Below the pieces are notes generated by a model. That model saw only the letters and a list, made by a program, of their open reading frames with translations, ran no database searches and was not told where the DNA came from. A stretch of 64,000 nt of DNA from Stieleria neptunia. Its GTDB lineage: Bacteria > Planctomycetota > Planctomycetia > Pirellulales > Pirellulaceae. The position numbers were made by a program, and so were the translations under genes. Below are positions 1-64,000 of the stretch, one piece after another (the stretch's first letter is position 1; every line of letters begins with the position of its first letter). The DNA lies in the NCBI RefSeq assembly GCF_007754155.1, contig NZ_CP037423.1, forward strand, positions 4,866,865 through 4,930,864. The letters run 5' to 3'.

Positions 1-2
1 GC

Positions 3-770
3 CGCCCGACCGCGGTCAATCTGTTCTGGGCCCTCGACCGGATGCGCCACGTCGTCGAATCCACGCCCGTGGAAAAACTCAACGACGCGTTGGTCGCCGA
101 AGCGAAACGGATTCACGACGAAGACCGCGAAATGTGCCACGCGATCGGACGCAATGGGGCTCCGCTGCTGTCCGAAATCGACACGGTGCTGACCCACTGC
201 AACGCCGGCGGACTGGCCACGTCGACCTGGGGGACGGCGCTGGCGCCGATCTATCACTTGCACCAAACCGGAAACGCCCCCAAAGTCATCGCCGACGAAA
301 CGCGTCCGCTGCTGCAAGGCGGACGGCTGACCGCTTGGGAACTCTCCCAAGCCGGCGTCGACGTCACCGTGATCACCGACTCGATGTCGGGGTCCTTGAT
401 GCGACAAGGCGTGATTCAAGCCGTCATCGTCGGCGCCGATCGGATCACCGCACGAGGCGACGTGGCCAACAAGATCGGAACCTATCCCGTCGCCGTGTTG
501 GCCCGACATCACGGCATACCGTTCTACGTCGCCGCCCCGACCAACACGTTCGATTTAGAACTCGACTCCGGTGACGACATCCCGATCGAGCAGCGGGGCC
601 GCGATGAAGTCGCCGCCCCGCACGGGGTCGGCATCGTTCCCGACGCCGCCAACGTGCTCAACCCGGCCTTCGACGTCACCCCCGCCGAACTGGTCACCGC
701 GATCATCACCCAGCGCGGCGTGATCCATCAACCGACCGCCGAAGCGATCGCAAGACATTTCAATAGCTAG
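3..770 (+). CDS. mtnA: S-methyl-5-thioribose-1-phosphate isomerase, 5' end outside window
   Basis: Methionine salvage enzyme that isomerises methylthioribose-1-phosphate to methylthioribulose-1-phosphate in the cytoplasm. The reading frame is open from the left edge and starts with RPTAVNLFWALDRM, a signature of the MtnA/eIF2B-like family, so the gene is cut by the window and the ATG at 42 is internal. The family's catalytic cysteine (THCNAGG, codon near 198) and catalytic aspartate (VGADRI, near 440) are both present, followed by the NKIGTYPVAVLA strand and a complete C-terminus ending at TAG 768-770. About 255 residues are visible of a usual 340-360. A hairpin repeat follows it, and the next gene points toward it. 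The identification is secure; nothing can be said about its promoter. Confidence 0.95.
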   Translation, partial: RPTAVNLFWALDRMRHVVESTPVEKLNDALVAEAKRIHDEDREMCHAIGRNGAPLLSEIDTVLTHCNAGGLATSTWGTALAPIYHLHQTGNAPKVIADETRPLLQGGRLTAWELSQAGVDVTVITDSMSGSLMRQGVIQAVIVGADRITARGDVANKIGTYPVAVLARHHGIPFYVAAPTNTFDLELDSGDDIPIEQRGRDEVAAPHGVGIVPDAANVLNPAFDVTPAELVTAIITQRGVIHQPTAEAIARHFNS

Positions 771-810
771 TGCTTTGTCAGCTTTCAATTTTCGAGCCTG
801 CGTTTGTCGA

Positions 811-888
811 GCGGAAAAGGGGTCAGGTACCAAAAACCAAATGGCCCGCAGGGTGCTTCGCATTTTTGGTACCTGACCCCTTTTCCGC
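811..888. repeat. Inverted repeat with 25-bp perfect arms (RAYT/REP-like)
   Basis: Arms 811-835 and 864-888 are perfect reverse complements and enclose a 28-nt loop. The arm core GGGGTCAGGTACC resembles palindromes mobilised by REP-associated tyrosine transposases in many bacteria. It sits between the convergent mtnA and DUF1559 genes, where it could also act as a terminator for both. Confidence 0.7.
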
Positions 889-933
889 GGTACCCTAAGA
901 ATAAAAGTTGACGAAGCACTCGAGCATCGCCCG

Positions 934-1971
934 CTATTCCGGCACCGTCACGGATTCGCCGCCGGCTCGCGTGGAGAGGTTCCGCCAGAGTTCCAGATTG
1001 ATCGAATCGGTGATGAACCGCACCGAGCCATCCATCATCGTGACGTTCACGCCGCCCTGGTGGTAACTGCGGCTGGTCACGGCCGCCTGAGTCAGCGCGG
1101 TCGTGTCCTTGCCTTCGCGAATGTTCGTGAAATCGACATCGAACTCACGTCCGCTGACCTCGCAGATCACTTTGCGGTTGGGCGAGAACGTCGTGGTGAA
1201 TCCCGATTGGTGCACGCGTCCGTCGACCCATTCGGTGTGGCCGGTGTCGGTTTTCAAGCTGCCGCCCAAGGAGCAGATCTCCGCCGGCTCCCGTGGCGTC
1301 GGGATCGTTCCGTCGATTTCCACGTCACGATAATAGGCCGTTCTGGCTTTGACTTCGCCGAACCCGAGCGTGTTACTGAGCCCATCCAACACATCGCGGA
1401 ATCGCGACACACGGCCGGCGACAAAGGATCCGGGACCGGTTTCATTTGTGTTGGGATTCAGCACAAACCAGGGCCCGGCGTTGTAGCCGTAGCTGAGCGG
1501 ATAGTGATACGGATTGCCGTCGTCGTCGTTGCGTTCAAAGTCGTTGACGTCGCTGGGGCACAAGTAAACCGGCACGCGAAAACTGGACACCTTGATCGAT
1601 TCGCCGTCCACCGTGATCCGGGCTGCCCCGTAACCGGCACTGAAATCGATCGCCGACGCCAACGCGACGTTTTCGACGTACGGCAAAATCCTCGCTTGAG
1701 TCGACCAGCCGTCGCCGGTCATCGCCGGGCGGGTCCAGGCCGGGGGCAGACGCTTGGTGGCCGATTCGTAATTGTGAACCGCCAAAATCATCTGCTTCAT
1801 GTTGTTGGTGCAACTCATCCGCCGCGCCGCTTCGCGAGCCGCTTGGACGGCCGGTAACAACAACCCGACCAAAATACCGATGATCGCGATCACGACCAGC
1901 AACTCGACCAAGGTGAAGGCGCTTCGTCGCGGCGGCGTCGCAGTCGGCATGGAACGGAACTCGGTAGGCAT
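934..1971 (-). CDS. DUF1559 domain protein with type IV pilin-like N-terminus
   Basis: 345 residues. The N-terminus carries a type IV prepilin/pseudopilin motif (SAFTLVELLVVIAIIGILVG, residues about 17-36) after a short basic leader, so it is expected to be cleaved by a prepilin peptidase and anchored in the membrane by its hydrophobic helix. It continues with the DUF1559 signature (LLLPAVQAAREAARRMSC, then NNMKQ and HNYES) and ends with the usual H-x-G-G-V-N-V...DGSVRF motif. This family is hugely expanded in Planctomycetes and its role is unknown. The ATG at 1971 is preceded by a GAGGAGA ribosome-binding site about 9 nt upstream. The gene stands alone, convergent with mtnA. Confidence 0.9.
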   Translation of the reverse strand: MPTEFRSMPTATPPRRSAFTLVELLVVIAIIGILVGLLLPAVQAAREAARRMSCTNNMKQMILAVHNYESATKRLPPAWTRPAMTGDGWSTQARILPYVENVALASAIDFSAGYGAARITVDGESIKVSSFRVPVYLCPSDVNDFERNDDDGNPYHYPLSYGYNAGPWFVLNPNTNETGPGSFVAGRVSRFRDVLDGLSNTLGFGEVKARTAYYRDVEIDGTIPTPREPAEICSLGGSLKTDTGHTEWVDGRVHQSGFTTTFSPNRKVICEVSGREFDVDFTNIREGKDTTALTQAAVTSRSYHQGGVNVTMMDGSVRFITDSINLELWRNLSTRAGGESVTVPE

Positions 1972-2313
1972 GATGGAGGATCTCCTCGGATCGGGTCCGC
2001 CCCTGGCGGGGACGGTCCGGTGGTGCGGGTGATTGGAGGGGCTGTCGGATCGAATGCAGACCTAACGCTAATGAGAATTGTTCTCGACAAGTATTCTGCG
2101 AAGGCCGAATCTTTTTTACAAGAGGTGCAGCGAAAAAAGATTTGGATCGGAGAATCGCGGCGTTTTCCGGCTCGAAGAGCCCCGTCAGCGAAGTTTCCGG
2201 GAAAATTCGCCCCCTCAATCTGTCCCAACCCCCCGCACCACTCGAAGGACTTTCGGTCGGCCTGGGCAGTGCGATCGGCACGACGAAAGTCAACCTCCCG
2301 CGGGACGTCAATT

Positions 2314-2495
2314 CGTTTGCTGCAGCGCTTGGCAACCGATTGAGCCTCTCTCCCTCTGGGAGAGACGGCGTTTGCGCAGCAAGCAAACGCCAGAGAGCGC
2401 CGGCGCTGCCATCGTCTTCGCGACACACGGAAAATAAATGGGATAGGCTTCCAGGCTCGTCGATGCTGAAATGACAGGCTGGAAGCCTATCCCAC
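2314..2495. repeat. Interspersed repeats, families A and C, in a gene-free stretch
   Basis: The 575-bp stretch 1972-2546 has no convincing gene. It contains one copy of the family-A element (about 2314-2420), with the palindromes CTCTCCC-TCT-GGGAGAG and GGCGTTTGC...GCAAACGCC, and one imperfect copy of the family-C hairpin (2439-2495), with arms of the type GGGATAGGCTTCCAG. Both recur elsewhere in the window. Confidence 0.75.
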
Positions 2496-2546
2496 TCGCT
2501 AGTTCCGTCACTTATCCAATTGACGTCTCTCGCCAAGAGCGCGACT

Positions 2547-3473
2547 TCAAAACAGCACGACCAGCGGCGCCAGATCGCGGTCAAAATCACGCTTGGCCAT
2601 GGCCAGTGTGACGAGCAGCGGAACCGCCACCAGAGCCAGCCGAATCGCCCCCACGATCCAAGGCCGCCTGTGCCTCAGCGGCGCCCATTCGGTCGCCCAG
2701 CACAACAGCGGCGCAACGCCGATCGCCAGGGCGCGTCCGCCGGACACGCGTCCAAAAAAGTGGCCGATGAACAGAACGCCAAACAAGCTGATCACGCCGA
2801 CGCCGATCAGAACGGTTGGCGGCACCACATCCCGCGCGGCGTCCTTCGCTCGTCGCCGCCTGCTGATCGCCCAGACCACGAGCGTGGCGCCCAACAACGC
2901 AGCGACCATCGGCATCGCCGCCTCGCCGCCTTTTAAATACCCCGCCATCATCACCGTCGCGGCGGCACACTGAAGTGCCAAACAGAGGCTCAACGGGATC
3001 GAGACCCCGGGGCTTCGTCTGGCCAACGCAAGCAACCGTCCCCAACAGGTGGCCAACAACACCCAGCAGACACCGATCGACAGCGCGGCTTGCCAGACGG
3101 ACCATTCCTCGGGATCGCTCAAGTAGACCGAACCGTGCAGCAAAATCCGCGGCGCCAGCAACACCAGGCTGATCCGAAGCAGCCAAGCAATTCGAGAGGC
3201 GAAACGCGGCACCGCGGCGATCGACTCGATCAACACAGCCGCGGGGATGACGATCCATAACAAGCGGTCCAGGCCGCTGGCCGGCGGCATCGCCACATGC
3301 AGCGATTCGACCCACAGTCCCACCGTCAAGCCGACGGTGATCGCGATCCCACAGGTCGCGTTGCGCCACGCGGCCGTCGGTGACTTTCGCGGCCCCAACA
3401 ACGCCAAGACGATCAGGGCGCTGGCGACCGCGGCAGCCACGGTCGCCTGGACATACAACAGCGGATCGGGCAT
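2547..3473 (-). CDS. Hypothetical multi-pass membrane protein
   Basis: 308 residues of unrecognised family. Hydrophobic stretches of 18-22 residues recur along the whole length (for example VAAAVASALIVLALLG at the N-terminus, ATCGIAITVGLTVGLWV, and VGVISLFGVLFIGHF), suggesting about eight to nine membrane helices with short loops and a very Arg-poor interior. No catalytic motif is obvious. Its ATG at 3473 lies 3 bp after the stop of the upstream YceI gene, so the two are almost certainly co-transcribed and may both act in the envelope. Confidence 0.75.
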   Translation of the reverse strand: MPDPLLYVQATVAAAVASALIVLALLGPRKSPTAAWRNATCGIAITVGLTVGLWVESLHVAMPPASGLDRLLWIVIPAAVLIESIAAVPRFASRIAWLLRISLVLLAPRILLHGSVYLSDPEEWSVWQAALSIGVCWVLLATCWGRLLALARRSPGVSIPLSLCLALQCAAATVMMAGYLKGGEAAMPMVAALLGATLVVWAISRRRRAKDAARDVVPPTVLIGVGVISLFGVLFIGHFFGRVSGGRALAIGVAPLLCWATEWAPLRHRRPWIVGAIRLALVAVPLLVTLAMAKRDFDRDLAPLVVLF

Positions 3474-3476
3474 GCG

Positions 3477-4061
3477 TTATTCGCGCACGCCTTCGCAATC
3501 AATCATGATCAACGCGGCGTCGCCGATCGGGCCGATGGCTCGCTTGTCGAACCCGTAATCGCTTCGTTTGAGTTCAAGCTCGGTGGAGAATGCGACGCGT
3601 TTGACCTTCTTGAAATCGTGTTCCTTGCCGCCCATCAAGACCAGCGTGATCGAGTTGGTCGTGCCGTGCATCGTGAAGTCTCCGGTGACTTCGTAACCGC
3701 CATCGATCGCCTTGACGCTGGTGCTGCGGAACTCGATCGTGGGAAATTGCTTGGTGTCAAAGTAGTCAGGCTGGCGCAGGTGTTCATCGCGGGCCTTGTT
3801 GGCCGTGTCGACGCTATCGGTTTTGATGGTCAACGAAAACGTCGACTTCGAAGGATCTTCGCGGTCCAGCGAAAACGTGCCGGAGACCTCATTGAATCGG
3901 CCATGGATCCAACTGATGTCCAGATGCCGAGCCTTGAAACTGACCGAGGAGTGCACCCCGTCATAGTCGTAGACGTCGGCTGCCGAAACCGACGAACCGC
4001 CGGCAGCGAACAGCGTGCCCAACAGGAGAGTCAAAACCAAACTCGTAAAGTGATGTCGCAT
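3477..4061 (-). CDS. YceI family periplasmic protein
   Basis: 194 residues: a signal peptide (RHHFTSLVLTLLLGTLFAAG...SVSA) followed by the YceI lipocalin-like beta barrel, recognised from DGVHSSVSFKARHL, then SGTFSLDREDPSKS, the diagnostic RDEHLRQPDYFDTKQFPTI, and DFTMHGTTN. Family members bind isoprenoid quinones or other amphiphiles in the periplasm. The length is typical. An in-frame TTG three bases upstream is possible, but the ATG at 4061 fits the signal peptide better. It is the first gene of a two-gene unit with the membrane protein that follows 3 bp later. Confidence 0.92.
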   Translation of the reverse strand: MRHHFTSLVLTLLLGTLFAAGGSSVSAADVYDYDGVHSSVSFKARHLDISWIHGRFNEVSGTFSLDREDPSKSTFSLTIKTDSVDTANKARDEHLRQPDYFDTKQFPTIEFRSTSVKAIDGGYEVTGDFTMHGTTNSITLVLMGGKEHDFKKVKRVAFSTELELKRSDYGFDKRAIGPIGDAALIMIDCEGVRE

Positions 4062-4251
4062 CAATCATTCTTTGAAACAGGAATCGAACTCGGTCGACGA
4101 GCCACACGCGCAACTCGCGCCAGATCGGAACTGTATACCAAAACCAAAGTCGCACCGGGGCTGACAGGCAGGTTCTCGCAGCCACCGCCGATCCCGCATC
4201 GGAATCGACACAACGCAAGTCACCCTCCCTGGCCAGGTCGTGCAGCTTTAA

Positions 4252-4612
4252 ACGTCACCCTCCTGGCAGGAGGGTCGAGCGAAGCGAGGGGAGGTCGATC
4301 CGTGAATCGCGGCGTTCACTTCACTCTTCCGGGGCACCCCCAAGCAACCCCTCTCCTCGCTGCGTTCGCCCCCGATGGGGCGAGAGCAACCAAAACCCTG
4401 TCCGATCAACGACTAAAAACTGCGTGGCCCTCCCACGGGGGCGTCGATTGCACTGCTGTAGGATTTGGCAACCGATTTGGATTCTCTCCCTCTGGGAGAG
4501 ACGGCGTTTGCGCAGCAAGCAAACGCCAGAGAGGGCCGGCGGCTCGCGAAAGTCTTGACGACGTCCGCTACGATCAACTCCGCCACTTGAACAATCGACG
4601 TCCCGAAGGAGG
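4252..4612. repeat. Gene-free stretch with families G and A repeats
   Basis: The stretch 4062-4835 has no convincing gene. A hairpin with arms ACCCTCCTGG/CCAGGAGGGT-like sequence and a flank GCGAGGGGAGGTCG (4252-4298, family G) recurs inverted at 51668-51712. A family-A copy occupies about 4441-4612. Confidence 0.7.
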
Positions 4613-4683
4613 GTGACTGGACGTCTCAGGACTGAGGTCGCTCCCCTTGGCTGCGGGGCATACAGGGTGAGAAGAAAAAAAAT

Positions 4684-4698
4684 CTGTCAAGTTGACAG
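4684..4698. promoter_or_regulatory. Perfect 15-bp palindrome upstream of the CBS gene
   Basis: CTGTCAAGTTGACAG is a 7+1+7 palindrome 138 bp before the CBS-domain gene, in a locally AT-rich patch. It could be an operator. No well-spaced -10/-35 pair could be fixed around it. Confidence 0.35.
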
Positions 4699-4835
4699 AA
4701 TGTCGCAACTGGTCGGTGAGTTCGTTATAGTTACTGCAGGGGGCGTGTAGGCGCGGGGTCGCTCGGCGGCGGGTGGATCGCGATTTCGACCGCATCTTTT
4801 TTTGAAGTACTTATCTAATCTGCGAGAGGCTTGAA

Positions 4836-5771
4836 ATGAACGAAGTGAAAGTGGCTCAGGATTTCATGCGTCGCAAATTGGTGACGCTTTCCCCACACAC
4901 CAAGGTGCTCGACGGAGTCGCGAGGTTGTTGCGTGACAACATTTCCGGCGCGCCGGTGGTGGACGATCAGAACCAATACGTCGGCGTGTTCAGCGAAAAG
5001 GCCTGCATGAAGGCGCTCAGCGGTTCGGTGGCCGCCGCGATCGAACTAGGAATCAGCGCGCCCAAGGTCCGCGAGTTCATGAAACGAGATTTGATCACGC
5101 TTTCACAAGATGACGACGTCTTTCGGTCGATCGATCACATTCTCAGCAAACGCATTTCCGGTGCCCCGGTCGTCGACGCCAATGGGAATTTCTTGGGGAT
5201 CTTTTCCGAGAAAACGGCGATGCGAGTGCTGGTCGCCGCGCTCTACGATCAAGTGCCCGGCACCAACGTCGGTTCGTACATGAACCTGGACCGCAATCGC
5301 ATCATCGACGAGAACGATTGCCTGCACGACGTCGCCAGGAAGTTTGAAGAAACGCCGTATCGTCGACTGCCGATCCTACACGGTGAAAAGCTGGCCGGTC
5401 AGGTCAGCCGACGCGACGTCTTGCGCGCCCAACATCGCATCGCCTTGGAAGTCGCCGATCGCGTCCGCCGCAACGGTGCGTCGGAGTCGATCAGCGAGTC
5501 GGCGAAGGACCGCGAAGTCGGCGAGTTTGCCGATACCACGGCGCTCACGTTGGGCCCCAACGCAGACATCCTGCAAATCGCCCAGCTGTTCTTGAACTCG
5601 CCCTATCGACGGGTTCCGATCGTCAGCGGCGGCACGCTGGTCGGCCAGATCAGCCGACGCGACTTGCTGGAAGCCGCCGCCGATCTGTTGCGCCCCGACC
5701 CCGCCCGACACCAAGCGAGCCCGCTGTACTTGAGCCCCCTGGCCGACTCGCTCCCGCCATCGATGCGCTGA
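4836..5771 (+). CDS. Four-CBS-domain protein
   Basis: 311 residues consisting essentially of four CBS motifs (about residues 8-65, 76-135, 148-200 and 232-285), i.e. two Bateman modules. Repeated signatures are ISGAPVVDDQNQYVGVFSEK and ISGAPVVDANGNFLGIFSEK in the first pair and PYRRLPI...GQVSRRDVL and PYRRVPI...GQISRRDLL in the second. CBS pairs bind adenine nucleotides and act as energy sensors. No catalytic domain is fused, so it probably regulates a partner. A GAGAGG ribosome-binding site precedes the ATG by 8 nt. It stands alone. The C-terminal tail is proline-rich and not conserved. Confidence 0.92.
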   Translation: MNEVKVAQDFMRRKLVTLSPHTKVLDGVARLLRDNISGAPVVDDQNQYVGVFSEKACMKALSGSVAAAIELGISAPKVREFMKRDLITLSQDDDVFRSIDHILSKRISGAPVVDANGNFLGIFSEKTAMRVLVAALYDQVPGTNVGSYMNLDRNRIIDENDCLHDVARKFEETPYRRLPILHGEKLAGQVSRRDVLRAQHRIALEVADRVRRNGASESISESAKDREVGEFADTTALTLGPNADILQIAQLFLNSPYRRVPIVSGGTLVGQISRRDLLEAAADLLRPDPARHQASPLYLSPLADSLPPSMR

Positions 5772-5817
5772 GGCGGGTGTTCGAGGCGATCGATCGGTCG
5801 ACGCCACGCCGGACGTT

Positions 5818-5905
5818 TTTTGTTAGCGGAACGGCGCGAGCCGTCCGGTCGCGTTTCAAAACCACCGTGAAAGACCGGAGGGCTCGCGCCCTACCGCTAA
5901 CAAAA
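5818..5905. repeat. Family D palindromic repeat
   Basis: One copy of the element beginning TTAGCGGAACGGCGCGAGCC and ending with GGGCTCGCGCCCTACCGCTAAC, whose ends are complementary. It lies in the 250-bp gap between two converging genes. Other copies are near 14200, 46211 and 60270. Confidence 0.75.
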
Positions 5906-6024
5906 ACACCCCGCTGACGCGTCAAAGTAAGTGGCGTTGGGCGCGAGCCGTCCGGCGACGCCGCGGAGCGTCTAAAGCGAGCGTCTGAAGCCTGGACACC
6001 AACGGCTGCCGAATCGTGCTCCGG

Positions 6025-7497
6025 TCACTCGTCCAGCGAAGCGTGCCGCGAGAAGGTGACGAAGATCACGCGTTCAAGCTTGTGGGCGGTCAAGTCATCT
6101 TTGGAAATGAAGTCGGTCGCCCCCGCGCTGACACAGGCCTCGGCGACCTGTTCGTCGGAGAGTCCCGTCAGGACCACGATCGGCACCTCGCCGTGCTGGG
6201 CACGGAACTGCTCCACCGTCGCCACCCCCGCACTGTCGGGCAACGTCAGATCCAGGAAGACCAGGTCAACGTGATGCTCGGCTTGGATCTTGATCCCTTC
6301 GGACAAACTGGTTGCCTGATGAATCATCAAACTGTCGTTGGCCATCTTGAGCAATTCGACCGCCAACAACATGTCCGATTGGCTGTCTTCAACGATCAGC
6401 ACGCTGAGCTGGTGTGAGGTCACGTTTTGCCCCAAGTCCTCCAACGCGCGCTCCAAATCCTGCTCCAACGCCAAACAACTCTGGTAGCGCTGACGCCGAT
6501 CGTAGGCGACCATCTTGGAAAACACCTGGTGCAGATTGGGCGGCAAACTGTCGGCGGGCATGTCACGAAACCGCCGTTTGGCAACCAGATTTCGGTACTG
6601 TCGCGAGAACGTTTTACCGCGGACGCGGATTTTCCCGGTCAACAAGTAAAACCAAGTCGCGCCAAGGCTGTAGATGTCCGAGCGCAGATCGGCCTTGGAG
6701 AGCGACTTGGCCTGCTCGGGGGCCATGTACGGCAACGTTCCGGCGATCTGCGCTTTCCCCGTCAAATTGATCGACCGCGTCTCTTCTTCGTACGACCCGA
6801 TTCGCATCGACGCCAGTCCCAAGTCGACCAGTTTGACTTGCCCCCCCCCGTTCAGAATGATGTTGCCCGGCTTGATGTCTCGGTGGACCAGTTCGCGGCA
6901 ATGGGCGTGAGCCAGCGCGCGGACGATCTGCAAAACGAAGGCCGAGGATTGTCGCCAATCGATCGGCCCGCTGTCGGCGATCAGGGCGTTTAAATCCGGC
7001 CCCTGCATCAACTCCATCGCGATGTAGGGCATCCCGTGAATCGTGCCGACCTCATAGGCGGTGACGATGTTGGGGTGCGCCACCTGCTGCACCATCTTCA
7101 TTTCACGATGGAACCGTTCACTCGTCCGCGCGTTGTGAAGCACTTTGATCGCGAAGACTTTTCCCGTTCCCGATTCGTGCGCACGAAACACGTGCGCCTC
7201 GCCGCCACAACCCAACAGTTGATCGATGACAAAATGCTCAATCTGATCACCGGGTTGCAGCAACGAAATGTGGTGGAACGAGTCTTCCGAATTCCACAGC
7301 GCCGCGTACTCCTCTTCGATCAATCGAATCTGACCGGAATCAAAGGCGCCGGTCGCTTCAAGTCGCTGCAGAGACAATTGAAGCTTGTCCGAGATGTTGC
7401 ATGACGTCCGGGCCAGTCGATCCGACTGATTGCGGTGAATAGGGACGAAGGTCGAACGATTCGGATTCGGACCAATCATCACTGGCGATCCATGCAT
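6025..7497 (-). CDS. Ser/Thr protein kinase fused to a C-terminal response-regulator receiver domain
   Basis: About 490 residues. A Hanks-type kinase domain spans about residues 65-330: glycine-rich loop LLGCGGEAHVF, lysine in FAIKVLHN, catalytic loop VHRDIKPGN, DLG in place of DFG (VDLGLASM), and the APE motif GTLPYMAPEQ. A CheY-like receiver occupies the last 120 residues (VLIVEDSQSDM, phospho-acceptor in FLDLTLPDSAG, conserved lysine in FISKDD). No membrane helix is present, so it is cytoplasmic. The domain order suggests that phosphorelay input gates or accompanies kinase output. The ATG at 7497 is used here; 7479 is equally possible, and a TTG at 7554 is less likely. It converges with the CBS gene and is not in an operon. 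Confidence 0.9.
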   Translation of the reverse strand: MHGSPVMIGPNPNRSTFVPIHRNQSDRLARTSCNISDKLQLSLQRLEATGAFDSGQIRLIEEEYAALWNSEDSFHHISLLQPGDQIEHFVIDQLLGCGGEAHVFRAHESGTGKVFAIKVLHNARTSERFHREMKMVQQVAHPNIVTAYEVGTIHGMPYIAMELMQGPDLNALIADSGPIDWRQSSAFVLQIVRALAHAHCRELVHRDIKPGNIILNGGGQVKLVDLGLASMRIGSYEEETRSINLTGKAQIAGTLPYMAPEQAKSLSKADLRSDIYSLGATWFYLLTGKIRVRGKTFSRQYRNLVAKRRFRDMPADSLPPNLHQVFSKMVAYDRRQRYQSCLALEQDLERALEDLGQNVTSHQLSVLIVEDSQSDMLLAVELLKMANDSLMIHQATSLSEGIKIQAEHHVDLVFLDLTLPDSAGVATVEQFRAQHGEVPIVVLTGLSDEQVAEACVSAGATDFISKDDLTAHKLERVIFVTFSRHASLDE

Positions 7498-7972
7498 GAA
7501 ATTCGAACAGTGCGATGCCCCGAAATCGCAGAAAAGCGGAGTAATGAGCGGCAAGGCCGTCTCGGACCTGAAACGGCCCGGAACGCTGCGATGTCACTCC
7601 TTGCTACACACGTTAGTATAGCAGTCCTTCTGCGGGATTGGTCGCTCGATACGTCCGATGACCACCGGCAAATCTCACCGAGACGGCCGCCCGAATCGGC
7701 GCACCTCGACCGAACCGCAATCAATAAAACACGACCGATTTAACACAATCCTGTCGTTCAACGCCCTGTTCTGGCCGTTTTTTTATCACTTTGACGTCAC
7801 CGACGAGCGTCCAAACGATGGCTTCGTCGCCCCGCCATCGAGGCAATCCTACGCCAGGACACAAATCGATACATTGCGTTACGACATTTCATGTCGGGGT
7901 ATCGCCGCAATTTCCGTGTTCACGACAGCTTCACCCTCAGCCTGACTGTGAACCCAACACTTGAGTGTCTCC

Positions 7973-10162
7973 ATGACCATCCATCACGCGTTTCTGACGT
8001 TTCTGATTGCCGGAGTGATCACCGTTTTGTCGTCCCACCCCAATGTCGCACAGCCTCCCGCGACCCGCACCTCGCCGACCGTCGACACCTACCATGGAAT
8101 CGACGTGGCGGACGACTATCGCTGGCTGGAAGACTGGAACGACGCGGAGGTGCAACGTTGGAGCGAAGATCAGAATGCGTACGCGCGGGAGTTCCTGGAC
8201 GCTCTGCCGGGCGTCGATGCGATTCGCCGCCGCGTGACCGAGATCATGTCCGCACGACTTGATTCGTACGGCGGCGTCCGCTTTGCCGCCGGCCGCTACT
8301 TTGCGATGAAGAATCAGCCGCCCAAGGAGCAGCCGTTCTTGATCACCTTCGATTCACTCGATGACCTGAACCAGGCTCGCACGCTGTTTGACCCGAACCA
8401 GGTCGACAGCGAAGGCACCACCTCGGTCGACTGGTTCGAACCGTCCCCCGATGGATCACTCGTCGCGATCTCGTTGTCCAGCGGCGGCAGCGAAGTCGGG
8501 GACGTGTCGGTGTTCGATTCCACCAGCGGCGAACGCGTCTTCGAAATCGTCCCACGCGTGAACTCGGGGACGGCCGGTGGCGATTTGGCCTGGGCACCCG
8601 ACGGCAAGGGGTTTTATTACACGCGGCACCCCCGTCCGGGCGAGCGTCCGGAGGTCGATCTGAATTTTTACCAACAACTTTATTACCACCAACTCGGAAC
8701 CGACAGCGCCGAAGATCGATTCGAATTGGGAACGGACTTTCCACGCATCGCCGAGATCGAAGTCGAGGTTCACGCGGAAACGGGCAACGTGCTCTGCAAC
8801 GTCCAGAACGGTGACGGCGGCGAGTTCGCGCATTACTTGCGACGATCCGACGGGACCTGGACGCAGTTCAGTCGTTTCGGGGACAAACTCGTCCAAGCCA
8901 CCTTCGAACCCAGCGGCGATATTCTGGCGATCACGCGTGAGGCAGCCCCACGCGGCAAAATCGTTCGCATTTCAACGGTGACCTCCAAGGGTGCGTTGAC
9001 TGAATCGCTGACCCAATCGCTGACCGAACCGTTGATCCCCGAGGGTGACGACACGATCGTGACCAGTTTCTATCGTGCACCTCCCAGCTTGGTGGCGACC
9101 GACAACCGGATCTACGTCACCTACCAACTCGGCGGCCCTTCGGAAATCCGCGTCTACGATCGTGACGGCAACACGTTGCCCAAGCCCACACAATTGCCGA
9201 TCTCCAGTGTCGGCGGACTGGAGCCGCTGACCGGCGATGACATCCTGTTTTACAACAGCTCCTACGTCGATCCGACACTTTGGTTTCACTACGACGCATC
9301 GAGTGAAACGACGACTCAAACGCCACTCTCCAGCAAGTCCCCGGTCGACCTGAGCGACGTGCGTGTGACGCGCAAATTCGCCGTTTCAAAAGACGGAACC
9401 AAAGTGCCGGTCAATATCATGCGACCGGCGTCGGCCAACGGCCCAGGCCCGTGTGTACTGTACGGTTACGGCGGTTACGGCATCAATTTGACGCCGCGAT
9501 TCAACGCCAGCAACAAGGTGCTTTTCGAACAGGGGGTCACTTATGTCGTCGCCAACCTGCGCGGCGGCGGTGAATATGGCGAAGCCTGGCATTTGGACGG
9601 CAACCTGACCAAAAAACAAAATGTTTTTGACGACTTCTACGCCGCGGCCCGCTACTTGATCGACAACGGATACACGACCTCGGACCAGCTGGCGATCATG
9701 GGCGGATCCAACGGTGGATTGTTGATGGGCGCCACCCTGACCCAGCATCCGGACCTGGCCCGGTGCGTGGTTTCCTCGGTCGGAATCTACGACATGCTGC
9801 GGGTCGAATTGTCGCCCAACGGATCGTTCAACATCCCCGAATTCGGCACGGTCAAAAACCCCGACCACTTCAACGCCATGCGGGCGTATTCGCCGTTTCA
9901 CAACGTCAAAGACGGCACAGACTACCCGGCGGTTATTTTCTTCACCGGCGCCAACGACCCGCGTGTCGATCCGATGCAATCACGCAAAATGACGGCACGC
10001 TTGCAAGCGGCATCGACGTCGGGTCTGCCGGTGCTGTTGCGCACCAGTGCCAACGCCGGACACGGCGGCGATTCCGGTCTGTCCCAGAAGATCGAACAGG
10101 TGGTGGATACCTGCGCGTTTCTGTTTCATCACTTGGGTGTCAAGGTTCAACGGCCGCAGTGA
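7973..10162 (+). CDS. Prolyl oligopeptidase family serine peptidase (S9A)
   Basis: 729 residues. A signal peptide (HHAFLTFLIAGVITVLSS) suggests export. The N-terminal part begins DTYHGIDVADDYRWLEDWND, diagnostic of S9A, followed by the seven-bladed propeller and the C-terminal alpha/beta hydrolase domain with its YGGYGIN strand and LRGGGEYG motif. The catalytic triad is visible: Ser579 in GGSNGGLLMG, Asp662 in GANDPRVDP and His697 in NAGHGG. The enzyme cleaves short proline-containing peptides. The ATG at 7973 is preferred over an upstream in-frame TTG at 7961. The 3' end overlaps the convergent phosphodiesterase gene by 23 bp. Confidence 0.95.
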   Translation: MTIHHAFLTFLIAGVITVLSSHPNVAQPPATRTSPTVDTYHGIDVADDYRWLEDWNDAEVQRWSEDQNAYAREFLDALPGVDAIRRRVTEIMSARLDSYGGVRFAAGRYFAMKNQPPKEQPFLITFDSLDDLNQARTLFDPNQVDSEGTTSVDWFEPSPDGSLVAISLSSGGSEVGDVSVFDSTSGERVFEIVPRVNSGTAGGDLAWAPDGKGFYYTRHPRPGERPEVDLNFYQQLYYHQLGTDSAEDRFELGTDFPRIAEIEVEVHAETGNVLCNVQNGDGGEFAHYLRRSDGTWTQFSRFGDKLVQATFEPSGDILAITREAAPRGKIVRISTVTSKGALTESLTQSLTEPLIPEGDDTIVTSFYRAPPSLVATDNRIYVTYQLGGPSEIRVYDRDGNTLPKPTQLPISSVGGLEPLTGDDILFYNSSYVDPTLWFHYDASSETTTQTPLSSKSPVDLSDVRVTRKFAVSKDGTKVPVNIMRPASANGPGPCVLYGYGGYGINLTPRFNASNKVLFEQGVTYVVANLRGGGEYGEAWHLDGNLTKKQNVFDDFYAAARYLIDNGYTTSDQLAIMGGSNGGLLMGATLTQHPDLARCVVSSVGIYDMLRVELSPNGSFNIPEFGTVKNPDHFNAMRAYSPFHNVKDGTDYPAVIFFTGANDPRVDPMQSRKMTARLQAASTSGLPVLLRTSANAGHGGDSGLSQKIEQVVDTCAFLFHHLGVKVQRPQ

Positions 10163-11573
10163 GCAGATTCGGCCGATCGGTCGTGATGCTGTCCACCCCC
10201 CAACGACGCAGCGCCCCCATCACGGCGGCTTCGTTCACGGTCCAGGTCCAAACCGCCAGACCGCGTTGCTTCAGCTCGGCGACCAGCTCCGGCGAAAGGA
10301 GTTTGTAGTTCAAATCCAGGATCGTTGCGTTGCATTGTTTGGCGCGCGTCTGCAACCAATCGGCTTGCTGTGCCGGCGTGCCCTCAACGGATTTGCCGTA
10401 CAGCCAAGCACAGGCCAGTTGCGGTTCCAATTCACGGATCTCGCGGACCACCTGTGGACTGAATGCGATCACCGCGACTTGATCGACCATGTCCAATTCG
10501 CGGACGTCGTCGATCACCTGTTGAGAGATCCCTTCCATCTTGATTTCAATCACGGGTTGGCAGCCGGTCCCGCGAAGCCGGCCCAGCGCCTCTTTCAGCG
10601 TCGGTACCTTTTCCCCGGCGAAACGCGCCGCTTTCCACGCCCCTGCATCGAGTTGACGCAGACGTTCAAGGCTGAGTTCGGTGACGCGTCCGGTTCCGTC
10701 GGTGGTGCGATCGACGGTCTTGTCGTGCATCAAGACGACCGTCCCGTCAGCGCAGCGATAGACATCGAATTCGCAGCCGCTGGCCCCCACCCGAATCGCC
10801 TCGTCGATCGCGGCCAAGGTGTTCTCCGGCGCGACAGCCGAATAACCGCGATGGGCAACCACTTCAGAGCGCACCACGGGCGCCGCGACATCGCCACCGT
10901 CCTCGGGCAACGGTCGCACCGAAACGTCATCAAAACGGGCGATGCATCCGCTCACGCCCAAGCCCACACAGCCGCGATCTCGGTCGACACAATAATGGCT
11001 GCTCAAGACCTGGTGCCCGTCCAAGTAGACTTCGACGAACGATTGGCGAACGATCGCTTTCAGCCGCCGGGGTCGATTCAATTCACAGGCCTGCGACGCC
11101 GCGGCGGTCTGGCGGACGCTCCACTGACGCGGGCTGGTCCGGACGGCAAACTCCACGCCGTTCTTTCGCGTCGCATCAAACCGAACCGGCACTTGCGACC
11201 ACGGAGTCGCACCGTCTTCGGAGGCCCGCACCAACAGCGAAACCCAACGCGCGGGATCGCGGACTTTTAAAAACGTCAACGTCGCTTCGACTTCATAGTT
11301 CCTCCAACTCGGATCGCCGAACGTGATGTAGCTGTCCGAATCCATCGAGCGTGCCAGCAACGCCCCATCGGTCTGTTTCCAGTCGCCGGAAACCACCGAC
11401 CAGCCCGGCGGCAGATTCCCCGCGCCGTCAAAACGCTCGATGGTAGCGGGGGCCTGTCTGTTGGCAGGGGCCTGTCTGTTGGCAGGGGCCTGTCTGATGT
11501 TGGGTTTCTGGGCGTGAACAGGCGACAACAGCGCCATCACGGCGCTAAACAAAAGGATCAACCGCAGTGGCAT
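10140..11573 (-). CDS. Secreted glycerophosphodiester phosphodiesterase with N-terminal LamG/DUF1080-like domain
   Basis: 477 residues. Signal peptide PLRLILLFSAVMALLSPVHA, then a low-complexity linker made of three QAPANR-type repeats (near 11450-11500), then a beta-sandwich region (about 50-225; PPGWSVVSGDWKQTDGAL, WRNYEVEATLTF, VYLDGHQVLSSH) typical of DUF1080/LamG-like modules. The GDPD barrel follows: AHRGYSAVAPENTLAAIDEA (catalytic His and Glu), EFDVYRCADG and LMHDKTVDRTTDGTG. It hydrolyses glycerophosphodiesters to an alcohol and glycerol-3-phosphate. The start at 11573 gives a clean signal peptide and has an AGAGAG site; a start at 11603 is possible. It ends 23 bp inside the convergent peptidase gene. 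Confidence 0.9.
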   Translation of the reverse strand: MPLRLILLFSAVMALLSPVHAQKPNIRQAPANRQAPANRQAPATIERFDGAGNLPPGWSVVSGDWKQTDGALLARSMDSDSYITFGDPSWRNYEVEATLTFLKVRDPARWVSLLVRASEDGATPWSQVPVRFDATRKNGVEFAVRTSPRQWSVRQTAAASQACELNRPRRLKAIVRQSFVEVYLDGHQVLSSHYCVDRDRGCVGLGVSGCIARFDDVSVRPLPEDGGDVAAPVVRSEVVAHRGYSAVAPENTLAAIDEAIRVGASGCEFDVYRCADGTVVLMHDKTVDRTTDGTGRVTELSLERLRQLDAGAWKAARFAGEKVPTLKEALGRLRGTGCQPVIEIKMEGISQQVIDDVRELDMVDQVAVIAFSPQVVREIRELEPQLACAWLYGKSVEGTPAQQADWLQTRAKQCNATILDLNYKLLSPELVAELKQRGLAVWTWTVNEAAVMGALRRWGVDSITTDRPNLLTAAVEP

Positions 11574-11613
11574 CGGGGCAACTCTCTGGTGGCAATGAAT
11601 CAAAACGGTGGGT

Positions 11614-12078
11614 CTAAATCGTGCGCGGCGGCAAGGTGACCCATTTCAACCAGAAATCCCCAAGTGATCGCATCGCCCGAACGAAGGCGTTCAGATCGAC
11701 GGGTTTGGTGATGTAGCAATTGGCATTTTCGCCATAGGCTTCCAGCACGTCGCGTTCATCATCGGAAGTCGTCAGCACGATCACGGGCAGAAACTGCAAG
11801 ACGTGGTCGGCGCGAATCTCCTTGAGGACTTCGTGGCCATTTTTACGTGGCATGTTCAAGTCCAGCAAGACGACGTCGGGGCGTCCCACCTCGGAATACT
11901 TGCCTTCGCGTCGCAGATAAGCCAATGCTTCCACACCATCTTCAACATGATACAACCGTTCCGTCACACAACCTTCACGCAACGCCTCGATCGTCAGCAT
12001 CGCATCGCTGGGGCTGTCTTCGACCAGCAACACTTCAATGTTACGTTTCGCATCGAGAAAGTCGTCTCGCTGAGTCAT
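11614..12078 (-). CDS. Single-domain response regulator (Rcp1-like)
   Basis: 154 residues, all receiver domain: acidic pocket LLVEDSPSDA, phospho-acceptor Asp in VVLLDLNMPRKNG, threonine in VIVLTTSDDERD and lysine in CYITKPVD. The extended loop after the acceptor (MPRKNGHEVLKEIRAD) is typical of Rcp1-like regulators paired with PAS/phytochrome-type kinases. It has no output domain, so it acts by phosphotransfer or protein contact. Its start lies 3 bp after the stop of the histidine kinase upstream, marking the pair as one operon and probable cognate partners. Confidence 0.93.
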   Translation of the reverse strand: MTQRDDFLDAKRNIEVLLVEDSPSDAMLTIEALREGCVTERLYHVEDGVEALAYLRREGKYSEVGRPDVVLLDLNMPRKNGHEVLKEIRADHVLQFLPVIVLTTSDDERDVLEAYGENANCYITKPVDLNAFVRAMRSLGDFWLKWVTLPPRTI

Positions 12079-12081
12079 GAT

Positions 12082-14058
12082 TCAAGCCGGCAAAAGAGTG
12101 AAAAAGAACGTGCTGCCCGAGCCCGGTTCGGACTGCACCCAAATTCGTCCGCCGTGACGCTCGACGATGCGCTTAGCGATGGCGAGTCCTAAACCGGTCC
12201 CAGGATACTGGCTCCGTCCGTGCAGCCGTTGAAAAATGACAAAGATCCTGTCTTGGTATTCCGCTTCAAGTCCGATTCCATTGTCGCGGACCGAAAAACG
12301 CCACCGGTCCGCTTCACGCTCGGCCGCGATCCGAAGGCTCGGCGCGTCATCACCGCAGAACTTGATCGCGTTGCCGATCAGATTTTGGAACAACTGAACC
12401 AGCTGGCCCCGATCGCCCTTGATCCTCGGCAGATCGTCGATCTGGATCACCGCGTCATGTTCTTCGATCGCGACGGCCAGATTTTTCATGGCGTCATCGA
12501 CGACGCCATGCATGTCGACGGCGACCATTTCTCGGCCGCGAGATTGCACACGGGAGTAGTCCAGCAGATTGTTGATCAACTGCTGCATCCGTTTTGCACC
12601 GTCGACCGCGTGACGGAGAAACTTGTTGACACGTTCATCGCTGTTGTCGGCCAATGCCATTTCCAACAACTGGCAATGTCCGGCGACGGCACGCAACGGT
12701 TCTTGCAAATCATGCGACGCGACGTAGGCGAATTGTTGCAAATCGGCATTGCTCCGCTCCAGTGCCTCCTTGGCCTTGGCCAATGCATCGGCTTGGCGTT
12801 CTCGTTCAAGCTCCTGCAACTTGATTTCCGTGATGTCGCGGGCGACGCCGAACAGCCCCGTGATCTGATTTTCTTCATCGTACAGGGGCATCTTGGTGAC
12901 CAGCACCCAACGCTGTGGGCCTCCACTGCGCATCGGCATTTCTTCTTTGTTGACGATCGCTTCCCCGGTCTCCATGATCTTCTGTTCGTCGACCGCGGTT
13001 TCACTGTGCAACTCGCCGGCCCAGATTTGCTCGTCCGTCTTGCCGATCAACTCGTCGGGGTGATCGAATCCCGCATCGCGTGCCATCGCTTGGTTGGCGC
13101 GCAGGATCCGGCCTTGGCGGTCTTTGAAGAACACGGCATCGGGAATCGTGTTGACCAGCGAATTGATCAAGAACTGCTCGCGGCGCAGTTTGGCGTTGGT
13201 CTGTTTGAGCTGCTCCGCGTTCTCCTTCAACGCCTCAACACGCGCTTGATCGGCCGCCCGACGTTGCAAGGCCCGCGCCGTCCGAGCGTCGGTCTTGATC
13301 ACAAACCAGAGCGCGACGCCGTAGGCGACCAGCCGCAAAAAGTGCCATCCCCACCAAGGCAAATCCCAAAGCTTGGATTGCTGGAACATGACCGCGGCGG
13401 CACCGAACAGCGTGCAGTGCAAACAGAACAGCAGGTCGTCCTGATTGCCGGTCTTGCGGTAGGTCAACACCATCCGCACCGCAGCCGCAAACATCAACAG
13501 CCCGCCGCCGATGTTCATTTGCTGTGCCAGCGGTGTGAACTGACTGCCCTCGGTCATCTTGGGAAGATAATCCCCCAGCAGAATCGACCCGACGCCAACG
13601 GTCAGCGACAGGCACAGGACGATCCACGGCCACGACTGCGTCTGCCGTTTCCGATCCTGGGGCAACCAGACCATCGCGAACAGCAGTCCACCGGTGACCG
13701 TCGCCAGACTGTGCAGCCAAACAAACGTCGCCCCCTGATGGACCATCGCGTGCAGTCCGTCCAAAACCCCCATGCCGACCAGCGCCGACGCGATCCACGT
13801 GTTGTAGCTGGTGCCGGATTGAAGCCGTTCCAACGACACCAGCATCCATGCGACCCCCAGTGCCACGATCGCCCCGGCCATCTCAACGCTCGAATGAAAC
13901 GGCTCTTGCGGCCAACTCAAATCCGCGAACTGCCAGCGTGCCGCGACCAAAGTCAGAACGTGCACGGACAGACTGGCAACAAGAATGATCCAAAGCGTCC
14001 CGACCAGTTCAGCCGTTTTCTGCTCTGCGTCGACCGAACTTGAACCGGGACTGGTCAT
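12082..14058 (-). CDS. Membrane sensor histidine kinase with PAS domain
   Basis: About 658 residues. The N-terminal 250 residues hold about seven hydrophobic helices (for example LWIILVASLSVHVLTLV, MAGAIVALGVAWMLVSLE) forming a MASE-like sensor region. A coiled coil and a PAS domain with PAC motif follow (about 285-410; LVNTIPDAVFFKDRQG, ITGLFGVARDITE), then HisKA with the phospho-acceptor in VASHDLQEPLRAVAGH, and HATPase_c with the N box LIGNAIKF, G1 box VRDNGIGL and G2 box PGTGLGLAIAKRIV. The signal is unknown. A TTG fifteen bases upstream is an alternative start. It is transcribed with the downstream single-domain response regulator. Confidence 0.93.
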   Translation of the reverse strand: MTSPGSSSVDAEQKTAELVGTLWIILVASLSVHVLTLVAARWQFADLSWPQEPFHSSVEMAGAIVALGVAWMLVSLERLQSGTSYNTWIASALVGMGVLDGLHAMVHQGATFVWLHSLATVTGGLLFAMVWLPQDRKRQTQSWPWIVLCLSLTVGVGSILLGDYLPKMTEGSQFTPLAQQMNIGGGLLMFAAAVRMVLTYRKTGNQDDLLFCLHCTLFGAAAVMFQQSKLWDLPWWGWHFLRLVAYGVALWFVIKTDARTARALQRRAADQARVEALKENAEQLKQTNAKLRREQFLINSLVNTIPDAVFFKDRQGRILRANQAMARDAGFDHPDELIGKTDEQIWAGELHSETAVDEQKIMETGEAIVNKEEMPMRSGGPQRWVLVTKMPLYDEENQITGLFGVARDITEIKLQELERERQADALAKAKEALERSNADLQQFAYVASHDLQEPLRAVAGHCQLLEMALADNSDERVNKFLRHAVDGAKRMQQLINNLLDYSRVQSRGREMVAVDMHGVVDDAMKNLAVAIEEHDAVIQIDDLPRIKGDRGQLVQLFQNLIGNAIKFCGDDAPSLRIAAEREADRWRFSVRDNGIGLEAEYQDRIFVIFQRLHGRSQYPGTGLGLAIAKRIVERHGGRIWVQSEPGSGSTFFFTLLPA

Positions 14059-14199
14059 CAGAGAGCCAACCAAGAGAGGGACCGTGGGCCTTTCACTTCA
14101 TGCTTTCACCCTGATTGTACCCTCTGCCCGTCGAACGCGTGCAGTCGCCGATGCCCACCGCCCTGCCGCCATCGACTTAGACGCCAAGCGAAGCGTATT

Positions 14200-14410
14200 T
14201 TGTTCGCGGAAGGGCGCGAGCCCTCCGGTCTTTCACCGTGTTTTTGAAACGCCACCGGACGGCTCGCGGGCTGTCGTTATAGTGGGATTGGCCGAGGCAA
14301 CGGTGAGCCGCTGGCGGTAAGGCCTCGGGCAGCGTCGCAGTGCCCGGACGCTTACGCGCCCGCGGCTCACAAAAACGACCGGCCCGCTCGCGCCGTTCCG
14401 CTAAAACCTT
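14200..14410. repeat. Families D and E repeats
   Basis: The 543-bp gap 14059-14601 shows no gene. It holds family-D half elements (about 14200-14275 and 14370-14410) flanking a family-E element (14302-14368) with the sequence GGTGAGCCGCTGGC...GCGGCTCAC. The same nested arrangement, family E inside family D, recurs at 46211-46408. Confidence 0.7.
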
Positions 14411-14601
14411 TCGATAGAGCGCAGCGAGGGGAGGGTCTGCCTACGTCATCGAATGATTCCGCAACACAAGGAACCTTCCTCGCTTGATCGTACCTCGCGT
14501 CCGACCCTCACGAAAAGAGACAGTGACCTCAGGTCTTGTCAATGGTGCACAAGAAAAATCCCGCCCCTCACTCTCTCACAAACGTCGAACGTCATCGCGT
14601 C

Positions 14602-15459
14602 CTACGGAGCGAGCTGCGACTGAAACCATTCCACCATCGATGCGGTCGACCGACGAGCGTCTTCGCCTCGAAACCCGTGCCCCGCGCCGGCGACTTCGAT
14701 CAGCCGACTGGTGACATCGGCTTGCTCAAACGCGGCCTGGATGTTTCGACTGTGCTCGATCGGCACCAGGTCATCCTTGTCCCCGGCGATCAACAACGTC
14801 GGTGGATCGTCCGGGGTGACATGGACCAGCGGTGAATCAGCTTCGGCCGCCTTCAAATCGAGATCCAATGCCGGAAACCGCGCGTAGGCGTCCAGCCGAT
14901 CGGGCGCGTCCTTGACCATGATCCGCAAATCGGTCGGCGCGACAAACGCCACAACCGCGGCGACACGATTGGAAACCCGGTCCACCGGGTCCTTCGCCGC
15001 CGGATCGCCATCATCCGATGCCGTCCCCAACATCAACGACAGATGCCCGCCAGCGCTGTAGCCGTAGACACCCAACCGCTGCGGATCGATCTGGAACCGA
15101 TCCGAGTTCTTGCGAATGAACCGGACGCTACGGCGAACATCCGAAACCGCTTCGGGGATCGAGAACTTGGGGCTGCTGCCATGGCGAACGGCAAACACCG
15201 TGAACCCCTTGTCCGTCAACGGCTTGAACCGATCCTGCATCTGCTCCGGCGGCTGCCAGCGGGAATACCAACCGCCGCTGACCATGAACAACACACCCGC
15301 CCCGTTGACGTTTTCGGTCGGAGTGAACACGTCCATCGTCATCGCCAATCCCGACTTGTGGCCATAGACGACGTCCGGTGTGATCGTGACCTCGGCTCGC
15401 ACCGAAGTCCCCCAGGAAAGGCAAATCGCCAGCCCGCAAATCAGCCAAGTGTGTCGCAT
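14602..15459 (-). CDS. Secreted alpha/beta hydrolase (esterase/lipase family)
   Basis: 285 residues. A signal peptide (RHTWLICGLAICLSWGTSVRA) is followed by an alpha/beta-hydrolase fold of the BD-FAE/lipase type: oxyanion-hole segment GVLFMVSGGWYS, nucleophile elbow GYSAGGHLSLMLG (Ser near residue 147), acid in AGDKDDLVPIEHS and base in GAGHGF. Substrate preference cannot be read from the sequence; relatives are carboxylesterases acting on acetylated sugars or short esters. The gene stands alone between repeat-rich gaps. Confidence 0.88.
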   Translation of the reverse strand: MRHTWLICGLAICLSWGTSVRAEVTITPDVVYGHKSGLAMTMDVFTPTENVNGAGVLFMVSGGWYSRWQPPEQMQDRFKPLTDKGFTVFAVRHGSSPKFSIPEAVSDVRRSVRFIRKNSDRFQIDPQRLGVYGYSAGGHLSLMLGTASDDGDPAAKDPVDRVSNRVAAVVAFVAPTDLRIMVKDAPDRLDAYARFPALDLDLKAAEADSPLVHVTPDDPPTLLIAGDKDDLVPIEHSRNIQAAFEQADVTSRLIEVAGAGHGFRGEDARRSTASMVEWFQSQLAP

Positions 15460-15708
15460 CGGAGAGTCGTCCCGCGTCAGTGGTGGTGAATCAAACGTGC
15501 CAAGACCAACAACTTAACGCAACCGCGGCACCCTTGCAGAGGAAGGATCACGCTGGCCAGGGCGTTTAGGGAGCGGCAGAAGGATGGCAGAATGATTCGG
15601 GGCAGAATGATGGTCAGCAACAAGAGCAGCGGTGTGGAGGAGTGAGCACGACGAGACGAGGGTCAAAAAATGGGGTGGTCAAAAAATCCAGCCGCCCCTG
15701 TCGCTGCA

Positions 15709-15945
15709 TGGGACGTCGATTCTATTGCTGCAGCTTTTTCGATTTAGACTCTCTCCCTCTGGAAGAGACGGCTCTATTGCGGCAGCTTTTTCGATTTAGA
15801 CTCTCTCCCTCTGGAAGAGACGGCTCTATTGCGGCAGCTTTTTCGATTTAGACTCTCTCCCTCTGGGAGAGACGGCGTTTGCGCAGCAAGCAAACGCCAG
15901 AGAGGGCCGGCGCTGCAAAAGCCTTGACGACTTCCGCGGCGCTGG
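15709..15945 (+). repeat. Family A repeat with three 52-bp tandem units
   Basis: Near-identical 52-bp units begin at 15721, 15773 and 15825, each containing CTCTCTCCCTCTGG and GCAGCTTTTTCGATTTAGA. The third runs into a normal family-A end with the GCAAACGCC palindrome. This looks like local expansion of an interspersed element. No gene is seen in 15460-15992. Confidence 0.85.
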
Positions 15946-15992
15946 TGTGCAGGCTTCAGCCGCCCACGAGCCTCATTGCAACGTGTAAACTG

Positions 15993-17711
15993 ATGCCGCA
16001 TGAAATCAGCCACTCAGCCGAGGAACCATCAGTGAAACGCAATTGGAATTCCGTCGACGCCATCGCCGTGTTCGTGGTTTGTGTTTTGATGCTATCGCTG
16101 TTGTCGATGGGAATCGCCCGCCAGCGTGGCGCGTCGCGGCAGAGTAGCTGTGAAAACAATCTCAAGCAAATCGGTTTAGCGGTTCACAATTATCACTCCG
16201 CCTACAAGCAATTTCCCGTCGGCTCCGGGGGAACCGATACCGGGGGTGTCGATCAACCGAAACGCGGCAACGCCGGTCGGCTGAGTGCTTTCGTCGCGAT
16301 GTCTCCCTTCATGGAGGAGCAGAAACTTTGGGAAATGATTTCGAATCCTCTGCACAGTGGTTCCAACAAATTTCCTGCGATGGGCCCCGTTCCTTGGTTC
16401 GACGCACAGGCCTACACGCCTTGGTCATTGCGTCCGAACCGTTTGGTTTGTCCGGACGATCGCCAGGCACAGACCGACTCGCTCGCTTCCAGCTACGTGA
16501 TGAATTATGGCGACGGAGTCGAAAAAGTGTTCTACGGTCGCGGCGACTGGCCGAACCCCAATGACGCTCGTTCGGCGATGCTCGCCAGAGCGACCCATCG
16601 CGGCGTTTTCGGAAAACAACGGGAATACAAGTTTCGAGACGTGCTGGACGGTCTTTCCAACACCTTGATGCTCGCGGAGTCCAAAGTCGCGGGGTTGCGT
16701 GTGGCAAAGAATGTTGCCGGATTGCCGTTCGATCCTTCCTTGGCGATCAAGGCTCAACGCGACAAACAGTTTTGGCCGGCCGGGCGGGAAGCACGCTGGT
16801 GCGACGGACTGTTGCGTTCAACCGGGTTTCAAACCATTTTGCCGCCCGGTTCGCCGTCGGCGACTTCCGACCAGGGTGACCAGACCGCGGTGATGTCGGC
16901 GTCCAGCTACCACGGCGCCGGCACACACACGCTCTTTTGCGATGGCGCGGTGCGGTTCGTGGCCAATACCATCGACGCGGGTGACCCGAGCCATCCGAGC
17001 GTCGGACTCGGCGACAAGCGGACGAGCCGGGCGTTGACTCCGCCGGGATCCCAAAGCCCCTACGGTCTGTGGGGCGCGTTGGGAACCAGGGCGAACAAAG
17101 AACCGGTGACGATCGACGTCAGGAAACGTGCCGACGGGATCACCGAACCTCGTCGTCCGATCCCCGCAGAACAACTCGAAGCCGTTCGCAAGAAACCGAT
17201 CCGAACATGGACCGCCGCCGGAGGCCGGGGCAAGATGAACGGTTGGCTTGTTTCGTGTGCAAAAGAAGGCGACGTCGTTTTGGTCAATGAGAAGGGGGAC
17301 CTGAAATATCTGACGCTTTCTGACCTGATCGGCGAGGATGCCTATTGGATTGTGCAGTCCTTGGTGGCGGAAAAGTTGCAAGCCCGCAATCAACTGTTGG
17401 ATCAGTTGCGTGACGCGGTCGGGCTGCTGGAAAGAAAAGAGTTCGGCGCATTCCTCACACAGTTTGTCGATGCGTCACAAATGAGTGTTCAAGAGATGGG
17501 GATTGCCAGTGCATTTGTCTTCCAGAAACGAGGCATCTTGATTCAGGGATTTGATGACGCGATCGCTTTTGCCCAGAGCGGCCAAGTCAACATCCAGGTC
17601 AATGACAATCGCATGCTGGCGACGTTTAACGGCAACGATCGAAATTTGACCGGCAATTTCGTCATGCACTATGCCAACGGACGCTGGTACTGGCTGCCAC
17701 CGCCACGCTAA
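15993..17711 (+). CDS. DUF1559 domain protein with C-terminal SHD1-like domain
   Basis: 572 residues. A membrane helix (DAIAVFVVCVLMLSLLSMGI) near residue 25 replaces the classical prepilin motif; the DUF1559 core follows directly (CENNLKQIGLAVHNYHSAY, FRDVLDGLSNTLMLAESK, SSYHGAGTHTLFCDGAVRFV). After residue 390 comes an SHD1-like segment (IRTWTAAGGRGKMNGWLVSC...VVLVNEKGDLKYLTLSDL) and a helical tail unlike the neighbour's. Function unknown; the family is a Planctomycete hallmark. The ATG at 15993 is chosen because upstream in-frame sequence lies in a repeat element. It is paralogous to the next gene. Confidence 0.85.
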   Translation: MPHEISHSAEEPSVKRNWNSVDAIAVFVVCVLMLSLLSMGIARQRGASRQSSCENNLKQIGLAVHNYHSAYKQFPVGSGGTDTGGVDQPKRGNAGRLSAFVAMSPFMEEQKLWEMISNPLHSGSNKFPAMGPVPWFDAQAYTPWSLRPNRLVCPDDRQAQTDSLASSYVMNYGDGVEKVFYGRGDWPNPNDARSAMLARATHRGVFGKQREYKFRDVLDGLSNTLMLAESKVAGLRVAKNVAGLPFDPSLAIKAQRDKQFWPAGREARWCDGLLRSTGFQTILPPGSPSATSDQGDQTAVMSASSYHGAGTHTLFCDGAVRFVANTIDAGDPSHPSVGLGDKRTSRALTPPGSQSPYGLWGALGTRANKEPVTIDVRKRADGITEPRRPIPAEQLEAVRKKPIRTWTAAGGRGKMNGWLVSCAKEGDVVLVNEKGDLKYLTLSDLIGEDAYWIVQSLVAEKLQARNQLLDQLRDAVGLLERKEFGAFLTQFVDASQMSVQEMGIASAFVFQKRGILIQGFDDAIAFAQSGQVNIQVNDNRMLATFNGNDRNLTGNFVMHYANGRWYWLPPPR

Positions 17712-17721
17712 GCCTTTCGGT

Positions 17722-17890
17722 GGGACGTCGATTCTTTTACCGCAGGATTTGGCAACCGATCTAGACTCTCTCCCTCTGGGAGAGACGGCGTTTGCGCAGC
17801 AAGCAAACGCCAGAGAGGGCCGGCGGCTTGCGAAAGTCTTGACGACTTCCGATACGGTCAACTCCGCCACTGATTCAATCGACGTCTCTG
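17722..17890 (+). repeat. Family A repeat
   Basis: Full copy of the element with CTCTCCCTCTGGGAGAG and the GGCGTTTGC...GCAAACGCC palindrome, filling most of the gap between the two DUF1559-SHD1 paralogues. Confidence 0.8.
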
Positions 17891-17951
17891 CGAAAGATGT
17901 CGATCATTTCCTACCCTTACCTGTCGTGTCGCCCGCCTTTTGGGAACCCCC

Positions 17952-19322
17952 ATGAAAAACCGTTCCGCCAGCCTTGCCAATGTGCTCGGCGTCATCGTCT
18001 GCGTGGCCGTGGCTGCGTCGCTCGTTCCGCGCACGATTCTCAAACAGCGTGTGCAAGCGCGTTCGTCGGCCTGTTCCAACAACCTCAGGACGATCGGGCT
18101 CGCGTTTCACAACTACCATGCGGCCTACAAACAACTTCCCGCTGGCACCGGTGGAACGACCGGAAACGACGATCCGGCCAAGAGCAACCAAGGCTTGTTG
18201 GGACCGCTGGTCGGCGTCCTTCCATTCTGTGAACAGCAGAGACTTTGGGAGCACGTGGCGAACCCTCATGAGAACAAGCGGACCGGAGTGGTCTTCCCGC
18301 CGATGGGACCGATCCCCTTGTTCGACCCCGCGGTTTACGAACCTTGGGGGCGCGGCCCCGACATCTATCGGTGTCCCGAGGCGCATCCCGGCGATCAAGC
18401 CGAGTCAACCGAGGTGATCCGTTCGCTGCAGCTTCCGATCACCGCGATGGGTGTGACCGCCGACTATGTTGCCAGTTACGGTGACGGAACGGTGCTGCAA
18501 GGCAAGGTGGTTCAGGGTCGGCCCGATGCGAACGAGTCGCGGAATCGGCGCGCCGCCAACCGCGGCGCGTTCATGACCAGCCAGTCAATGAAGTTCCGCG
18601 ACTTTCTTGACGGATTGTCGAATACGATTCTTTATTCCGAAGTCGTGTCGAGTCAAAAACGCGATCCCGGGGTCAGCGAGATCATTCGCGACGTCCGCGG
18701 TTTGAGCCAAGCGCCGGTAGCATGCTTGCGTGCGGCCGAAGCAGATGGAAAGCAATTTTGGGAGTTTGGACGGGGCAGCTGCTGGGCCGACGGCCGGCCG
18801 GTTTACACCGGGTTCCAAACCGTCCTGCCGCCAAATTCACCCTCCTGCACTTCGCAGCACGGGATAGACGAACCGATTGTTTCGGCAAGCAGTCTGCATG
18901 CTGACGGCGTTCACGTTTTGATCGCCGATGGATCGGTCGTCTTCATCACCGACAACATTGACGCGGGAGACGCCTCCAAGGCCGGGGTGGGCCTCGGCCC
19001 TGGCTACACGTCGCCTGGAATGCCCAGCCCGTACGGATTGTGGGGCGCGCTGGGGACGAGGGCAAGCGCGGAGAGAATCGATGTGCAATTTCCGCAGGCG
19101 ACTTCCAGGCCTCGTTCGTCCAACCGTGGATCGATGAACACGTCGGTCTGGACCGACAAAACGAGTGGAGCCCAACTGACGGCAGAATTCATCGAAATCA
19201 AAGACCGGAAAACGATTCGACTGAAACACGCATCCGGGACGATCCACGAAGTGCCCCTGCACACGCTGATTCCATCGGACATTTACCGAGCGGTCGAAAT
19301 GGACGTGATGAAAAAGAACTAG
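17952..19322 (+). CDS. DUF1559 domain protein with C-terminal SHD1-like domain (paralogue)
   Basis: 456 residues. An N-terminal helix (SLANVLGVIVCVAVAASLV) is followed by the DUF1559 core: CSNNLRTIGLAFHNYHAAY, FRDFLDGLSNTILYSEV, SSLHADGVHVLIADGSVVFI and PSPYGLWGALGTRAS, almost identical to the closing motif of the preceding gene. The last 60 residues (VWTDKTSGAQLTAEFIEI, TIRLKHASGTIHEVPLHTL) match the SHD1 pattern W-T-D..G..-A-x-F-x-G. The ATG at 17952 is preferred to a TTG at 17940. Tandem paralogy with the previous gene suggests local duplication. Confidence 0.85.
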   Translation: MKNRSASLANVLGVIVCVAVAASLVPRTILKQRVQARSSACSNNLRTIGLAFHNYHAAYKQLPAGTGGTTGNDDPAKSNQGLLGPLVGVLPFCEQQRLWEHVANPHENKRTGVVFPPMGPIPLFDPAVYEPWGRGPDIYRCPEAHPGDQAESTEVIRSLQLPITAMGVTADYVASYGDGTVLQGKVVQGRPDANESRNRRAANRGAFMTSQSMKFRDFLDGLSNTILYSEVVSSQKRDPGVSEIIRDVRGLSQAPVACLRAAEADGKQFWEFGRGSCWADGRPVYTGFQTVLPPNSPSCTSQHGIDEPIVSASSLHADGVHVLIADGSVVFITDNIDAGDASKAGVGLGPGYTSPGMPSPYGLWGALGTRASAERIDVQFPQATSRPRSSNRGSMNTSVWTDKTSGAQLTAEFIEIKDRKTIRLKHASGTIHEVPLHTLIPSDIYRAVEMDVMKKN

Positions 19323-19424
19323 CCGGGAAACTGACCGCGGACGAATCAAACTCCGTTCACACGGTTTGACTTCAAGCCCTGCAACCACCGCAACGCCCGG
19401 ACCCGCCAGACGCCTGCCAAGGAG

Positions 19425-19700
19425 ATTGCCACGATAGAGCGCAAAGAACGCAAAAGGTCGCGCGGAGAAGCAATCGAACCGCCCGTCGATCATCCGTTTG
19501 ATGTACCTCGGAGAAAATTTTTTGCAGCGTCCAAATCGTCCCGCGCCGCCGGCACCCCAAGCACCGTTCTTCCCTTTTGCATCCTTTGTGCTCTTTCGCG
19601 TCCAAATGCTCCATGTCGTGGTCATTCCCCACGACCTGCCAAACGGTATCTGGGTATCGAGAGATTGCCACGATAGAGCGCAAAAGCTTTGGGCTGATCC
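19425..19700. repeat. Family B repeat, partial copies
   Basis: Contains AGATTGCCACGATAGAGCGC, GCAAAAGGTCGCGCGGAGAA and a CCCCACGACCTGCCAAACGG segment that also form the tandem array at 35425-35970. The gap 19323-20134 otherwise shows no gene. Confidence 0.7.
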
Positions 19701-19996
19701 GGAACCGGGGTCGCCGATTGCGAACCGCCAAACCGGGGCCTGCATCAATTTCAACTTAGAACGATTTGCGGAGTCGTTGGTGTCCAGCCTTCAGGCGCAT
19801 CCCCTCGATCCAAAGGATCACTCTCCGCGATCCCGCCTGCCGCGCCACCGACAACACTCCCTGCCGCGACACGTAAACCCCTTTCCGCTTGTTCGATGGC
19901 GGCCGCTTTCAGCCAGCCAATTCACCCTGGCTGCGCCTCGCTCCTCACGCTTTGGACCCCGCAGTTCTCTTCGAAGAAAGGCCTAAGCGTTGGAGT

Positions 19997-20024
19997 GCAG
20001 CGGTTGCCGCGCGGCAACCGCTGC
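19997..20024. terminator. 12-bp perfect hairpin at the leader-distal end of the CRISPR array
   Basis: GCAGCGGTTGCC, a GCGC loop, then GGCAACCGCTGC, 110 bp beyond the last repeat in the direction of array transcription. It lacks a U-tract, so termination or RNA stabilisation of the precursor crRNA is only a suggestion. Confidence 0.4.
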
Positions 20025-20134
20025 CATGAAGCCGCTCAGCCACTCCGCCATCGCGGTGCAAACTAGATCCTCTCTTGAAATCCGCGCGTGGGACGCGACC
20101 CTGAAACGTTGGTCGATAAGCAACCAGAGAACGT

Positions 20135-23854
<3,720 letters not shown>

Positions 23855-24048
23855 GCCGGGAGTATAAACGATTGCGGAGGCGGGGTTTAGGTTCAATGTT
23901 CCGCGAACCGGGACGGCTTGTCGCATATTTCCCTGTGCGTTTAGCTTGACGCGCATTCTGAACCCGCATTTAGCCGCCCCAAACGCATTCGCGAACCGCC
24001 CCGGAATCGCGTCACCACTTGGGGTTCGCGGATGATGCCCGGCAGCGT
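23855..24048 (-). promoter_or_regulatory. CRISPR leader
   Basis: The 194 bp between the cas2 stop and the first repeat contain no gene. On the minus strand a TATACT motif lies about 10 bp before the first repeat, but no good -35 is correctly spaced. Three variants of a GTTCGCGG/CCGCGAAC motif in both orientations could be binding sites for leader factors. Confidence 0.7.
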
Positions 24049-24339
24049 TCAAACGATCAGTGGACCTTCGGTGTCCAACGATGGCTTGGCACCGACGTGC
24101 TCCACCTTCGCGCCGTAGTCATTTCCCAACTGATAGAACCGCAAACTGTCCTCCAGCGGTTCACAGGCCTCGATCAATCGCTTCCGGCATTCCGCCCATT
24201 GCGCCGGATTGACATGCAGCTCAAACACCGAATTCTGCACCCGCTGACCGAAATCCAGACAAATCTTTGCCACCCGACGCAATCGACGCTTGCCCGCCGA
24301 GTTCACCGTCGCGACGTCATAAGTCACCAACACATGCAT
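24049..24339 (-). CDS. cas2: CRISPR-associated endoribonuclease/integrase subunit Cas2
   Basis: 96 residues with the Cas2 ferredoxin fold: first strand HVLVTYDVATVNSAGKRRLR with the conserved Asp8, CLDFGQRVQNSVFELHV and the Arg/Tyr-rich LRFYQLGNDY. With Cas1 it forms the spacer-integration complex. It is the last cas gene before the leader; its ATG lies 6 bp after the cas1 stop. Confidence 0.97.
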   Translation of the reverse strand: MHVLVTYDVATVNSAGKRRLRRVAKICLDFGQRVQNSVFELHVNPAQWAECRKRLIEACEPLEDSLRFYQLGNDYGAKVEHVGAKPSLDTEGPLIV

Positions 24340-24345
24340 GACACT

Positions 24346-25371
24346 CTACTTCCATATGAACGGGGGATACTGATCCAAATCGCCACGCAAATGCCGGGCC
24401 AGCAACCGAGCCTGCAAGTGAACCAACATGCCGATCGAAACCTTCTCGCCCAAGAACGGATGCTCGATTTCATCCTGCTTGCGAGTTTGGTACGCCGTCA
24501 GCACCGTCTTGCGCGTTTCATCATCCATTCGTACCGCACCCGATTCGGTCGTTTCGAAGCCCCGTCCGTTGACCTGCTTGCGGTTGACCAGCGAAAGCGC
24601 CAGCCGATCCGCCAAGAACGGACGAAACTCCTCCATCAAATCCAACGCCAAACCGGGACGCCCCGGCCGATCGCGATGCAAAAACCCGACCGCCGCGTCC
24701 AACCCTGTCGCCTCGCACGCGCTCCGCGCATCATGCATCAACAACGCGTAAATAAAACTCATCAACGCATTCATCGCATCCAACGGTGGCCGGCGCGAAC
24801 GCTTGGTGAACGCAAATTCCGGCACCGAGACCAACTCGCTGAACGCCGAAAAATATCGCGATGCCGACTCGCCTTCATAGCCTCGAACGGTGTCCACATC
24901 GTCCGACTGGCGGATCAAATTTAACGTCCCGGCCATCCCCTTTGCCACGGCTCTCAAACGTTCGGCCGCCTCCGCGGACTTCTGGTCTCGGGCACCTCGC
25001 AACAACACACTTCTGGCATTGGCGATCTTTCCCAACACAACGTTCTTAGCAATCTCTGCGGTCGCCGCCGCCTCGTCGGCGGCACGGTACTGCTGCCGAC
25101 GCAGCAAGACGTTCCCGGGTGAATACCCGACGACCGAGGCAAGGAACTTTCCGTTGGGCGTGAGCAACGACAAGGTGACGCCTGAATCGGCACAGGCACC
25201 GGCGAGCGCCGAGCTGAATCCGACGCGTCCGAAGCAGACGATGCCGTCGAGGTTGTGCAGCGGAATCCGCAGCCTCGTTTCGTTCTCGATTCGGACCGCG
25301 ACCGCCTGACCGTCTTTGGCCAGGTAGCTCCCTTCGGTGGTCACGAACAGCGTATTGAGATGGCGTTTCAT
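24346..25371 (-). CDS. cas1: CRISPR integrase Cas1, type I-C
   Basis: 341 residues. N-terminal beta domain ([35 protein letters not shown]) and C-terminal helical domain with the metal-binding residues: Glu in [15 protein letters not shown], His in [21 protein letters not shown] and Asp/Glu in [14 protein letters not shown]. These are the residues that hold the active-site metal for spacer integration. The sequence follows the I-C subfamily. It starts 9 bp after cas4 and ends 6 bp before cas2, a compact adaptation module. Confidence 0.97.
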
Positions 25372-25380
25372 CGGCGAAAC

Positions 25381-26058
25381 TCAATCCGAAAGGGGTTCGG
25401 TGGCGCGGAGGTGGGCTTTTAGTTGACGGCTGACAAATCGGCTGACGTCGCGCTCGCCGGACGTTGCCGTCGGCAGGCAGAGTTCGATCAGCGAACATTT
25501 TTTGCAAGCTTTGGTGAAGACGGCCGCCGGCGTCTCGTGCTCGCGAATCATGGTGCGCAACCGATCGATCGTCGTCAGCGTCGTGTCCCGCAGCGCTTCA
25601 TCGATTCTGACGTTCTGACGCCGTCGTTTGGTCCCGTAAAAGAGCGCACCTTCGGTAACCTCGGTGCCACACATTTCCTCCAAACAGAGGGCTTGGGCAC
25701 AAAGCTGGACGCGATCGGAGTCGTCTTTCTTGGGTCGTCCACGCTTGTATTCGACGGGCACGATCCGCTGAATTTGTCTGGCGTCATCGAGATGGAACTC
25801 AACGACGTCGGCTTGGCCGATCAGCCCCAGCTCGAGCGATCGGATCGGCAAGGCACGCTCGATCCGAACGGAGCCTGCGCCGGTGTTGTCAAGCGCGTGC
25901 TGCGGCGTATCGGCCTTTTCATGCAAGTGCGATCCTTCGACCGTCAACTGGTTTTCTGCCCACAATTGTTCGACGTGGATCAACGCGCATTGGCGGGGGC
26001 AGAACAGCAGGTGCTGTAGCGCCGAGATCGGCAACAAGTCGTCTTCGTGGTAGCTCAC
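25381..26058 (-). CDS. cas4: CRISPR-associated exonuclease Cas4
   Basis: 225 residues with the RecB-like nuclease fold. The four cluster cysteines are split in the usual way: one in LLFCPRQCALIH near the N-terminus and the remainder in CKKCSLIELCLP near the C-terminus, for an iron-sulfur cluster. Catalytic motifs are the Asp of IGQADVVEFH and the E-x-K of VPVEYKRGRPKK, followed by QLCAQALCLEEM. In I-C systems Cas4 trims prespacers so that they carry the correct PAM. The start is GTG with a GGAGG site upstream. It begins 21 bp after the inserted kinase-like gene, so it may depend on read-through. Confidence 0.96.
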   Translation of the reverse strand: MSYHEDDLLPISALQHLLFCPRQCALIHVEQLWAENQLTVEGSHLHEKADTPQHALDNTGAGSVRIERALPIRSLELGLIGQADVVEFHLDDARQIQRIVPVEYKRGRPKKDDSDRVQLCAQALCLEEMCGTEVTEGALFYGTKRRRQNVRIDEALRDTTLTTIDRLRTMIREHETPAAVFTKACKKCSLIELCLPTATSGERDVSRFVSRQLKAHLRATEPLSD

Positions 26059-26079
26059 ATGCGTCGCGCCTCCGCGGGG

Positions 26080-26583
26080 TCAGGTGTTGTTCCGGAAACG
26101 GATATTTCCGGGATTGACGTCGGCGATGTAGATCCCGAAGGACTCAAATTCGGCCAAGATTTCTTGGACAACCGGCCAATTCTCTTCAAAGTCTTCGCAC
26201 TTCTGCTCCCGCCAATCCCGCCAGACTTCAGGCGTGTAATCCGGCGGCCGGTCCAAATACGCCCCGCCAAAGTCCAAACAAAACGGGGGGCTGACGATGG
26301 TCATCTCGATGGCGAGTAAATCGTCGTCGAAATGAACGAGAATAGGAACACGGAGGCCCTGTACATGGGTGATTTCTAGATCTGACAATCGCAGATAGAC
26401 ATCGCGTTCACGAAAATAGGCATTCGAGCGTTCGTGAAATTTCACAGCGACGTGTTGCTGGGATAGATTAGAGCAGACGACTACGCTACCCTGCGTGCCC
26501 TGGCCAAGGCCGGACACCACGATCAATTTTCGAAGTTCCGTGTACGTCTTCAAACGCGATTCGATTGACTCAGGAAGATCCAT
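26080..26583 (-). CDS. Small protein kinase-like protein inserted in the cas operon
   Basis: 167 residues from the ATG at 26583. It has kinase-fold signatures: glycine-rich loop GLGQGTQGSVVV, a putative ATP lysine in HVAVKFHER, a glutamate in YFRERDVYLRL, the hinge-like DDDLLAIEMTIVSPPFCLDF and a shortened catalytic loop DVNPGN (Asp...Asn) near the C-terminus. The IEM-x-IV-x-PP...LDFG-x-YLDRPPDY block marks a family of small bacterial kinase-like proteins of unknown role. The C-lobe is cut short right after the catalytic loop. The open frame continues upstream, but that part is Ser/Pro-rich and antisense to a more convincing plus-strand gene. It is not a known cas gene. Confidence 0.75.
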   Translation of the reverse strand: MDLPESIESRLKTYTELRKLIVVSGLGQGTQGSVVVCSNLSQQHVAVKFHERSNAYFRERDVYLRLSDLEITHVQGLRVPILVHFDDDLLAIEMTIVSPPFCLDFGGAYLDRPPDYTPEVWRDWREQKCEDFEENWPVVQEILAEFESFGIYIADVNPGNIRFRNNT

Positions 26584-26590
26584 GATCTCG

Positions 26591-26830
26591 ATGCCTAAGA
26601 CTTTTTCGGCTGACGTCGAGCTGTACCTGAAGATGAATGGAAGCCGGTATGAATTGGGACATTTGGGACCTGGATTTGCGTTACTTGCCGAGCAAGAATC
26701 GGTAGGCGAAGGGATCGGGGAAATTGAAATGATCATCGATGGAAAGGCAACTCGACTCGAGATTCGGGTCACAGCCCCGCCGTCCGCGGAAAGCCGGCGA
26801 TTTGAATTCGAATCGGCATCGTCTGAGTAA
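26591..26830 (+). CDS. Small hypothetical protein, divergent partner of the kinase-like gene
   Basis: 79 residues on the strand opposite to all cas genes. The sequence looks like a genuine small beta-rich protein: VELYLKMNGSRYELGHLGPG, then FALLAEQE and GEIEMIIDGKATRLEIRV. The antisense frame over the same bases is low-complexity and unlike protein. Small proteins of this pattern are, to my recollection, found beside kinase-like genes of the same type. Its ATG is only 7 bp from the divergent kinase ATG, which leaves no room for separate promoters between them, and its stop is 1 bp from the convergent stop of the Cas11-nuclease gene. Function unknown. Confidence 0.6.
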   Translation: MPKTFSADVELYLKMNGSRYELGHLGPGFALLAEQESVGEGIGEIEMIIDGKATRLEIRVTAPPSAESRRFEFESASSE

Positions 26831-26831
26831 T

Positions 26832-27659
26832 CTACTGGGGATTCTTGGAATCTATCCAGGAAATCCAAGTCTGAATTTTTTCCAGTAGCTGGTCCACCTG
26901 AACTTGTGATTGCAATTCGTCGGGTGTCACATCGAGCAAGGTGAATTTGGTAAGACTTACAGGATACGTATCCCCCGTTGCCGCAACCAAGTCACGAAAT
27001 TCCTTGCCACCTAGACCGCGTGTCAATCGCTTCAACTTCCAGCGCCAATTCTTGTGATAGCGAACGTCGTCCAGCAGTCCTGTGTACTCTATCAGCAGGC
27101 GGAAACCGAATCGTTCGATAGTGAAATCTGGCTCGACTTGTTTTTTTTCACCATCGGGATCGGACAGTTTTATTGGGACATTCAACGGTTCTTCGTAGCA
27201 ATATTTGACACCGTTTTGGAAAAGTAGATCAGCAATCGTCCGTTCGCCCAGGCTCTTCACGATTGTTCCATCGCTGCTCTTGTAACGCCCGTTTTTGTAA
27301 CGACCGACAACCACGCCGCACTGGTGAAAATATCCAAGCTGGAACTCAGCCTTCCCCTTCAATGTCAGCACTGACGGCAAGCGATCGATCTGTCCGTACG
27401 TGCGAATCAATGCAGCACGCAAATCATATCGATGCTTACGAACGGGCAAACGCCTCAAACGCTTCATCGCAATGTCACAAACAGTCGGGAGCACCCGAGC
27501 GGGACAATCCGTAGCGGCTGAAAAATAACGTGATGAAAACGTCGAATTCAAATCTGGTGAATCCAGATCTTGGATCTGTTGAAAAAGAGCCATCAGCCTT
27601 CCAGCGTGGTAGGCCGACGAACTATGAAATTCATTCAGTCCGACATGCTTGGTGTTCAT
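26832..27659 (-). CDS. Cas11c-like domain fused to PD-(D/E)XK nuclease-like domain
   Basis: 275 residues. Residues about 15-116 align with the last 115 residues of the Cas8c encoded upstream: AYHAGRL against AYQIGRL, then [16 protein letters not shown] against [24 protein letters not shown] against IQRFPSNL, and LGYFHQ against LGFYQQ. In type I-C that Cas8c region is the small subunit (Cas11c). After a basic linker ([10 protein letters not shown]) comes a PD-(D/E)XK-type domain: Glu139 in [13 protein letters not shown], Asp178 in [11 protein letters not shown], and Glu191 in LLIEYTG, with a lysine-rich helix following. This resembles nuclease domains attached to UvrD/helicase-IV-like proteins. 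Its ATG overlaps the cas7 stop by 4 bp (ATGA), so it is translationally coupled to Cascade. The combination is not a standard cas gene. Confidence 0.85.
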
Positions 27660-28591
27660 ACCCACTCCTCCACGTTGACGCCAGAAGGCAAATCGATGTC
27701 ATCGACGACAATTTGATAGTCACTTGCGTTTCGAGGCGGTCGACTGCCTTCGATTGACTCTGCCCAACCTCCGATTGGTTGAATCCCTTCGCCGACTGAA
27801 ACTTCGACTCGTCGAAACAACTCGTCGGCGCGGGCCGAACCTAGCTTTGAATCATGTCTGAACGCGATACACCGAACCGGACGCATGTTTGCACGTGCCG
27901 CGCTACGGTCGATCTCAAACATTTGTGAAAGCGATTGCTTCAGCAGTTCCAAATCCTCCTCGCTGAATCCGGTTCTGTCTGCGAGATGCGGACTGACATA
28001 CATGTGCACACGATACAATCCGTAGGGGACTGTAAATTTCCGGCCCATCGTGCGGTTGCCGCCCTTTTGCTTTTCCGCCTCTTTTTCGGTAGTCACCGCA
28101 CATCGCGTCACTGCAAATTCCTGGGGAACCACCGGATGAATGCTACGGGCAATCCCCAGTTGAACTGGCCCACGGACTTGTCCGCAATTGATGTCCGTGG
28201 TCATCACGGCTCCGAAAGTGCGAATGTCGAAAAAATTGTGGCACATCCACTCTGTCAATTCCTGTTGCTTTTCCTTAGCAGACGACAATCGGTTCCGGTC
28301 TTTCTTCGCGACCTTCGGCGCAACGGCCTCCCACGCAAGCGCATGTTGATTGTTCAGGACAGCACGCTCCTTCACGTAGATTTCATAGGGCGGCTGGCAC
28401 TCCTTCAGCAGTCCAACAAAGTTGCGGATCTTGCGTTTTAGACATACATCCGTAACCAGCCCCTGCCCTGTCTCCGGATCAACACGCGGCATGTTTCCCG
28501 CGTCGGGGTCTCCGTTGGGATTCCCATCCGTAATGTCAAAGAAGAAAACAATGTCGTAGCGATTGGTGATCGGTGTGGATGGTTTGTTCAT
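27656..28591 (-). CDS. cas7: Type I-C Cascade backbone subunit Cas7 (Csd2)
   Basis: 311 residues. Starts [20 protein letters not shown], the Csd2 RRM-like strand and loop, followed by [36 protein letters not shown] and [14 protein letters not shown]. Multiple copies coat the crRNA spacer. A GGAG site lies about 8 nt before the ATG. It follows cas8c after 51 bp, and its stop is overlapped by the next gene. Confidence 0.97.
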
Positions 28592-28642
28592 GGCCTGTTC
28601 TCCAATGGGATTGTATAGGGGGAAGATTGTCTATTGATTTCA

Positions 28643-30499
28643 TCAAGCTGAACCGGCCTCAGGGTCCGGTTCTTGCAAACGAAAAAAGTGCTGACGTTGT
28701 TGGTAGAAACCGAGCAGAGCGAGTGCTTGCTCGCGATCGGACAAATTCGAAGGAAATCTTTGAATTTGCAAAAAGATGTCCGCTACGCTTCGCTCGAAAG
28801 TCCGCCGCGTACGTACTTTTCGTTGTCGCGCCTCGGCTGGGTCCTCCGGCAAATTCGTCCTATGCAACTGGTAAAGTTTCACCAGACGCGGAATGACTGA
28901 TGCAGGAGTCGCGACAGCAACGGATAACATTCGTGCCGCAGCGGACTCCTTGATGCGATTGTCTGTTGATGCAAGATGCACGAGATCCAATGCCCCCAGC
29001 AGTCGTCCAATCTGATAGGCATTCGACGGCATTTCTTGATTGAGCGAGTAATCAACGAACCGCTGACCTGCCCTCGCTACACCAATCTCAGATGTGTCCG
29101 TCGATCGTTCGGGTTGTCGCAGGCGAACGCTTCGATTGAGACACGCCTTCAGTATTGCTGCTCGAATGGGTGTAACGTTTCGATCGACGCGGCAGCGGCG
29201 GACGACACTCCGCCACAGTTCATCAGGATACTTCGCACCCTGAAGAATCGATCGTGTGATCGCGCCGGCGAGTTCTGGGGGCGTCTCTTTTGGATCTCGA
29301 ACGGTTTGTGAAGCCAGCGAACGAACAACGGGAAATCGATTGTCAGACAAGCCTGCAATTCTGAGATCGTCCACGTGAACGGCTAACCGATTGGCCCAGA
29401 CCTCAACAGAATCGTTCCACCAAAATCTCACGCTCAGGCGACTCTTGTTCGGTGAAAGCCCGAGGACATAAAAGCCCGCATTGGCATCGCTGATCTGATC
29501 AGCCAACGTCCCATCACGGGCCGCTTGAAGAAAGTGTTTGATCCGGTCGATCAAAACAAGATCATCTGATGTTGGTTCTTTCGGTGTCGGAGATTCTGCA
29601 AATAGCTCGAATGCTAAATCTTCTGCTTCGGTGCTCGGAGAGTCACTCCAAAACAACATGGTTGCATCGCCAATCTGCACACGACGTGATGAGTCTGCCA
29701 GCAGATAGTTCAGCGCGGTCGTGTATTGAAACGCTTCCGTTTCACTCAGCGGTGAGTTGAAACTCTGCTTCTTTCCGTAGCTCTCGAAAGACACCTGGTT
29801 GAAGCTCACAATCGCTGCACCGGTTGTCCCGGCACCAGCAACGCCCTTGATCGGCGGATGGAGTCTCGCGATTGGCTTGACTCGTCCGTCGACCAGAGAA
29901 GGCGCCGTGACCGAATGCTCACTCGTATCCTGTGAGCGTTGACTCCAATACTCAATCAGTCTTGGAGATTGATGGACATATGCAGTTTCGCCTTCGATTT
30001 GAAAGACAAGGTTTTTCCCAACGATTGAATCCCAGTTTTCGATTTTAACCGCCGCTTCGGGTTGCCAGCTGTCCAAGAAGCGAACGACCGCTGCCAAGCT
30101 TTCGTCATCGGTAGTTTCAGCAACTTCGCGATGGAAAGCCTTGAACGCATCAAACAACATGCCAGCGCGCTTAGCCTTCCCCTTGTCATCAGCTCCAAGA
30201 ACGTAACCGGTGTTGTCCCACAAGAAATTGGGTTGTATCGCGGTTCCACTGCGGCTACCCGAGTCGAAGAGCAGCATTTGCCTGGGAACGAGCTTGCCAC
30301 GCGCATTTTGCTGTTGTACTGACCGAAAAGCCGAAAGTGATCCATCGCGTCGAAGGACGATTGCAAAATGAACCTTCTGACTAGCAAATCCCGGACGTGC
30401 AATTGTATGGTTGTCATCATCTGCCAATCGTTGATACAGCCCGATAAGGGAAGGCACAATCCCATGTCGCGGCGGTAGGGGGGCATTAGCCATGCTCAT
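28643..30499 (-). CDS. cas8c: Type I-C Cascade large subunit Cas8c (Csd1)
   Basis: 618 residues from the ATG at 30499, one base after the cas5c stop. Csd1 landmarks: PSLIGLYQRLADD near the N-terminus, FLWDNTGYVLGADDKGKAKR, GAAIVSFNQVSFESYGKKQS, TMLFWSDSP, FYVLGLSPNKSRLSVRFWW, and a C-terminal helical domain beginning NQEMPSNAYQIGRLLGAL. Cas8c recognises the PAM. In I-C the C-terminal domain is also made separately as Cas11c from an internal start; here an in-frame ATG at 29032 would yield 129 residues, close to the known size, though no strong ribosome-binding site precedes it. This C-terminal domain is the one duplicated in the nuclease fusion downstream. Confidence 0.96.
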   Translation of the reverse strand: MSMANAPLPPRHGIVPSLIGLYQRLADDDNHTIARPGFASQKVHFAIVLRRDGSLSAFRSVQQQNARGKLVPRQMLLFDSGSRSGTAIQPNFLWDNTGYVLGADDKGKAKRAGMLFDAFKAFHREVAETTDDESLAAVVRFLDSWQPEAAVKIENWDSIVGKNLVFQIEGETAYVHQSPRLIEYWSQRSQDTSEHSVTAPSLVDGRVKPIARLHPPIKGVAGAGTTGAAIVSFNQVSFESYGKKQSFNSPLSETEAFQYTTALNYLLADSSRRVQIGDATMLFWSDSPSTEAEDLAFELFAESPTPKEPTSDDLVLIDRIKHFLQAARDGTLADQISDANAGFYVLGLSPNKSRLSVRFWWNDSVEVWANRLAVHVDDLRIAGLSDNRFPVVRSLASQTVRDPKETPPELAGAITRSILQGAKYPDELWRSVVRRCRVDRNVTPIRAAILKACLNRSVRLRQPERSTDTSEIGVARAGQRFVDYSLNQEMPSNAYQIGRLLGALDLVHLASTDNRIKESAAARMLSVAVATPASVIPRLVKLYQLHRTNLPEDPAEARQRKVRTRRTFERSVADIFLQIQRFPSNLSDREQALALLGFYQQRQHFFRLQEPDPEAGSA

Positions 30500-30500
30500 T

Positions 30501-31166
30501 TCAGGCCCCCGTGTGATTCGATTTTTGCTGGCGAATCGGTGAAAACTCCGGCACTTCGATGATTCCATGCCGCATCACGGCGTGGAAAAAATGAGGTGTC
30601 ATCGAGTTTTCATAGTCGATGTCATGCAACATCATCCCAAAGTCGTGCTCAGGAATCGTCGCATAAGCACCTTCAGGGATTTCATCGACCCATTGAAGGT
30701 CAGCTTCGCATTCTCGAGTTCCAAGATAGTACCGGTGAAAGCATTGCCCCTTCTTCAGGCGTCGCTCAAACATTGCGGCGTGCTTACCGGGACCGTCGGA
30801 TCCGCCGATCACCTCAAATTCAGCCTCGATACCGTAGCAGACGTCACGCAAATACATCGCTGCTCGTTGCTGCCGGTCCGATTCGATGAACGTTGCAAGC
30901 GGACCGCCGTTAACTCTCGCGGAGTTGGCTGTTCGCTCCGCAATCTTGGAAGACAGTTCGTTTCGACGAAGACTTAACCGTCGAATCGGGTTGAGTACAT
31001 GGATACGCCGAATCTTCCATCGAATTTCTGGCTTCCAGTAGCACCCCTCGCAGAGTGCACGCGCGGCAGACGGAGTGATGCAATCGTAGCTATCACGCTC
31101 GACACGGGTCTCTGGTCGGCTGAAGAGTGCCAGCGGACCTTTGGCCAGAATCTTAAATCCGAACAC
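30501..31166 (-). CDS. cas5c: Type I-C Cas5c (Csd5), pre-crRNA endonuclease and Cascade subunit
   Basis: 221 residues. Starts with FKILAKGPLALFSRPETRVE, the Cas5c N-terminus, then SYDCITPSAARALCEGCYWKPE with the conserved aromatic/lysine region used for RNA cleavage, and C-terminal FERRLKKGQCFHRYYLGTRE. In I-C this subunit replaces Cas6, cutting the repeat below its hairpin and staying on the 11-nt 5' handle. The start is GTG with a strong GAGGTGA site 5 nt upstream. 238 bp of apparently non-coding sequence separate it from the tRNA gene upstream. Confidence 0.96.
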   Translation of the reverse strand: MFGFKILAKGPLALFSRPETRVERDSYDCITPSAARALCEGCYWKPEIRWKIRRIHVLNPIRRLSLRRNELSSKIAERTANSARVNGGPLATFIESDRQQRAAMYLRDVCYGIEAEFEVIGGSDGPGKHAAMFERRLKKGQCFHRYYLGTRECEADLQWVDEIPEGAYATIPEHDFGMMLHDIDYENSMTPHFFHAVMRHGIIEVPEFSPIRQQKSNHTGA

Positions 31167-31403
31167 AGAATCACCTCATTGGGGTTCGAAGAAACATGAC
31201 ACGCGGGCGACATGACGGCCGCGCTGGGGAAGTTTTCAATTCGAATCCACTTCGAACCGTTTGAGGGATCGAAGACATCACGAAACAGCTTTTGTATTTG
31301 ATAGGCGTGCCGTTCAAACGCCACGTACAAACCCAAAGCTGCAATAGCCAGTAGTGCCCTACGTTGGCTGTTGACGCGATTTTTTTCGGTGCGATAATAA
31401 GCG

Positions 31404-31488
31404 TGCCCAGAACGGGATTCGAACCCGTAAGTCCGTGCGAGACGGTAGTTTTGGAAACCACTGCGTTTGCCAATTTCGCCACCTGGGC
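31404..31488 (-). tRNA. Class II tRNA with leucine-type body and apparent CCA anticodon
   Basis: 85 nt that fold as a tRNA. The acceptor GCCCAGG pairs with TCTGGGC with A73 as discriminator and no encoded CCA end. The D region is TGGCGAAATTGGCAAACGCA, the anticodon stem-loop GTGGT-TTCCAAA-ACTAC, the variable arm is long with CCGT/ACGG pairing, and the T arm is ACGGG-TTCGAAT-CCCGT. The body is closest to bacterial tRNA-Leu(CAA), but the middle anticodon base is C, giving CCA, which would read the Trp codon UGG. A normal tRNA-Trp has no long variable arm. It may be a diverged leucine tRNA, a missense-type tRNA or a pseudo-tRNA. It lies between cas3 and cas5c, in the direction of the cas genes. 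Confidence 0.85.
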
Positions 31489-31523
31489 CGAGTGCCAATC
31501 GCTACCACTGTTGGCACTCTTAT

Positions 31524-31552
31524 TTTTTATCGTCACTGAACCTTTCGGTCAA
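31524..31552 (-). promoter_or_regulatory. Sigma-70 promoter for the tRNA and probably cas5c-cas2
   Basis: On the minus strand TTGACC (31552-31547) and TAAAAA (31529-31524) are separated by exactly 17 bp. The predicted start near 31517 is about 29 nt before the tRNA. No other convincing promoter was seen between here and cas5c, so the cas operon may share this transcript. Confidence 0.65.
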
Positions 31553-31557
31553 TATGC

Positions 31558-31595
31558 TTTTCACTGAAGGCACATTTTTAATCAACAAGCTGGAA
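31558..31595 (-). promoter_or_regulatory. Putative self-target (protospacer with TTC PAM) of the crRNA-like guide
   Basis: On the minus strand TTC (31595-31593) is followed by CAGCTTGTTGATTAAAAATG (from 31592 downward). The first 11 nt and 17 of the first 19 equal the sequence right after the degenerate repeat at 31663-31694. TTC is the type I-C PAM and sits on the correct side. The site ends 5 bp before the -35 of the tRNA/cas promoter and covers the region just upstream of the plus-strand ribosome-binding site at 31594-31600. Confidence 0.75.
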
Positions 31596-31602
31596 GGAGG
31601 AC

Positions 31603-31725
31603 ATGCGTTTCTGGTATTTGGACTGGCGACTCGTATTGGTTTGGCTGACACTCAATGGCAACGTCGTGGACTTTGGGTTCGCGTGGATTGAAACCAGCTT
31701 GTTGAATAAACATTCGATTTGGTGA
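31603..31725 (+). CDS. Possible CreT-like mini-ORF, 40 codons, UGG-rich
   Basis: ATG at 31603 follows a perfect AAGGAGG (31594-31600) with only 2 nt between. The 40-residue product starts MRFWYLDWRLVLVWLTL and has five Trp codons (positions 4, 8, 14, 28 and 40). The ORF overlaps the degenerate CRISPR repeat and the start of its guide. A weak plus-strand promoter (TCGTCA at 31530, TATGCT at 31553, 17 bp apart) lies upstream. CreT toxins of CRISPR-repressed toxin-antitoxin modules are very small transcripts with strong ribosome-binding sites. The ORF may equally be non-functional. Confidence 0.4.
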   Translation: MRFWYLDWRLVLVWLTLNGNVVDFGFAWIETSLLNKHSIW

Positions 31726-31765
31726 CTCGGGGCGGCGGCTTGTCCGTCGCCCTGAGCTTTTCTGT
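31663..31765 (+). ncRNA. CreA/CreR-like crRNA-like RNA: degenerate repeat, guide and hairpin end
   Basis: Positions 31663-31694 are exactly one repeat long (32 bp), match the array repeat at 24 of 32 positions, and are identical over the last 15 (CGCGTGGATTGAAAC), which include the whole 5' handle. The guide would be 31695 to about 31728. It is followed by a 9-bp hairpin, GGGCGGCGG-CTTGT-CCGTCGCCC (31730-31752), and a TTTTCTGTT tail, which resembles a terminator. Only one repeat copy is present, so this is not an array. The strand is opposite to the array and the cas genes. The internal repeat stem is largely lost, as is typical of degenerate CreA repeats. No clear promoter was seen close upstream. 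Confidence 0.7.
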
Positions 31766-31777
31766 TCGCGATGAGAC

Positions 31778-34096
31778 TCATTGAACCAACAGCTCAGGGG
31801 ACATACCGATTGCATCCCGACGCAACCCGAGCGTGAGGTCGTAGGCACGAGGGTTACAGAGCACCCATCGCCCGTGGCATTCCATCACGGTCGTGTTGTC
31901 GAGGAGTTTGCGATGGTCGAATTCGTAAATGCCCACGCTAAACCGTTGCGATTTTCGATCCCAGTCGCGGATCCAACTCGCACTCAGCTTCTCCGGCGGC
32001 ATCCTCAAAAGCGATTTGATTAATTTCTCGCCTTTTTCATACGGAACGACGATTGGTGTTTGGGTGGATTGAATAAGCCGATACCGCTGTGCCGCTGTAG
32101 CAAATTGGAAGGCGAGTTGGCGCCGTCGGTCATCGCCGTCCAAGCATTCCATCACCGACATCCCGCCGAGACCGTGGTCCCATCCTTTTCCGTCTTCGCC
32201 TCCACGGTCCCAAAACAGCAAGCGAAAGTAGTGGTCGATCGCTTGCGGTGAAAGCAAGTCCTCCCGATAGCGATCAGCAATTTGACGAAACATGGCGATA
32301 CCGTCACTTACCATGTCGATCGCTCGATAAGTCTTGCGATCGTACTCAAACACCCATACATCACCGCTGGAACGCTTCCCCTCTCGATTGCAACGGCCAG
32401 CTGCCTGGGCGATCGAGTCGAGGCCGGCTTCGGCCCGGTACACCACGGGAAAGTCGACATCCACTCCAGCTTCCATCACCGTCGTGCTAACCACACGACA
32501 TTGTTCCCCCTGACTCAGGCATCGACGTATCTCGGCCACGATCTGTTCACGATGGGCGGCGCAGAGATTTGCTGAAAGATGAATCGCTTGGGGGAGGTCG
32601 GCTGCTAAGTCAGCCGCATGTCGTCGCGTGTTAACGATGCACAAGACTTGATGATGCGACGCAAGCCGATGAACCAGTTCATCGTTCTCCAAGCGTCCCG
32701 CTATCTTCACACGATTGCGTTTTAGTCGCTGATGCAACGTTGTAGGGTCACTGATAATGGGACGAACTGCCTTAAGTCCGATCGGAAAGCTTTCACGGAA
32801 TTGAATCGCTGGCTGCGTCGCACTGCACAAGACGATTGAGCAGCCATAGTTTCGAACTAGTTCGGTCAGAACGGCTAGTGTCGGATGAAGCAAACCCACC
32901 GGCAACATCTGCACTTCATCGAAAACAATCACCGACCCGGCAAGGTGATGCAGTTTTCGACAACGCGATGGCTTCGCGGCGAATAGTGATTCGAGCAATT
33001 GAACGTTTGTGGTCACAATCAGCGGTGCTGAATAATTTTCCGATGCCAATCGCTGGGCCGGAGTCGATTTCAATTGGTCTTCAGGATCAATTGCACTGTG
33101 ATGTTCGAGAACTTCTGAATTGCCAAATATCTTCCGAAATTCGTTTGATGTCTGTTCAATGATTGTTGTCAATGGAATCGCGTAGACAACGCGACGTAAA
33201 CCGTGTTCCGCTGCATGACGAAGAGCAAACGCCATCGATGCCAAGGTCTTTCCACCACCAGTCGGAACATGAAGGCTGAAAAATCCTTTTCGGTCTTCTG
33301 CCGCGTTTCTGCAGGCGCTCAACACTTCTCGGCGAATGGAATTCACTGCGCCTTCTGTTCGCAACTGCCGCAAGTGCTTGTCTAACTTCTCCGTAAACGC
33401 GGCGGGATCGAACTGCTTCGAAATGCGACCACCAGCCCCTTCCGAGTAAAAACGCTCGGTCCACAGATAATCCGCATCCACCAGGGATGAAAAAATCATT
33501 CGTGAGAGCATTGATGCCGAAAAGGCGCCACTCCCTTCGCTGGGTTTGATTTTCGGTGACTGTAGTCGCCGGGACCGAGTGGCGCACGCCAAAACGCTTG
33601 CATCGGTTGGCTCGATATATTTTTCAGTTAAACGATGCCGAAGATTTCCGCGACCCTTCGTCGTCCAGTCTGGTAATCCTGCATGGTGCCCCGCGATCGC
33701 GTAGGAAAGCAAACGCCCCAAACCGCCCATCGAATCCGCAACCCTGGCTCCTGCCGTCGAATGATCGACAGTTTGCCCACCTGCGTTGTCATCGGGAAAC
33801 TGTTCCGCTAGTGCACTATCGACGGGTTCCGCTTTGGTATGTTTGATGTGGTCCTGAAAAGCAGTGGACGCTTTACCGAGGTCATGCAACCAACCTGCCA
33901 TTTCTCCCATCTCTCGTGCGCAAAAGTAAGACGCGTTGTCACCTGCTCCCGGCGTGACCTCATCGCCGATAGCTACATTCCGCATGTGCTGCTCTAGCGT
34001 CTCCCACTCTTCTGGTGGGCGGCCCGGGAGGCTGTGGGCGTAGAAAACTCTTGGTGGATCAGGGGAGGATCCAGCGGCGGGGTCCGGCGTAGTCAT
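31778..34096 (-). CDS. cas3: CRISPR-associated helicase-nuclease Cas3, type I-C
   Basis: About 772 residues. N-terminal HD nuclease: YAHSLPG, and WLHDLGKAS with the HD pair, further metal ligands in IAGHHAGLPDW. Superfamily-2 helicase: Walker A VPTGGGKTLASMAF, DExH-type box VIVFDEVQMLP, motif III LCSATQPAI, and C-terminal RecA motifs VVSTTVMEAGVDVDF and QAAGRCNREG. Recruited by Cascade, it nicks and degrades target DNA. The ATG at 34096 is used; a GTG at 34135 would add 13 residues. Unlike usual I-C operons, 611 bp with a tRNA and a crRNA-like element separate it from cas5c. Confidence 0.97.
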   Translation of the reverse strand: MTTPDPAAGSSPDPPRVFYAHSLPGRPPEEWETLEQHMRNVAIGDEVTPGAGDNASYFCAREMGEMAGWLHDLGKASTAFQDHIKHTKAEPVDSALAEQFPDDNAGGQTVDHSTAGARVADSMGGLGRLLSYAIAGHHAGLPDWTTKGRGNLRHRLTEKYIEPTDASVLACATRSRRLQSPKIKPSEGSGAFSASMLSRMIFSSLVDADYLWTERFYSEGAGGRISKQFDPAAFTEKLDKHLRQLRTEGAVNSIRREVLSACRNAAEDRKGFFSLHVPTGGGKTLASMAFALRHAAEHGLRRVVYAIPLTTIIEQTSNEFRKIFGNSEVLEHHSAIDPEDQLKSTPAQRLASENYSAPLIVTTNVQLLESLFAAKPSRCRKLHHLAGSVIVFDEVQMLPVGLLHPTLAVLTELVRNYGCSIVLCSATQPAIQFRESFPIGLKAVRPIISDPTTLHQRLKRNRVKIAGRLENDELVHRLASHHQVLCIVNTRRHAADLAADLPQAIHLSANLCAAHREQIVAEIRRCLSQGEQCRVVSTTVMEAGVDVDFPVVYRAEAGLDSIAQAAGRCNREGKRSSGDVWVFEYDRKTYRAIDMVSDGIAMFRQIADRYREDLLSPQAIDHYFRLLFWDRGGEDGKGWDHGLGGMSVMECLDGDDRRRQLAFQFATAAQRYRLIQSTQTPIVVPYEKGEKLIKSLLRMPPEKLSASWIRDWDRKSQRFSVGIYEFDHRKLLDNTTVMECHGRWVLCNPRAYDLTLGLRRDAIGMSPELLVQ

Positions 34097-34424
34097 CCCG
34101 AAAAGAATAACAATCTTCGTGACACGTTTGGTCACGGCGCACCACTTTTTTTGAAATCGGTCGCCGCGCAGTCGCGGATCTACCGTGCCCTCGGTTTATT
34201 AGGCGCCAACACTGCCTTCGGTCGTGCGATCGCACGCGATGTCATTGTGCTCGTCAATGGGCGGAACATTCGGCGCTGGAGGATCGGCGCAGGAGAGACG
34301 AGCGGGGACCGGACGGCTCGCTCCGTTCCGATCACTCCGTTCAAGCCAACCGAGATGGCTCTGGGCCGAGGACGCTGCAACGCGCTGCGACCCCGTCCGG
34401 GGTCGAGGAGAGGATTTTGGGGGC

Positions 34425-34910
34425 GCGTTCCGGAGGTAACGCTGCGCTGACCTCCGGCTACTCGCTGAGATCCCTTCGGGATATCGGTTGGATTGCTGAG
34501 CATCCCGGAGGTGACGCTGCGCTGACCTCCGGCTAATCGCTGAGATCCCTTCGGGATGTCGGTTGGATTGCTGAGCGTTCCGGAGGTGACGCTGCGCGGA
34601 CCTCCGGCGAGTCGTTGGGATCCCTTTGGGATGTCGGTTGTACAGGTGGCGGAGTTGATCGTAGCGGAACGCGCCAAGACTCGCGCGGCGCCGGCCCTCT
34701 CTGCCGTTTGCTTGCTGCGCAAACGCCGTCTCTCCCAGAGGGAGAGAAACGATTGGGTTGCCAAATTCTGCAGCAAAAGAATCAACGTCCTGCGCGATGC
34801 AAGGTTCGCTGCGACCCCCGTCCGGGGTCGAGGAGAGGACTTGGGGGCGCGTTCCGGAGGTGGCGCTGCGCTGACCTCCGGCTAATCGCTGGGATCCCGT
34901 CGGGATGTCG
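34425..34910. repeat. Family F tandem repeats with family A copies
   Basis: Units of about 72-74 bp (GACCTCCGGCTAATCGCTGA, GATCCCTTCGGGAT, TTCCGGAGGTGACGCTGCGC) occur three times in tandem from about 34430 to 34620 and again near 34855-34910. A family-A element in inverted orientation lies at about 34617-34800. Long open frames across this stretch are repeat translations, not genes. Confidence 0.8.
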
Positions 34911-36145
34911 ATTGTAGAGGTGGCGGAGTTGATTGTAGCGGAAGCTACCAAGACTCGCGCGGCGCCGGCCCTCTCTGGCGTTTGCTTGCTGCGCAAACGC
35001 CGTCTCTCCCAGAGGGAGAGAAACGATTGGGTTGCCAAATTCTGCAGCAAAAAAACAACGTCCTGCCCGATGCAAGCTTCGCTGCGAACCCGGCGGGGTC
35101 GAGGAGAGGTTTGCGGCCTGGAGGCAGACCAGGTGTCTGGCCTCTTGTTCTTGATTGCCGGGCGTGAAACGCCCCCGCGTTTCGACCGATCCCGATGACA
35201 CACCGCTTCCAATTCAATCTCGGACAACCCCTGATTGACGCGTCCACCCCCATTCGCCGAACGGGCGATCGGGCAACGAGACAAGAGGCTGGGATCAGAA
35301 TCACGTTTGCCATGCCGTCGCCTTCGCGATCCCCACCGCCAGCCTTCTGCCCGAGGCGTTTGTCGCATGGATTGATCCGCCCGATCACCCAACCAACAGG
35401 CCTGACTCCTGCTAGCCCCAAGCACCGTTCTTCCCTTTTGCGCTCTTTGTGCTCTTTCGCGGCCAAACGATCCACGTCGTGGCCATTCCCCACGACCTGC
35501 CAAACGGTAGCTGGGTATCGAGAGATTGCCACGATAGAGCACAAAGAACGCAAAAGGTCGCGCGGAGTAAGGAATAGAACCGCCCATCGATCCTTTTGCG
35601 TCCTTTGTGCTCTTTCGCGGCCAAACGTTCCATGTCGTGGCCATTCCCCACGACCTGCCAAACGGTAGCTGGGAAATGAGAGATTGCCACGATAGTGCGC
35701 AAAGAACGCAAAAGGTCGCGCAGAGAAGCAATCGAACCGCCCATCGATCCTTTTGCGTCCTTTGTGCTCTTTCGCGGCCAAACGTTCCATGTCGTGGCCA
35801 TTCCCCACGACCAGCCAAACGGTAGCTGGGAAATGAGAGATTGCCACGATAGAGCGCAAAGAACGCAAAAGGTCGCGCAGAGAAGCAATCGAACCGCCCA
35901 TCGATCCTTTTGCGCTCTTTGTGCTCTTTCGCGGCCAAATGCTCCACGTCGTGGTCAGTACCCATGACCTGCCACTGGGATCCCTTCGGGATGTCGGTTG
36001 TAGGAGTGGCGGAGTTGATCGTAGCGGAAAACGCCAAGACTTACGCGGCGCCGGCCCTCTCTGCCGTTTGCTTGCTGCGCAAACGCCGTCTCTCCCAGAG
36101 GGAGAGAAACGATTTGGTAGCCAAAAGCTGCAGTCATGGATTCAA
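34893..36145. repeat. Family A and family B repeats; four tandem family-B units
   Basis: Inverted family-A copies lie at about 34893-35070 and 35980-36145. Between them, about 155-bp family-B units start near 35436, 35593, 35748 and 35905, each carrying TTTGTGCTCTTTCGCGGCCA, CCCCACGACC and AGATTGCCACGATAG. The whole 34097-36181 stretch lacks a convincing gene. Confidence 0.85.
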
Positions 36146-36181
36146 CGTTCCCTCGCGATCCACGACGCCTCGCCTGGGATG

Positions 36182-36685
36182 CTAGTCGCCTAGACCGATG
36201 TCCAATCCGTGCGCCTCGTAGACAAGATCCGCCTCTCTGGCTTGATGGTGTTTCAAGGAGGTCAGCAGCCAGGTGACGCGTTGGCGGATGTCGGCGTAGT
36301 CGATCGATTCGCCGTCGCCTTGCGATCGCAGGTGTTCGATCGTGGCATCGCACCGCCGGATCATTTCATCAAACTCCTGTTGCAGTCGGTCGACCCGGTG
36401 ATAGTACTTTCCGCCCGCCGTTTTTAATTCCGCAATCAAGCCGCCGGCCGATTCTCCCCGCTGACTCGCTTCGCCGAGCGATGCACGCAGCAGGCTGAGC
36501 GCTTGATACACGCCGTCCTTCCACACGTGCTCCCGTCCGGGGGCCGGTGCGGTCAGGCAGGCTTCGGTGCGGTGGCTGGCCATCAAAATCCGGACACGCT
36601 CGCTCCGCCCTTCCTCCAGCGATGCGTCCTGCAACTGCGGCATTCGATCACGGATCGGTCGTTGTGTCCCGTTTGATTTGGACAT
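36182..36685 (-). CDS. Hypothetical helical protein, possibly hemerythrin-like
   Basis: 167 residues from the ATG at 36685. The sequence is almost entirely alpha-helical and charged, without membrane segments. The C-terminal part (YHRVDRLQQEFDEMIRRCDA, ADIRQRVTWLLTSLKHHQAR, EADLVYEAHGLDIG) has spacing of His and Glu residues reminiscent of hemerythrin-like four-helix bundles, but the full ligand set is not clear. It is divergent from the NtrC-type regulator gene 300 bp away. No strong ribosome-binding site was seen and an upstream in-frame start is possible. Confidence 0.65.
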   Translation of the reverse strand: MSKSNGTQRPIRDRMPQLQDASLEEGRSERVRILMASHRTEACLTAPAPGREHVWKDGVYQALSLLRASLGEASQRGESAGGLIAELKTAGGKYYHRVDRLQQEFDEMIRRCDATIEHLRSQGDGESIDYADIRQRVTWLLTSLKHHQAREADLVYEAHGLDIGLGD

Positions 36686-36988
36686 GGAACTGTGCGGATT
36701 GGCTGGTGACGAAGTGGGGTTGTGGGCAAAGTGGACGCATCGAACGCTGCATTGCCACGGAGCGATTTCTTTCGTTTCGGTCACGCAAGTTCTGTGCCGA
36801 ACGACGCACCGCGTACTGCACCCCGTCCGATCGCGGAACGGCCCGTCGCGCGCCGCCCAATCACGTCAACTTGACTTCATCTGCAACCGCCGACATGACA
36901 AAATGTCCGGCGAACTTGAGACCCCGCGACGACGTAGCACGCCCTACCGGACAGCGTCTGTGACCTACCCGAGGACCCCGCCCCCAAA

Positions 36989-38353
36989 ATGAACGAACAA
37001 CGAGCCTGGAAAATCTTGATCGTCGATGACGACGCGGACAGCCGTGCGTCGACCGCCCAATGGCTCCGGCGGCGGGGCTACAACCCGGTGACGGTTGCCG
37101 ACGGCGAGTCGGCGATCGAGAGGATCGAAGAGGGTGTGGCGGTGATCCTCACCGACCTGAAGATGCCCCACACCGGCGGACTGGAACTGTTGGACGTCGC
37201 CAAGAAAAAAGCCCCCCACGCCATCGTCATCGTCGTCTCCGGGGTCGAAAGCGTCGACACAGCCGTCGCGGCACTCAAAGCGGGCGCCGACGATTTCCTG
37301 CCCAAACCCGTGAATTTAGATGAGCTGACCGAGCGGATCGAATCGTCGCTGCGGCGCCGCGCGATGGCCGAACAGATCGCGCAGCTGCAGTCCCAACTGA
37401 CCCAGCAACGGGGCCTGGACAACATGATCGGCACCAGCGCCGCGATCCGCGCCCTGTTCGAAAAAATTCGACTGGTCGCGGACACGAAAAGCACCGTGTT
37501 GATCACGGGAGAAAGCGGCACCGGCAAGGAACTGGTCGCCCGCTCGATCCACCGACTCAGCCGCCGCGCGGCCAAGCCGTTGATCCCCGTCAACTGTGCC
37601 GCGCTGCCCGAATCGCTGGTCGAGAGTGAACTGTTCGGTCACAAAAAAGGTGCCTTCACCGGCGCCACCGCCGACCGCAAGGGCCTGTTCGAAACCGCTG
37701 TCGGCGGCACGCTGTTCGTCGACGAGATCGGTGAACTGGATCTGTCGCTGCAAGCAAAGTTATTGCGAGCGTTGGAAAACCGGACGGTGATGCCGATCGG
37801 CGGCTCCCAGGAGATCGAGGTCGATGTCCGTCTGGTGGCCGCGACCAATCGCGAATTGCTGCAACAGGTCCAGAACAAAGAATTCCGCGAAGACCTGTAC
37901 TTTCGGTTGAAAGTCGTCGAACTGACCCTGCCGCCGCTGAGGGAACGCAAAGACGATATCCCGTTGTTGATCCGTCACTTCATCGACCAAATCTCCGCCG
38001 AAAACGAGCGCCCGGTCAAAGACATCTCCAGCGCGGCGCTGGAAGCGATGAAGGCCTACAAATGGCCCGGCAATGTCCGCGAATTGAGGAACACGCTCGA
38101 AGGCATCATTGTGTTGACGCTGGACGAAATCATCGAGGAACAACACCTGCCGCCACACATCCTCGCTGCCGAGTCCGCTCAAGCGATCATCCACCCCGGC
38201 ATGACCCTCGCCGAAATCGAACGCGAAGCGATCCGCCGAACGCTGGAACACACCGGCGGACACCGATCCAAGACCGCCGAACTGTTGGGCATCAGCGTCC
38301 GCACGCTGCAGCGCAAGCTGAAGGAGTTCGACATGGAACGTCAAGGCTTCTGA
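36989..38353 (+). CDS. Sigma-54-dependent response regulator (NtrC family)
   Basis: 454 residues with the full NtrC layout. Receiver (1-120): [11 protein letters not shown], acceptor Asp in [14 protein letters not shown], lysine in [13 protein letters not shown]+ domain (about 145-385): Walker [16 protein letters not shown], the GAFTGA loop that contacts sigma-54, Walker [13 protein letters not shown] and the arginine-finger region [21 protein letters not shown]. The Fis-type helix-turn-helix is at 415-450 ([20 protein letters not shown]). It activates sigma-54 promoters when phosphorylated. No kinase gene is adjacent. A consensus sigma-54 promoter is present at 45497 in this window. Confidence 0.96.
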
Positions 38354-38454
38354 AAAAACGCCATGTAGGTCACCAGGGCAACCAGTGCCAGCGAAGCGAT
38401 CGCGCCGGCGGCCAGCAGCGTCAGGGAAAGTAGATTCTCGGGCATTTCAGGCAT
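38341..38454 (-). CDS. Small single-helix membrane protein
   Basis: 37 residues: [20 protein letters not shown] followed by [16 protein letters not shown], one predicted transmembrane helix. Its start overlaps the end of the upstream small gene by 8 bp, suggesting translational coupling, and its stop overlaps the convergent regulator gene by 13 bp. No family recognised. Confidence 0.55.
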
Positions 38455-38695
38455 GGGAAACCTCCAAGGGCTGTGGGGACCGGTGGCACAACGCGTCACC
38501 CCAAGCGAACGCGTGCGCGCCAAATTTTTGGAACAATACATCGATCGCCGCCTCTCGCCGCGACGGATCACGAAACACAATCTGTCGTCCGATCATGGAT
38601 CCGCCGAGTCGGGCCACGCAACGGGCAACGTCCAATTCGTCATAGCGCGACGGATCGATGCCCACCAGTTCCAAGATTCCAGGCAAACCATTCAC
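38447..38695 (-). CDS. Small hypothetical protein
   Basis: 82 residues from a GTG at 38695 that has GGAGGAG 8 nt upstream, which decides this start over longer frames. The product (NGLPGILELVGIDPSRYDEL, VARCVARLGGSMIGRQIVFR, REAAIDVLFQKFGAHAFAWG) is soluble and of mixed helix and strand. It is coupled to the small membrane protein by an 8-bp overlap, so the two may work together. Function unknown. Confidence 0.6.
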   Translation of the reverse strand: MNGLPGILELVGIDPSRYDELDVARCVARLGGSMIGRQIVFRDPSRREAAIDVLFQKFGAHAFAWGDALCHRSPQPLEVSHA

Positions 38696-38848
38696 GATTG
38701 ATTCTCCTCCAACTGGCAAGATGCGGATGGGTGAGAGTCGAAGACGTCGGTGGTGTCGAACATGCAAGAGGCGTGCCATCGACGTCGGGGACTCATGCAG
38801 TCGGCGGAGCGGAGTGAGCGGGCGGGCGATTGAAGCCCGCACGCGTCA

Positions 38849-39262
38849 GGACCGTCGCAAGAATAAGTGGCGGAGATTGATAGTGGGATAGGCTTCCAGC
38901 CTGTCGTTTTCGCCATGACAGGCTGGAAGCCTATCCCACTGATTCTTCCGACTGTCCTTAGCAAGGGCCACGCGGCGTCCGTCGCTCCAGTGGCGGAGTT
39001 GATCGTAGCGGACGTCGTCAAGTCTTTCGCGAGCCGCCGGCCCTCTCTGGCGTTTGCTTGCTGCGCAAACGCCGTCTCTCCCAGCGGGAGAGAATCTAAA
39101 TCGGTTGCCAAATCCTGCAGCAATAGAATCGGCGTCGCGAACACCGGAGGGCTTGCGGGCTGTCGATTTCGTCGGGAACTGCTGAGTCAATGGTGAGCCG
39201 CTGGCCGTAAGGCCTCGGGCAGCGTCGCAGTGCCCGGCCGCTTACGCGTCGCGGCTCACAAA
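38849..39262. repeat. Families C, A and E repeats in a gene-free stretch
   Basis: A family-C element (38849-38960) contains a perfect 24-bp hairpin (38882-38905 with 38917-38940). An inverted family-A copy occupies about 38985-39140 and a family-E copy 39190-39262. No gene is seen in 38696-39556. Confidence 0.85.
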
Positions 39263-39556
39263 ATCGACAGCCCGCTTGCGCCCTGCCGCTAACAAATTGC
39301 GGGGTTGTCCCGAACACCGGAGGGCTTGCGCCCTGCCGCTAACAAATTGTGGGGTTGCACTGGATCCAGCTGCGGCACGTCAAGTTGTCCTGGATCACGA
39401 CAGTTTGTCACCCAACGGTGCGATGCTCCGCTGCGGTCGAACGTCAATTTTCTCGTGCGCTGTCCAAATTGCACGATTGGCACGAAGGTTGCCATGCGAT
39501 CCACACCGCATGACTGCTCCCGACCGCCTCTCCCCACGCAACAAGGAAACAACTCG

Positions 39557-40297
39557 ATGGCCGAAGCTCCGACCGACACCCCATGGATGATCGAAGCCGA
39601 TGGTTTGTGCAAATACTATGGCGACTTTGCCGCGGCCGAAGCGATCTCGTTGAACGTCCCGGTCGGACAAGTGTGTGCCTTTCTGGGACCCAACGGGGCT
39701 GGCAAATCGACCACGATGAAAATGCTGACGGGCTATCTGTCGCCCAACGCCGGCACCGCCAAGATCGCCGGACACGACGTGCACCGTGATCGGATCAACG
39801 CGGCCCAGCGTCTGGGTTACCTTCCCGAAAATGGCCCGCTCTATTCCGAAATGACACCCCACGCGTTCCTGAACTACGTCGGCCAAGCCCGCATGTTGTC
39901 CGGGGACCGGCTGCAGGCACGCCTGGAGTGGGTCCGCGAGCAATGTTCGCTCGGCGATGTCTGGGGCAAAGCGATCGGAAAACTCTCGCGTGGCTATCGC
40001 CAACGGGTCGGCATGGCTCAAGCGTTGCTGCACGACCCCGACGTGCTGATTTTAGATGAACCGACCAGCGGACTGGATCCCAACCAGGTCCACGGCGTCC
40101 GTGAATTGATCACCACGTTAGGTGAAACCAAAACCGTGTTGCTGTCCACGCACATCTTGCAAGAAGTCCACGCGGTGTGCAGTCGCGTCGTGATGATCAA
40201 CGAGGGGCGATTGGTGTTCGATGGACCGACCGACGAACTCGGCCAACAGAGTGATGCGATGGAACAGAAATTCCGAGAGCTGACCGTCGCCGCGTAG
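39557..40297 (+). CDS. ABC transporter ATP-binding protein (GldA-like)
   Basis: 246 residues. Walker A GPNGAGKSTTMKMLTGYL, Q-loop region LPENGPLYSEMTPHAFLNYV, signature LSRGYRQRVGMAQALLHDP, Walker B VLILDEPTSGLDPNQV, switch histidine LLSTHILQEV. The sequence type is that of ATPases paired with ABC-2 permeases of the gliding-motility-like group. The ATG at 39557 follows an AAGGAAA site; upstream in-frame sequence lies in repeats. The permease gene follows after 65 bp and is surely its partner. Confidence 0.95.
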   Translation: MAEAPTDTPWMIEADGLCKYYGDFAAAEAISLNVPVGQVCAFLGPNGAGKSTTMKMLTGYLSPNAGTAKIAGHDVHRDRINAAQRLGYLPENGPLYSEMTPHAFLNYVGQARMLSGDRLQARLEWVREQCSLGDVWGKAIGKLSRGYRQRVGMAQALLHDPDVLILDEPTSGLDPNQVHGVRELITTLGETKTVLLSTHILQEVHAVCSRVVMINEGRLVFDGPTDELGQQSDAMEQKFRELTVAA

Positions 40298-40362
40298 CAA
40301 GCCGTCGCTTCCAGCAGCGACGCACCAACATCCATCCAATTTCGACTTTCAGAGACCCCACC

Positions 40363-43020
40363 ATGCAAATCCGTCCACAAGTGATCCGGGCCGTCTTTCA
40401 ACGCAATTTTGCGAGCTACTTTTCGGGCGTCCTGGGATACCTGTTCATCGTCGTGTTTGTGGTGCTCGGCGGCGCCCTGGCGTTCAACGCACGGTTCTTC
40501 ACCGGCAACGAACCCAACCTCGATCAACTGACCGCGTGGTACCCGTTGTTGCTGTTATTCTTTGTGCCGGCGGTCACGATGAGCGTCTGGGCGGATGAAC
40601 GCAAATCCGGGACGGACGAGCTCTTGTTCACGCTTCCGGCGACTGAAATCGAAATCCTGCTCGGCAAATACCTGTCGGTCGTCGCGGTCTACAGCGTCGC
40701 ACTGTTGTTCTCGATGGCCCATGTTTTCGTGTTGACGTTTCTGGGCAATCCCGACTGGGGCCTGATCGCGACCACGTACTTCGGGTATTGGTTGGCCGGC
40801 GCGGCGATGCTGAGCGCGGGCATGCTGGCGTCGATGTTGACGGCCAACATGACCGTCGCCTTCGTGTTGGGAATCGTCATCTGTGCGATCCCGGTGTTCG
40901 TCGGACAGATCGGCGGCATGCTGGGTCTGGGTGATTGGCTGGAACGTTTCAGCTTGCAAGAACAGTTCCGCGACTTCGGCATGGGTGTGATCCCGCTGAC
41001 GGCTTTGCTGTACTTTGTCGCTTTCACCGTGGTGATGCTGTACCTGAACCACACCTTGATGACACGCCGTCACTGGCAAACACGTCGCGAACCGGCGATC
41101 GGTTATCAATATGCAGTGCGGGCGATCAGTGTCGCCGTCGTTTTGTCCTGCGTGACGACCTGGGCGGGATACAGCATGTTGCGCGTGGACGCCACCGGCG
41201 AGCGTCTCTTCAGCCTCTCCGACGCAACGCACGACATCCTCGACCAACTCGATTCGGAACGACCGATCGAAATCCAGGCCTTCCTTAGCCCTGATGTGCC
41301 GCGGGAATACGTCGAAACACGCAAACGACTGATCGGGCTGCTGCGTCAGTTCGACGAACTGGGCGGAAAAAGCCTGGAAGTCCGCTATGTCGATGTCCAA
41401 CCGTTTAGCCAACAGGCCGACGAAGCCGAACATTTTGGGATCGAGCCGGTCCAGGTGATGACCGAAGTCGACGGTCGACGCAGCGAGGCCGACGTGTACC
41501 TGGGTGCGGTCGTGATCAGCAGCTTTGACAAAGTCGTCGTGCCGTTTTTCGGCAAAGGCCTGCCGATCGAATACGAACTGACACGATCGATCCAGACCGT
41601 CGCCAACGAGAAACGCCACACCGTCGGCGTGCTGCGGACCGACGCGAACCTGATGGAAGGCACCCGCGACTGGCAAATCGTGCGTGAGTTGAAAAAGCAA
41701 TACAACGTCCAGTCGGTGTCGCCATCGACCGAAATCGATGCCGAATCCTTCGATGTGCTGTTGGCGGTCATGCCGTCGTCACTGACCAGCGAAGAAATGG
41801 ACCATCTGGTGACCTACGCCAAAACCGGTCATCCACTGCTGGTGTTCGACGATCCCTTCCCGCTGTCCTTGGGCAGCAACGGGTTTGGCGTGACCGGTGC
41901 CCCGCGTCAACTCAAACGATCCGGCCATTCGGGGTTCATGGGGCAAGGGGGTCCACCGCCAGAACAAAAGGCCGATGGCGGCCGGGCAACACGTTTGCTG
42001 GAATCCTTGGGGATCGATTGGCAGTACGACGCCTGTGTGTTTGATTTCAACAATCCGCACCCCGAGTTCGCGATGCTTCCCCCCGAATACGTCTTCGTGA
42101 CCAACAGCGGCAACGACGTCGAATCGTTCAATCGGAACGACCAGATCACCAAGGGGCTGCAAGAACTGATTGCGTTGTATCCCGGCGAAGTGGAAAAGCG
42201 CGGCGGGGAGTTTGATTTCCAGCCGTTGCTGACCAGCAGTCGACAATCAGGCGTCCTCGAGTGGGAAGAATTTGTCGATGAAGGAGGGTTCAATTTCTTT
42301 TCGATGCAGGGAACGGCCAACCCGCGACGTAATCCGTTCCGCGTGATCGACAGCGCGGCCCACACCCTGGCCGCTCGCGTGACCGGCGATTCGGACGATC
42401 ACAAGGTCAACGCCATCTTCGTCGCCGACGTCGACATGATCTCCGATTTTTTCTTCGAGGAGCGCAATCTCGGAAACCTGAGCACCAGCTTTGACAACGT
42501 CACCTTTGTGCTAAACGCCGTCGATTCACTGGTCGGCGACGACTCCTTCATCGAACTCCGCAGTCGACGCCCCGCCCATCGAACGCTGGTTCGCGTCGAG
42601 CAACAGAAACGCCACTTCCTTGAAGCGGCAAACCAGGCCGAACGGGAAGCGGACCAGCAGGCCGAAGAGGAATTGGAGCAACGCCGAGAGCAACTGGGCA
42701 AACGCGTCCAAGAAATCCAAGAGAACAGTGATCTGGACCCGATCGCCAAAGCGCAAATGCTCAAACAAGCTCAAGAGGCCGAGCAAAAGCGGTTGTCGCT
42801 GGCCGAAGCTCAAATCGAACAGAAGAAGAACGACGAAATTCGCAAGATTCGCGCCACCACCAATCGTCAGATCAAGTCGCTGGAATCAAAAATCCGATTC
42901 TGGTCCGTTTGTCTGCCCGCGATCCCGGCGTTTGCCCTCGGCGCGTTCGTCTTTGCCCAACGAGTCCGCGATGAAAAGTCGACGGTCATCGACTCACGCC
43001 GCCGCAAACCCGTGGCCTAA
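40363..43020 (+). CDS. ABC-2 permease fused to GldG-like substrate-binding region
   Basis: 885 residues joining two proteins usually separate in Bacteroidetes. Residues about 1-235 form the ABC-2/GldF-like permease with six helices (LGYLFIVVFVVLGGALAFNA, YPLLLLFFVPAVTMSVWADE, AFVLGIVICAIPVFVG). From about 245 a further helix and a large periplasmic GldG-like domain follow (ERLFSLSDATHDILDQLDSE, IQAFLSPDVPREYVETRKRL, VTYAKTGHPLLVFDDPFP). Residues about 760-845 are a Glu/Gln-rich coiled coil, and a last helix (FWSVCLPAIPAFALGAFVFA) ends the protein. Planctomycetes generally do not glide by the Gld machinery, so the exported or sensed substrate is unknown. It is in an operon with the ATPase and DUF4340 genes. 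Confidence 0.9.
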   Translation: MQIRPQVIRAVFQRNFASYFSGVLGYLFIVVFVVLGGALAFNARFFTGNEPNLDQLTAWYPLLLLFFVPAVTMSVWADERKSGTDELLFTLPATEIEILLGKYLSVVAVYSVALLFSMAHVFVLTFLGNPDWGLIATTYFGYWLAGAAMLSAGMLASMLTANMTVAFVLGIVICAIPVFVGQIGGMLGLGDWLERFSLQEQFRDFGMGVIPLTALLYFVAFTVVMLYLNHTLMTRRHWQTRREPAIGYQYAVRAISVAVVLSCVTTWAGYSMLRVDATGERLFSLSDATHDILDQLDSERPIEIQAFLSPDVPREYVETRKRLIGLLRQFDELGGKSLEVRYVDVQPFSQQADEAEHFGIEPVQVMTEVDGRRSEADVYLGAVVISSFDKVVVPFFGKGLPIEYELTRSIQTVANEKRHTVGVLRTDANLMEGTRDWQIVRELKKQYNVQSVSPSTEIDAESFDVLLAVMPSSLTSEEMDHLVTYAKTGHPLLVFDDPFPLSLGSNGFGVTGAPRQLKRSGHSGFMGQGGPPPEQKADGGRATRLLESLGIDWQYDACVFDFNNPHPEFAMLPPEYVFVTNSGNDVESFNRNDQITKGLQELIALYPGEVEKRGGEFDFQPLLTSSRQSGVLEWEEFVDEGGFNFFSMQGTANPRRNPFRVIDSAAHTLAARVTGDSDDHKVNAIFVADVDMISDFFFEERNLGNLSTSFDNVTFVLNAVDSLVGDDSFIELRSRRPAHRTLVRVEQQKRHFLEAANQAEREADQQAEEELEQRREQLGKRVQEIQENSDLDPIAKAQMLKQAQEAEQKRLSLAEAQIEQKKNDEIRKIRATTNRQIKSLESKIRFWSVCLPAIPAFALGAFVFAQRVRDEKSTVIDSRRRKPVA

Positions 43021-43038
43021 GCAACGCACGGAAAATAA

Positions 43039-43095
43039 GTGGGATAGGCTTCCAGCCTGTCGACGCTGGAATGACAGGCTGGAAGCCTATCCCAC
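43039..43095. repeat. Family C hairpin
   Basis: Perfect 23-bp arms (43039-43061 and 43073-43095; GTGGGATAGGCTTCCAGCC type) between the permease and DUF4340 genes. Its position 18 bp after the permease stop would attenuate or stabilise the polycistronic RNA. Confidence 0.85.
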
Positions 43096-43205
43096 TCGCA
43101 GGATCCGACACCTATTTTCCGTTCGATCCAAAGCTTGCAGCTTGCGTTCCACCCACCAACACCCCATCCACCCCAACCACCGGAAAACAACACTGACGAA
43201 TTCCC

Positions 43206-45425
43206 ATGTCCACAGTAACCCAAGACCAGACGCAACCCAACGCCGACAGTCGGTCCGGCGGTCAAACCAAGGAAACCATCGAAGCCACCACCGCGGCCGT
43301 CAAAAATCGCTGGCTGGGGCTGGCTGACGAAACGCGTCGAACGGTTCTCTACGCCGCCGCCGCAATCCTCTGTCTGCTGATCACCGGCATGATCGAATTG
43401 GCGACTCGGCCGGCGGTGATCGCCGAGTATGGCAAGGTCGGCAAAGAATTCTTTCCCGAATTCCGTGACCCCACCCTGGCCTCGGCGCTGAACGTGGCGG
43501 TCATCGATCCCGACCAAGTCGAAGCCAAACAGTTCAGTGTGCAGCGAACCGCAAACGGTCAGTGGGTGATCCCATCGCACCACAACTATCCCGCCGATGC
43601 GGAAGACCAATTGGCCCGAACCGCCAGCAGCGTGATCGGGATCAAGCGAGGGGCGATGGTGACCCGATGGCAAGCCGACCATGCCCGCTATGGAGTCGTC
43701 GATCCAAAGACGGACACCTTGGAGGTTGGCCAAGTGGAAGGGGTCGGAAAACGGCTCACCCTGCGTGGCGAAGACGATTCGGTGCTGGCCGATTACATCA
43801 TCGGCAAACAGGTCGAAGATGAATTTGACCAGTACTACGTCCGGCACCCCGACGAAGACGAAGTGTACGTGGCGACGCTCAACATTGACCTGTCGACGCG
43901 TTTCAGCGATTGGATCAACACCGATCTGTTTGACATCAACCAAACCGACGTCGTCAACGTTTCACTGAACGATTATCAATTTGATGAGCTAAAAGGGACG
44001 GTGACGCAACGTGAAGTCACGACGCTTCGTCGGGAAACGTCACTCGACGACTGGAAGATGGACGGCATCGACGATGCAACCGAGCAAGTCAAAAAGGATG
44101 CGATTGCAGACACCGTCAACGCCATCGCGAATCTAGACATCGTCGGCGTCCGGCCCAAGCAAACCGGGTTGACGCCCGATCTACGACTCGACCGCGACGC
44201 CCTCGGTTCGCAACGTGATGTCGACCGCTTGCAATCCGATTTGCTCTCGCGAGGCTTTTTGCTGCAGCCGGACCAAGACAATTCCGACACGCTGAAGCTG
44301 ATCTCACGCGAAGGTGAACTGGCGTCGGCGACCAACGATGGGCTGGTGTACAACCTGTACTTCGGCCGCGTGTTCACCGGCAGCCAGGAAGAACTCGAAT
44401 TGGGATTCGCAAACAATCCCGACCAAGCATCAGAGGATGCCGGCGACTCCGATTCAACCGATGACAAAAACGAAAGCAGCGACGAAAACGAAAGCAGCGA
44501 CTCTGGAAAACCCGGCCGATACGTGTTCGTCACGGTCAACTTCGACCGGCAGTTCCTCGGTGAAGCCCCCGAGAAACCGACCAAGCCGGAAAGGCCGGAG
44601 GAACTGAGCGCGGCGGATGCGGAAACCGGTGAAGCCACATCGAGCGAGTCCGAAACGTCGGAAGGCAGCGAAGCATCCGACGACGGCGAAGCCTCCGACG
44701 AACAAGCCGAAGCCGATCGCTTGAAGGAACTGCGAGAGGCCTACGATGCTGAGATGGAAGCCCACAACGCCGATCTGGAAACATGGCAGTCGTATCAAGA
44801 CAAAATCGATCAGGGCAAGGAGAAAGCCGAGTCGTTGAACCGGCGTTTTGCTCAGTGGTACTATGTCATCGCGGGCGAGGACTACGACAAACTTGCGCTC
44901 TCTCGCGGCGACCTGGTCGAAGCCAAAGAAGAAGTGAAAGAACCCGAATCGGACTCACCGTCGGAGTCCGAGACCGAGGCAGGGCTCGAGACCGCGACTG
45001 AACCGCAATCGCCGACCGAAGAAACAGCGGCAGCCAATCAAGCCGCCGCCGATGAATTCCTCGCAGAGAACCAATCCAAGGACGGCGTCGTCACGACCGA
45101 AAGCGGATTGCAATACGAGGTGTTGACCGAGGGGGAAGGCGAGTCGCCCAGTGGTGACAGTCGCGTCAAGGTTCGCTACAAGGGCACGTTGATCGACGGC
45201 ACCGTGTTTGACCAATCGGGTGACACCGCGGTGGAGTTTGGAGTCGACCAGGTGATTCCGGGTTGGACCGAAGCGCTCCAGCAAATGAAACCGGGAGCAA
45301 AATGGAAGCTGTACATCCCACCGAAACTGGCCTACGGCGAGCGTGGTTCGGGCGACAAAATCGGCCCCAACACGTTGTTGATTTTTGAAGTCGAATTGGT
45401 TTCGGTTGATTCCGATCTTGGTTGA
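43206..45425 (+). CDS. DUF4340 protein with C-terminal FKBP-type peptidyl-prolyl isomerase domain
   Basis: 739 residues. One membrane helix near residue 45-62 (VLYAAAAILCLLITGMIELA) puts the rest outside the cytoplasm. The DUF4340 region (about 60-450) has LTLRGEDDSVLADYIIGKQV and DQYYVRHPDEDEVYVA. Glu/Ser-rich acidic linkers follow (about 410-440 and 455-560). The last 105 residues are an FKBP domain: TTESGLQYEVLTEGEG, RVKVRYKGTLIDGTVFDQS, VIPGWTEALQQMKPGAKW, IPPKLAYGERGSGDKIGPNT. DUF4340 proteins accompany GldFG-type ABC transporters; here an attached isomerase suggests a folding role for extracytoplasmic substrates. A terminator follows. Confidence 0.9.
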   Translation: MSTVTQDQTQPNADSRSGGQTKETIEATTAAVKNRWLGLADETRRTVLYAAAAILCLLITGMIELATRPAVIAEYGKVGKEFFPEFRDPTLASALNVAVIDPDQVEAKQFSVQRTANGQWVIPSHHNYPADAEDQLARTASSVIGIKRGAMVTRWQADHARYGVVDPKTDTLEVGQVEGVGKRLTLRGEDDSVLADYIIGKQVEDEFDQYYVRHPDEDEVYVATLNIDLSTRFSDWINTDLFDINQTDVVNVSLNDYQFDELKGTVTQREVTTLRRETSLDDWKMDGIDDATEQVKKDAIADTVNAIANLDIVGVRPKQTGLTPDLRLDRDALGSQRDVDRLQSDLLSRGFLLQPDQDNSDTLKLISREGELASATNDGLVYNLYFGRVFTGSQEELELGFANNPDQASEDAGDSDSTDDKNESSDENESSDSGKPGRYVFVTVNFDRQFLGEAPEKPTKPERPEELSAADAETGEATSSESETSEGSEASDDGEASDEQAEADRLKELREAYDAEMEAHNADLETWQSYQDKIDQGKEKAESLNRRFAQWYYVIAGEDYDKLALSRGDLVEAKEEVKEPESDSPSESETEAGLETATEPQSPTEETAAANQAAADEFLAENQSKDGVVTTESGLQYEVLTEGEGESPSGDSRVKVRYKGTLIDGTVFDQSGDTAVEFGVDQVIPGWTEALQQMKPGAKWKLYIPPKLAYGERGSGDKIGPNTLLIFEVELVSVDSDLG

Positions 45426-45464
45426 CGGCAGCGCGGATGGCCCGCGTTGTCATTTTCCCTCGAA

Positions 45465-45498
45465 GGCCGCGGTTAACGCCGCGGCCTCGCCTTTTTTT
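45465..45498 (+). terminator. Rho-independent terminator of the ABC/DUF4340 operon
   Basis: GGCCGCGG-TTAACG-CCGCGGCC (45465-45486) followed after CTCGC by seven T (45492-45498), 40 bp after the DUF4340-FKBP stop. Confidence 0.85.
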
Positions 45499-45514
45499 GG
45501 CACGCCTGTTGCAT
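45497..45514 (+). promoter_or_regulatory. Sigma-54 promoter of hsp20
   Basis: TTGGCACGCCTGTTGCAT matches the -24/-12 consensus (TGGCACG, 4 nt, TTGCW) at every conserved position. The predicted start is near 45524, leaving about a 100-nt leader before the hsp20 ATG. The T-tract of the preceding terminator abuts it. Confidence 0.85.
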
Positions 45515-45622
45515 TTAATGACGAACAGTTTCGCTGACTGTCAATTTTGCAAATCGAGTTCGCGAGTCTGCCGGTCAGCTTTTCGTTTCACGGTTTTTAC
45601 GAGTGATTTGGAGGCAACAGCC

Positions 45623-46072
45623 ATGAGCGGTTTCAACTCAACTCTTTCTCGCTCGCTCGGCCCGAGTGTACTCGGCGTCGCGAGCCGCGAGATGGACGAT
45701 TTGTTTGATCGACTTTTCACTTCCGGTGGCAACGGCAGGACGAAACCCTGGTGGCCGTCGATGTCCGTCTGGGAACAAGGCGACCACTACCACTTGGAAA
45801 TGGACCTTCCCGGTCTGGCGAACGAAGACATCGACGTGACCTTTGATGAAGGGCGTTTGAAGATTTCGGCGAACCGACCGCGGGTGGAATCGGAAGATCG
45901 AACGTACCTGCATGACGAACGCAATTGGGGCGAATTCAGCCGCTTGATTTCCATCCCCGATTCGGTCGATCCCGAATCGATCGAAGCCAATTATGAAAAC
46001 GGCGTGTTGCACCTGCTGCTGAAAAAACGCCCGGAAGTCATGCCCAAGAAGATCACGATCAACGCGAAGTAG
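45623..46072 (+). CDS. Small heat-shock protein, Hsp20/alpha-crystallin family
   Basis: 149 residues. The alpha-crystallin domain spans about 45-140: SVWEQGDHYHLEMDLPGLAN, VTFDEGRLKISANRPRVESE, FSRLISIPDSVDPESIEANY, and the closing ENGVLHLLLKKRPEVMPKKI, which includes the G-V-L motif. It is an ATP-independent holdase that binds unfolding proteins. The ATG is set by a GGAGG site 9 nt upstream. A sigma-54 promoter lies upstream and a terminator follows, so it is a single-gene unit. Confidence 0.95.
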   Translation: MSGFNSTLSRSLGPSVLGVASREMDDLFDRLFTSGGNGRTKPWWPSMSVWEQGDHYHLEMDLPGLANEDIDVTFDEGRLKISANRPRVESEDRTYLHDERNWGEFSRLISIPDSVDPESIEANYENGVLHLLLKKRPEVMPKKITINAK

Positions 46073-46096
46073 CTCCGCGACCTCTGTCGCAGCAGA

Positions 46097-46135
46097 TCCG
46101 CAGCACGCCACGGTGTGTGCTGCGGATATTTTTTT
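46097..46135 (+). terminator. Rho-independent terminator of hsp20
   Basis: TCCGCAGCAC (46097-46106) pairs with GTGCTGCGGA (46117-46126), followed by ATATTTTTTT, 25 bp after the hsp20 stop. Confidence 0.85.
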
Positions 46136-46210
46136 GTTGTGCTGGCCCCTGGGACTGTCTGGCTATCGGCTGCCCTCGATCGATCCAATCGGGCACGGGG
46201 CACAGCACAG

Positions 46211-46408
46211 TGTTAGCGGAACGGCGCGAGCGGGCTGTCGTTTTAGTCGGGATCTGCTGCGTTAATGGTGAGCCGCTGGCCGAAAGGCCTCGGGCAACGT
46301 CGCAGTGCCCGGCCGCTTACGCGTCGCGGCTCACAAAATCGACAGCCCGCGAGCCGTCCGGTTTCAGCGTGAAAGACCGGAGGGCTCGCGCCCTACCGCT
46401 AACCAAAA
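46211..46408. repeat. Family D element containing a family E element
   Basis: Family-D ends (TTAGCGGAACGGCGCGAGC and GGGCTCGCGCCCTACCGCTA) flank a family-E copy (46265-46338). The two convergent genes on either side leave 390 bp with no gene. Confidence 0.75.
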
Positions 46409-46464
46409 ACAGCCTGAGCCACGCCTGATGGCGTGGCGGAGCGTCTCAACGCCGGACAGCAATG

Positions 46465-48279
46465 TCAGCCGGTGGTGAGCGTTCGGGCGTGCTGCTCTAA
46501 AGCACGTGTGACTTCGGCAACTTGTTTCTGCAGATTGTCATTCAAACGTTCGATGCTGTCGGCGTCTTGTTGTCGCGCGGCGATCTCTAACTGCGTGGCC
46601 GCCTCGCTGGCCGCGTCGGCACCAAACACCACCAGCGATCCCTTCAGCGCGTGTGCGGCGCGTTCCAACGACTTGTAGTCTGACTCGGCAACCGCGGTTC
46701 GGATTTCATTCATCATCCGTGGCGTTTCCTCTTCCATCGCCACGATCAACTCGCTTAGCAATGCTTCGTCGCCACCGGCATTGTCCATCGCCGTTTCGAA
46801 ATCAAAGGGCCGGCTGTGTGGCGGCGGGTCCTCGCTTGCGACGGGTTGGTCCGCAGGACTGGATCGCGCGTCCGGTTGTTCGGATGGGCTTTCCGGGTGG
46901 CGATTGACGTGCCGTTGGGAGAAGATCGTTTCGATGCTTGCCAACAACTCGGAACTTTTGCTTGTCTTGCGGACACAGGTGTCGGCCCCGGCTGCTTTTC
47001 CGCGTTGGGCGAATTCGGCGGTATCGTTGCCGGAATACAGAATGATGGGGGTGGTGGCAAACTGCTTGGATTGACGCAGTTCGTGACAGACCTGGTACCC
47101 ATCGCGCTCGGGCATGTTGACGTCCAGAACAATCAAATCCGGCGTGGTCGCGCGCGCCATCGCCAAGGCGTCGTCCCCGTTGGCCGCTTGGATGACATCA
47201 TGTCCGGCCGCGGCCAGCTTGCGTGTGAACAACAGCCTGAGCGCCCGGTGGTCATCGGCCAGCAAAATGGTCTTGCCCGACGGCGGTCGGTTGAAGGAAT
47301 CGCCGGCTTGGCTGGTACGCGTGACCAAGATCACGGTGTCGCCTTGATGGACGGCGGTCTGGGGTGGCGGCGTCGGGTCAAAGGTCCCATCACCGCGTTG
47401 AATGCCCGCGACGCCGACGGCCGCCGATCCGTGCAAAATCCCGCCGACGGTCGTGGCCTGCTGGGCGTCGTGGCGATGGGGTTTCAACGACACGCCCAAC
47501 ACGCTGGATTGATCGGAGACGCCCGTCACGACGGAGGAACTATCGGATTGCTGCTTGATCAGCTCGGCGATTTGGCGACCGCCCAGTTTCATCGGGGAGA
47601 CGACGATGTCTGCTCCGGCTCTGAGAATCCGGTCTTCCACGCCGGAGTCTTCGCCCCGGGCGATGATGAAAATCTTGGGGTTCAATTCCCGCGCCGCCAA
47701 CGAAATGAACAGGTTGTTCGAGTCGTCCGTCAGCACCGCGATGACCCCTTGAGCCCGTTCGATCGCCGCCTCCTTCAACGTCGCGTCCGCCGTCGGATTG
47801 CCGCGCACCAAGGCGAACCCTTCACGTTCGACCGCCGCGATCGAGGCGTCGTCATCGGTGATCACGACGAACGGTAATTGATGGTCCTTCAGCTCCTTGC
47901 AAATCGCGCCCCCGATCTTTCCGTAGCCGCAGACGATGTAATGCTCTCTCATTCGACTGATCCTTCTGCGCATCTGTTTTCGCGTAATGACCCCGACACC
48001 TTCCAATTCACTTTGAATCACCCAGCGAGCGAACTGTGTGGCAAAGGCGACGACCGCGCCGAATCCGCAAAACACCAGTGCGACGGTGAAGTACCGTCCG
48101 GGGACCGACAACTCATGACTCTCGTCGAACTGGGTCGGCGTGATGGCCGTGACGGTCATGTAGAACGCGTCGCCGACCGTGATCCCGTCTTCGATGATCC
48201 AATACCCGCCGGTCCCGATCGACAGGACCAACGCGACAAAAACCAGAATCTGCAGAATGTGGCGTGCCGACTCTTTCAT
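46465..48279 (-). CDS. Ion-channel-like/RCK protein fused to receiver and HPt domains
   Basis: About 604 residues. Two membrane helices (ILQILVFVALVLSIGTGGYW and FTVALVFCGFGAVVAFATQF) enclose a pore-loop-like segment, but where potassium channels have a T-V-G-Y-G filter this reads TVTAITPTQFDE, so selectivity is in doubt. An RCK/TrkA_N domain follows (YIVCGYGKIGGAICKEL, Rossmann glycines; GFALVRGNPTADATLKEAAI) with a TrkA_C-like part. Next comes a CheY-like receiver (ILLADDHRALR, acceptor in LIVLDVNMPERDG), then an HPt domain with phospho-histidine in ERAAHALKGSLVVFGA. The last part suggests a phosphorelay output or input for the channel. ATG 48279 or GTG 48315 could be the start. Confidence 0.88.
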   Translation of the reverse strand: MKESARHILQILVFVALVLSIGTGGYWIIEDGITVGDAFYMTVTAITPTQFDESHELSVPGRYFTVALVFCGFGAVVAFATQFARWVIQSELEGVGVITRKQMRRRISRMREHYIVCGYGKIGGAICKELKDHQLPFVVITDDDASIAAVEREGFALVRGNPTADATLKEAAIERAQGVIAVLTDDSNNLFISLAARELNPKIFIIARGEDSGVEDRILRAGADIVVSPMKLGGRQIAELIKQQSDSSSVVTGVSDQSSVLGVSLKPHRHDAQQATTVGGILHGSAAVGVAGIQRGDGTFDPTPPPQTAVHQGDTVILVTRTSQAGDSFNRPPSGKTILLADDHRALRLLFTRKLAAAGHDVIQAANGDDALAMARATTPDLIVLDVNMPERDGYQVCHELRQSKQFATTPIILYSGNDTAEFAQRGKAAGADTCVRKTSKSSELLASIETIFSQRHVNRHPESPSEQPDARSSPADQPVASEDPPPHSRPFDFETAMDNAGGDEALLSELIVAMEEETPRMMNEIRTAVAESDYKSLERAAHALKGSLVVFGADAASEAATQLEIAARQQDADSIERLNDNLQKQVAEVTRALEQHARTLTTG

Positions 48280-48462
48280 GCGTTTACGCCGACCGCCTGG
48301 TCGTTTGCCCGACACCTGGCAGCCGTGTTGACGTCCTATCCATGGGGATCACAACCGTTGAAGTGGTTGATGTGAACGGATTGCCCGAACGCCCATTGTA
48401 TTGCATGCCGCCGACGCATTGGCGGCGCGAGATGACCGCGGCATTGAGAATGCCGTGGCGAG

Positions 48463-49281
48463 TCAGCTTTCGGAGTCGGAAAAACCCGGCGGCGCAACGA
48501 TTTGCCCGTCTTGAACCAAGAACTCCAGTGCCGCCTGGGCGTATTGCTGAGTCTCTTGTCGCTCCGAATGCTCCTTGTCCAGCGTGACCATCCCCGATTG
48601 ATTCATATACGCATCAAACGTTTGTCGGTCTTTGGCGGACATTTGAATCCACATCCGACGCGTTACTCCATACCAATTCACGTCTTGCGGGGTGATGATT
48701 CCCATGTGCGTCAAGTCACCGAGGCCTTCGAGGGTGTCGCCGAGTTTTTGATCCGCGTTTGGCGACACCCGACCACCCTCGCTGGCCGCGAGGAAATCGC
48801 CCATCTGCCGGCTGACCTCCCGCAGACGATAGACGCGCTGGACGTGTGCCGGGATCACCGAGACGTGGTCGAATTCGCCCTGCGGTGGATCGGGCAAAGC
48901 CGGCCGATGCTTCGGCCCCACCGCCATATTAAACGCCTGCCAGACCACAGCAGTCTCCAGATAGTCGAATCGATTTTTGTTGGCAATGTTTTTGGCAGAC
49001 GCATTGAAATACTCGTCGATCGGCAAAGGGTTGCCGGCAGGAACCGCCTGGGTCACCTGTTGCAGATACACGCTGCGGTGATCCGTCATCCCGATCTGCG
49101 TCATCCGATTCCACAGGTCCCGCAGCACTTGGTAGGGAATCAGATGGTGGTAGACACCCGCCCGGGGCCACTCCTCCCACTTCGGCGGACGATACTTGGA
49201 TCCGGTGGTAATCGTGCCATCGCGCTGAAACATGACTCGACCTGAGGCAGGGTAACGGAGTTTGACCGACGGTTCCGTCAT
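48463..49281 (-). CDS. Hypothetical protein
   Basis: 272 residues, unrecognised. Soluble, no signal peptide, rich in aromatic and charged residues, with segments such as GVYHHLIPYQVLRDLWNRM, IDEYFNASAKNIANKNRFDY, VPAHVQRV-like helices and TFDAYMNQSGMVTLDKEHSE. Composition and codon use match neighbours, and the frame is long and uninterrupted, so it is very likely a real gene. It stands alone between divergent and convergent repeat-containing gaps. Confidence 0.7.
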   Translation of the reverse strand: MTEPSVKLRYPASGRVMFQRDGTITTGSKYRPPKWEEWPRAGVYHHLIPYQVLRDLWNRMTQIGMTDHRSVYLQQVTQAVPAGNPLPIDEYFNASAKNIANKNRFDYLETAVVWQAFNMAVGPKHRPALPDPPQGEFDHVSVIPAHVQRVYRLREVSRQMGDFLAASEGGRVSPNADQKLGDTLEGLGDLTHMGIITPQDVNWYGVTRRMWIQMSAKDRQTFDAYMNQSGMVTLDKEHSERQETQQYAQAALEFLVQDGQIVAPPGFSDSES

Positions 49282-49346
49282 CGTACCAACCCGCGTCGCG
49301 TTGCTAAGAAAACTGGGGTTTTCTGAAACAACGGTTCGAATGCTTA

Positions 49347-49457
49347 AGGACCGTCGGAAGAATAAGTGGGATAGGCTTCCAGCCTGTCATGGCGAAAACG
49401 ACAGGCTGGAAGCCTATCCCACAATCAATCCCCGCCACTTATTCTTCCGACGGTCCT
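49347..49457. repeat. Family C nested hairpin
   Basis: An outer pair (AGGACCGTCGGAAGAATAAG with its complement near 49435-49457) encloses an inner pair of GGGATAGGCTTCCAGCCTGT type (49366-49422). It sits between the hypothetical and PDZ genes. Confidence 0.85.
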
Positions 49458-49478
49458 AATCAGAGGTGCAACGTTTGA

Positions 49479-49940
49479 TTAGAAGTGCACCGCGCCTCGG
49501 GTGAGTTTGACATCGACGTTGATCAACCGCCCCGTACGTTTGTCTTTGACCAACAAACGCACCCAACCGGAACGACTGGCGTAGCGTTGGAGCGCCGTGT
49601 CGATCCGCAGGTTCGAGTGCGGCCCGATGCCAATCTGATGCCCATTGACGGTGATGATCCGGTCGCCCACTTCCAATCCGACCCGGGCCGCCGCCGTCCC
49701 CGGATAAACCTGGGTCAACAACAACCCGGTCGCACTGTAGCTGCCATAGACGCCCAAGTACCAGCCGCCCAGAACAGGATTGCCCGATCCCTGGCCGGGT
49801 TTCGGTTCGACAAACCCGCCGCCGTCCGGCATGGCTTTCGGGTTGGCCTTGCTGGCGGAGACCGGATCGCCGTCTGCAAGTGCCGCTGAAGACGCGACCA
49901 GGACCGAAAGGCCGAACACACCCCACCGCAAAACGTTCAT
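49479..49940 (-). CDS. Secreted PDZ domain protein
   Basis: 153 residues. The signal peptide NVLRWGVFGLSVLVASSAALA ends at ADGDPVS. The PDZ domain spans about 60-140 (LGVYGSYSATGLLLTQVYPG, TAAARVGLEVGDRIITVNGH). It carries no protease domain, so it probably acts as a periplasmic binding or scaffold protein. The start at 49940 is chosen for its signal peptide; 38 upstream in-frame residues do not look like a leader. It is followed upstream by the DUF1501 gene but separated by a 180-bp gap that contains a GCAAGCTGGAAGCTTACC element near 50068. Confidence 0.85.
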   Translation of the reverse strand: MNVLRWGVFGLSVLVASSAALADGDPVSASKANPKAMPDGGGFVEPKPGQGSGNPVLGGWYLGVYGSYSATGLLLTQVYPGTAAARVGLEVGDRIITVNGHQIGIGPHSNLRIDTALQRYASRSGWVRLLVKDKRTGRLINVDVKLTRGAVHF

Positions 49941-50121
49941 GTTGAATGTCCCACGACACGTGTGTGCCAAGAAAACTGCGAAGTGCAGCAGCCAAGTTGG
50001 CACCCGACCGGCCGCGTCGCTAATGTGCTGCAATAATCGTACCGAGCGTTTCACAAGTGGAACGAGACGGCAAGCTGGAAGCTTACCCCACTTTTGAACC
50101 GAAACGGCAACGACATCCGCG

Positions 50122-51624
50122 TTACGCCAGCACGTCCTTGACCACGTGTCCGTGAACGTTGGTCAGGCGTCGTTCCAACCCGTTGTGATAGAACGTCAAT
50201 CGTTCGTGGTCGAGCCCCATCAGGTGCAACAGCGTTGCGTTGAAGTCGTAGACGGTGGTCGTGTTGGCAGCCGCCTTGAACCCGAACTCATCGCTTTCCC
50301 CATAGCTGATGCCTTTCTTGACACCGGCACCGGCCAGGAAGCAGGTGAACGCGTCGGGGTTGTGATCGCGGCCGGTTCCGTTGCCCTGCAAAAACGGCAT
50401 CCGCCCGAACTCGGTCGCCCAAACGACCAGCGTGTCTTCCAACATCCCACGCTGCTTCAAATCCGCGAACAACGCCGCGGTCGGCTGGTCCATGATCTCC
50501 GCCTGCATCGCGTGCGTTTCCAGAATATTGGCGTGCGAATCCCAGTTGGTGATGCCGTTTCCGCCGGCCGGGTCGCTGCCGTTGAACAACTGCACGACGC
50601 GGACGCCCTTTTCGAGCAACCGCCGGGCGAGGATACAGTTGCGCGCATACTGGCCACGCAATTCGCTGCCGCCTTCGACGCCGTACGCTTTCAAGGTCTC
50701 CGCCGTTTCGCCAGAGATGTCCATGACATCCGGGACGGTGGTTTGCATTTTTCCGGCCAGTTCATAGCTGGCGATCCGCCCGGCCAGATCAGCGTCGCCG
50801 GCGTATTGTTCCAAGTGTTTCGCATTGAGCCGCGCGAGCAGATCGACACTGAGACGATCTTCCCTAGCCGAAAGCACGTCGGGGCGGCGCAGATTGTTCG
50901 GCGGTGCGGCGGCGCTGAAATCGGTGCCTTGGAACGCGGCGGGCAAAAAGCCGTTTCCAAAATTGTTCTTGCCGCTTCGTGCCAACCCGCGTGGATCATT
51001 GATGGCGACGAAAGCGGGCAGCTCTTGGTTTTCCGTCCCCAATGCGTACGTGACCCAGGCTCCGAACGACGGAAACCCTTCCATCGTGAAACCGGTGTTC
51101 ATGAAGTTTTCGCCCTGGGGGTGCGCACTGGTATCGGTGGTCAGCGAGTGGATGAACGCGAAATCGTCGACGTGCTGGGCCAGATGCGGCAGCAGATCGG
51201 AAACCATCTTGCCCGTTTCACCGCGTGGTTTAAATTCCCAAAACGGCTTGGCGATGTTTCCGGTCGGGCCTTCAAAGGTCACTTCGGGGATCCCCGGTGG
51301 CTTTTGCCCGTGCAACTCTTTGAGTGCCGGTTTGTAATCAAACGTGTCGACGTGGCTGACCGCCCCGGGGCAATAGATCACCAGGACCTGTTTGGCCGGC
51401 ATGTCAAAGTGCCCCGGACGCGACGCATACGGTTGACTGGGATCAATCGCCGGTCGTATCGGCGTCTTTCCGCTGACCGTTTTGACATCGGCGGCTAACA
51501 GTCCGTCACCATCGAGCAGGCTGGCCAGCGCCAGGGCACTGGTCGACAGTCCGGCCGTGTGCAAAAAACCTCGGCGATCGAGTAAACGCCGGCCGAGCGG
51601 CGATAGTTTTTCGGGGTTGGTCAT
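50122..51624 (-). CDS. DUF1501 domain protein (Tat-exported, sulfatase-like fold)
   Basis: 500 residues. A twin-arginine type leader (LGRRLLDRRGFLHTAGLSTS) is followed by the DUF1501 core: QVLVIYCPGAVSHVDTFDYK, PFWEFKPRGETGKMVSDLLP, HVDDFAFIHSL, NTGFTMEGFPSFGAWVTYAL, DTLVVWATEFGRMPF, GRDHNPDAFTCFLAGAGVK. DUF1501 proteins are paired with PSD1/DUF1553 proteins throughout Planctomycetes, and here the two are adjacent and co-oriented. The biochemical function is unproven. The start at 51624 gives the leader. Confidence 0.92.
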   Translation of the reverse strand: MTNPEKLSPLGRRLLDRRGFLHTAGLSTSALALASLLDGDGLLAADVKTVSGKTPIRPAIDPSQPYASRPGHFDMPAKQVLVIYCPGAVSHVDTFDYKPALKELHGQKPPGIPEVTFEGPTGNIAKPFWEFKPRGETGKMVSDLLPHLAQHVDDFAFIHSLTTDTSAHPQGENFMNTGFTMEGFPSFGAWVTYALGTENQELPAFVAINDPRGLARSGKNNFGNGFLPAAFQGTDFSAAAPPNNLRRPDVLSAREDRLSVDLLARLNAKHLEQYAGDADLAGRIASYELAGKMQTTVPDVMDISGETAETLKAYGVEGGSELRGQYARNCILARRLLEKGVRVVQLFNGSDPAGGNGITNWDSHANILETHAMQAEIMDQPTAALFADLKQRGMLEDTLVVWATEFGRMPFLQGNGTGRDHNPDAFTCFLAGAGVKKGISYGESDEFGFKAAANTTTVYDFNATLLHLMGLDHERLTFYHNGLERRLTNVHGHVVKDVLA

Positions 51625-51667
51625 GGTCTTTCGGGATAGGTGAGTTGCAAACGTGGCGGTGCGGAAT

Positions 51668-51712
51668 CGACCTCCCCTCGCTGCGCTCGACCCTCCTGCC
51701 AGGAGGGTGACG
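51668..51712. repeat. Family G hairpin
   Basis: ACCTCCCCTCGCTGCGCTCG and the hairpin ACCCTCCTGCCAGGAGGGT between the PSD1 and DUF1501 genes; the inverted partner copy is at 4252-4298. Confidence 0.75.
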
Positions 51713-51747
51713 CCTTGCGGGATCGGCTCGTACACTGATTTACAAAT

Positions 51748-54582
51748 TCATGGCAAAAACGCAAATTCGTTCGTGTTCAACAGGGTTCGGCAGACGAGCG
51801 ACAGACTCGTTTGTCGGGCGAGGTCCAAACAGGAATCCAGTTCGTCGGCATCGGGCTGACGTGACAACAACAATTCAAAGCAGCGGATGATCGACGACTT
51901 CAATTCTCCATCGGATTCCTTTTCCGCTCGCTCGGCAATCCGCTCGGATTGGTGGATCACGAAGTCGCTGTTCATCAAGTTCAACGCCTGCAACGGAGTC
52001 GTCGAGACGGGACGCTTGGCACGCACCTGACCGCAGTCGGGAAAGTCAAACGCCGTGAACATCTGGTCGTCGACACGACGCATGCGTTCTTGATAGAGCA
52101 TGCGGCGCCAAGTTTCCGGCCCGTAATTCTTGACGACTTCCCACTGGGCGTAGGTTTTTTTCTCGTTGTGAATCCGATAGCTGCGACCGCCGATGGTCCG
52201 GTCCAATGCCCCCGAGGCCTGCAGGATCGAATCGCGAATCACCTCCGCCTCGACGCGTTTGGGCGGAAAACGCCACAACAGCGCCGACCCGGCATCCTTG
52301 GCGATCCCCTCCGACCGCGGCTCACTTGCCTGTCGGAACGCCGCCGACATCACCATCTGGCGGATCATCGATTTGACGGACCACGCTTCGTTGCCCGAGA
52401 CCGTCGGGTGAACAAACTCCGCAGCCAACCAATCCAGCAGTTCCGGATGCGTCGGCGCGGCGCCCGCTTTTCCGAAATCGCTGGTCGTCGGCACGATGCC
52501 ACTGCCGAACACGTGGTGCCACAGACGGTTGACCATCACGCGTGCGGTCAACGGGTTTTCTTCGCTGCTGATCCATTTGGCGAACTCGGCCCGACGCTTG
52601 GGGCCGGGTGCTTGCTGTGTGAGCCCCAAGTCGCCATCAAAAATGGCCGGGCCCGCCGGGTCGACTTCGTCACGCGGGTTCTCCGGGCTGCCACGAAGCA
52701 GCACGCGGGTCACTTCGGGGCGGACGAATCGGCCGACAAAACTCGGCCGCGGCCCCTCTTCGGCCAAGGTTTCGATTTGATTTTGGATCTCCCGAAGCGC
52801 CGCTTTGCGTTCGGGATGTTCCTTGTCCAATTGAGTGTTGACGAACCAGGTCCCAACCCAAGGCTGCCAGGTCCCGTCACTCTGGAGCACATCGACGTCG
52901 TATTCGTATCGCGGCAGGTATGGTTTCTTGTCCAGATAATCGGTGTCGTAGAAATACTCACGATTGCTGCTCAGCCGAAGCCGACTGATCTTTTCGGGCT
53001 GTTCAAAATCGAATTGAACGTAGGGCTGTTGGTCGGAACCCTTGTCCTTCTTTGCCCGCCAAGCCATCGTGCCGTATTCGCCGTCGTTGACGCGGCGAAT
53101 CGGATTACGACCTTCGGTTCCGTCTTCGGGGAATCCAGAAACCTTGGTGCCGCGGCGTTTGTGGGCGAGGTTTTCGCCATAGTTGTCGGGGCCGAACACT
53201 TCCAATTCGTCCAAGCCGACGTTTCCCATTTTGAATCGGACACGGATTGCTTGGGTCGTGACGGGTTTGAAGTGCATTTCACGAAACGCCCCCCAATCCT
53301 CTTCCCAACCGCCGATCGGCCGCAACACCGCGCGTTGTTTGGCGATCTGTTTCCAAATCTCTTCGCCGCGTTGGCGGCGGGGGTGATCGGGGGCGAATTC
53401 GGGATGACGACTGCCGAATTCGACGTCTTGAAACACGCCGGTCATCGAGTAGTAATCCTGGATCGTGATCGGATCAAACTTGTGGTTGTGACACCGCGCG
53501 CATCCAATCGTGACGCCCATCACCGAGGCACCGACGGTTTGCATGATCTCGTCCATCCGATCGGCGCGGGCTTGGCGAATCGCCGACGGCTCGCGTCCCA
53601 CCGTCGCCGCGGGCACGTGCGGTCCGGCGACCAGAAATCCGGTCGCCTCGCCGGCGCCCATCGAATCGCCGGCGATTTGTTCTTGCACGAACACGTTGTA
53701 CGGCTTGTCTTCATTGAACGCTCGGACCACGTAATCGCGATAGATCCACGCGTTCTTCCGATACAAATTGGCTTCTGATCCATTTGTCTCCGCCCATCGA
53801 ATCACGTCCAGCCAATGCTGGGCCCAACGCTCACCGAAATGCGGCGATTGCAGCAGCCGATCGACCAACTCTGTATACGCCTGCTGGGCATCGATTGCGG
53901 ACGCCTCGATGAATTCGTTCGTCTGTTCCGGCGTTGGGGCGATCCCGGTCAGCACGATCGAGACGCGTCGGATCAGTGACCGGGGATCGGCCGGTGGCGA
54001 ATACGAAAGTCCCTGTTCGGCGAGTTGTTTCAGTAGGAAGGAGTCGATGGGGGTAGGCGGAGTCGCAAGCTGGCTGCCGCCACGTTGTGGCGGAGTCGCA
54101 AGCTGGCTGCCGCCACGTTGTGGCGGAGTCGCAAGCTGGAAGCTTACGCCACGTTGGGGAATGTCGGGTCGGACGACGGGTTTGAATGCCCAGTGATCGA
54201 TTTCTTCGTTGACCACATCGTCCATTTGTCCCGGTACGACGGCGCCCGCTTTGATCCAACGCGTCAACAAATCAATCTCTTCATCGGGCAACTTGTCATC
54301 GTCTGGCGGCATCGCCATGTCTTCATCGACATGATTGATGACTTCGATCAGGTAGCTCTTTTCGGGCTTGCCGGGCACGACAGCCGACAAGCCTGAATCG
54401 CCACCACGGAGCATGCGGGCACGAAGATCTAATCGCAGCCCCGATTCTTGCTCGTCTTCGCCGTGGCAATACAAACAACGCTCTTCGAGAATCGGCAGGA
54501 TCTGTTCCTCGAAATCGATCTCTTCGGCAGGCAACGCTTGCGGTGCCAACAGGCAAAACAGGAGCAGAAAACATCGAATCAT
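51748..54582 (-). CDS. PSD1 protein with planctomycete cytochrome c, DUF1549 and DUF1553 domains
   Basis: 944 residues. Signal peptide IRCFLLLFCLLAPQALPA, then a PSCyt1-type haem site in LPILEERCLYCHGEDEQESG (C-x-x-C-H). DUF1549 contains LVDRLLQSPHFGERWAQHWL and TIGCARCHNHKFDPI, another CxxCH. A discoidin-like middle part follows (VRFKMGNVGLDELEVFGPDN, QFDFEQPEKISRLRLSSNRE). DUF1553 ends it: ENPLTARVMVNRLWHHVFGS, PLQALNLMNSDFVIHQSERI. A run of 11-residue repeats (QLATPPQRGGS) near 54056-54155 is an in-frame palindromic insertion. It is transcribed with the DUF1501 gene, its usual partner. Role unknown, presumably surface carbohydrate handling. Confidence 0.93.
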   Translation of the reverse strand: MIRCFLLLFCLLAPQALPAEEIDFEEQILPILEERCLYCHGEDEQESGLRLDLRARMLRGGDSGLSAVVPGKPEKSYLIEVINHVDEDMAMPPDDDKLPDEEIDLLTRWIKAGAVVPGQMDDVVNEEIDHWAFKPVVRPDIPQRGVSFQLATPPQRGGSQLATPPQRGGSQLATPPTPIDSFLLKQLAEQGLSYSPPADPRSLIRRVSIVLTGIAPTPEQTNEFIEASAIDAQQAYTELVDRLLQSPHFGERWAQHWLDVIRWAETNGSEANLYRKNAWIYRDYVVRAFNEDKPYNVFVQEQIAGDSMGAGEATGFLVAGPHVPAATVGREPSAIRQARADRMDEIMQTVGASVMGVTIGCARCHNHKFDPITIQDYYSMTGVFQDVEFGSRHPEFAPDHPRRQRGEEIWKQIAKQRAVLRPIGGWEEDWGAFREMHFKPVTTQAIRVRFKMGNVGLDELEVFGPDNYGENLAHKRRGTKVSGFPEDGTEGRNPIRRVNDGEYGTMAWRAKKDKGSDQQPYVQFDFEQPEKISRLRLSSNREYFYDTDYLDKKPYLPRYEYDVDVLQSDGTWQPWVGTWFVNTQLDKEHPERKAALREIQNQIETLAEEGPRPSFVGRFVRPEVTRVLLRGSPENPRDEVDPAGPAIFDGDLGLTQQAPGPKRRAEFAKWISSEENPLTARVMVNRLWHHVFGSGIVPTTSDFGKAGAAPTHPELLDWLAAEFVHPTVSGNEAWSVKSMIRQMVMSAAFRQASEPRSEGIAKDAGSALLWRFPPKRVEAEVIRDSILQASGALDRTIGGRSYRIHNEKKTYAQWEVVKNYGPETWRRMLYQERMRRVDDQMFTAFDFPDCGQVRAKRPVSTTPLQALNLMNSDFVIHQSERIAERAEKESDGELKSSIIRCFELLLSRQPDADELDSCLDLARQTSLSLVCRTLLNTNEFAFLP
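54056..54155 (-). repeat. 33-bp tandem repeat inside the PSD1 gene
   Basis: About three 33-bp units with GGCGGAGTCGCAAGCTGG and CCGCCACGTT, each preserving frame as 11 codons. The last unit changes to GGAAGCTTACGCCACG, the form seen in the intergenic copy near 50068. Confidence 0.85.
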
Positions 54583-54656
54583 GATGGATGGCTTCCAATC
54601 TGACATTGGCATGGAGGGTTCCTGGATCATATCCAATCTTGGTCTGTGTCGCTCAA

Positions 54657-56258
54657 CTACAACGCGGCTTTCCAACCGGCGTCGAGTTGTCGGGTCAGCG
54701 CGGCGACGACGTTAGGGTTTTGGCTGGCAATATTTTTGGTTTCGCCGGGGTCGCTCTGGTGATCGAACAACTCGACGAAGACGGGATCGGCTTGGGGATT
54801 GCGATGATCGCGCCAAACGACCAACCGATAGCGGTCGGTCCGCATCGTGTACCCCATCAAATGTTGTTCGAACAGCTCGCGGTCCCACGTGTCACCCATC
54901 TGCTCGATGATCCGGCCTTCGACTTCTCGGATCAACGGCCCGAACCACGTCTCACGCATCCCTTGCGACAGCGGGTTGGCGGCCCACTCGCGGAGCGCCG
55001 GGTTGGGATACTGACTGAACGCAGCTGTTTTCCAGGCCCGGTCGGGATCGTCCAACAACGGGACAAAACTGTGGCCTTCGACATGATCGGGGATCGGCAA
55101 CCCGGCCAATTCGCAAAGGGTCGGATACATGTCAACTAACTCGACCAACGCATCGGTCGGTTTGCCTCGCGACTTCATGCCCGGCGTCCAAATCATCAAC
55201 GGCACGCGGGTCGCAATTTCGTAGTTGGTCGCTTTGCCCCAGACGCCCATGTCGCCGAGATGCCAACCGTGGTCGCCCCACACGATGATGATGGTGTTGT
55301 CGCGAACCCCGGCATCTTCCAGGGCACGGACCATCAATCCGACTTGGGCGTCGACGTAACTGACGCATGCCAAATACGCGTGCTTGAGTGTTCGCGACAG
55401 CTCGGGACCCAATGGACCGATCTTGGGGATCCCCGCACGGGTTCGCAATTCGAATGACGCGTGAAGCCCCATCGCGGCACCGCCCTCGGGCGCATCACTG
55501 TGGGTTGCCATTGGGATTTTGTCGGGATCGTACAGGTCCCAGTATCGTTTGGGCGCGGTCCAGTTCAGGTGGGGTTTTTTGAACCCGAGCCCCAGGAAGA
55601 ACGGCTTGTCCGCCTTGGCCATCTGCTTCATCGTCTCGATCGCCAGCCGGGTGTTGTAGCCGTCACCGTAGGCGGTATCGGGGACGTCGGCGTTCTCGTA
55701 CGCCGGTCCGCTGCCCAAACCACGGCGTGCGGCCTCGCCGTACTTGGCCAACATCTCCTTCATGTTGTCACTTTTGATCTTGTTGTTTTCCGCCAACGCA
55801 TAGCCACCGACCGGCTTTTCGATCCCCTTGATCCATTTGACCGGGCTTCGACTCCAAGAGTTTTCTTCGTCGGTATCGCCCTGATGAAAGATTTTTCCAC
55901 AGTAGGCGGTTTCATAGCCGTGTGCGATGAAGTGCTGGGGCAACGTGACGATGTCGGGCTGCAGCTCACGCAACGAGACGTAGTTGTGAAACAACCCGGT
56001 CGTCTCCGGTCGAGCACCGGTCATCAGGCTCGCCCGCGAAGGCCGACAGATCGCCTGTTGGCAATAGGCCCGATTGAACAGCAAACCGTCTTTGGCCAGC
56101 GCATCCAGGTTGGGCGACACCGCGATCTCGGACCCGTAACATCCCAGTTCCGGACGCAGATCGTCGATGGCGATGAACAGGACGTTCGGTTTGTCCGCCG
56201 CGGAGCACGTGCAAGCCAGACCCAGTACGCAGGCGAGGGTGAGAAGGGGTTTGATCAT
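54657..56258 (-). CDS. Secreted sulfatase (iduronate-2-sulfatase-like)
   Basis: 533 residues. Signal peptide IKPLLTLACVLGLACTCSA, then alkaline-phosphatase-fold metal site NVLFIAIDDLRPELGCYG. The active site is CRPSR in QAICRPSRASLMTGARPETT, where the Cys becomes formylglycine. Other conserved parts: TLPQHFIAHGYETAYCGKIF, FFLGLGFKKPHLNWTAPKRY and IIIVWGDHGWHLGDMGVWGK with the second metal site. The W-G-D-H-G-W-H-L-G-D motif is typical of iduronate-2-sulfatase relatives. It removes sulfate from exported polysaccharides. A second sulfatase lies upstream, same strand, 83 bp away. Confidence 0.94.
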   Translation of the reverse strand: MIKPLLTLACVLGLACTCSAADKPNVLFIAIDDLRPELGCYGSEIAVSPNLDALAKDGLLFNRAYCQQAICRPSRASLMTGARPETTGLFHNYVSLRELQPDIVTLPQHFIAHGYETAYCGKIFHQGDTDEENSWSRSPVKWIKGIEKPVGGYALAENNKIKSDNMKEMLAKYGEAARRGLGSGPAYENADVPDTAYGDGYNTRLAIETMKQMAKADKPFFLGLGFKKPHLNWTAPKRYWDLYDPDKIPMATHSDAPEGGAAMGLHASFELRTRAGIPKIGPLGPELSRTLKHAYLACVSYVDAQVGLMVRALEDAGVRDNTIIIVWGDHGWHLGDMGVWGKATNYEIATRVPLMIWTPGMKSRGKPTDALVELVDMYPTLCELAGLPIPDHVEGHSFVPLLDDPDRAWKTAAFSQYPNPALREWAANPLSQGMRETWFGPLIREVEGRIIEQMGDTWDRELFEQHLMGYTMRTDRYRLVVWRDHRNPQADPVFVELFDHQSDPGETKNIASQNPNVVAALTRQLDAGWKAAL

Positions 56259-56340
56259 TCGGTTCCTTTCGTTTCCGGCGGTTGTCTTCATGCTAACTGG
56301 GATTCAACTTCGTCGATGCGGATGCGTGGTCAATCAAGCG

Positions 56341-57801
56341 TCATTTCACTTCAAAGGTGGCGTTGTAATTCGGCATTCCCGTTTCAAGCCACCGCTGTTC
56401 CGCCTCCTCATCGTCGAACCACCGAGGCGTGGTGTGATCGCGACTCCAGCGTTCGGCTTCGGCCACCATCGCAGCAACCTTCTCGGGATACGCGGCACTC
56501 AGATCGTGCGTTTCTCCGAGATCATCGTCCAAATGAAACAGTTTCCAGGGCGTTTGCGCCGTTCGACAAATCTTCCAGGCGTCGCGTCGGGCCCCCACGT
56601 CACTGTAACCGCTACGATGGCGGAGTGCGAAAATCATCTCACCTTGGCGTGCGCTACGACCGGCCAGCAAATCGTCCCAGATATCCTTGCCGTTCAACGT
56701 CTTGGTCGCCGGGATTTCCGCCTTGGCCAAGCGTGCGAACGTCGGGTAGAAATCGAGTGCGGAAACGGGGTGGTGATAGCGATCCCCGGCAGGGACTTTT
56801 CCGGGCCAATGGAAGAACATTGGAACGCGATAACCGCCCTCGTGCGTACTGCCCTTGCCTTCGCGAAGTGGTCCATTGTTCGCGCCCAGGCCTATTTTCC
56901 CGCCGTTGTCACTTAGAAAGACGATCAACGTGTCATCGAACTGACCGGAATTCTTGAGCGTTTGGACCAATTGACCGACACCGCGGTCGACGGCGTAAAC
57001 CATCGCGGCGTAGGTTTGCCGTTTCTTGTCCTTGATGCCGGCGAAACGCGCTAAATCCTCGACCTTTGCTTCGAGTGGACTGTGTGGCGCGTTGTAGGCC
57101 AGGTACAGAAAAAACGGTTGGTCTCGGTCGCCCGCCGATTGGACAAAACGCACCGCCTCGCGCGACAGCCCATCGGTGATGTATTCCGTTTCATCGACCG
57201 TTTTTCCGTTGTGTTCCAGCGGGGCGATGTAGTCATTGATCGTTGTCTTGCCGGCCCGAATCTGGCGCTCGTAAATCGGCCGGTATCGATCCGGAAAGTA
57301 CTGATGGCCGCCGCCGAGAAACCCGTAAAACTCATCGAACCCGCGTTGGTTGGGATGGAACGGGTGCTCGTAACCCATGTGCCATTTACCGATCGCGCCG
57401 GTGTAATACCCCGCGTCCTGCAACACCGTGCTGATCAGGGTTTCGTTCGGATCAATCCCTTGGCGGTTGTAGTCTTCGAAACCTTGGCCGCTGTTGGGCA
57501 GGTTGAACGGCGCCCCGAACGAATGCGGATAGCGGCCCGACATCAACCCCATCCGACTGGGACCACAGAAGGGGTGCGTGACATAGGCCGATGTAAAAAT
57601 CGTACCGGCCGCGGCCAGCTGATCCAACTGGGGCGTCGTGATGTCTTTGGCGCCGTTGAAGCCCACGTCGGCGTAGCCCAGGTCGTCGCACAGGATCACG
57701 ACGATGTTCGGGCGGTCTTGATCCCCGGCATGGCCCAGCGCCGCGAACGTGGCGAGCATCCCGACGGATAACGCGATTCTGTAACAGGTGTGTTGCATCA
57801 A
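56341..57801 (-). CDS. Secreted sulfatase (arylsulfatase A-like)
   Basis: 486 residues. Signal peptide YRIALSVGMLATFAALGHAG; metal-binding start RPNIVVILCDDLGYADVGFN; active site CGPSR in THPFCGPSRMGLMSGRYPHS (Cys to formylglycine). Then AIGKWHMGYEHPFHPNQRGF, FFLYLAYNAPHSPLEA and TLIVFLSDNGGKIGLGANNG carry the other metal and sulfate ligands. The short C-terminal domain ends with WFDDEEAEQRWLET. It differs in subfamily from the neighbouring sulfatase, suggesting that the two attack different linkages of one sulfated glycan. An anaerobic or FGE-type maturase is needed but none is present in the window. Confidence 0.94.
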   Translation of the reverse strand: MMQHTCYRIALSVGMLATFAALGHAGDQDRPNIVVILCDDLGYADVGFNGAKDITTPQLDQLAAAGTIFTSAYVTHPFCGPSRMGLMSGRYPHSFGAPFNLPNSGQGFEDYNRQGIDPNETLISTVLQDAGYYTGAIGKWHMGYEHPFHPNQRGFDEFYGFLGGGHQYFPDRYRPIYERQIRAGKTTINDYIAPLEHNGKTVDETEYITDGLSREAVRFVQSAGDRDQPFFLYLAYNAPHSPLEAKVEDLARFAGIKDKKRQTYAAMVYAVDRGVGQLVQTLKNSGQFDDTLIVFLSDNGGKIGLGANNGPLREGKGSTHEGGYRVPMFFHWPGKVPAGDRYHHPVSALDFYPTFARLAKAEIPATKTLNGKDIWDDLLAGRSARQGEMIFALRHRSGYSDVGARRDAWKICRTAQTPWKLFHLDDDLGETHDLSAAYPEKVAAMVAEAERWSRDHTTPRWFDDEEAEQRWLETGMPNYNATFEVK

Positions 57802-57870
57802 TTCTGTTTGCTCTGAAAACGATAGAAGTCGACTGTCGTGTTGAGACCGTCGTGTTGAATCCGACGGCGA

Positions 57871-59556
57871 CTAATACCCGAGCGGTTTTCCTTGTTCGTA
57901 CAGCGACTGAATTTCTTCGCGGCTGAGTGCGGCGTCAAAAATCGCCAGTTCATCGATTGCACCGTTCAAGTTTCGGACGGCGAACCAAGGTGAATTTCGC
58001 AGCGGCTGTCCCCAGTTTCCGATTTCAGCTGTCCCGATCCGAAGCGTTTGGACATGAAACTGATCCGTGATCGGTTCACTGCTGATCGGTTCACCGTTGA
58101 CGAACTGGTTGACTTGTCGAGCGACCGGGTCATAGACCGCGGCAATGTGCAGCCACTTGCCGCTCTTGGACACATCCCAAATCGGCTCGGTGTAGTAAAT
58201 CCGGTGCAACCGGGAATCTTCTGCAGAGCCAAGTCCCGACCCGGGCGTGTCGTCGACCATCACTGAAAACATCAGCCGACCGTCTTCGTGAAGTTGCCAA
58301 TGCGGTTCGCCGTTCTCATAGCCGTCGCCCATGAACAGCGAGTTGTAACGATGTTCCAAACTATCAATTCGGACCCAGCAGGCGAACGTGAACGCGTTGA
58401 ACTCGCCATCGATCCGGGTCCGCACCCGCGATCCCGGACGGTCGAATTCCAACCCTGTCGATACGGCCCCGAATCGCCCTTGGCCGCGCGTGACCGGACC
58501 GACCAGAATGCCATCGAGTTCGCGTCCGGTCGCGGCGCGATTGGGGACGAAGCGATCGATGGCGGATTCGGCGATCGGGTAATATGCGATCAACCGATCA
58601 TCGGTCCTCAACTGCCGCGAGTAGATTTCCCATTGTTCAAACTGCCGCGTCTGGGCGTCTTCACGTCGCCGCTGCAAGTCACTGAGCGTACTGAGTCCCT
58701 TGAACGCGTCCGGGCGAGACTGCGATCCCTTCAACCATTCTCGCTCACCGGTGACCAGATGATCGCCATCGTGCCGCCCCCCGCGCAATTCGACTTCGCC
58801 GTCGATCACCTCGACACGCGCTTCGTCCGCGCCGACTTCCACGGCAAATTCGGTTCCCAAGTCGATGATCTCCGAATCGGCCGCCTTGACGACAAAGCCA
58901 CGCGCCGCCGGCGGAACACTGGCCCGCAACCGCCCCTTGACCACCCGAACCGACCAATCCGATTCGACATCCAGCGCCGCGGGCCCTTCCACGATCAACG
59001 TCGCACCGCAAAAGAAGTCGATTTCCGCGATGCCCTCGTCGAACTGCAAGACACCGTTGGGCAACACATCACCTTCGCGGAACGCAAGCGAGTCGTTTGA
59101 CCAGCGCAAATCCACGGCACTCCGCAACGTCGCATGCCCGGCAATCAACGCCTCCTCGGGTTCGTTCAACAGGTCTTGATTGACGTCGACCCATTGGGGA
59201 ACCTCCGCATCGTTGCTCCGTCCGAACCAATAGGCGACGCCGCTGACCAGCACCAAAACGGCCGCCGCGATCGCCAACCGTTGCCACGTCCACCCCGAAG
59301 CGTCATCGAGCACACTGGCGGGCGAATCGTTTCGTTTGGGTGGCCCGCCGTGCAGATCGCCGTGCAGATTGCCGTGCAGGTCGCCGCCGGACTCGGTCGC
59401 GATCTCGCCGAGTGATTCACACAGATTGATCGCCCGCAAATACTCCGCTCGAACGTCTTCACGCCGCTCGATCGCGTCCTGCAGCACGTCGAAATCGTCA
59501 GCCGAAATCGTTTGGTCGATGGCTTGGAAAATCAGGTTTCGAATCGTGTCGTCCAT
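57871..59556 (-). CDS. FecR-domain protein with C-terminal LamG domain (anti-sigma-like)
   Basis: 561 residues. A short cytoplasmic N-terminus (IRNLIFQAIDQTISADDFDV, AEYLRAINLCESLGE) resembles planctomycete anti-sigma starts, with an HG-rich spacer of DLHGNLHGDLHGG repeats. One membrane helix follows (RLAIAAAVLVLVSGVAYWFG, about 110-130). The FecR region (about 195-300) has GIAEIDFFCGATLIVEGPAA and GTEFAVEVGADEARVEVIDG. A LamG/concanavalin-like domain occupies 375-555 (FTFACWVRIDSLEHRYNSLF, GAIDELAIFDAALSREEIQS). Its ATG lies 1 bp after the sigma factor stop, so it very likely senses an external ligand for that sigma. Confidence 0.92.
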   Translation of the reverse strand: MDDTIRNLIFQAIDQTISADDFDVLQDAIERREDVRAEYLRAINLCESLGEIATESGGDLHGNLHGDLHGGPPKRNDSPASVLDDASGWTWQRLAIAAAVLVLVSGVAYWFGRSNDAEVPQWVDVNQDLLNEPEEALIAGHATLRSAVDLRWSNDSLAFREGDVLPNGVLQFDEGIAEIDFFCGATLIVEGPAALDVESDWSVRVVKGRLRASVPPAARGFVVKAADSEIIDLGTEFAVEVGADEARVEVIDGEVELRGGRHDGDHLVTGEREWLKGSQSRPDAFKGLSTLSDLQRRREDAQTRQFEQWEIYSRQLRTDDRLIAYYPIAESAIDRFVPNRAATGRELDGILVGPVTRGQGRFGAVSTGLEFDRPGSRVRTRIDGEFNAFTFACWVRIDSLEHRYNSLFMGDGYENGEPHWQLHEDGRLMFSVMVDDTPGSGLGSAEDSRLHRIYYTEPIWDVSKSGKWLHIAAVYDPVARQVNQFVNGEPISSEPITDQFHVQTLRIGTAEIGNWGQPLRNSPWFAVRNLNGAIDELAIFDAALSREEIQSLYEQGKPLGY

Positions 59557-59557
59557 C

Positions 59558-60133
59558 TTAGAGCTCCTCGACGAGCCGGCCCTGAACACAGTCCAAAAGC
59601 CGTTTGCGAAGCGCGTTGACTTTGCTGTACAGCCGACGTGTTTTGACGCCGGTCTCTTCCGCGATTTTGGCAATCGACTCGCCCGGCGAGTGAACGCTCA
59701 GCACCAGCCGTCGTTGGTCGGCGTCCAATTCGCCCAGACACGTCTCGATCGCTTGACGCTCCCGGTCGCGCTGTTCCAAGTCCTGCATCGCGTCCTGCGC
59801 CAATCGCTCGATCACACTCTCGCGGAACACCAGTCGGTCCCGGGAACTGTCCCGTTGCCAGCTGAGCACTTTGTAGCGGGCGATCACGCAGGCCCAGCGA
59901 ATGAATTCGTCGACCGCGTCCTCGGCGTTCTCGGGCGTGAAGGATTCGTATTTCTTCCAACACTCCAGCGCCGTCTCCTGCATCACGTCGTCGACACCTT
60001 GGTTGGACGGCAACAACGAACGCACGAATCGACGAATCGACTGGTCATGCCGAGCCAGCAAACTGACGAACTCGCCGTAACGAGCTTCGCGGCCTGCGGG
60101 GGTCTCAAAATCAGGTTTCGCGTTTGGATCCAT
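59558..60133 (-). CDS. ECF RNA polymerase sigma factor
   Basis: 191 residues. Region 2: FVSLLARHDQSIRRFVRSLL, NQGVDDVMQETALECWKKYE, EFIRWACVIARYKVLSWQRD. Region 4: ETCLGELDADQRRLVLSVHS, SIAKIAEETGVKTRRLYSKV, the helix-turn-helix that reads -35 elements. It belongs to the planctomycete-type ECF group linked with FecR-LamG proteins. Directs transcription of an unknown regulon, plausibly the sulfatase/PSD1 genes downstream on the same strand. No promoter motif is evident upstream. Confidence 0.94.
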   Translation of the reverse strand: MDPNAKPDFETPAGREARYGEFVSLLARHDQSIRRFVRSLLPSNQGVDDVMQETALECWKKYESFTPENAEDAVDEFIRWACVIARYKVLSWQRDSSRDRLVFRESVIERLAQDAMQDLEQRDRERQAIETCLGELDADQRRLVLSVHSPGESIAKIAEETGVKTRRLYSKVNALRKRLLDCVQGRLVEEL

Positions 60134-60269
60134 GGAGCGTTTATTTCACGGAAGGTGGTTCAACGTTGATATTCCATCATCCCCAATAATTACCGTGCGG
60201 CCTGTGCCAATTTGTCAATAAAACGCGTTCGGCAACGCCGGAAATCATGTTTTAGCGGCAGGCCGCGAG

Positions 60270-60656
60270 CAATGAACTCCCACACGTGTTAGCGGAACGG
60301 CGCGAGCGGTCCGGTTGCGTTTCAAAAACACCATGAAAGACCGGAGGGCTCGCGCCCTACCGCTAACAATGGCCCGCCACCCTTTTAGCAGAACGGCGCG
60401 AGCCGTCCGGTCGCGTTTCAAATACACCATGAAAGACCGGAGGGCTCGCGCCCTACCGCTAACAATGGCCCGCCACCCTTTTAGCGGAACGGCGCGAGCC
60501 GTCCGGTTGCGTTTCAAAAACACCATGAAAGACCGGAGGGCTCGCGCCCTACCGCTAACAATGGCCCGCCACCCTTTTAGCGGAACAACGCGAGCCGTCC
60601 GGTTGCGTTTCAAAAACACCATGAAAGACCGGAGAGCTCGCGCCCTACCGCTAACA
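60270..60656. repeat. Four tandem family D elements
   Basis: Units of about 90 bp begin near 60288, 60382, 60480 and 60577. Each opens with TTAGCGGAACGGCGCGAGCC or a close variant and closes with GGGCTCGCGCCCTACCGCTA, joined by AATGGCCCGCCACCC. The rest of the 60134-61084 gap shows no gene. Confidence 0.85.
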
Positions 60657-61084
60657 ACAAGCGTTTCTGGGGACACGACCCTACCCTGGAACAGAACGGG
60701 ACCATGCCGTGCGAATTCGCACTCGTGTTGGAAGGGACCGTTGCACGTTCCCCACGCCGCGCGCCGCGACAGCGCACCGGTAGTCGCAGCCGGCCTATTG
60801 TGCCGTCTTTTCTGGACTTCTGAACCGTTGCATGGACCGGTGGCGACGACGATGCGACTCGACACACCGCCTTTAAGCAGGCTTTAGCGGAGCGTTGATC
60901 CCCGGTGGCGAATCATGTGCTTCGGTGGCGCGCCATGTGCCGACCGGAAACCCTCGGCCGGTGAAAACCGGCACGACGCAGCGGACATCACTCGATGACG
61001 GCCGCTGCGTCGTCGCTGTGATGGGCGGATCCAGCGTTCTTGAATTGACAGTCGGTGTGTTTCAATCACTTCAGAGAACGGGCG

Positions 61085-62572
61085 ATGCTGCTATTACCCT
61101 ATGAGATGGACGGTGGATTTGATGAGATGTTCGCTCCCGACGGCAGGCCCAGGGCCAGCGGCGAACGTTTCGTCCGGCGACTCGAAGCGCTGGCCGATGG
61201 CAACCTGCGCGAGCGACAGAAATCGGCGGAATTGAACCTGCAAAACATGGGCATCACGTTCAACGTGTATAGCCATCAAGCCGGCACCGAAAAGATCTGG
61301 CCGTTTGACTTGCTGCCGCGCATCATCGACGCTGAAGAATGGTCGATGATTGCCAAGGGGCTTGAACAACGGATTCGGGCGCTCAATCTGTTTGTCGACG
61401 ACGTCTACAACGATCGCAAGATCATCAAGGACAAAGCCGTCCCGGAATCCTTGATCACATCCTCCAAGACGCTTCGAAAACAGTGCGTCGGTCTTCAGCC
61501 GGCAGAAGGCGTCTGGTGTCATATCACCGGCGTCGATTTGATTCGTGACGCCGACGGTCAACTGTACGTGCTGGAAGACAATCTGCGTTGCCCGTCGGGC
61601 GTTTCGTACGTGCTCGAAAACCGCGAACTCATGAAGCGGACCTTCGCCCACGTCTTTGAGGGGATGTCGGTCGAACCGATCGAGGAGTATCCGGAGCAAT
61701 TGCTGAAAACGCTGCTGGATTGTGCCCCCACGGGCGTGTCGGATCCGGTCGCGGTGTTGCTGACACCGGGTGTCCACAATTCCGCCTACTTCGAACATTC
61801 GTTCCTGGCCCAGCAGATGGGAATCGAACTCGTCCACGGTTCCGATTTGATTGTCAAAGACGGCTTTGTGCACATGATCACGACACGCGGGCTGCAGCGC
61901 GTCGATGTGATCTACCGCCGCATCGACGATGACTTCTTGGACCCCGCGCATTTCCGCGCCGATTCGTGCTTGGGGGTCAAAAACCTGATGGACGTCTATC
62001 GCGCCGGACGGGTGTCCTTGGCCAATGCACCGGGCACCGGGGTTGCCGACGACAAAGCGGTGTATGCCTATGTGCCCGACATCATCCGGTATTACTTTGA
62101 CGAGGACCCGATCTTGCCGAACGTGCCGACGTTCCTGTGCGACGATGCCAAACAACGCCAACATGTCCTCTCTCACCTGGATCAGTTGGTCGTCAAACCG
62201 ACAAACGAATCGGGCGGCTACGGCATCTTGATGGGACCCCACGCCTCCGCCGACGAACGGGCGGAGTGTGCCGAAGCGATCCAGAAAAACCCGCGTGACT
62301 GGATCGCACAACCGATGTTGAATCTGTCGACCGTTCCCACCCTGGTCGGCGACGAATTGAAACCCCGTCATGTCGACCTTCGACCGTTCGTGTTGTGCGG
62401 CAAAGATGTCTACGTGATGCCCGGCGGACTGACGCGTGTCGCCTTGAAGAAAGGCTCGATGGTCGTCAATTCGTCTCAGGGTGGCGGCAGCAAAGACACC
62501 TGGGTGTTGCGCAACGGCACGACGGTTGCCCCAAAGTTTGTCTCCAATACGCAGGAGTCGTCATCATGCTAA
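61085..62572 (+). CDS. Circularly permuted ATP-grasp protein (DUF404/DUF407)
   Basis: 495 residues. Landmarks of the family: [18 protein letters not shown] at the start, [97 protein letters not shown] and [20 protein letters not shown]. These proteins probably form amide bonds on an unknown peptide and are nearly always encoded with an alpha-E protein, as here. ATG 61085 has an AGAGAA site 8 nt upstream; a GTG at 61055 is less likely. Its last codons overlap the next gene by 7 bp. Confidence 0.95.
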
Positions 62573-63546
62573 GTCGCGTCGCCGAAACCGTTTACTGGCT
62601 CAGCCGGTACGTCGAGCGGGCCGAAAACATCGCGCGATTCATCGACGTCAATTACAACCTGACGCTCGGCGAATCGGAATCGCTGAGCAAACAGTGGACG
62701 CCGCTCTTGGAAACCACGGCGGACCAAGACGAATTCGTCAAACGGTATGACAGCCCGACCCGTGAAAACGTGTTGCAGTTTCTGTCCTTTGACGAACAAA
62801 ACGGCAATTCGATGATCAGTTGCGTCGCCAGGGCTCGCGAAAACGCACGGACCATTCGCGAAGTGATTTCCAGTGTGGTTTGGGAGCAACTCAACAAATT
62901 TCACCTGTTGGTCCAAGCCGCCGGGCATTCGCCCCAAACGCTGGAGCAACCGCAAGCGTTCTGCGAACAGGTTCGGTTGACCAGTCACTTGTTGGTCGGT
63001 GCGATGGACGCCACGATGTCTCATGACGAGGCCTGGCACTTTTCACGCTTGGGCAGAATGATCGAACGCGGTGACAAGACCTCGCGTTTGCTGGATGTCC
63101 AGTATTACAACCTGTTGCCCGATGGGGGCAGCGTCGGATCCTCGCTGGACGTCGTCCGCTGGTCGGCACTGCTGCGTTCGGCCAGTGCCCTGGAATCGTA
63201 TCGCCGGTTGCGTGGGAAGATCGTCCCGATACGCGTCGCCGAATTCTTGATGCTGGATCGCAAATTCCCCAGGGCCATGCATTTCGCGGCCATGCGGGCA
63301 CGCGAATCGATGCGGATGATCACCGGCAGCGAGTTGAACTCGTACTGCTATCACTCCGAACAGCTGCTCGGACGCCTCTGTTCGAGTCTCGATTACGCCG
63401 TCATCGATGACATCCTGCAGGACGGGCTGCACGAATACATCGACCAGTTCCAACGCCAACTCAATACGATCGGCCAGGAGATCCACGAAGACTTTTTCTC
63501 CGTGGACCGATTGAACGCACCGCCGCAGGCTTCGGTAATGACGTAA
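62566..63546 (+). CDS. Alpha-E domain protein
   Basis: 326 residues, almost all helical. The start [20 protein letters not shown] is the alpha-E signature, followed by [60 protein letters not shown] and a C-terminal [20 protein letters not shown]. It is the partner of the preceding ATP-grasp protein; the stop and start share the ATGCTAA overlap, showing translational coupling. A transglutaminase-like gene often follows in such operons but none is seen before the window ends. Confidence 0.95.
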
Positions 63547-63751
63547 CCCCCGCAAGCTTGACTTCGGGATTCAAACCCAACGGCGAGCGTGGAAGAATCC
63601 CAAATCAGTCTCCCTCTCCCCCCTCCGTGTTCCGCAGGGCGTGGACATCGGCCCCACTCGCTCTGGCGTCTCTGTGGCGGATGGTTTGTCGATGGTATCT
63701 GAGAGATAGCGGAACTCGTCAACGGGCTGTCGAATTTGTGATCCGCGACGC

Positions 63752-63915
63752 GTAAGCGGCCGGGCACTGCGACGCCGCCCGAGGCCTTACGGCCAGCGGC
63801 TCACCATTGACTCAGCAGATCCCGACTCAATCGACAGCCCGTCAAGAGTTTCGCCCGGCGCAGATTCGTCCGGCGCAGTTTCGCCCGACGCAGAGCAGAG
63901 CAGAGCAGAACAGCA
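63752..63915. repeat. Family E element and short CAGAG tandem
   Basis: Inverted family-E copy (about 63752-63812; GTAAGCGGCCGGGCACTGCG) followed by a low-complexity CGCAGAGCAGAGCAGAGCAG run near 63888-63915. The 454 bp from 63547 to the window end hold no convincing gene. Confidence 0.65.
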
Positions 63916-64000
63916 AATCTCGTCCCGAGGTTCCCCAGCGTGTCTGCGGCCTGCGGGCCGGCGCCGGCGGCGACGATGAAATTCCATCGCGGCGTGTCGC

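What the first reader, a model, noticed from the sequence alone, without database searches (positions are those of the whole stretch)
31558..31765. A CreA/CreR-like guide inside a type I-C cas locus, with its own PAM-flanked target 70 bp away
A lone degenerate repeat (31663-31694) has the exact repeat length and an identical 15-nt 3' end including the crRNA handle. The sequence right after it starts CAGCTTGTTGA. That 11-mer recurs on the other strand at 31592-31582, directly after TTC, the type I-C PAM, and matching continues to 17 of the first 19 positions. The first mismatch is at position 12, one of the every-sixth positions that type I guides do not read. The target abuts the -35 of a TTGACC-17-TAAAAA promoter facing the tRNA and cas5c, and overlaps the upstream region of a plus-strand mini-ORF. 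A hairpin and T-rich tract would end the RNA. Seed-only pairing next to a promoter is how known CreA (antitoxin) and CreR (cas autorepressor) RNAs direct Cascade to repress rather than cleave. I know this architecture mainly from type I-B and some other subtypes; a I-C planctomycete case would be new to me.
Basis: partly seen in the sequence, partly recalled or inferred. Interest (0 to 1): 0.95.

Follow-up and report, generated by a model that had tools for sequence, protein, structure and literature searches.

The report
Self-repressing guide in type I-C CRISPR
A lone CRISPR-repeat-like gene between cas3 and cas5c carries a guide that matches, next to the correct PAM, a site beside the likely promoter of an odd tRNA gene and the cas genes, so this type I-C CRISPR system would use its own guide complex to turn itself down; 14 distinct guide-target pairs of this kind turned up in type I-C loci from four bacterial phyla.

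Summary
A 32-nt solo repeat (31663-31694, +) keeps the crRNA handle and an 8-bp stem. Its guide matches a TTC-flanked site (31592-31559, -) at 17 of the first 19 positions; PAM plus seed is unique in the 10.98-Mb genome. In a same-genus genome whose cas locus is about 97% identical, the target window falls to 75%. There, guide and target changed together at seed positions 2, 7 and 9, and mismatch in the seed only at position 6, which Cascade does not read. Similar pairs occur in 13 of 33 distinct cas3-cas5c gaps (simulated sets: mean 0.11, maximum 1), plus one outside a gap, in four phyla. Best reading: a CreR-type RNA that directs Cascade to repress the tRNA-cas5c-to-cas1 unit; repression is inferred. 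The mini-ORF is absent in the relative. The "tRNA-Trp" in the unit is class II, with a leucine-type body and a Trp anticodon, seen only here and in that relative. A bolder, untested reading makes it a CRISPR-guarded mistranslating toxin. One review lists CreR for I-B, I-E and V-A; I found no I-C report, but key papers were not held.

The parts
31663..31694 (+). solo degenerate CRISPR repeat (psi-R); 32 nt, 8-bp stem next to an intact 11-nt handle
31684..31694 (+). predicted crRNA 5' handle TGGATTGAAAC, identical to array repeats
31695..31725 (+). guide; positions 1-11 are the seed
31726..31756 (+). terminator-like hairpin, 13 pairs, followed by CTTTTCTGTT
31593..31595 (-). PAM TTC
31559..31592 (-). 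34-nt protospacer (target; length assumed from the array spacers); 17 of the first 19 positions match the guide
31547..31552 (-). -35 TTGACC of the likely promoter facing the tRNA and cas5c
   Evidence: alignment; footprint; not listed by the consensus scan
31524..31529 (-). -10 TAAAAA, 17 bp from the -35
31490..31519 (.). inverted repeat GAGTGCCAA-N12-TTGGCACTC between the predicted start site and the tRNA; on + it is followed by a T-rich stretch
   Evidence: by eye
31403..31488 (-). class II tRNA with a leucine-type body and anticodon CCA (ARAGORN: tRNA-Trp)
31603..31725 (+). mini-ORF, 40 aa, five Trp codons, strong Shine-Dalgarno; start absent in G005
30501..31166 (-). cas5c, first protein gene of the predicted regulated unit
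   Evidence: PF09704
28643..30568 (-). cas8c (Csd1)
   Evidence: PF09709
27656..28591 (-). cas7c
   Evidence: PF05107
25381..26058 (-). cas4
   Evidence: PF01930
24346..25371 (-). cas1
   Evidence: PF01867
31778..34135 (-). cas3, upstream of the guide gene and outside the unit read from the target promoter
20135..23861 (-). CRISPR array, 56 copies of the repeat handle

Best explanation
The 31663-31756 element is a crRNA-like gene whose guide seed matches a TTC-flanked site 6 bp upstream of the likely promoter of the tRNA-cas5c-cas8c-cas7c-cas4-cas1 unit, and it is predicted to load into the type I-C Cascade and repress that promoter, as CreR RNAs do in other subtypes. Shown by sequence: handle, stem, terminator-like hairpin, PAM, seed match, seed-target covariation with a relative, and the same arrangement with positions 6 and 12 unread in other I-C loci. 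Inferred: transcription of the RNA, trimming by Cas5c, loading, binding without Cas3 cleavage because pairing stops near position 19, and steric block of RNA polymerase at the upstream element and -35. The loop would then work as negative feedback. When array crRNAs or an anti-CRISPR protein take up Cascade, the promoter is freed and more Cascade is made. cas3 lies upstream of the element and would not be controlled by it.
For: Guide/target pair with TTC PAM and an unbroken run of 14 read positions. Target unique in the genome. Against G005, seed changes at 2, 7 and 9 are compensated in the target and the only seed mismatch is at 6; the 200-nt window holding the target is 75% identical and the one holding the guide 90%, while the other 50 windows of the cas locus average 97% (90.5-100). 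Survey: pairs in 13 of 33 distinct cas3-cas5c gaps over 140 nt, all with a run of at least 10 read positions and all with TTC although TTT and CTC were allowed; 100 simulated sets gave a mean of 0.11 and at most 1; of 111 windows downstream of the cas5c start, 4 (two of them the same locus) reached a run of 9 and none 10. In the earlier whole-locus scan (130 loci, 123 distinct; array handles not excluded) 18 loci had a hit with TTC against 3, 0, 0, 2, 3, 0 and 1 with seven control triplets. In the 13 pairs all ten read seed positions match (the scan required the first nine), position 6 matches in 4 of 13 and 12 in 3 of 13 (both left free by the scan), and 13-16 match 43 of 52 (Fisher p = 9e-5 for 13-16 against 12). 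Terminator-like hairpins follow 10 of 14 guides against 101 of 1400 random positions. A stem of at least 5 bp abuts the handle in 10 of 14 solo repeats. By eye, the target lies next to or across a -35/-10-like pair in L086, L172, L169 and L011, across the likely cas5c start codon in L004, and just before the ribosome-binding site in L131. The same seed rule (1-5 and 7-11 paired, 6 and 12 free, TTC PAM; one psi-repeat plus terminator in H. hispanica) is reported from experiments on haloarchaeal CreA (PMC8501985, passages).
Against: No RNA or expression data. No clear sigma-70 promoter for the guide RNA itself was found; the only consensus hit is on + at 31371-31398, about 290 bp upstream of the repeat, and shuffles average 0.7 such hits. 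The target lies upstream of the -35, unlike in the six relatives named above. In L107, L116 and L141 it lies at the end of cas3, about 170-345 bp from cas5c, with no promoter identified; L013, L083 and L096 are unclear. 20 of 33 gap loci show no pair, and L017 has a solo repeat with no matching target in 19 kb. Own stem is only moderately better than shuffles (0.027), and four of 14 solo repeats lack a 5-bp stem in the stretch tested.
Confidence: 0.85

Rival explanations
1. A CreTA-like addiction or alarm module: the regulated product that matters is the tRNA. Its leucine-type body would be charged with leucine and its CCA anticodon would put leucine at Trp (UGG) codons; Cascade plus the guide keep it silent.
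For: Class II body with the E. coli leucine identity elements named in PMC9976931 (A73, A15-U48, G18G19, A20a, D/T-loop contacts; passages; positions numbered by hand). It lacks the bacterial Trp set named there (G73, plus G2-C71, G3-C70, G4-C69 and the minor first and fifth pairs; section read). The genome already has a normal class I tRNA-Trp(CCA) and Leu tRNAs for all five anticodons. It is the first gene after the target promoter. All five arms pair with two G-U wobbles and Rfam gives 51.1 bits, inside the range of the genome's five class II Leu tRNAs (50.1-58.9). Natural tRNA-ProX mistranslators were toxic to E. coli (PMC10365949, passages).
Against: The other 12 distinct CreR-positive loci have no tRNA in the DNA held (ARAGORN over 130 loci), so the guide occurs without one elsewhere. 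Overall identity separates Leu and Trp only weakly (58 of 85 and 55 of 84 to two Leu tRNAs, 43-48 to the others, 45 of 73 to tRNA-Trp). Its A73, G1-C72 and CC anticodon would satisfy the archaeal (A. pernix) Trp rules, so Trp charging is not excluded. The free fold of the unmodified tRNA is not a cloverleaf. Own and G005 copies are too alike to show selection. Charging and toxicity untested.
Confidence: 0.15
2. A CreTA in which the plus-strand mini-ORF (31603-31725) is the toxin and the guide blocks its promoter.
For: Strong Shine-Dalgarno directly beside the PAM, 40 aa, five Trp codons, downstream of the target on the guide strand. L116 also has a tiny hydrophobic ORF that runs into its solo repeat.
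Against: Start codon and Shine-Dalgarno are absent in the G005 copy, which keeps the guide-target pair. No common small ORF among the 13 gaps listed. No Pfam match.
Confidence: 0.06
3. The bound complex acts mainly on the plus strand (limiting the guide's own transcription) or activates rather than represses the cas promoter, since the target lies upstream of the -35.
For: Target lies between the two diverging units and ends 6 bp before the -35. The one consensus promoter match of the region is on + upstream of the target.
Against: In six relatives the target sits on or just after promoter-like hexamers or at the cas5c start, where blocking is expected (by eye); known relatives repress (passages).
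Confidence: 0.1
4. A decayed array remnant whose spacer matches nearby DNA by chance.
For: The repeat is degenerate (24 of 32) and alone.
Against: Covariation with G005, TTC in all 13, skip-six pattern, simulated mean 0.11 against 13 observed.
Confidence: 0.02

Closest known systems
CreR (cas-regulating RNA): listed for I-B, I-E and V-A in PMC13131331 (passage); called widespread in 'Type I and Type V-A', with no mention of I-C, in PMC12737573 (passages)
   Same: crRNA-like RNA from repeat-like DNA in the cas locus, partial complementarity to the cas promoter region, predicted autorepression by the effector
   Different: Subtype I-C, where Cas5 processes crRNA (PMC10651486, passage); one repeat followed by a terminator-like hairpin; a tRNA gene lies between promoter and cas5c
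Haloarchaeal CreA of CreTA (type I-B; PMC8501985, passages)
   Same: Seed positions 1-5 and 7-11 paired, 6 and 12 free, TTC PAM; one psi-repeat and T-rich terminator in H. hispanica
   Different: No conserved creT mini-ORF here; bacterial type I-C
crRNA-like elements of Shmakov et al. 2023, Nucleic Acids Res. 51:8150 (recalled; paper not held; cited in PMC10651486)
   Same: As recalled: standalone repeats conserved in cas loci with spacers matching cas promoters
   Different: Whether type I-C members with these features are listed there could not be checked
RacrIC1, a phage-encoded solitary I-C repeat (PMC10651486, passages)
   Same: A lone type I-C repeat RNA outside an array
   Different: Phage-encoded inhibitor of CRISPR; here the element lies in the cas locus and has a guide with a target
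tRNA-ProX mistranslating tRNAs of Streptomyces (PMC10365949, passages)
   Same: A tRNA body of one amino acid with the anticodon of another
   Different: Leu-type body with Trp anticodon, beside cas genes; a partner synthetase was not sought

Membership tests
CreR | CRISPR-repeat-like element outside the array in the cas locus, with handle kept | tested here: met
CreR | Spacer with partial, seed-anchored complementarity to a PAM-flanked site | tested here: met
   17 of 19, TTC, unique in genome
CreR | Target in the promoter region of the cas operon | tested here: inconclusive
   6 bp upstream of a conserved TTGACC-17-TAAAAA that reads into tRNA and cas5c; start site not mapped, promoter weak by consensus
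CreR | Guide and target conserved or covarying in relatives | tested here: met
   G005 covariation; pairs in 13 of 33 gap loci
CreR | RNA made, processed and loaded; cas promoter repressed | not testable with these tools
   needs small-RNA sequencing and reporters
CreTA | Toxic small RNA or mini-ORF under the target promoter, conserved with the guide | tested here: not met
   mini-ORF start absent in G005, no common ORF in the other gaps; a tRNA as toxin is not covered by this test
CreTA | Guide needed for viability when Cascade is lost | not testable with these tools
   needs genetics
tRNA-Leu (body) | Class II fold with A73, A15-U48, G18G19, A20a | tested here: met
   against PMC9976931 passages (E. 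coli rules; numbered by hand)
tRNA-Trp, bacterial rules | CCA anticodon with G73 and, in B. subtilis, G2-C71, G3-C70, G4-C69 | tested here: not met
   only the anticodon fits (rules); archaeal rules (A73, G1-C72, CC) would fit
Type I-C CRISPR-Cas | cas3, cas5c, cas8c, cas7c, cas4, cas1 and I-C repeat | tested here: met
   cas2 not tested; I-C repeat form recalled

The most novel reading that the evidence does not exclude
In this lineage the CRISPR system has put a mistranslating tRNA under its own guide-controlled promoter. While Cascade is intact the guide keeps the leucine-type tRNA(CCA) silent. If Cascade is lost, blocked by an anti-CRISPR or drained by crRNAs, the tRNA is made, puts leucine at Trp codons, and poisons the cell or the infecting phage. 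This would be a CRISPR-guarded toxin that is a whole tRNA rather than a tRNA-sequestering RNA or a protein.
Probability: 0.14. Interest if true: 0.93.

Novelty: new variant of a known kind. Interest (0 to 1): 0.7.

Why it matters
It extends predicted RNA-guided self-repression of CRISPR to type I-C, with a simple rule for finding more (solo handle, TTC, seed that skips every sixth base) and 14 distinct examples in four phyla. The G005 comparison offers a natural pair in which guide and target were rewritten together in an otherwise nearly constant locus, a ready test of specificity. If the tRNA is functional, it would link CRISPR control to programmed mistranslation.

Tried and rejected
Chance or array remnant: rejected by covariation, control triplets and simulations. 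Mini-ORF as creT: start not conserved in G005, no Pfam match. A hidden gene between tRNA and cas5c (31399-31169, -): no homologue found, left open. The tRNA as a widespread part of CreR units: rejected; the DNA search found it in 2 of 296 genomes, the window's own and G005; no tRNA lies beside cas5c in the other loci; an exact pattern for Leu-type D arms with CCA matched 1 of 392 phylum genomes, the window's own, and 2 viral contigs, of which ARAGORN reads one as CCA. Target for the L017 guide: none in 19 kb.

Weak or dropped hits: L015 (run 9, handle 3 mismatches) and L138 (run 10, handle 3 mismatches) were not counted as pairs; matches inside the L141 array were ignored; L096 appears twice because its contig repeats itself; L001/L151 and L004/L101 are the same loci. 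In one search, L018, L020 and L151 were left out of 130 loci (two pieces of one hit, and a duplicate), leaving 127 rows. A duplicate check came last: 123 of 130 loci and 33 of 34 gap rows are distinct.

Literature: the listings of five searches of the open-licence library showed no report of CreR or CreTA in type I-C, and the passages I opened named none. Two further searches concerned mistranslating tRNAs. Many listed papers were not opened. The original CreR paper (recalled) was not looked up and Shmakov et al. 2023 is not held, so absence from print is not established.

Full report
What is there. Between cas3 (31778-34135, -) and cas5c (30501-31166, -) of a type I-C locus lies a gap of about 610 nt. 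On the plus strand it holds a solo repeat (31663-31694), a guide from 31695 and a 13-pair terminator-like hairpin (31726-31756). The solo repeat is 24 of 32 identical to the array repeat, keeps its last 15 bases, and still forms a stem of 8 pairs beside the handle, although three of the seven pairs it shares with the array stem have other bases (by eye). On the minus strand the guide's first 11 bases recur after TTC, and 17 of the first 19 positions match. PAM plus the ten read seed positions has one site in the genome.

Close relative. The same-genus genome G005 carries the same locus (Cas5c 99% identical). Over 52 windows of 200 nt, the one holding the target is 75% identical and the one holding the guide 90%; the other 50 average 97% (90.5-100). 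Guide positions 2, 6, 7, 9 and 31 differ. The target differs at 2, 6, 7, 9, 12, 18 and beyond. So 2, 7 and 9 are compensated, and the only seed mismatch is at 6. Four of the five guide differences fall in the 11-base seed (Fisher p = 0.023). The promoter hexamers TTGACC and TAAAAA are unchanged while 7 of 17 spacer bases differ. G006 (80% Cas5c identity) has a 21-nt cas3-cas5c gap, no solo handle upstream of cas5c with fewer than two mismatches, and no tRNA.

Survey. Of the 130 loci so held (123 distinct), 18 had a handle (up to 3 mismatches) with a TTC-flanked seed match within 700 nt, against 0 to 3 for each of seven control triplets. Restricting to loci with a cas3-cas5c gap over 140 nt (34 rows, 33 distinct), 13 distinct loci have a pair, all with a run of at least 10 read positions and all with TTC. 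Simulated sets gave a mean of 0.11 and a maximum of 1 in 100 runs. Windows downstream of the cas5c start gave 4 of 111 at run 9 and none at 10. A fourteenth pair lies about 900 nt upstream of cas5c in L096, before another open frame. The 14 are: in Planctomycetota the window, G005, Planctomycetales bacterium 10988 (L004/L101), G095 (L011), G132 (L013), Tautonia sociabilis (L083), G417 (L169) and G593 (L172); in Thermodesulfobacteriota Desulfonema magnum (L086) and a Desulfarculales MAG (L107); in Pseudomonadota a gammaproteobacterial MAG (L096), Halomonas sp. Y3 (L116) and Lysobacteraceae NML07-0707 (L141); in Bacillota a Lachnospiraceae MAG (L131). Names are from record titles or handles; phyla were looked up for four and are recalled for Halomonas, Lachnospiraceae and the Gammaproteobacteria; the G handles rest on their stated kinship. 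Twenty of the 33 gap loci show no pair, and L017 has a solo repeat without a target.

Reading rule. Over the 13 gap pairs, positions 1-5 and 7-11 match in 13 of 13; the scan required the first nine of these ten. Position 6 matches in 4 of 13 and 12 in 3 of 13, positions the scan left free, while 13-16 match in 43 of 52. That is the readout expected of a type I effector, and it is the rule reported from mutations for haloarchaeal CreA (PMC8501985, passages). Terminator-like hairpins follow 10 of 14 guides against 101 of 1400 random positions. Stems of 5 bp or more abut the handle in 10 of 14.

Mechanism. Most likely the RNA is trimmed at its handle by Cas5c, loaded into Cascade and brought to the target, where limited pairing holds the complex without cleavage and blocks the promoter. 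None of these steps was observed. By eye the target lies across or next to promoter-like hexamers in L086, L172, L169 and L011, across the likely start codon of cas5c in L004, and just before its ribosome-binding site in L131. In L107, L116 and L141 it lies at the end of cas3 with no promoter identified; L013, L083 and L096 are unclear. In the window it lies just upstream of the -35, so block by occluding the upstream contact is less certain. The controlled unit would be tRNA, cas5c, cas8c, cas7c, cas4 and cas1, not cas3.

The tRNA. ARAGORN calls 31403-31488 tRNA-Trp, but the body is class II with a long variable arm, as in the genome's Leu and Ser tRNAs and unlike its normal tRNA-Trp. Overall identity is highest to two Leu tRNAs (58 of 85 to UAA, 55 of 84 to CAA), but the other Leu tRNAs give 43-48 of 82-85, Ser-UGA 48 of 85 and tRNA-Trp 45 of 73, so identity alone is weak evidence. 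It has the E. coli leucine elements named in PMC9976931 (passages) and lacks the bacterial G73 of Trp, though archaeal Trp rules would fit (section read). The genome has a separate normal tRNA-Trp and Leu tRNAs for all five anticodons. All arms pair, though the free fold is not a cloverleaf. The DNA search found it in 2 of 296 genomes, this one and G005. By body it should take leucine and read UGG. Whether it is a toxin, a spare part or cargo is unknown.

Known kinds. One review lists CreR for I-B, I-E and V-A (PMC13131331, passage); another says Type I and Type V-A in general (PMC12737573, passages). I saw no I-C case in the listings, but key papers were not held. I therefore rate the finding a new variant of a known kind: an I-C CreR, found in four phyla, with an unusual tRNA in the regulated unit here.

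Noticed in passing
31403-31488 (-): Leucine-type class II tRNA with CCA anticodon beside the cas genes, although the genome has a normal tRNA-Trp and Leu tRNAs for all five anticodons.
   Followed up: yes
31455-31854, window against L182: The guide/target block is the fastest-changing part of an otherwise nearly constant cas locus, with guide changes concentrated in the seed.
   Followed up: partly
13 gap pairs, target positions 6 and 12: The unread position 6 of the target is A in 11 of 13 loci and position 12 is A in 9 of 13; no explanation.
   Followed up: no
26832-27665 (-): A 277-aa ORF after cas7c matches only the last fifth of the Csd1 (cas8c) profile, perhaps a separate small-subunit-like gene; the next ORF, 26080-26868, has no Pfam match.
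   Followed up: no
31371-31398 (+) and 31490-31519: A plus-strand promoter-like site and a hairpin with a T-rich tail (by eye) bracket the tRNA on its antisense strand, as if an antisense RNA of tRNA length were made.
   Followed up: no
L011 and L083, gaps before cas5c: Similar 75-78-aa ORFs (shared RLPYT...RKRGL by eye) lie between the guide target and cas5c; no Pfam match.
   Followed up: partly
L131, gap: A RelB-like antitoxin ORF (PF04221, 1.1e-9) lies between guide and target in a Lachnospiraceae I-C locus.
   Followed up: partly
L116, gap: A tiny hydrophobic ORF runs into the 5' part of the solo repeat in Halomonas sp. Y3, a possible CreTA-like toxin.
   Followed up: no
L194:1719-1806 (-): A viral contig with tail-like genes (by eye) carries another 88-nt tRNA with CCA anticodon and a Leu-like D arm.
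   Followed up: partly
G000:C1 583-596 kb and 7774-7781 kb: Two large tRNA arrays with many divergent tRNAs, including short CCA tRNAs.
   Followed up: no
L183 (G084): Solo repeat and hairpin upstream of cas5c whose guide has no matching target within 19 kb.
   Followed up: partly
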